DNA from: Candidatus Saccharimonadota bacterium
GTDB lineage: Bacteria > Patescibacteriota > Saccharimonadia > Saccharimonadales > Saccharimonadaceae
Length of the DNA: 13,168 nucleotides
Direction of reading: 5' to 3'
Assembly (NCBI GenBank): GCA_009777365.1
Contig: WRLZ01000010.1
Location: forward strand, 1 to 13,168
Every line of letters begins with the position of its first letter. Position 1 is the first letter of the stretch. Shown here in pieces: positions 1 to 13,168 of the stretch. The notes beneath the pieces were generated by a model, which was not told the origin of the DNA, ran no database searches, and saw only the letters and a list, made by a program, of their open reading frames with translations. The position numbers and the translations under genes are program-made.

Positions 1-36
1 ACCCGCTGTTGTGATGATGACGGGGTTGGAATGTGT

Positions 37-462
37 TTATCTTATGATTTCGTTGTCGGGGACTTCCTTTAGGCGGGTGGCGACTTCGGTTCTTTGGAGG
101 TTGACGATGGAGGAGAGGCGGGCTGTTTCGGCGATGAGTTCGGCTCTTTGGCTTTCGAGTTCGGCGACTTCGCCGCCTAGGTCGCTTAGTCGGTAGTCTA
201 GGCTGGTTGCTTGTACGGTTTGGGTGAGGGCGACGATTCCTAGGAGTGCTACGCCGATGATTACGGCGACGCTGTAGGCGACGGGGCCTAGTTTGACTCG
301 GTCGTCAAATCTGACGCGATTTCTGTTTTTTGTCCAGCCGCGAGCGGAACTGCTAAGGGCTTCACCGCCTTGTCCGTTGTAAAAACCGGTGCGTAGGTTG
401 GAAGTCGTAGCAGCTCGGCTCGCTCGTCTCGACACGAATTGTCCATTGTTACTATTTAGCAT
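37..462 (-). CDS. FtsL/DivIC-like cell-division protein (septum formation initiator type)
   Basis: A 141-aa bitopic protein with a basic, Ser/Arg-rich cytoplasmic N-terminus (about 1-58). One membrane segment follows at about 61-82, then a heptad-like region rich in Leu, Glu and Ala (about 88-130) that should form an extracytoplasmic coiled coil. This is the architecture of FtsL/DivIC, which pair through coiled coils in the divisome and link to FtsQ/FtsI. Lying downstream of rsmH on the same strand is the usual dcw-cluster position of ftsL, although about 800 bp of repeats and hairpins separate the two here instead of the usual close spacing. No Shine-Dalgarno is visible before the ATG; the upstream sequence is AT-rich with a TATAAC immediately before it. 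The product could be DivIC rather than FtsL because sequence conservation is low in this family. Confidence 0.7.
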   Translation of the reverse strand: MLNSNNGQFVSRRASRAATTSNLRTGFYNGQGGEALSSSARGWTKNRNRVRFDDRVKLGPVAYSVAVIIGVALLGIVALTQTVQATSLDYRLSDLGGEVAELESQRAELIAETARLSSIVNLQRTEVATRLKEVPDNEIIR

Positions 463-526
463 TGTTATATGTTACTTACTTATTTATTTTATTTTTCTTT
501 CTGTCTCAGTTAATAAGTTATTCCCC

Positions 527-659
527 GGATTCCTTAATTACTTTCCCTCTTTGCATCCGGAAGGTGTCGCATCTGTCGTTACAGATGCTCCAGCCATCCT
601 GACTCCATCAATCGTTATTGATTGGAGACATGCTCAGAGTGAATGTAATTAAGGAATCC
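527..659 (+). ncRNA. Y element 1: 133-bp three-way-junction inverted-repeat element
   Basis: A perfect 15-bp terminal inverted repeat (527-541 with 645-659) encloses two hairpins. The first is an 8-bp stem at 569-588 with loop CGTT. The second, at about 604-626, has a bulged T and also a CGTT loop. An unpaired GACATGCTCAG follows at 627-637. A second element at 7841-7974 (134 bp) has the same fold, the same two CGTY-loop hairpins and the identical 11-nt tail, but an unrelated closing stem. No ORF or start signal belongs to it. The plus strand is assumed because a T opposite G in the closing stem of the second copy would be a G-U pair in plus-strand RNA. Function unknown. Confidence 0.6.
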
Positions 660-690
660 AAATGTCCGCATATTATAGCTATACCAGATG

Positions 691-769
691 GCCTGCCGGT
701 TATGGGTAACTACTCCCATAACCGGTTGAGGCTGAGCTATACCCCTTGCGGGTATAACGGGGCGTTTTT
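691..769 (+). other. Two tandem strong hairpins downstream of Y element 1
   Basis: An 11-bp perfect stem (CCGGTTATGGG at 696-706 with 715-725) is extended outward by GCCT/AGGC. A second hairpin follows at 738-756 (TATACCC/GGGTATA, 5-nt loop), with a T-run at 765-769. The segment AGCTATACC flanks the first hairpin as a direct repeat. The last hairpin plus T-run could end a plus-strand transcript crossing the Y element, but the gap to the T-run is long for a classical intrinsic terminator. Confidence 0.5.
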
Positions 770-1115
770 ATGTTTACGCTCCTACCGTTATAATACTTAA
801 AAACCAAAAACTTTTATATCAAGAACGCGAAACTAACTAATGAATCGCACTTTGATCGTCGCCTTGCGCGACAAGTTTTTTACTTGAATTTGTTTTGGCA
901 TGTTTGCCCTTTCTGCTACGTTTTATTTGAGGCGGCGTTCGCTGCGCTCATATATTGGTAGCGGTTTTTATTTTGCTCGGGATTCCTTGGCTTTAGGCCA
1001 ATTTGTCCCATGTGTTGTTTTTTGCGCCTGGGCGCGAGGTTGGTTAAACAAAACGCGCAATTTAACAGGTGTGTGATGAACGCCCCCTGAAAACGGCGTT
1101 AACAAGGATTGTTTT
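770..1115. other. Intergenic spacer without a gene
   Basis: No ORF with a credible start is seen. It contains a REP-like tail fragment at 929-950 (GGCGGCGTTCGCTGCGCTCAT) and a short hairpin at about 1079-1100 (AACGCC/GGCGTT). The rest is AT-rich with no recognised signal. Confidence 0.5.
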
Positions 1116-1190
1116 AGGCTGCAGAACGCTCATGGAAAGTGTGATTTCCATTCGCTCCTAAAGGGCGGAACAAGTTCCGCGCTCCGCAGG
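1116..1190. repeat. REP-like palindromic repeat, copy R1
   Basis: A 49-bp segment (1116-1164) is nearly identical to 6472-6520. Its centre is the hairpin TGGAAA-GTGTGA-TTTCCA (1133-1150), followed by TTCGCTCCTAAAG. A second palindrome (GCGGAAC AA GTTCCGC) follows at about 1166-1181. It lies between rsmH and the ftsL-like gene. Confidence 0.75.
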
Positions 1191-1265
1191 CTTGTAGCTT
1201 ATGAGTCGTTGCAATTCAAGTCGTACAACGCCGCCGGTGAAGGCTGTTTTGGCTACATTATTAGA

Positions 1266-2189
1266 TTATATTTTCTCTGCTACTCGGAGTTTCGCACTTC
1301 TCGACCTTGGGTTCTCGGGGTCAGCTTCGGACCCTAAGATTGGGCGAGGAGTTAGGACTTTTAGATCGCTTTCCAGACCGCGACTACCATGTTCGCGGAA
1401 GAAGTCTTTGACCATGCGGTCTTCGAGACTGTGGAAAGAGATTATGCCAATTCGACCGCCTGGAGCTAAAAGTTCCAGCAGGAGCGGAAGGGTTTGGCCT
1501 AAAAGGTTTAGTTCGTCGTTGACGGCGATGCGGATGGCTTGATATATTCTAGGCAACATTCGCTTTGCGTGGAATGAATCCACGCTAGCTACTAAAGAGC
1601 CTTCGGCGTTCGCTTCGCTAACGCTGAAAACTTTTTTGCCAAAAATAGCTTTCGCAAGTTCGCCTGTTGTTTCGATTGGGCGGTTCTCGGTGATCTTTCG
1701 GGCAAACATCCTAGCTTGCCCTTCTCGCAGTTCACCATACTCTACGAAAATATCAATTAGTCCACTTTCACGCCAATTATTGACAATTGTGTGTGCCGAG
1801 AGTTTTTGTCCGCGATCCATACGCATATCGAGCGCTGAGTCGAAGCGGAACGAAAAACCACGTTCGGCGTTATCCAACTGTGGCGACGAAACTCCTAGAT
1901 CCATCAATATTACGTCAAATCTTTTTTCATCACTTACTAGAGAAGACACTGCACCATAAAAATCTTGATTTATAATCTTTACATCTCTGAATTCTCGCTT
2001 GAGATGTTCGATTGCAAAATCGTCGCGGTCTACTAATACCGCGTCTTTGTGGTTCTGTGTCTGCCTCAAAAACTCTTTCGCATGTCCTCCGTAGCCGGCT
2101 GTAAGATCCAAATATCTTTCGCCAGGCTTGGGGGCCATCACATCTATTGTTGATTTGAGTAACACTGGGGTATGATCTATTGAAGTCAT
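1266..2189 (-). CDS. rsmH: 16S rRNA (cytosine-1402-N4)-methyltransferase RsmH (MraW)
   Basis: RsmH methylates N4 of C1402 in the 30S P-site using S-adenosylmethionine. The 307-aa protein carries the family signatures in order: HTPVLLK near the N-terminus, the SAM-binding GYGGHAKEF (about 32-40), DLGVSSPQLD (97-106), ERGFSFRFDSALDMRMD (109-125), FHSLEDRMVKDFF (about 252-264) and the C-terminal PRSRSAKLR. Residues about 189-209, just before the conserved RxxQAIRIAVNDEL block, are longer than usual and are encoded by a REP-like palindromic repeat (see that entry). A promoter TTGGTA-17-TATAAT ends 6 nt before the ATG with no Shine-Dalgarno, so translation is probably leaderless. A second promoter at 2714-2742 also points into it through a long structured RNA. 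Identity is certain. Confidence 0.97.
   Translation of the reverse strand: MTSIDHTPVLLKSTIDVMAPKPGERYLDLTAGYGGHAKEFLRQTQNHKDAVLVDRDDFAIEHLKREFRDVKIINQDFYGAVSSLVSDEKRFDVILMDLGVSSPQLDNAERGFSFRFDSALDMRMDRGQKLSAHTIVNNWRESGLIDIFVEYGELREGQARMFARKITENRPIETTGELAKAIFGKKVFSVSEANAEGSLVASVDSFHAKRMLPRIYQAIRIAVNDELNLLGQTLPLLLELLAPGGRIGIISFHSLEDRMVKDFFREHGSRGLESDLKVLTPRPILGSEADPENPRSRSAKLRVAEKI
1551..1625. repeat. REP-like palindromic repeat inside rsmH, copy R4
   Basis: It has the same layout as the intergenic copies: AGGC-AACATTCGCT, a 7-bp hairpin (GCGTGGA/TCCACGC, about 1566-1584), then CTACTAAAGAGCCTTCGGCG and TTCGCT. The tail CTACTAAAGAGCCT is shared with the copy at 9350-9413. It is read in frame as about residues 189-213 of RsmH without breaking the gene. 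Confidence 0.75.
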
Positions 2190-2195
2190 AACCTA

Positions 2196-2224
2196 ATTAT
2201 ACACCTACATTCAAGATTTACCAA
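2196..2224 (-). promoter_or_regulatory. Promoter of rsmH, probably leaderless
   Basis: On the minus strand: -35 TTGGTA (2219-2224), 17-nt spacer, -10 TATAAT (2196-2201), and only 6 nt to the ATG at 2189. The start of transcription therefore falls at or next to the start codon. The -35 box overlaps the end of the long-range stem of the upstream structured RNA. Confidence 0.65.
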
Positions 2225-2707
2225 CTGATAGTTTCGCGTTTTTGTTTTTGTTTATTTTAGTTTTTAATCATCTGGCTTCCCTAGAATTGTCTTGGTAGAG
2301 AGTCAATTCTAGATTTGTGTGAAGCCGCATAGTTTTTGTGTTTAACTCTTGGTTAAACATAAGATCACACTTCGTTGAGAGACTTATGTGTGAAAAATTT
2401 GTGGGAGGTGTTTACTTTCGTTGAGGTGCGCCTGAATTTATTGTCCGGCAAGCCGAACAAATACAAAAAGAGAAAGTAGTGTTCCTTTTGTTTCGCCCAG
2501 GTTGTACGAACCCGAATTGAATTGATCGGGCGACAATGTGCGAAACTACCAGATGGTAAATCTCAAATGTTCTGTTAAATTGCTGTAGTCAAAATTGCCA
2601 TTGCACTGGATCAGTGTTAGCTTTGACTATAAATTGTTTTGTTTTTGTGAAGTGGTGTTTGTTTTTGACCAGCCTATTTATGTTGTTTGGTGGTCTTTCT
2701 GCCACTT
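2205..2707 (-). ncRNA. Large structured RNA, leader of rsmH or independent ncRNA
   Basis: Starting from the promoter at 2714-2742, the minus-strand transcript would hold many stems. A 5'-terminal stem is at 2702-2707/2650-2655. A stem at 2622-2629/2586-2593 encloses CACTG-GAT-CAGTG. An 18-position long-range stem pairs 2540-2557 with 2220-2237 (16 of 18 paired). Inside it are hairpins at 2281-2312 (9 bp), 2274-2279/2321-2326, 2339-2359 (8 bp), 2441-2460, 2413-2419/2472-2478 and 2493-2498/2528-2533. An H-type pseudoknot lies at 2357-2393 (ACATAAG/CTTATGT interleaved with TCACAC/GTGTGA). I could not find the conserved cores of RNase P RNA, tmRNA or SRP RNA. The strand is chosen from the promoter; many of these stems would form on either strand. 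Confidence 0.6.
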
Positions 2708-2713
2708 ATCCAG

Positions 2714-2742
2714 AGTATACATTAAAAAAATCATAAAGTCAA
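2714..2742 (-). promoter_or_regulatory. Promoter upstream of the structured RNA/rsmH
   Basis: On the minus strand: TTGACT (2737-2742), 17-nt spacer, TATACT (2714-2719). The predicted start near 2707 coincides with the first base of the first stem of the structured RNA. Confidence 0.7.
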
Positions 2743-2863
2743 GGGCTTTTTGGCGGGATTGTGGAAGAAATATGGTCTTATATAGATAGGTTATACAATA
2801 ATGTGGGGAAAACTCAAGTTTGGGGGTGGTGAGTTTACAGATGATACTGCCCTGCTCTAGGAT

Positions 2864-2890
2864 TTTTCCACATTTTTAATCTGTGGATAA
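2864..2890. other. Pair of inverted DnaA-box-like 9-mers
   Basis: TTTTCCACA (2864-2872) and TGTGGATAA (2882-2890, reverse of the canonical TTATCCACA) face each other 9 bp apart. A related TGTGGGGAA lies at 2802-2810. No dnaA or dnaN is in the window, so an origin role is only a possibility; the pair also forms a weak hairpin. Confidence 0.3.
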
Positions 2891-3391
2891 CTTTCGGGGG
2901 TTGGTGAAAATGTGGTGGAATGATGGAAGCATATTATAATAATTTTGGATATTTGTAAAGTTGTTGTTGCGTTCTTTTTGTGGTGTGGTTTGGGTTGACA
3001 ATTTGTGCGGTTCGTGGTGTGGGGACTTTGGGGATGGTGTTGACTTTTGGGGAGAATGTTGTGGAATGTATATTGACCTAGCTGGGGTTTTGTTGTGGAA
3101 TGGTGGATATTGATCTGGTGGGGGGCGTGAGGAAAGCGCCTTGTCATAGACGAAGGCGCTTGTGGGTTTGGTTCGGATTAGGCAAATGCAAGACGTTTGA
3201 TTCTCTCGAAGAAAGTCGGGCGTAAGAGATTCTGGAGACGGAGAGCCATGGGGCTCGAAGGGAGGCATCTTCCCCGAGTTTGCCGAAGGCCGTGTTTGTC
3301 GCATTCTGCGTAGAAAGCGAGATCTGCCGTTGTCATGGAAACTCTTGGGCCAGACGAAATGCTGTCCCAGACTCTGAGTTGCGTTTTTCAT
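2876..3391 (-). CDS. Hypothetical small protein behind leader A (reading frame uncertain)
   Basis: Initiation is convincing: AGGAGG sits 8 nt before the ATG at 3391, behind a strong promoter and the conserved leader A. The 171-aa frame is otherwise odd. The first 80 or so residues have ordinary composition. The C-terminal half is low-complexity Pro/Ser/Thr/His/Asn encoded by the GT-rich spacer type seen elsewhere in the window, so it may be read-through of a lost stop. A 9-bp hairpin (3134-3161) lies inside the frame. A shifted frame offers a cleaner 52-aa ORF (3178-3336, starting MTTADLAFYA) whose TAA falls just before that hairpin. Either the gene is frameshifted or the short overlapping ORF is the real one. 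No family recognised. Confidence 0.35.
   Translation of the reverse strand: MKNATQSLGQHFVWPKSFHDNGRSRFLRRMRQTRPSANSGKMPPFEPHGSPSPESLTPDFLRENQTSCICLIRTKPTSAFVYDKALSSRPPPDQYPPFHNKTPARSIYIPQHSPQKSTPSPKSPHHEPHKLSTQTTPQKERNNNFTNIQNYYNMLPSFHHIFTNPRKLSTD
3134..3161 (-). terminator. Strong hairpin, possible terminator
   Basis: A perfect 9-bp stem AAGCGCCTT/AAGGCGCTT with a 10-nt loop, followed on the minus strand by TTTCC. It comes just after the stop of the 52-aa alternative frame (3178-3180), as a terminator would, but the T-run is very short. Confidence 0.35.
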
Positions 3392-3479
3392 AGTATTACC
3401 TCCTGTTTTGTAGGCCTCTTTGGGCTGGTTTGGGATAGGGTTAAAAACTTGTGATAGTTACTATGGTGTCCGAACCTGG

Positions 3480-3628
3480 TAAAATACGGGCAGTAAAGTA
3501 GGTGTGGGATTATTTTTTGGGAAAAATAATCCCCTGTATCTACAGGGTCTCGAATATTTTACTATTCGTCTTCCTGTAAAAGCCTATCTACTGCTAATTG
3601 CAGGAGCACATTTCTGTGATCCTACCTT
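3480..3628 (-). promoter_or_regulatory. Structured leader A (riboswitch-like), homologous to leader B
   Basis: Minus-strand order of elements: HP1 (3602-3623, GNRA loop GAAA, one internal mismatch); a conserved ATAGGC; an ACAGG segment (3573-3578); HP2 (3551-3568, CGAATA/TATTCG); CCCTGTA (3541-3547), which pairs either back to ACAGG or forward to ACAGGGG (3531-3537); then a 12-bp hairpin (3506-3533) that shares the GGG; and finally ACCTA. Leader B at 6550-6672 has the same order with different stem bases. The overlapping pairings give two mutually exclusive folds, as in a cis-regulatory switch. About 90 nt more separate it from the start codon. Confidence 0.65.
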
Positions 3629-3631
3629 TCT

Positions 3632-3660
3632 ATTATAGCATACTTTGAGTAAAAAGTCAA
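3632..3660 (-). promoter_or_regulatory. Promoter of leader A transcript
   Basis: On the minus strand: TTGACT (3655-3660), 17-nt spacer TTTTACTCAAAGTATGC, TATAAT (3632-3637). The spacer is identical to that of the leader B promoter and nearly identical to those at 6861, 8219 and 11553. Confidence 0.85.
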
Positions 3661-3695
3661 CCCTTTCCTTACGGAAAGTGTTCTTAATCTCTCCT

Positions 3696-3742
3696 TGCTC
3701 AGATGAAAATGTAAAACATTTTCATCATTCGCTTCGTCGGAT
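3696..3742. repeat. REP-like palindrome, copy R7
   Basis: A perfect 10-bp hairpin ATGAAAATGT-AAA-ACATTTTCAT (3703-3725) is flanked by TTGCTCAG and CATTCGCTTCG. This is the GCTCA-[palindrome]-TTCGCT pattern of the other copies, with an unrelated stem sequence. Confidence 0.55.
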
Positions 3743-3744
3743 TA

Positions 3745-3885
3745 TCAATAGGTTTGGGGCTTTTTAGGTGGGTTTTGGGTAAAAATGTGCCTTTTTTGGG
3801 GTGTTTTGTGGGTGTTTACAGGGGTGGGGTTTTTGACAAAATTGGGGGATTGTGGCGTGTTTTGGGTGGTCTGCTCTGCTCTGGG
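3745..3885. repeat. GT-rich spacer block, similar to 6715-6840
   Basis: No gene is seen. Words shared in order with 6715-6840 include GTGCC, TTTTGTGGG, TTTACAG, TTTTGAC, AAATTGGG and CTGCTCT. Both blocks lie upstream (minus sense) of a leader A/B promoter. ORFs here are artefacts of Gly/Trp/Phe-rich or Pro/His-rich translation of GT-rich DNA. Confidence 0.5.
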
Positions 3886-3944
3886 CTATGGTTTTCGTGG
3901 GGTGGGGGTCCATCACGCTTATGTTGTAATTTTCGAGTATTTCA

Positions 3945-3974
3945 TTGACCATCCATATATATGGATGGTAGAAT
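3945..3974 (+). promoter_or_regulatory. Promoter with a perfect palindrome filling the spacer (operator)
   Basis: TTGACC (3945-3950), 18-nt spacer, TAGAAT (3969-3974). A perfect 20-bp palindrome, CCATCCATATATATGGATGG (3949-3968), overlaps the -35 box and runs exactly to the -10 box. That is the classic position for a dimeric repressor that blocks RNA polymerase. The transcript would start near 3981 and run into the structured leader and 24-codon ORF. Confidence 0.6.
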
Positions 3975-3979
3975 AATGG

Positions 3980-4100
3980 AGGTTGGTAAGTTCTCCGATT
4001 AGTTCTAATCGGGCCTAGGGACAGGCCCCACCTCGATCCTGTAGGCTTCACTAGACAGTATTTCTAGAATATATATGTGTGGAGCCTAGGAAGGAGGAGT
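3980..4100 (+). promoter_or_regulatory. Structured leader of the 24-codon ORF
   Basis: GAGGT (about 3981) pairs with ACCTC (about 4031) and encloses two hairpins: CCGATTA-GTTC-TAATCGG and GGGCCT-AGGGAC-AGGCCC. Next comes a stem TAGGCTTCA/TGGAGCCTA (about 4042-4090) enclosing CTAGA-CAGTATT-TCTAG, then AGGAAGGAGGAG as ribosome-binding site. Four or more stems starting right at the predicted +1 look like a regulatory leader. It matches no riboswitch consensus I could recall. Confidence 0.5.
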
Positions 4101-4101
4101 A

Positions 4102-4176
4102 ATGAAGAAGATTTCAGTCTTTTGGGGTTTACTTTCATTTGAATTCTACCCGAGAAACAAACGAACCAAGCAGTAA
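4102..4176 (+). CDS. 24-aa micro-ORF with very strong RBS
   Basis: ATG at 4102 follows AAGGAGGAG at optimal spacing and encodes 24 residues: a Lys-Lys start, a short hydrophobic stretch with Trp (ISVFWGLLSF), then a basic tail ending KRTKQ. It is read from the palindrome-controlled promoter through a structured leader. It may be a leader peptide, a small membrane-associated protein or a toxin-like peptide; the sequence is too short to decide. An opposing promoter at 4243-4271 would produce RNA antisense to it. Confidence 0.5.
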   Translation: MKKISVFWGLLSFEFYPRNKRTKQ

Positions 4177-4242
4177 AGCTTAGATCTTAACCAACCATAT
4201 ATTCAAGTAGCTCGCCTTAGCAGGGTTGCTTGAATTAATGTA

Positions 4243-4271
4243 ATTATACACCAGGTGGATTGTGAAGTCAA
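4243..4271 (-). promoter_or_regulatory. Minus-strand promoter, antisense to the 24-codon ORF
   Basis: TTGACT (4266-4271), 17-nt spacer, TATAAT (4243-4248): one of the best promoter matches in the window. No credible minus-strand gene lies between it and leader A. The product would be an RNA that begins with the hairpin ATTCAAG...CTTGAAT (about 4203-4236) and runs antisense through 4176-4102. Confidence 0.65.
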
Positions 4272-4277
4272 GAGAGA

Positions 4278-4952
4278 TTAGATAACAGGAGTGATTTTGC
4301 CTAGGAGAGCGTATTTTTCGGTGAAGATTTGGTCGATGGTGGTGTTGGTTTTGAGCATGTATTGGCGGACTACGAAATAGCCGGCGCTGTAGCCTGACCA
4401 TCTGGGGAGGCCGAGTTTTTTATCGCCTTTTATAAAAATTTTATAGTGGTCAAATTTTTTACCTTGGAGGTCTTTGCTTAGTGTTTTTAGGATTTTTTGG
4501 TTGATGTTGTCGGATCGCTTGGTGATGGTTTGGACGAAGACGTCGGGCTTGTAGCGTTTGTCCTTGGCTGCCCTCTCTTGGAAAGCCGTGGCTAGGCCTT
4601 CCATAATCATTTCGTCCAGTAGTGAGCTGGTCCATTCGTTGTTGCGCTGCCAGCGGGCGGAGTGGCAGAGTTCGTGGCATAGCATTTGGAAGATGTCGCG
4701 GGTTTTGATCTTCTTTTTCATGGTAGGGTCGAGAGTCATGACGATAAAACTACTGGTGTGTGCCCTGCCGCCGATGTGGGTTTCGGGGATGGTGTCGCCT
4801 AGGGCGCTGGTAAAAATTATGTCGATTGGGCGCTTGATCTTTAGTTTGGGCACGGCATATTTCTCGGCAATCCTGACAGCACGTTTGATCCGCCTGGAAA
4901 ACCTTTTTAGATCGCCACTGGCATTGGCAATATAAAGCCGTAATTTTCCCAT
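4278..4952 (-). CDS. DUF2268-type putative zinc metalloprotease
   Basis: A 224-aa soluble protein with the metal-binding, catalytic HELCH motif (93-97) and, about 20 residues on, MEGLATAFQE, whose Glu118 fits the third zinc ligand of gluzincin-like proteases. A substrate-groove-like stretch GGRAHTSSFIVMTL precedes the motif at about 61-74. This arrangement matches DUF2268 predicted Zn-dependent proteases; the substrate is unknown. There is no signal peptide. The start is fixed by a promoter whose -10 TATAAT ends 9 nt before the ATG, and there is no Shine-Dalgarno, so the mRNA is probably leaderless. The gene appears monocistronic. Confidence 0.75.
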   Translation of the reverse strand: MGKLRLYIANASGDLKRFSRRIKRAVRIAEKYAVPKLKIKRPIDIIFTSALGDTIPETHIGGRAHTSSFIVMTLDPTMKKKIKTRDIFQMLCHELCHSARWQRNNEWTSSLLDEMIMEGLATAFQERAAKDKRYKPDVFVQTITKRSDNINQKILKTLSKDLQGKKFDHYKIFIKGDKKLGLPRWSGYSAGYFVVRQYMLKTNTTIDQIFTEKYALLGKITPVI

Positions 4953-4961
4953 AATGGGTAT

Positions 4962-4990
4962 ATTATATCATAGAGTATCAGAAAAGTCAA
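4962..4990 (-). promoter_or_regulatory. Promoter of the DUF2268 gene, leaderless
   Basis: On the minus strand: TTGACT (4985-4990), 17-nt spacer, TATAAT (4962-4967), then 9 nt to the ATG. The +1 falls at or within 3 nt of the start codon. Confidence 0.8.
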
Positions 4991-5008
4991 TGTGTGGTCG
5001 GGTGGGGT

Positions 5009-5042
5009 TGGAAAAGAAAGACCCGGCTGGTGGCCGGGTTGT
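5009..5042 (-). terminator. Intrinsic terminator of the two-TM protein gene
   Basis: Minus strand: ACCCGGC/GCCGGGT stem (5021-5027/5033-5039) followed by TCTTTCTTTT. It sits about 40 bp after the stop at 5078. Confidence 0.8.
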
Positions 5043-5077
5043 TTGTAGGTTGCATCGGTTGAGGCCGATGTTGGGAA

Positions 5078-5737
5078 TTATTCTTCTTCATCCATGTTCA
5101 TAGCTGAGATGCGTTGTTTCAAAAACCCTTGTAGGTTTTGATAAAAATCTCCTTGGTCTTTGCATAGCTCGCAAAACTCATCCAAAAGCTGGATGTAGTT
5201 TTCGCGCTCTAGGAGATATGTGTCCATCAACTCCTTTCTCTTTTCGCTTTCTTTAGTGATGTTTTCTTGGGCTTCTGCGGCCTGTTTGTTGATTCTTTCT
5301 TGAATCATGCCGATGAGCCATGCTTGCGCTTTGCTAGAGAAAAACAGAACGAAGCTGGCGGCAAGTAAACCAAAAACGAAGGGCGCGGAAATTATCCAAG
5401 CTTGAACTGGAACGTCCATGTGGGCCCGCATAAATAGCAGGATAGAAGCGAAAAGCAAGGGTAAGGCAAAAAGTGATCGCTCAATGAGCCTCAACCACTT
5501 CTTGGCTTTTGCCAAACTGCTTTGGCCACTTGTGTAGAGTCTGGTTCCAGCTGTTTCCTCGAAATGCTTTTCTATACCCTCCTTATCAATGGGCATATTA
5601 TGACCGTAAAGCTCCAGGTGGAGCTTATTGGCTTTTTCATATGCCTGCACTAATTTTGTTCCAAGCTCTTTGGCTTTTTCGGTTGCTGATGTTAAATTCT
5701 CAAGAAGCGTTGAATCATTGACAAATGGTTTGCTCAT
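5078..5737 (-). CDS. Two-TM membrane protein with long coiled coils, unknown function
   Basis: 219 aa. An N-terminal amphipathic, helix-rich segment (1-45) and a polar linker lead to TM1 (about 88-104) and TM2 (about 113-134), joined by a short loop. A long Glu/Lys-rich coiled coil follows (about 145-205), ending in an acidic DEEE tail. Both soluble parts should be on the same side of the membrane, probably cytoplasmic. The start chosen is ATG 5737 because AAGGAGAG lies 8 nt upstream; a GTG three codons earlier overlaps the spacer. The -10 candidate TATAAT (about 5758-5763) has no clear -35 box. No family recognised; a structural or scaffold role is a guess from shape. Confidence 0.7.
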   Translation of the reverse strand: MSKPFVNDSTLLENLTSATEKAKELGTKLVQAYEKANKLHLELYGHNMPIDKEGIEKHFEETAGTRLYTSGQSSLAKAKKWLRLIERSLFALPLLFASILLFMRAHMDVPVQAWIISAPFVFGLLAASFVLFFSSKAQAWLIGMIQERINKQAAEAQENITKESEKRKELMDTYLLERENYIQLLDEFCELCKDQGDFYQNLQGFLKQRISAMNMDEEE

Positions 5738-5817
5738 AAAAATCACTCTCCTTCTATTATATTAAAAAGATTGGACTAATGAAGAATAAATTGTATAAAG
5801 TGCGGATCTTCACGACC

Positions 5818-5853
5818 AACTAGTACCCTTGGGGTGGTCCAAGGATACTAGTT
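5818..5853. other. Strong hairpin upstream of the two-TM protein gene
   Basis: AACTAGTA then CCTTGG pair with CCAAGG and TACTAGTT across a 6-nt loop (14 bp with one mismatch). It lies next to the REP-like copy at 5868. Confidence 0.5.
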
Positions 5854-5867
5854 GATGGTGAAGTTTG

Positions 5868-5920
5868 GAGGCTGCATTCGCTTCAGTCGGAGTGAATCTT
5901 CCTTCGGCGCTTCGCTCATG
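5868..5920. repeat. REP-like repeat, copy R5
   Basis: AGGCTGCATTCGCT at the head, as in the copy at 9350, and CTTCGGCG-CTTCGCTCATGAG at the tail, as in the other copies. The central palindrome is weak here. Confidence 0.5.
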
Positions 5921-5932
5921 AGAACAGGGTAA

Positions 5933-5997
5933 GAGGCCTCGCGGGGCAAGCTTTTTGTCGGGTTAAACCAGACTAAATTAGCTTGGCGCGAGACCTC
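5933..5997. other. Imperfect long inverted repeat
   Basis: Arm 5933-5952 and arm 5980-5997 are complementary apart from two small internal mismatches. It lies just past the 3' end of the 82-aa gene and could stop its transcript, but no T-run follows. Confidence 0.4.
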
Positions 5998-6021
5998 AAT
6001 TTGGTATCTTCTTAGATCCCA

Positions 6022-6270
6022 TCAGCATCCGCTGTAAGCGTTCACTGCACGTGTCCCGTATAAGGGGTTAAGCTGGGGCTTCAAGAAAGCCGAGGGGAAG
6101 AGTTCTTCCTTTTCGCCGGTTTCTTTGTTTATGACCGTCTTTTTGTACAAGATTGTAGCAATTTTGCTGATTTCTTGGAATTCAGAACGGGTCAATTCAC
6201 GCTCCAGCTGGAGTGCTTCAAGTTCGGATAAGCGAACTTTCGCTTCGTATTTGGACATTTTCTTTTTCAT
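6022..6270 (-). CDS. 82-aa charged hypothetical protein behind leader B
   Basis: A small soluble protein. Residues 1-40 are a Lys/Glu/Leu-rich helix (MSKYEAKVRLSELEAL..., with ELTRSEFQEISKIA), followed by a KKTVINKETGEKEE hinge and a Pro/Tyr-containing tail ending NAYSGC. The start at 6270 is chosen for AAGGAGG 9 nt upstream; an in-frame ATG at 6324 has no ribosome-binding site and lies within a hairpin. The gene sits about 400 nt behind the leader B promoter, so expression probably depends on that structured leader. No family recognised. Confidence 0.7.
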   Translation of the reverse strand: MKKKMSKYEAKVRLSELEALQLERELTRSEFQEISKIATILYKKTVINKETGEKEELFPSAFLKPQLNPLYGTRAVNAYSGC

Positions 6271-6358
6271 AACAGGCACCTCCTTGTTGTGGCGGGACAT
6301 TGCCCGGCTCTTTGAGCCATCCATTCAACTATAGCCTTGCTATCGATTTTGGCTTGTC

Positions 6359-6411
6359 GTTTTTGCCGTGCAAGGGGCGTCATTTATAGACCCCCACTGG
6401 ACGGCAAAAAC
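6359..6411 (-). other. Compound 11-bp hairpin in the 5' leader of the 82-aa gene
   Basis: GTTTTTGCCGT (6359-6369) pairs perfectly with ACGGCAAAAAC (6401-6411). Inside it GGGG-C-GTC (6374-6381) pairs with GACCCCC (6389-6395). It lies 90-140 nt before the start codon, in the leader B transcript. Confidence 0.6.
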
Positions 6412-6471
6412 AACTTTGGTGCTGTTATTTGGATAAAGAAGATTGTTAGTAAAGTGCTGGCAGTTCTTTGT

Positions 6472-6545
6472 AGGTTGCAGAACGCTAATGGAAAGTGTGA
6501 TTTCCATTCGCTCCTAAAGAGCCTGCGGCGTTCGCTACGCTCACA
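6472..6545. repeat. REP-like palindromic repeat, copy R2
   Basis: Nearly identical to R1 (1116-1164) through the TGGAAA-GTGTGA-TTTCCA hairpin (6489-6506). It continues into AAAGAGCCTGCGGCGTTCGC, the tail shared with the copies at 9350 and 1551. It lies within the leader B transcript. Confidence 0.75.
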
Positions 6546-6549
6546 TTCA

Positions 6550-6672
6550 ATAGGTTGGGGATTTTTAGAATAAAAATCCCCTGTGTACACAGGGTGAATA
6601 TTACTATCCATTTCCTGTATACGGCCTATTTTTCTGTTTAAGGTGTAGGGTTAATTGCTTAACTCTACATTT
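6550..6672 (-). promoter_or_regulatory. Structured leader B, homologous to leader A
   Basis: Minus strand: HP1 (6644-6669, TGTAG-A-GTTAA, loop GCAA); ATAGGC; ACAGG (6614-6618); HP2 (6595-6610, TGGATA/TATTCA, loop GTAA); CCCTGT; ACAGGGG (6578-6584/6589-6594 on plus); an 11-bp hairpin (6557-6581); then ACCTATT, which can pair with AATAGG. Stem bases differ from leader A while pairing is kept, and both HP1 loops are GNRA. The central ACAGG/CCCTGT/ACAGGGG segments give the same two alternative pairings. Confidence 0.65.
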
Positions 6673-6674
6673 CT

Positions 6675-6703
6675 ATTGTAGCATACTTTGAGTAAAAAGT
6701 CAA
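6675..6703 (-). promoter_or_regulatory. Promoter of leader B transcript
   Basis: On the minus strand: TTGACT (6698-6703), 17-nt spacer TTTTACTCAAAGTATGC, TACAAT (6675-6680). Confidence 0.85.
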
Positions 6704-6714
6704 GGGTTTTGGCT

Positions 6715-6840
6715 TATTTTGTGCCCTTTTTGATGCTTTTTGTGGGATTTTACAGTGGTAGGATATTTTGACGAAATTGGGTGGATATGAGAATAAAATG
6801 GTGTTTTATGTAGTTTTGTGGTGGATTGCCCTGCTCTGAC
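6715..6840. repeat. GT-rich spacer block, similar to 3745-3885
   Basis: A non-coding block that shares ordered words with 3745-3885. It ends in GCCCTGCTCT (6828-6837), a 10-mer also found at 2849-2858 and 11433-11442. Confidence 0.45.
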
Positions 6841-6860
6841 ACGGAAGAGGTGGGAAAGGC

Positions 6861-6889
6861 TTGATTTTTTACTAGAAGTGTGCTAGAAT
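6861..6889 (+). promoter_or_regulatory. Promoter of rplS
   Basis: TTGATT (6861-6866), 17-nt spacer TTTTACTAGAAGTGTGC, TAGAAT (6884-6889), 24 nt before the start codon. It belongs to the spacer-conserved promoter family of this window. Confidence 0.8.
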
Positions 6890-6913
6890 ATTAAGGTAAT
6901 ATAGAGGAAGAAT

Positions 6914-7384
6914 ATGTTTGAGTTACTAAAGACTATTGGTGATAAACAAAAAAAGGCGTCGGTTGTTGATCTTCGATCTGTTGATACTGTAAAGGTTCAT
7001 CAGAAGATTCGCGAAGGCGATAAGTTTCGTATTCAGGTTTTTGAGGGTGTGGTGATAAACTTGACCCAAAAAAACTCACATACGGCGAGGTTTACTGTTC
7101 GGAAGATTGCTTCTGGTGTGGGAGTTGAGAAGTCTTATCTGCTGCATAGTCCATTGATCGACAAGATTGAGATTGTGGCGCGTGGTAAGGTTCGACGAAA
7201 CTACCTTTCGTACCTCAGGGAACGAAGTGGTAAGAGTGCGCGACTTGTTGGAAAAGAGTTTGATCATGCGGCGGTTAATGCTGTGGATGAAGTTGTTCCA
7301 GAGGTGGTTGCGGAAGTAAAGGCTGAGCCTGCAAAGGAAGAAACTCCAGTAGCGGAAGCAAAGAGCGAAGAAAAAGCTAATTAG
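6914..7384 (+). CDS. rplS: 50S ribosomal protein L19
   Basis: L19 lies at the 30S/50S interface and helps form intersubunit bridges. The 156-aa product has the L19 core at 1-115: an N-terminal helix, then VHQKIREGDKFRIQVFEGVVI, RFTVRKIASGVGVEKSYLLHSP and KVRRNYLSYLRERSGKSARL, all typical of the SH3-like fold. Residues about 118-156 are an Ala/Glu/Val-rich acidic extension beyond the usual length of about 115 residues. GAGGAAG precedes the ATG. It is followed by an intrinsic terminator hairpin and then yraN. Confidence 0.97.
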   Translation: MFELLKTIGDKQKKASVVDLRSVDTVKVHQKIREGDKFRIQVFEGVVINLTQKNSHTARFTVRKIASGVGVEKSYLLHSPLIDKIEIVARGKVRRNYLSYLRERSGKSARLVGKEFDHAAVNAVDEVVPEVVAEVKAEPAKEETPVAEAKSEEKAN

Positions 7385-7409
7385 TATTAAAAAATAAGGC
7401 TAATGAAAA

Positions 7410-7437
7410 AAAGCGTGGGTAGAACCACGCTTTATTG
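7410..7437 (+). terminator. Hairpin between rplS and yraN
   Basis: AAAGCGTGG (7410-7418) pairs with CCACGCTTT (7425-7433) across a 6-nt loop, followed by ATTGATT. It is a terminator for rplS or a partial attenuator, since yraN begins 20 nt on with no separate promoter visible. Confidence 0.65.
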
Positions 7438-7458
7438 ATTGGAGAGACGAGGAATGAG

Positions 7459-7830
7459 ATGGTTAAGGCTGAAATGACAACTACAAATAAGGGTCGGAAG
7501 GCTGAATTGGCTGTGGTTTCGCATCTTGAGAGCTTGGGGCATAAGATTTTGAGCCAGAATTATCGGACGAGGCATTATGAGATTGATGTTGTGAGCAAGC
7601 TTGGGACGGATTATGGCAATAAGATATTCTTTACAGAGGTGAAATATAGGAAGAGCTCGGCGCATGGCGATGGGATTAGTCATATTACGCCGAAAAAATT
7701 GCAGAAGATGCGGTTTGCGGCGGAGGATTTTTTGGATAGGAGGAGGCTTCGGGAGCCGGCGGCGTTGGCGGCGGCGAGTGTGGCTGGGGAGGATTTTAAG
7801 GTTCAGGAGTGGTTTGAGATTGAGGAGTAG
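7459..7830 (+). CDS. yraN: UPF0102 (YraN family) endonuclease-like protein
   Basis: 123 aa. An N-terminal KGRKAELAVVSHLESLGHKILSQNYR and then YEIDVVS...IFFTEVKYRKSSAHG give the GxxxE, EID and ExK pattern of the restriction-endonuclease-like fold seen in UPF0102. A C-terminal helix follows (KLQKMRFAAEDFL), as in the family. The biochemical role of YraN proteins is not settled. ATG 7459 is preferred because GAGG lies 6 nt upstream; ATG 7474 is a possible alternative and TTG 7435 is unlikely, being within the terminator. It is close behind rplS, as in other bacteria where yraN sits in a ribosomal-protein/RNase H neighbourhood. The Ala-rich AALAAASVAGED near the end is unusual. Confidence 0.85.
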   Translation: MVKAEMTTTNKGRKAELAVVSHLESLGHKILSQNYRTRHYEIDVVSKLGTDYGNKIFFTEVKYRKSSAHGDGISHITPKKLQKMRFAAEDFLDRRRLREPAALAAASVAGEDFKVQEWFEIEE

Positions 7831-7840
7831 CTGATATAGC

Positions 7841-7974
7841 TAATCCCCTAAAACGATTCCGCCTTCGCATACGGACAGGTGTTCATCTGTCGTCACATAT
7901 GAACAGCCTTGTCCTGACACCAACTGTCGTTACAGTTTGGTGACATGCTCAGGGCGGAATGTTTTGGGGGATTA
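7841..7974 (+). ncRNA. Y element 2: 134-bp three-way-junction inverted-repeat element
   Basis: Closing stem 7841-7863/7953-7974 (22 bp with one G-U and one bulged G). Inside are an arm GGACA-GG-TGTTCAT/ATGAACA-GCC-TTGTCC (about 7873-7914), capped by TGT-CGTC-ACA, and a hairpin CACCAACTGT-CGTT-ACAGTTTGGTG (about 7918-7942) with a bulged T. The tail GACATGCTCAG (7942-7952) completes it. The core aligns end to end with 551-637, and the total length is within one base of Y element 1, but the closing stem is unrelated in sequence. It lies just after yraN. Confidence 0.65.
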
Positions 7975-8005
7975 TTAACTCCATCTCCCACATAGCCCCA
8001 TCGAA

Positions 8006-8200
8006 TCCTCTGGGTGGTCGGGGGCGTATAATGATTCTGTTAATGATGCCGACGGACCCTGGTTTCATAGAGGTGGTAGTGGCTGGTCTTGGAACGCTGC
8101 TCGTACTAGCATAGAGGCTCTAGGTTATACAACGGCTGGCGGCGGTCTGAGAACTGGTTTTCGTGGGGAAATCAGACTTTTTTACTACTGTGAATCATGA
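8006..8200 (+). pseudogene. C-type-lectin/FGE-like C-terminal gene fragment
   Basis: An open frame without a start: a TAA precedes it in frame at about 7975. It encodes SSGWSGAYNDSVNDADG, then PWFHRGGSGWSWN, a Leu-Gly-Tyr stretch and GGGLRTGFRGE, ending at TGA 8198. The PW(F)xRGG...GFRG pattern is that of the C-terminal part of the CLec/formylglycine-generating-enzyme-like fold common in phage tail and bacterial surface proteins. A second fragment at 10700-10882 shares SSGWSG, PWFxRGG and GFRG. Both lack the N-terminal part of any parent protein, so I read them as remnants or silent cassettes. Confidence 0.55.
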
Positions 8201-8218
8201 TAAAATTGCCGTGGTCTA

Positions 8219-8247
8219 TTGACTTTTTACTCAAAGTGTGCTATAAT
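8219..8247 (+). promoter_or_regulatory. Promoter of the PgeF-like gene
   Basis: TTGACT (8219-8224), 17-nt spacer TTTTACTCAAAGTGTGC, TATAAT (8242-8247): a near-consensus promoter of the spacer-conserved family. The 70-nt leader has a small hairpin (AGACA/TGTCT). Confidence 0.88.
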
Positions 8248-8318
8248 ATAAGGTAGACAGTAGCGTATGTTGTCTAATTAAGGAGTAAAATCTTTGTATC
8301 TTGAGAGGAAGTGTTACT

Positions 8319-9272
8319 ATGATGAAGCCAATTCCGCACGACCTGATTACTGGCGACACGGGTATATTTGACGTAAAACAATTTGTTTATCCATCTGGCA
8401 TGTTTGGTGATGATTACTTCGCTAAGCGTGGTGTCTGTCTTATAGGCACGGTTGGTAAACAAACGCCCGAATCCATAGGTCTGGGTGATGAGTTAATGCC
8501 TGGAAATGTGGCAATAAGGGCTGAAAGATTAGCCGACAACTACGAGGCTTACAGAAGAAATACTGGCCCTTTCGCGAAAAGCAAGGATGGTTTTGTCATT
8601 GCATCTCAGGAAGAGGCTGTGAAGCGTTTCAACGTTCTGCACAGTGTTTTAGGCTTGCATATTCCGATTCTCCGGCCGATAGCAAACCAGAATGGTGGTG
8701 GCAAGAATTTGATTAAGTTCGATTCACACAAAGCCACTGAGCGTCCGATAGGCGACAGCGCATATGTTGACAACGAAGCTGGTGCGGCAGGATTTTCCCC
8801 AGCAGATTGCCCAATAGTATGTGTGGCTGCTGTCAACCCGAATAATTCCAGTATACAGACGGCAATTTTCCATTTCGGTTATTTGCCAGTTGGGGATGGT
8901 ATTGGAGAGGTGATGGCCAACTGCTTAAAGCGTCTTAAGGGTGAAAAGTATGAACTCTACGCTTTTATTTCCGCGGGCATTAGTAGTATTGAAGTCCGTG
9001 CCGAACGGGCAACACCTTTACTGCAATTGCGGGATACTGACGAGGTTTTCAAGTCTAATAGCCAAACCATGAGCGACGGGAAAATTGTTGTTCGACTTGG
9101 CGATTACGCGGAAGGCTTGCTGAAGTCAGCTGGTATATCCGGTAATGAAATCGAAAGATGTAGAATCGATACTGCTGACCCCGACGCACCGCTGTATTCT
9201 AACCGCTTGGTGAGCACGAAAGGTGCCATCAATGGCTGTAATGCTGTGGTATTCGGCTATAGGCCGGCATAG
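8319..9272 (+). CDS. Divergent PgeF/YfiH (Cu-oxidase_4, DUF152)-like protein
   Basis: 317 aa. The central part fits the YfiH/YlmD fold: NVLHS (His108), then GDSAYVDNEAGAAGFSPADCPIVCVA with the hallmark ADC (Cys164), then TAIFHFGYLPVGDGIGEVM, where His185 replaces the usual HAGWRG block, and finally YELYAFISAGISSIEV, resembling the family's ExxAxIGPxI segment. Two His and one Cys at these positions are the zinc ligands of PgeF, which acts as a purine-nucleoside phosphorylase/editing enzyme in other bacteria. The protein is about 70 residues longer than typical and the GWRG motif is lost, so substrate and activity are open. ATG 8319 is chosen for AGAGGAAG upstream; TTG 8301 is possible but weaker. 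Monocistronic, ending in a terminator at 9295. Confidence 0.6.
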   Translation: MMKPIPHDLITGDTGIFDVKQFVYPSGMFGDDYFAKRGVCLIGTVGKQTPESIGLGDELMPGNVAIRAERLADNYEAYRRNTGPFAKSKDGFVIASQEEAVKRFNVLHSVLGLHIPILRPIANQNGGGKNLIKFDSHKATERPIGDSAYVDNEAGAAGFSPADCPIVCVAAVNPNNSSIQTAIFHFGYLPVGDGIGEVMANCLKRLKGEKYELYAFISAGISSIEVRAERATPLLQLRDTDEVFKSNSQTMSDGKIVVRLGDYAEGLLKSAGISGNEIERCRIDTADPDAPLYSNRLVSTKGAINGCNAVVFGYRPA

Positions 9273-9294
9273 TAAACTTTACAATGTATGAAAA

Positions 9295-9325
9295 ACGAAA
9301 CCTGCCTATTTGGCGGGTTTTTGTT
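9295..9325 (+). terminator. Intrinsic terminator of the PgeF-like gene
   Basis: CCTGCC (9301-9306) pairs with GGCGGG (9312-9317), with A-run before and TTTTTG after. It lies 25 nt past the stop codon. Confidence 0.8.
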
Positions 9326-9349
9326 TTCCCACGAAAACAATAGTCTGAA

Positions 9350-9413
9350 GGCTGCATTCGCTAGCGCGGGGAACCCGCGCTGCGCTACTAAAGAGCCTGC
9401 GGCGCTACCGCCC
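9350..9413. repeat. REP-like palindromic repeat, copy R3
   Basis: AGGCTGCATTCGCT, a perfect GC hairpin GCGCGGG-GAA-CCCGCGC (9364-9380), then GCTACTAAAGAGCCTGCGGCG. The tail matches the copies at 1551 and 6472; the stem sequence is different again. Confidence 0.7.
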
Positions 9414-9525
9414 CGATTGGTTGCTATGGAAGGAACCATGAAGAGCCAGAGAAGAACGAACCAGTGGACGTCACTAGCCACCCAGAGGATTCGGGAGAGG
9501 GGTTATCCGATAATGAGGTTATTTG

Positions 9526-9563
9526 GTGTGAGGCCAAGGTGTGAGGCCAAGGTGTGAGGCCAA
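9526..9563. repeat. 13-bp tandem repeat, 2.9 copies
   Basis: The unit GTGTGAGGCCAAG is repeated without error at 9526-9538, 9539-9551 and 9552-9563. The spacer 9414-9525 holds no convincing gene. Confidence 0.85.
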
Positions 9564-9594
9564 AAAGTCCAGCTCTCTACCGAGCTGGGCTTTG
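9563..9594 (-). terminator. Intrinsic terminator of the 71-aa gene
   Basis: Minus strand: CCAGCTC/GAGCTGG stem (9569-9575/9582-9588) followed by ACTTTTT, about 25 bp after the stop at 9616. Confidence 0.85.
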
Positions 9595-9615
9595 ATTTAT
9601 GATAGATCTATTGAA

Positions 9616-9831
9616 CTATTTCTTGCGGCCGAGAACTAGGAAACCGTTTTTAGCGTTTTCTTTGACTTCCATTCCTTCTGGGATTTTCTCGACTGGCTTG
9701 CCCTTCTCGTTGTTCTCGTTCTTGGTGAAGAAGTAGATGGTTCGTGGAGCTGAACCGCCACGAAGAGTTACTTCACTTGAGAAAAGGTAGTAGGTTGTAC
9801 CCTTCGAATTCGTTTGACTATATGCTGCCAT
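9616..9831 (-). CDS. 71-aa conserved small protein of Saccharibacteria/CPR type
   Basis: MAAYSQTNSKGTTYYLFSSE, then VTLRGGSAPRTIYFFTKN, a Lys-rich hinge, IPEGMEVKENAKNGFLVLGRKK. The pattern (YSQ.N.KG..YYL.S.EVTLRGG...IYFF......P.GyEV.EN..tG...L..K) is one I recall as a widespread small protein of CPR genomes, probably a compact beta-rich domain; its function is unknown. AAGGAGG lies 6 nt before the ATG and the promoter is excellent, so it is probably well expressed. It is bounded by its own promoter and terminator, so it is a single-gene unit. Confidence 0.8.
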   Translation of the reverse strand: MAAYSQTNSKGTTYYLFSSEVTLRGGSAPRTIYFFTKNENNEKGKPVEKIPEGMEVKENAKNGFLVLGRKK

Positions 9832-9862
9832 GATGTCCTCCTTGAATTTAACTTACAATCTG

Positions 9863-9891
9863 ATAATACACCAAGTTGAACAGGGTGTCAA
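9863..9891 (-). promoter_or_regulatory. Promoter of the 71-aa gene
   Basis: On the minus strand: TTGACA (9886-9891), 17-nt spacer, TATTAT (9863-9868). The TGA stop of the upstream two-TM gene (9888-9890) is part of this -35 box. Confidence 0.85.
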
Positions 9892-10553
9892 GGGTTTTTG
9901 CGTCTTTTATCTAAAATCATGTGGACAACAGATGAGCAAAGTGTTGTAAAAAATGCAACAAAAGAGGCGACGGCTATCAGTAAACATAGAGAGGCCCAGT
10001 CGAAAGCGAGGAATGAGGAGGCGTAGGAGAGGTGGAAGAGGCTGGGGTCGGGGAGGACAACTACTGGCATGGCGAAGTCGGCGGGGAGGCGCTGGTCGAC
10101 TTCGGAGAGGAAGCAGTTCATGTAGGCTTGCGACCAGGAGTCGAACCTCTGATCGCAGATGTCGCGGGCTTCGGCGTAGGCGTTTCTGCCGATCTGGGCT
10201 TCGACTTGGTACTCAGCCTCGCGTACAATGGCCATGGCGGCTCGGCGGTAGGAATGTTGTAGGTAGAACGTTCCAGTGCCCCAGAAGAGGCGTAGGTGGC
10301 CTGTGGCGGGGTCTTCGTTGAAGTTGGGGACGGCATGACTGCTGACGAATCGGCGGAGTTGTTTTAAGCTGGTCGACATGGACTCGAAATCGCCGGCGTG
10401 GTCGAAGTCGATGACCTGCTCTTTCAGATCGTTCATACGCATGTGATTGGCCCGGAGGGCGAAGCCGCAAAGGACTGTGAAGATTAGGGCGATGTGGAGG
10501 GAGACGAGGAGGAGGTGTTTTTTGATAAAGTGTTTGACTTTGCCTATGTTCAT
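9888..10553 (-). CDS. Two-TM protein with extracytoplasmic domain, unknown function
   Basis: 221 aa. A basic N-terminus precedes TM1 (about 13-33). A soluble domain of about 145 residues follows, Ala/Arg/Asp-rich and mostly helical, with paired Cys (CDQRFDSWSQAYMNC). TM2 lies at about 186-210, with a basic RRKNP end. The two helices place the central domain outside the membrane with both termini inside. The ATG lies only 6 nt after TATACT (10560-10565; extended -10 with TGC) and no Shine-Dalgarno is present, which suggests a leaderless mRNA, though no good -35 box is seen. No family recognised. Confidence 0.65.
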   Translation of the reverse strand: MNIGKVKHFIKKHLLLVSLHIALIFTVLCGFALRANHMRMNDLKEQVIDFDHAGDFESMSTSLKQLRRFVSSHAVPNFNEDPATGHLRLFWGTGTFYLQHSYRRAAMAIVREAEYQVEAQIGRNAYAEARDICDQRFDSWSQAYMNCFLSEVDQRLPADFAMPVVVLPDPSLFHLSYASSFLAFDWASLCLLIAVASFVAFFTTLCSSVVHMILDKRRKNP

Positions 10554-10559
10554 GGGTTA

Positions 10560-10568
10560 AGTATAGCA
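10560..10568 (-). promoter_or_regulatory. Extended -10 promoter of the two-TM gene, leaderless
   Basis: Minus strand: TGC-TATACT ends 6 nt before the ATG. The -35 region is poor. Confidence 0.5.
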
Positions 10569-10584
10569 TAAGTATGGAGCCTTT

Positions 10585-10660
10585 GCACGGAAGGTTCTCC
10601 GAAAGTGTGCGCTCCGGGCCGCTAGGCCGAGTCATACCCACTTTCGGAGGACTTCCGTGC
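10585..10660. other. Long compound hairpin upstream of a CLec-like fragment
   Basis: Arms 10585-10607 and 10639-10660 are complementary over 22 positions with one or two irregularities. The loop holds GGCC-GCTA-GGCC (10617-10628). Like Y element 2, it sits directly upstream of a CLec-like gene fragment. Confidence 0.6.
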
Positions 10661-10699
10661 CGGCTTCAACCTCAATCTAAGACAATAACTCTTACGAAA

Positions 10700-10882
10700 T
10701 CCTCTGGGTGGTCGGGGGTGCGTGCTCTTTCGTTTGACGATGGGTTTCCATGGTTTATCCGCGGTGGCGATTCAGTTTCTGCCGTCACCTCGGGTGTTGA
10801 GTCTATTAGCTATAATGCTGGTGGTGTTCATGGTCTAATCGGTTTTCGTGGGGGTTATTCCTCCTCCTTGCCTTTTAGATAA
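10700..10882 (+). pseudogene. Second CLec/FGE-like C-terminal gene fragment
   Basis: The frame encodes SSGWSGVRALSFDDG, PWFIRGGDSVSAVTSG, VESISYNAGG and GLIGFRGG, ending SLPFR-stop. It has the same landmarks as 8006-8200 and nearly identical DNA over the first 20 or so bases. The frame stays open back to 10574, but upstream it translates the 10585-10660 hairpin, so there is no genuine N-terminal part. Its last 28 bp overlap the end of the convergent 116-aa gene. I read it as a remnant or a silent cassette. Confidence 0.55.
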
Positions 10883-11205
10883 GCTGTGAAGACTTCGCCT
10901 TCGATGGTTTCAAAGCGGAGGTGTCTTTTGCCGATGTCTGGGGGAAAGGAGTCGCAGTTTAGTTTAAGCTTCTTGCATATTTCTAGGATGTCGTTCTTGG
11001 CGCTGGATTTGTTTGCGTCCATGATTAGGGACTCTCGGCCTATGCAGTCTTCGCAGAACTCTTTGGGGAAGATGATCTCATGGGTGCTGATAATGACTTC
11101 TGTTGGCTTGAAGTTATCTGCGTCTATGCCTAGGTCTTTGTGGATTTCGTAGGTTTTTTTGTAGTGGATGAGCTTGGGTTTAACCCTCTTTTCTTCTTTT
11201 TTCAT
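10855..11205 (-). CDS. 116-aa hypothetical cytoplasmic protein behind leader C
   Basis: A Lys/Glu-rich N-terminus (MKKEEKRVKPKLIHYKK), then ...TEVIISTHEIIFPKEFCEDCIGRESLIMDANKS, with a CxxC pair, a helical NDILEICKKLKLNCDSFPP and a beta-like HLRFETIEGEVFTAYLKG, ending in acidic residues. Alternating strand and helix suggest one small alpha/beta domain. CAGGAG lies 6 nt before the ATG. The gene has its own promoter and a long pseudoknotted leader, so it may be regulated at the RNA level. No family recognised. Confidence 0.7.
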   Translation of the reverse strand: MKKEEKRVKPKLIHYKKTYEIHKDLGIDADNFKPTEVIISTHEIIFPKEFCEDCIGRESLIMDANKSSAKNDILEICKKLKLNCDSFPPDIGKRHLRFETIEGEVFTAYLKGKEEE

Positions 11206-11394
11206 GTTTTCTCCTGTTGTTTAACTTGAATCGTGTGGAGGTTTTGCTTATCGGCTTAAAACAAAATCGGCACCGCACGGGTGCTTAACTTCCTACAACA
11301 TACTAACCTTTTGATCAGAGTGTTCGTGCGATGCCGATTTCTCACTCCGATAAAATAATTATTCACGTTAATATATTGTATCTTAAGTTAAGCA
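11206..11394 (-). promoter_or_regulatory. Leader C: 16-bp stem with 5'-end pseudoknot
   Basis: Arms 11325-11340 and 11264-11279 pair at all 16 positions (15 Watson-Crick, one G-U). An outer stem CCGATAA/TTATCGG (11347-11353/11248-11254) closes it. The loop carries TGCTTAACTT (11282-11291), complementary over 10 bp to AAGTTAAGCA (11385-11394), which is the extreme 5' end of the predicted transcript. The result is an H-type pseudoknot formed as the RNA emerges. A link of about 40 nt leads to the RBS of the 116-aa gene. It matches no riboswitch class I could recall. Confidence 0.65.
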
Positions 11395-11399
11395 TCTTG

Positions 11400-11429
11400 A
11401 TTCTAGCATGATTGGGCTGGGTAAGTCAA
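11400..11429 (-). promoter_or_regulatory. Promoter of leader C and the 116-aa gene
   Basis: On the minus strand: TTGACT (11424-11429), 18-nt spacer ending in TGC, TAGAAT (11400-11405). A second TTGACT lies upstream at 11470-11475. Confidence 0.7.
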
Positions 11430-11552
11430 GGTGCCCTGCTCTTTTATGATTATGCCACATTTTGGGGAAAGTCAAGGGGAATCCGTGGGAAATTATTACT
11501 ACTGTTATTTTGGAGATTTTTTGACATTTTGGGACTTTTTTGCTTTTTTCTA

Positions 11553-11581
11553 TTGACTTTTTGGGCAAAGTGTGCTACACT
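11553..11581 (+). promoter_or_regulatory. Promoter of the micro-ORF transcript
   Basis: TTGACT (11553-11558), 17-nt spacer TTTTGGGCAAAGTGTGC, TACACT (11576-11581), 9 nt before an ATG. It belongs to the spacer-conserved family. Confidence 0.8.
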
Positions 11582-11590
11582 AGGGGTAGA

Positions 11591-11707
11591 ATGGAAAGAA
11601 TTTCCCTTCTAAACAAAAAGGAAAAAATAAAGGAAGAAATGGAACAGGAAGAAAAGAAACAGAGCGCGTTAGATGCGGTTTCGTGGATAAGTTTAACGGT
11701 GTCCTAG
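11591..11707 (+). CDS. 38-aa micro-ORF, leaderless, Lys/Glu-rich
   Basis: It starts MERISLLNKKEK, continues with a strongly charged Glu/Lys helix, and ends in a hydrophobic SALDAVSWISLTVS. The ATG falls where transcription should begin (9 nt after the -10), as in the DUF2268 gene. An amphipathic or tail-anchored peptide is possible. No family recognised, and the ORF could be incidental to a non-coding RNA. Confidence 0.45.
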   Translation: MERISLLNKKEKIKEEMEQEEKKQSALDAVSWISLTVS

Positions 11708-11753
11708 GGGTTGCATAACGCTCAGGAGAATGACGCGAACTACGGTTCGCGAG
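11708..11753. repeat. REP-like repeat, copy R9
   Basis: GGGTTGCATAACGCTCA at the head resembles R1 and R2 (GGYTGCAGAACGCTCA). It is followed by the perfect hairpin CGCGAAC-TACG-GTTCGCG (11734-11751). It lies between the two micro-ORFs. Confidence 0.5.
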
Positions 11754-11814
11754 AAAGTAAAAACAATATAAAACTTAAAATACCCAGCTTGCTGGGCGAA
11801 AAGGAGAAAACAAA

Positions 11815-11880
11815 ATGAATAGACGATATAGAGTAATCAATGGAAAATTGTATGAGGTGATTCGGAGGACGCCGCCATAA
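11815..11880 (+). CDS. 21-aa micro-ORF with strong RBS
   Basis: MNRRYRVINGKLYEVIRRTPP: two short beta-like stretches around an ING turn. AAGGAG sits 9 nt before the ATG, and a CCCAGC/GCTGGG hairpin (about 11783-11796) is just upstream. It is on the transcript from the promoter at 11553, which ends in hairpins at about 11891-11913 and the bidirectional terminator at 11933-11966. The regular pattern and RBS favour real translation; function unknown. Confidence 0.5.
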   Translation: MNRRYRVINGKLYEVIRRTPP

Positions 11881-11932
11881 GACTGGCCTAACTTTCTTTG
11901 GAAAAGAAAGTTAATAAAGAAACTCTAATTAA

Positions 11933-11966
11933 GTAAAAGCCCTGGAGTGAATCCAGGTCTTTTACA
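11933..11966. terminator. Bidirectional terminator between the micro-ORFs and tsf
   Basis: AAAAG-CCCTGGA...TCCAGG-TCTTTTA: a CCTGGA/TCCAGG stem (11941-11946/11952-11957) with A-run and T-run on both sides. It serves tsf on the minus strand and the micro-ORF RNA on the plus strand. Confidence 0.85.
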
Positions 11967-11982
11967 GGTTAATCGTGACAAC

Positions 11983-12636
11983 TTAGTCTTCGGATGGGGT
12001 TTCGACTTTTTTGGCGATGGCTAGGGTTGCGAACTCGCTGCCGATTTCGATGCGGCTGAATTTCTTGACTTGGACGTTTTCGCTTAGTTTTGCCATGTTG
12101 TTCTTGATGAGCTGTCCGACTGTGACGGAATCGTCAAGGATGAAGGTTTGGTTTATGAGGATTTTGTCCTCATAGTACTTGGCAACTTGGCCGTCGATGA
12201 TTTTGTCTTGGATTTCCTTAGGTTTTTTGCTAAACGAAGCGTCTTCTTTGGTGGCGGTTAGAAATTCCTTTTGCTTCTCTGCCCGCTCGTCCTCCGGGAC
12301 GTCTGCGTCGCTGATGAAAATTGGGTCCATTGAGGCAACTTGCATGGCGATTTGGTGGGCTAGGGTCTTGAAGTCGTCTAGCTTTGCGACGAAGTCGGTT
12401 TCGCAACCGAGCTCGACTATGGCGCCGATGCGGCCGTCGTGGATGTAGGCGTCGATGATGCCTTCGCCGGTTTCCTTGAGGGAGCGCTTCTCGGCCTTGG
12501 TGAGGCCTTTTTTACGCATGTCCTCGAGGGCTTTGTCGAAGTTGCCGTTGGCTTCTTCGAGAGCTTTCTTGGCGTCGGTCAAACCTACTCCGGTTAGTTC
12601 TTTAATTTTTTTGATGTCTTCAATATTTACTGACAT
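11983..12636 (-). CDS. tsf: Translation elongation factor Ts
   Basis: EF-Ts recharges EF-Tu by exchanging GDP for GTP. The 217-aa protein opens with the UBA-like domain IKKIKELTGVGLTDAKKALEE (about 7-27) and NFDKALEDMRKKG. The conserved ETDFVAK core motif follows (about 77-83), then ALAHQIAMQVAS-like helices and the C-terminal dimer-type domain. It is shorter than the E. coli protein (about 283 aa), as in other compact bacteria. The start is ATG 12636, with AAGGAGG 8 nt upstream and homology beginning at once; the frame stays open 42 codons upstream only by chance. It follows rpsB, the standard order, with a possible own promoter. Confidence 0.97.
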   Translation of the reverse strand: MSVNIEDIKKIKELTGVGLTDAKKALEEANGNFDKALEDMRKKGLTKAEKRSLKETGEGIIDAYIHDGRIGAIVELGCETDFVAKLDDFKTLAHQIAMQVASMDPIFISDADVPEDERAEKQKEFLTATKEDASFSKKPKEIQDKIIDGQVAKYYEDKILINQTFILDDSVTVGQLIKNNMAKLSENVQVKKFSRIEIGSEFATLAIAKKVETPSED

Positions 12637-12660
12637 TTTATTCCTCCTTATCTTATAACT

Positions 12661-12689
12661 TCTACACTTTCGGCGAATAACTTTGTCAA
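12661..12689 (-). promoter_or_regulatory. Candidate promoter of tsf
   Basis: On the minus strand: TTGACA (12684-12689), 17-nt spacer, TGTAGA (12661-12666). The -35 is good and the -10 weak. It would allow tsf to be transcribed apart from rpsB. Confidence 0.5.
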
Positions 12690-12697
12690 GCCCTCCA

Positions 12698-12752
12698 GTC
12701 CGCGCTCTCCGTATAACGCAATACGGTTCGCTTGCGGGCTTCAGGCTTTTCT
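12698..12752. repeat. REP-like palindrome between rpsB and tsf, copy R8
   Basis: CGCGCTCT-[CCGTAT-AACGCA-ATACGG]-TTCGCTTGCGGGCT (hairpin 12709-12726): the same GCTC-palindrome-TTCGCT layout with another stem sequence. Confidence 0.5.
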
Positions 12753-12803
12753 CGTTCTTCATCCGAAATTGTAAAAGTTCTTATATTATTATTTACTTAG
12801 ATA

Positions 12804-13168
12804 TTACGCTGATTTTTTCTTGGATGCGCCGTCTTTGATGGCTTCGGCTACGTAGTCCAAGATCAATTGGACAGACTGGATAGCGTCGTCGTTAGCCGGG
12901 ATCACGAAGTCGATGCCGTCTGGGTTGACGTTGGTGTCGGTGATGGCGAAGATGGGGATGCCGAGAACTTCTGCTTCCTTGATGGCGTTTTTATCCTGGA
13001 TCGCATCTGTGACAAAGATTGCGCCAGGCTTGCCTCCTAGGTCCTTGATGCCACCGTATCGTTCGTTCATCAGGTCGATTTGTTCCTGGAACCTTTGGAC
13101 TTCAAGCTTGGAATAGCGTCGTTCGAGCTCGCCAGATGCCATTCGCTTTTCAAGGGTGAAGAGCTTTT
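12804..13168 (-). CDS. rpsB: 30S ribosomal protein S2, C-terminal part (gene continues past the window edge)
   Basis: About 120 codons of S2 are present, running off the right edge at the 5' end. The frame is open at the edge (KLFTLEKRMASGELERRYS), so the internal Met at 13142 is not the start. The motifs are clear: GGIKDLGGKPGAIFVTDAIQDKNAIKEAEVLGIP, then TDTNVNPDGIDFVIPANDDAIQSVQLI and a Lys/Ser-rich end. S2 binds the head of the 30S subunit and is needed for S1 docking in many bacteria. tsf follows downstream, the usual pair. Confidence 0.96.
   Translation of the reverse strand, partial: KLFTLEKRMASGELERRYSKLEVQRFQEQIDLMNERYGGIKDLGGKPGAIFVTDAIQDKNAIKEAEVLGIPIFAITDTNVNPDGIDFVIPANDDAIQSVQLILDYVAEAIKDGASKKKSA

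Follow-up and report, generated by a model that had tools for sequence, protein, structure and literature searches.

Palindromic elements dispersed between and within genes of one Candidatus Saccharibacteria family are probably mobile DNA

The window, by which we mean the whole stretch of 13,168 nucleotides that was analysed, contains two Y-shaped elements in which a long outer stem encloses two hairpins. An initial annotation proposed them as a candidate new structured RNA, and left a trans-acting RNA, a terminator-like element and a folded single-stranded DNA site as options. The question raised by this locus is whether such a fold belongs to an RNA or to the DNA itself. Here, we present evidence that the two elements, E1 and E2, each represent one copy of a palindromic, non-autonomous DNA element now spread through a single Candidatus Saccharibacteria family, a reading to which we assign a probability of about 0.84. 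The parts of the two copies are as follows.

527..659, + strand: E1 (element copy 1), intergenic, with a small minus-strand ORF (37-462) on one side and rsmH (1266-2189, minus strand) on the other; matches the R1 covariance model at C10:534-653 with 101.6 bits
527..550, + strand: 5' arm of the E1 outer stem, pairing with 636-659; its foot is 15 bp perfect
636..659, + strand: 3' arm of the E1 outer stem
553..633, + strand: two-hairpin core of E1, with a junction helix of 553-556 with 630-633 (GCAT/ATGC)
559..599, + strand: hairpin P2 of E1, loop CGTT at 577-580
603..627, + strand: hairpin P3 of E1, with a bulged T and loop CGTT at 613-616
627..637, + strand: GACATGCTCAG in E1, which occurs three times in the window's genome
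7841..7974, + strand: E2 (element copy 2), starting 10 bp past the stop of a UPF0102 (yraN-type) gene (7435-7830); matches the R1 covariance model at C10:7848-7968 with 130.8 bits
7841..7865, + strand: 5' arm of the E2 outer stem, with one bulged G
7951..7974, + strand: 3' arm of the E2 outer stem
7867..7948, + strand: two-hairpin core of E2, with a junction helix of 7867-7870 with 7945-7948 (GCAT/ATGC)
7873..7914, + strand: hairpin P2 of E2, loop CGTC at 7891-7894
7918..7942, + strand: hairpin P3 of E2, with a bulged T and loop CGTT at 7928-7931

Both elements lie where they had been reported and fold as described, including the perfect 15 bp foot of the E1 closing stem, the two hairpins, each capped by a CGTT or CGTC loop, the bulged T in the second hairpin of each copy, and the identical GACATGCTCAG before the closing stem (627-637 in E1, 7942-7952 in E2). 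The closing stem of E2, described as 22 bp with one G-U, instead consists of 14 bp, a bulged G and 10 bp, and has two T-G pairs; the elements, called unlinked, are separate, yet 7.2 kb apart on one contig. The RNA folding energy is -59.8 kcal/mol for E1 (z -8.1) and -68.2 kcal/mol for E2 (z -9.2). The reverse strands also fold (z -10.4 and -10.1, respectively), and for each of these four sequences 0 of 200 shuffles folded as well. The flanks of E1 and E2 had no orthologous site in the single other genome of the genus, a promoter-like motif being the sole match.

A covariance-model search of related genomes recovered further homologues with compensatory changes, as the initial annotation had anticipated. 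The host also proved to be a Saccharibacterium. The window's genome holds 11 copies, the weakest of which (24.5 bits) lies on C9. The seed model finds copies in 28 of 394 genomes of the family, its own genome counted, and a wider model finds them in 39 of 40 genomes of the related genus g2, at 1-33 copies each; in samples of the order (392 genomes) and phylum (379), under strict filters, matches were confined to the window's family. After one identical element and one duplicate (L033, equal to L197) had been dropped, 151 distinct copies were analysed. The duplicate row is still included in the G-U/A-C and stop-codon counts, the gene-family and site counts, the end consensus and the same-genome core and arm pairs given below, and is removed from the shared in-ORF sites (26) and same-site pairs (90). 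Comparison of the copies shows a dispersed, multi-copy family: the two-hairpin core, about 70-93 bp long, is conserved, and the outer arms, of ~22 bp, are particular to each locus in sequence, yet self-complementary. TCGTYA is present at least once in 83 of 112 copies from other genomes, and CGCC replaces that loop in some of the remainder. No report of such elements in Saccharibacteria or Patescibacteria was found among the literature matches listed (titles and abstract openings, most subscription papers falling outside), and the palindromic element is apparently previously undescribed.

The proposal that fold is conserved more than sequence was borne out, and the stems covary beyond chance. 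When seven copies from the window's genome are aligned, 87.0% of pair cells pair, versus 37-46% in slid controls. Of five covariation measures, four were reached in none of 500 shuffles, and the remaining one, pair types, in 26 of them. In an alignment of 112 related copies, which had been fitted to the covariance model, 87.2% of cells are standard pairs versus 41-51% in slid controls, and the covariation score is 0.569 versus 0.152 when shuffled; two-sided changes, found in 40 of 44 pairs, discriminate weakly, as shuffles averaged 36.7. The G-U position taken earlier as a sign of plus-strand RNA proved a weak one: of the 4323 cells in the 112 copies, 102 hold G-U and 72 hold A-C, the counterpart of G-U on the opposite strand. 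This slight surplus leaves room for some RNA-level role of the elements.

Most copies reside in protein genes, 104 of the 151 lying within ORFs of 150 aa or more. The host genes comprise at least 38 families (by single linkage, with TypA and LepA merged) and 52 in-ORF sites, and ten insert-bearing proteins, one each of ObgE, TypA, PrmC, ArgS, PheT, TruB, Der, TsaD, IleS and LepA, reach the NCBIfam cut-off of the expected equivalog. Comparison shows that the elements sit in frame within housekeeping genes, either way round and in all six frames, which hold 30, 27, 16, 11, 11 and 9 copies; with all six used, no conserved element-encoded peptide was found. The net insertion relative to empty orthologues is a multiple of three in 27 of 27 in-ORF cases, as is required if the insert is read through; this test covered 31 elements and empty loci with flank alignments reaching to within 25 nt of the site. 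In an AlphaFold model of one RecX, insert residues 102-111 and 113-123 have a pLDDT of less than 50, and are flanked by confidently predicted helices at 88-100 and 127-143. An in-gene element would survive by adding whole codons at a tolerant place, and would simply be translated. The idea that selection keeps all six frames of the core open was considered and rejected: in-ORF cores contain 2.86 stop codons versus 2.63 in shuffles, and this lack of depletion implies that the core is not tuned to openness in all frames.

These observations bear on whether each copy encodes a structured non-coding RNA, such as a trans-acting RNA, riboswitch or ribozyme. The strong fold, the covariation and the small G-U surplus are in keeping with such an RNA, but strong covariation alone is no proof of an RNA gene, and the in-ORF copies use the gene strands equally, 52 along the gene and 52 against, with no constant strand relative to context. 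Moreover, copies lie within many unrelated ORFs, occur in opposite orientations at one site, and number from 0 to 33 among species of one genus; no Rfam family matched the window at gathering scores, the best weak matches to the E1 and E2 regions having E values of 2.2 or worse. A structured RNA was rejected on strand use and in-gene location, and we regard it as improbable. The discrete structured RNA of the initial annotation is likewise unsupported, given many copies, in frame in genes on both strands and in opposite orientations at one site. Among the options that it left open, the folded single-stranded DNA site comes nearest, and a terminator-like role is seen at one site, after a gene read as rplL; a run of T is found at the stem foot in 7 of 41 non-ORF copies. 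Known translational bypass elements contain a stable hairpin, and the likeness would suit an element removed at the RNA level (a small intron or a bypass element) whose host proteins lack the insert. Splicing or bypass, however, has no need of open frames or of net lengths that are always multiples of three, and the element is found in either orientation, making this reading still more improbable than a non-coding RNA.

Element presence or absence varies at orthologous sites, the filled and empty pairs compared being between species, and the same site can be filled, empty, flipped or a remnant in different Saccharibacteria species. Relative to close species, the L180 insert, which lies between convergent stop codons, measures 99 bp; the L189 insert, which follows a stop codon, 117 bp; the L179 insert, in ileS, 114 bp; and the L187 insert, 129 bp. 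Comparison also shows cores both ways round at one site, and cores that frequently resemble others of their own genome more than those at orthologous sites. Both orientations occur at 11 of the 26 shared in-ORF sites and at the rplL-type site. Among retrieved copies of genus g2, the core is nearer to a same-genome copy than to its best orthologue in 40 of 67 cases; in the other 27 the orthologous core is equally near or nearer, so simple vertical inheritance accounts for part of the distribution. Same-genome pairs among those listed share 75/76 or 75/77 core positions and 8/32 or 5/23 left-arm positions. The match between a copy's two outer arms has a median of 22 bp and exceeds the 99th percentile of between-copy arm swaps in 140 of 145 copies, those of the 151 too near the end of the retrieved stretch being left out. 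Element ends share a weak consensus across copies, and the arms are complementary within each copy.

The dispersed palindromic elements are probably mobile DNA, and the copies would be, or would have been, mobile themselves. The fold may work as DNA, on either strand, when the element is moved or copied. Template switching by the DNA polymerase from one inverted arm to the other would maintain arm complementarity, and the same process could invert the core in place and sometimes delete most of it. The products stated for template switching between inverted repeats, in the available part of one account (PMC8604942), are arm homogenisation and spacer inversion. We infer template switching here from its products.

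Two sub-models are compatible with a mobile palindromic DNA element. The arms may be made at insertion, the core being inserted along with ~22 bp copied, in inverted orientation, from one flank (inverted target duplication), though we consider this doubtful. Once the core is subtracted, the net insertion has a median of 19 nt, or 0.79 of an arm; in 28 of 31 cases the net insertion is shorter than the folded palindrome, so that native sequence joins the stem; one arm reads as native in obgE, tsaD, ileS and pheT; and near-identical cores carry unrelated arms among the pairs listed. However, the native arm was the left one in 19, the right in 12 and undecided in 28 of 59 copies (left 7, right 6 at a stricter threshold), and the 117-bp insert of L189, relative to two close empty relatives, holds both arms, as does the RNA-pseudouridylate-synthase insert of L142. 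The one-sided form, favoured after obgE and pheT, was set aside as mixed in the 59-copy test and contradicted by L189. Tentatively, the core could move as a cassette into and out of palindromes that were already present, such as terminators and quasi-palindromes. A palindrome lies at the insertion point of the empty sites of L180 in G270, L179 in G282 and L187 in G301, and of the rplL-type site in L209, and short-core remnants occur inside kept arms (L192, and TatD homologues among those listed). Such palindromic empties, however, may be what core loss left behind, L189's two empty sites have no palindrome, and 53 empty loci, covering 25 element sites and including 15 of Obg, have a median palindrome percentile of 0.62, with 6 at or above 0.95. 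A general preference for pre-existing hairpins is unsupported by these scores.

The bulged T in the hairpins also suggests a REP-like element, which a resident Y1 transposase (RAYT/IS200-type) would mobilise by acting on hairpins that carry an extrahelical T, but Y1_Tnp exceeded the cut-off in 3 of 42 genomes with the element and 4 of 25 without it, and this is the least probable of the readings considered. Reverse transcriptase was found in 20 of 42 element-bearing versus 6 of 25 element-free genomes, five of these 25 being so classed by the seed model alone. Both enzymes were rejected as necessary agents on genome distribution. A new mode of DNA mobility is conceivable, if unlikely, in which palindromic docks dispersed in genes exchange the two-hairpin core as a cassette, which can also flip inside a dock or be lost from it. 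The docks would persist across species, with cores replaced from the same genome; copying of the flank on one strand would supply the host codons that complete the stems; and template switching and hairpin recombination would suffice, with no dedicated transposase.

The mobile palindromic DNA element proposed here can be compared with several known systems. REP/BIME elements, which are associated with RAYT, form dispersed copies whose hairpins have extrahelical bases. The Saccharibacteria copies are likewise dispersed, with a bulged T in their hairpins, but are larger, reside in coding sequence and show no Y1_Tnp association. Prokaryotic MITEs (ERIC, RUP, Correia and others) are described, in the part of the source available, as short, non-autonomous, dispersed and at times intragenic (PMC10969869). 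The Saccharibacteria elements share these features, being intragenic in part, but have a weak end consensus and no known parent transposon (the transposase searched for was Y1), and about two thirds of the copies examined lie inside genes. Nematomorph mitochondria have long inverted repeats in functional genes, with template switching as a possible arm-equalising route; each of the two arms there codes for a conserved region of the protein, and the available text shows no inserted core in common (PMC6649704), whereas in Saccharibacteria homologous cores are found again in different genes and species. The closest description is that of the Rickettsia palindromic elements, ~150 bp palindromes in many copies, partly in frame in unrelated metabolic genes (PMC10969869, PMC6649704, both available in part). 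As their features are described, the two systems share a short palindrome in many copies and in-frame insertion in unrelated protein genes. The Saccharibacteria element, however, occurs in another phylum, has a core of two hairpins that in most copies carry TCGTYA loops, uses all six frames with no conserved encoded peptide, and varies in core orientation at one site, its cores often being closer to same-genome copies. Its arms of ~22 bp are locus-specific and complementary, whereas the Rickettsia elements are reported, in the portion available, to lose repeat identity with time (PMC6649704). In the literature as available, in-gene mobile palindromes come mainly from Rickettsia. A second large in-gene palindrome system, in another phylum with reduced genomes, explains inserts in core proteins of these Saccharibacteria and makes element spread and gene tolerance testable.

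We conclude with high confidence that the two Y-shaped structures of the window belong to a set of dispersed palindromic DNA elements that reside in frame in genes. Their positions in the window are:

527–659 (+), first Y-shaped element
7841–7974 (+), second Y-shaped element

Both folds reported in the initial annotation are present, and both strands fold far better than shuffled sequences. Nearly all details of that description held, except that the second outer stem is not a 22-bp helix: a bulged G divides it into segments of 14 and 10 bp. A search of Rfam with the window and both element regions matched no family at either element, and neither tRNA nor tmRNA was detected within the window.

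The window is one complete contig of a draft genome (645,058 bases, 88 contigs, 64% complete). A DNA search detected partial copies elsewhere in this genome. A covariance-model search, as proposed in the initial annotation, recovered further copies in this genome and in the family. The model, R1, was built with a hand-drawn structure from an alignment of seven full copies from the genome. The postulated stem covariation was borne out in this alignment: 87.0% of cells pair, versus 37–46% with slid partners, and two-sided changes occur in 19 pairs, a number that none of 500 shuffles attained; shuffles matched the alignment in one measure alone, the number of pair types (26 of 500). R1 located 11 distinct places in the genome at E values of 5.2e-4 or better, including an interrupted copy on contig C46 and a weak copy on contig C9; four further rows were the reverse strand of copies already counted. 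In the C46 copy (L022, G000:C46), unrelated sequence splits the second hairpin, a possible nested insertion.

Matches to R1 were found in 28 of 394 genomes of the window's family. R2, a broader model for which 41 copies were used, detected elements in 39 of 40 genomes of the related genus g2 (1–33 copies each), including all 26 of 26 of good quality. Across the order R2 was positive in 106 of 392 genomes and 9 of 157 genera, and across the phylum in 8 of 379 genomes, every one in the window's family, with absences soft in these samples because strict filters were applied in scoring any sample of more than 40 genomes. Protein relatives carrying a name were from Candidatus Saccharibacteria. For the window's RsmH, 6 of 80 kept loci were titled Saccharibacteria, 4 of these 6 from goat or yak gut and 1 from groundwater.

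From 80 stretches of 3–17 kb fetched around copies, 112 copies were located; these and the 41 behind R2, with duplicates removed, gave 151 distinct copies. A copy was scored as lying within a gene if an open frame of at least 150 aa extended at least 60 nt to each side of it. By this measure 104 of 151 copies lie within genes and 47 do not. The in-gene copies, 52 along the gene and 52 opposite, are spread over 52 sites in no fewer than 38 gene families, and 26 of these sites hold more than one copy. Ten insert-bearing proteins pass the NCBIfam cut-off for the expected equivalog (ObgE, TypA, PrmC, ArgS, PheT, TruB, Der, TsaD, IleS and LepA), and Pfam identified 8 of 10 others (asparagine synthase, Dus, RNA pseudouridylate synthase, tRNA_Me_trans, GatB, UvrB, a DNA polymerase III clamp-loader subunit and aminotransferase V), with no match for the remaining 2. 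Obg of genus g2 has two hot spots for inserts (30 loci). At the second (L056–L085, in the linker that precedes the PTISL motif), recurring peptides of other types are inserted, such as SKEASRDEYGTVIPAQPRLADEEF, which suggests further insert families in this genus. Among the matches listed, database homologues of TatD and RecX carry a range of inserts at one position, some of which appear readable as the element in differing frames. In the AlphaFold model of one RecX, most of the insert has a pLDDT below 50 and is flanked by two confident helices.

Net insertion was measured for 31 copies with an orthologous insert-free locus. Its length was a multiple of 3 in 27 of 27 in-gene cases, as it must be for read-through; the four insertions outside genes measured 99, 89, 113 and 99 nt. 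In the 31 copies the core between the outer arms spans 70–83 nt and the median arm 22. Net insertion exceeds the core by a median of 19 nt, and in 28 of 31 copies it falls short of the length of the folded palindrome, so the stem is partly host sequence, although there may be remnants among the empty loci. Close comparison among genomes G270, G301 and G282 provided four informative sites.

Filled and empty sites among close relatives
L180: 99 bp, between the stop codons of a convergent gene pair, one of which reads like recR; natural palindrome at the empty site of G270
L189: 117 bp, downstream of a stop codon; two concordant empty relatives, no palindrome
L179 (ileS): 114 bp versus G282; short palindrome at the G282 empty site, none in G270
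L187: 129 bp insertion

Since the empty relatives of L189 lack a palindrome, both arms arrived there with the insert; palindrome status diverges among these sites, which therefore point to no single origin of the arms. The native arm was the element's left in 19, the right in 12 and undecided in 28 of 59 copies tested. At 53 empty loci, representing 25 element sites, the palindrome score had a median percentile of 0.62, with a percentile of at least 0.95 in 6. The insert-free tsaD of L148 (6078–7145) has a quasi-palindrome at the empty site, AATCAGAATAGTATTCCTGATT, similar to the element end consensus; it may be a remnant or a preferred target.

The two arms of a copy match each other as complements over a median of 22 bp (quartiles 20 and 26), versus 1 bp when arms are swapped between copies. 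Among the matches listed, L134 and L135 of one genome share 75 of 76 core positions and 8 of 32 in the left arms, and two copies on L148 share 75 of 77 and 5 of 23; as judged from these sequences, arms and cores evolve separately. In genus g2, the core of a same-genome paralogue, with paralogues sampled in part, was closer than that of the same-site orthologue in 40 of the 67 copies having both. Both core orientations occur at 11 of 26 shared in-gene sites (24 of 90 pairs), and between L176 and L184 the core is flipped while similar arms keep their position. At a site downstream of a gene that we read as rplL, the arms and a T run resemble a terminator; these arms are homologous between species with compensatory differences, the core occurs in either orientation, and in L192 (about 7953–8040) the arms are kept and the core is reduced. 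Arms with little or no core are apparently also kept in L209 (1–294) and proteins P0003, P0021 and P0115. Core loss within retained arms probably happens. Template switching between inverted repeats is described as homogenising arms and inverting the spacer (PMC8604942) and as creating and mending hairpins (PMC8794818); arm similarity and core flips are just the products reported (PMC8604942). It is thus plausible that template switching between the inverted repeats would keep the arms complementary and invert the core in place.

A fold acting as RNA from one strand is expected to show G-U much above A-C. Among 4323 cells of the 112 copies, 102 were G-U and 72 A-C, and strand use inside genes was even (52 versus 52). 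We read the fold as one that acts at the DNA level, though a weak contribution from RNA effects may exist. The elements are likely mobile, now or formerly, as whole units; their spread through conversion among old sites is the less likely reading. As we read them, their ends have a weak consensus, AATAGTGCTTT 5' and AAAGCACTATTT 3' of the core, nearly complete in L189. Y1 transposase and reverse transcriptase were considered as necessary agents of movement and rejected: across genomes with and without the element the presence of neither follows it, and the element-rich G221, G298, G301, G209 and G279 have neither above cut-off.

The window holds other repeated sequences:

8219–8249 (+), 3630–3660 (-), 6673–6703 (-), 11553–11583 (+), promoter-like motif TTGACTTTTTACTCAAAGTGTGCTATAATA
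6860–6890 (+), weaker instance of this motif
8002–8048, 9458–9493 (-), 10698–10742, and L003 about 186–205, repeated fragment CGAATCCTCTGGGTGGTCGG
1112–1166 and 6468–6522, second dispersed repeat (55 bp, 93% identity)
1588–1622 and 6510–6544, further pair of this repeat

The spacer of the promoter-like motif is conserved as well as both hexamers, which may reflect a particular sigma preference or the action of a regulator; ten similar places occur in the other genome of the window's genus. Several copies of CGAATCCTCTGGGTGGTCGG exist, some close to element copies, and its translation (AIFESSGWSG...) looks to us like the C terminus of a surface protein. The second dispersed repeat is possibly another element family.

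Among the matches listed in a search of titles and abstract openings in the open literature, no report of comparable elements in Saccharibacteria or Patescibacteria appeared. The nearest kind, by published description, is the Rickettsia palindromic elements (PMC10969869, PMC6649704), a likeness of kind and not necessarily of family. The host phylum differs, and the Rickettsia elements are reported with a conserved encoded peptide, whereas those of Saccharibacteria are without one; common to both is a palindrome borne in frame by ordinary genes (PMC10969869, PMC6649704).
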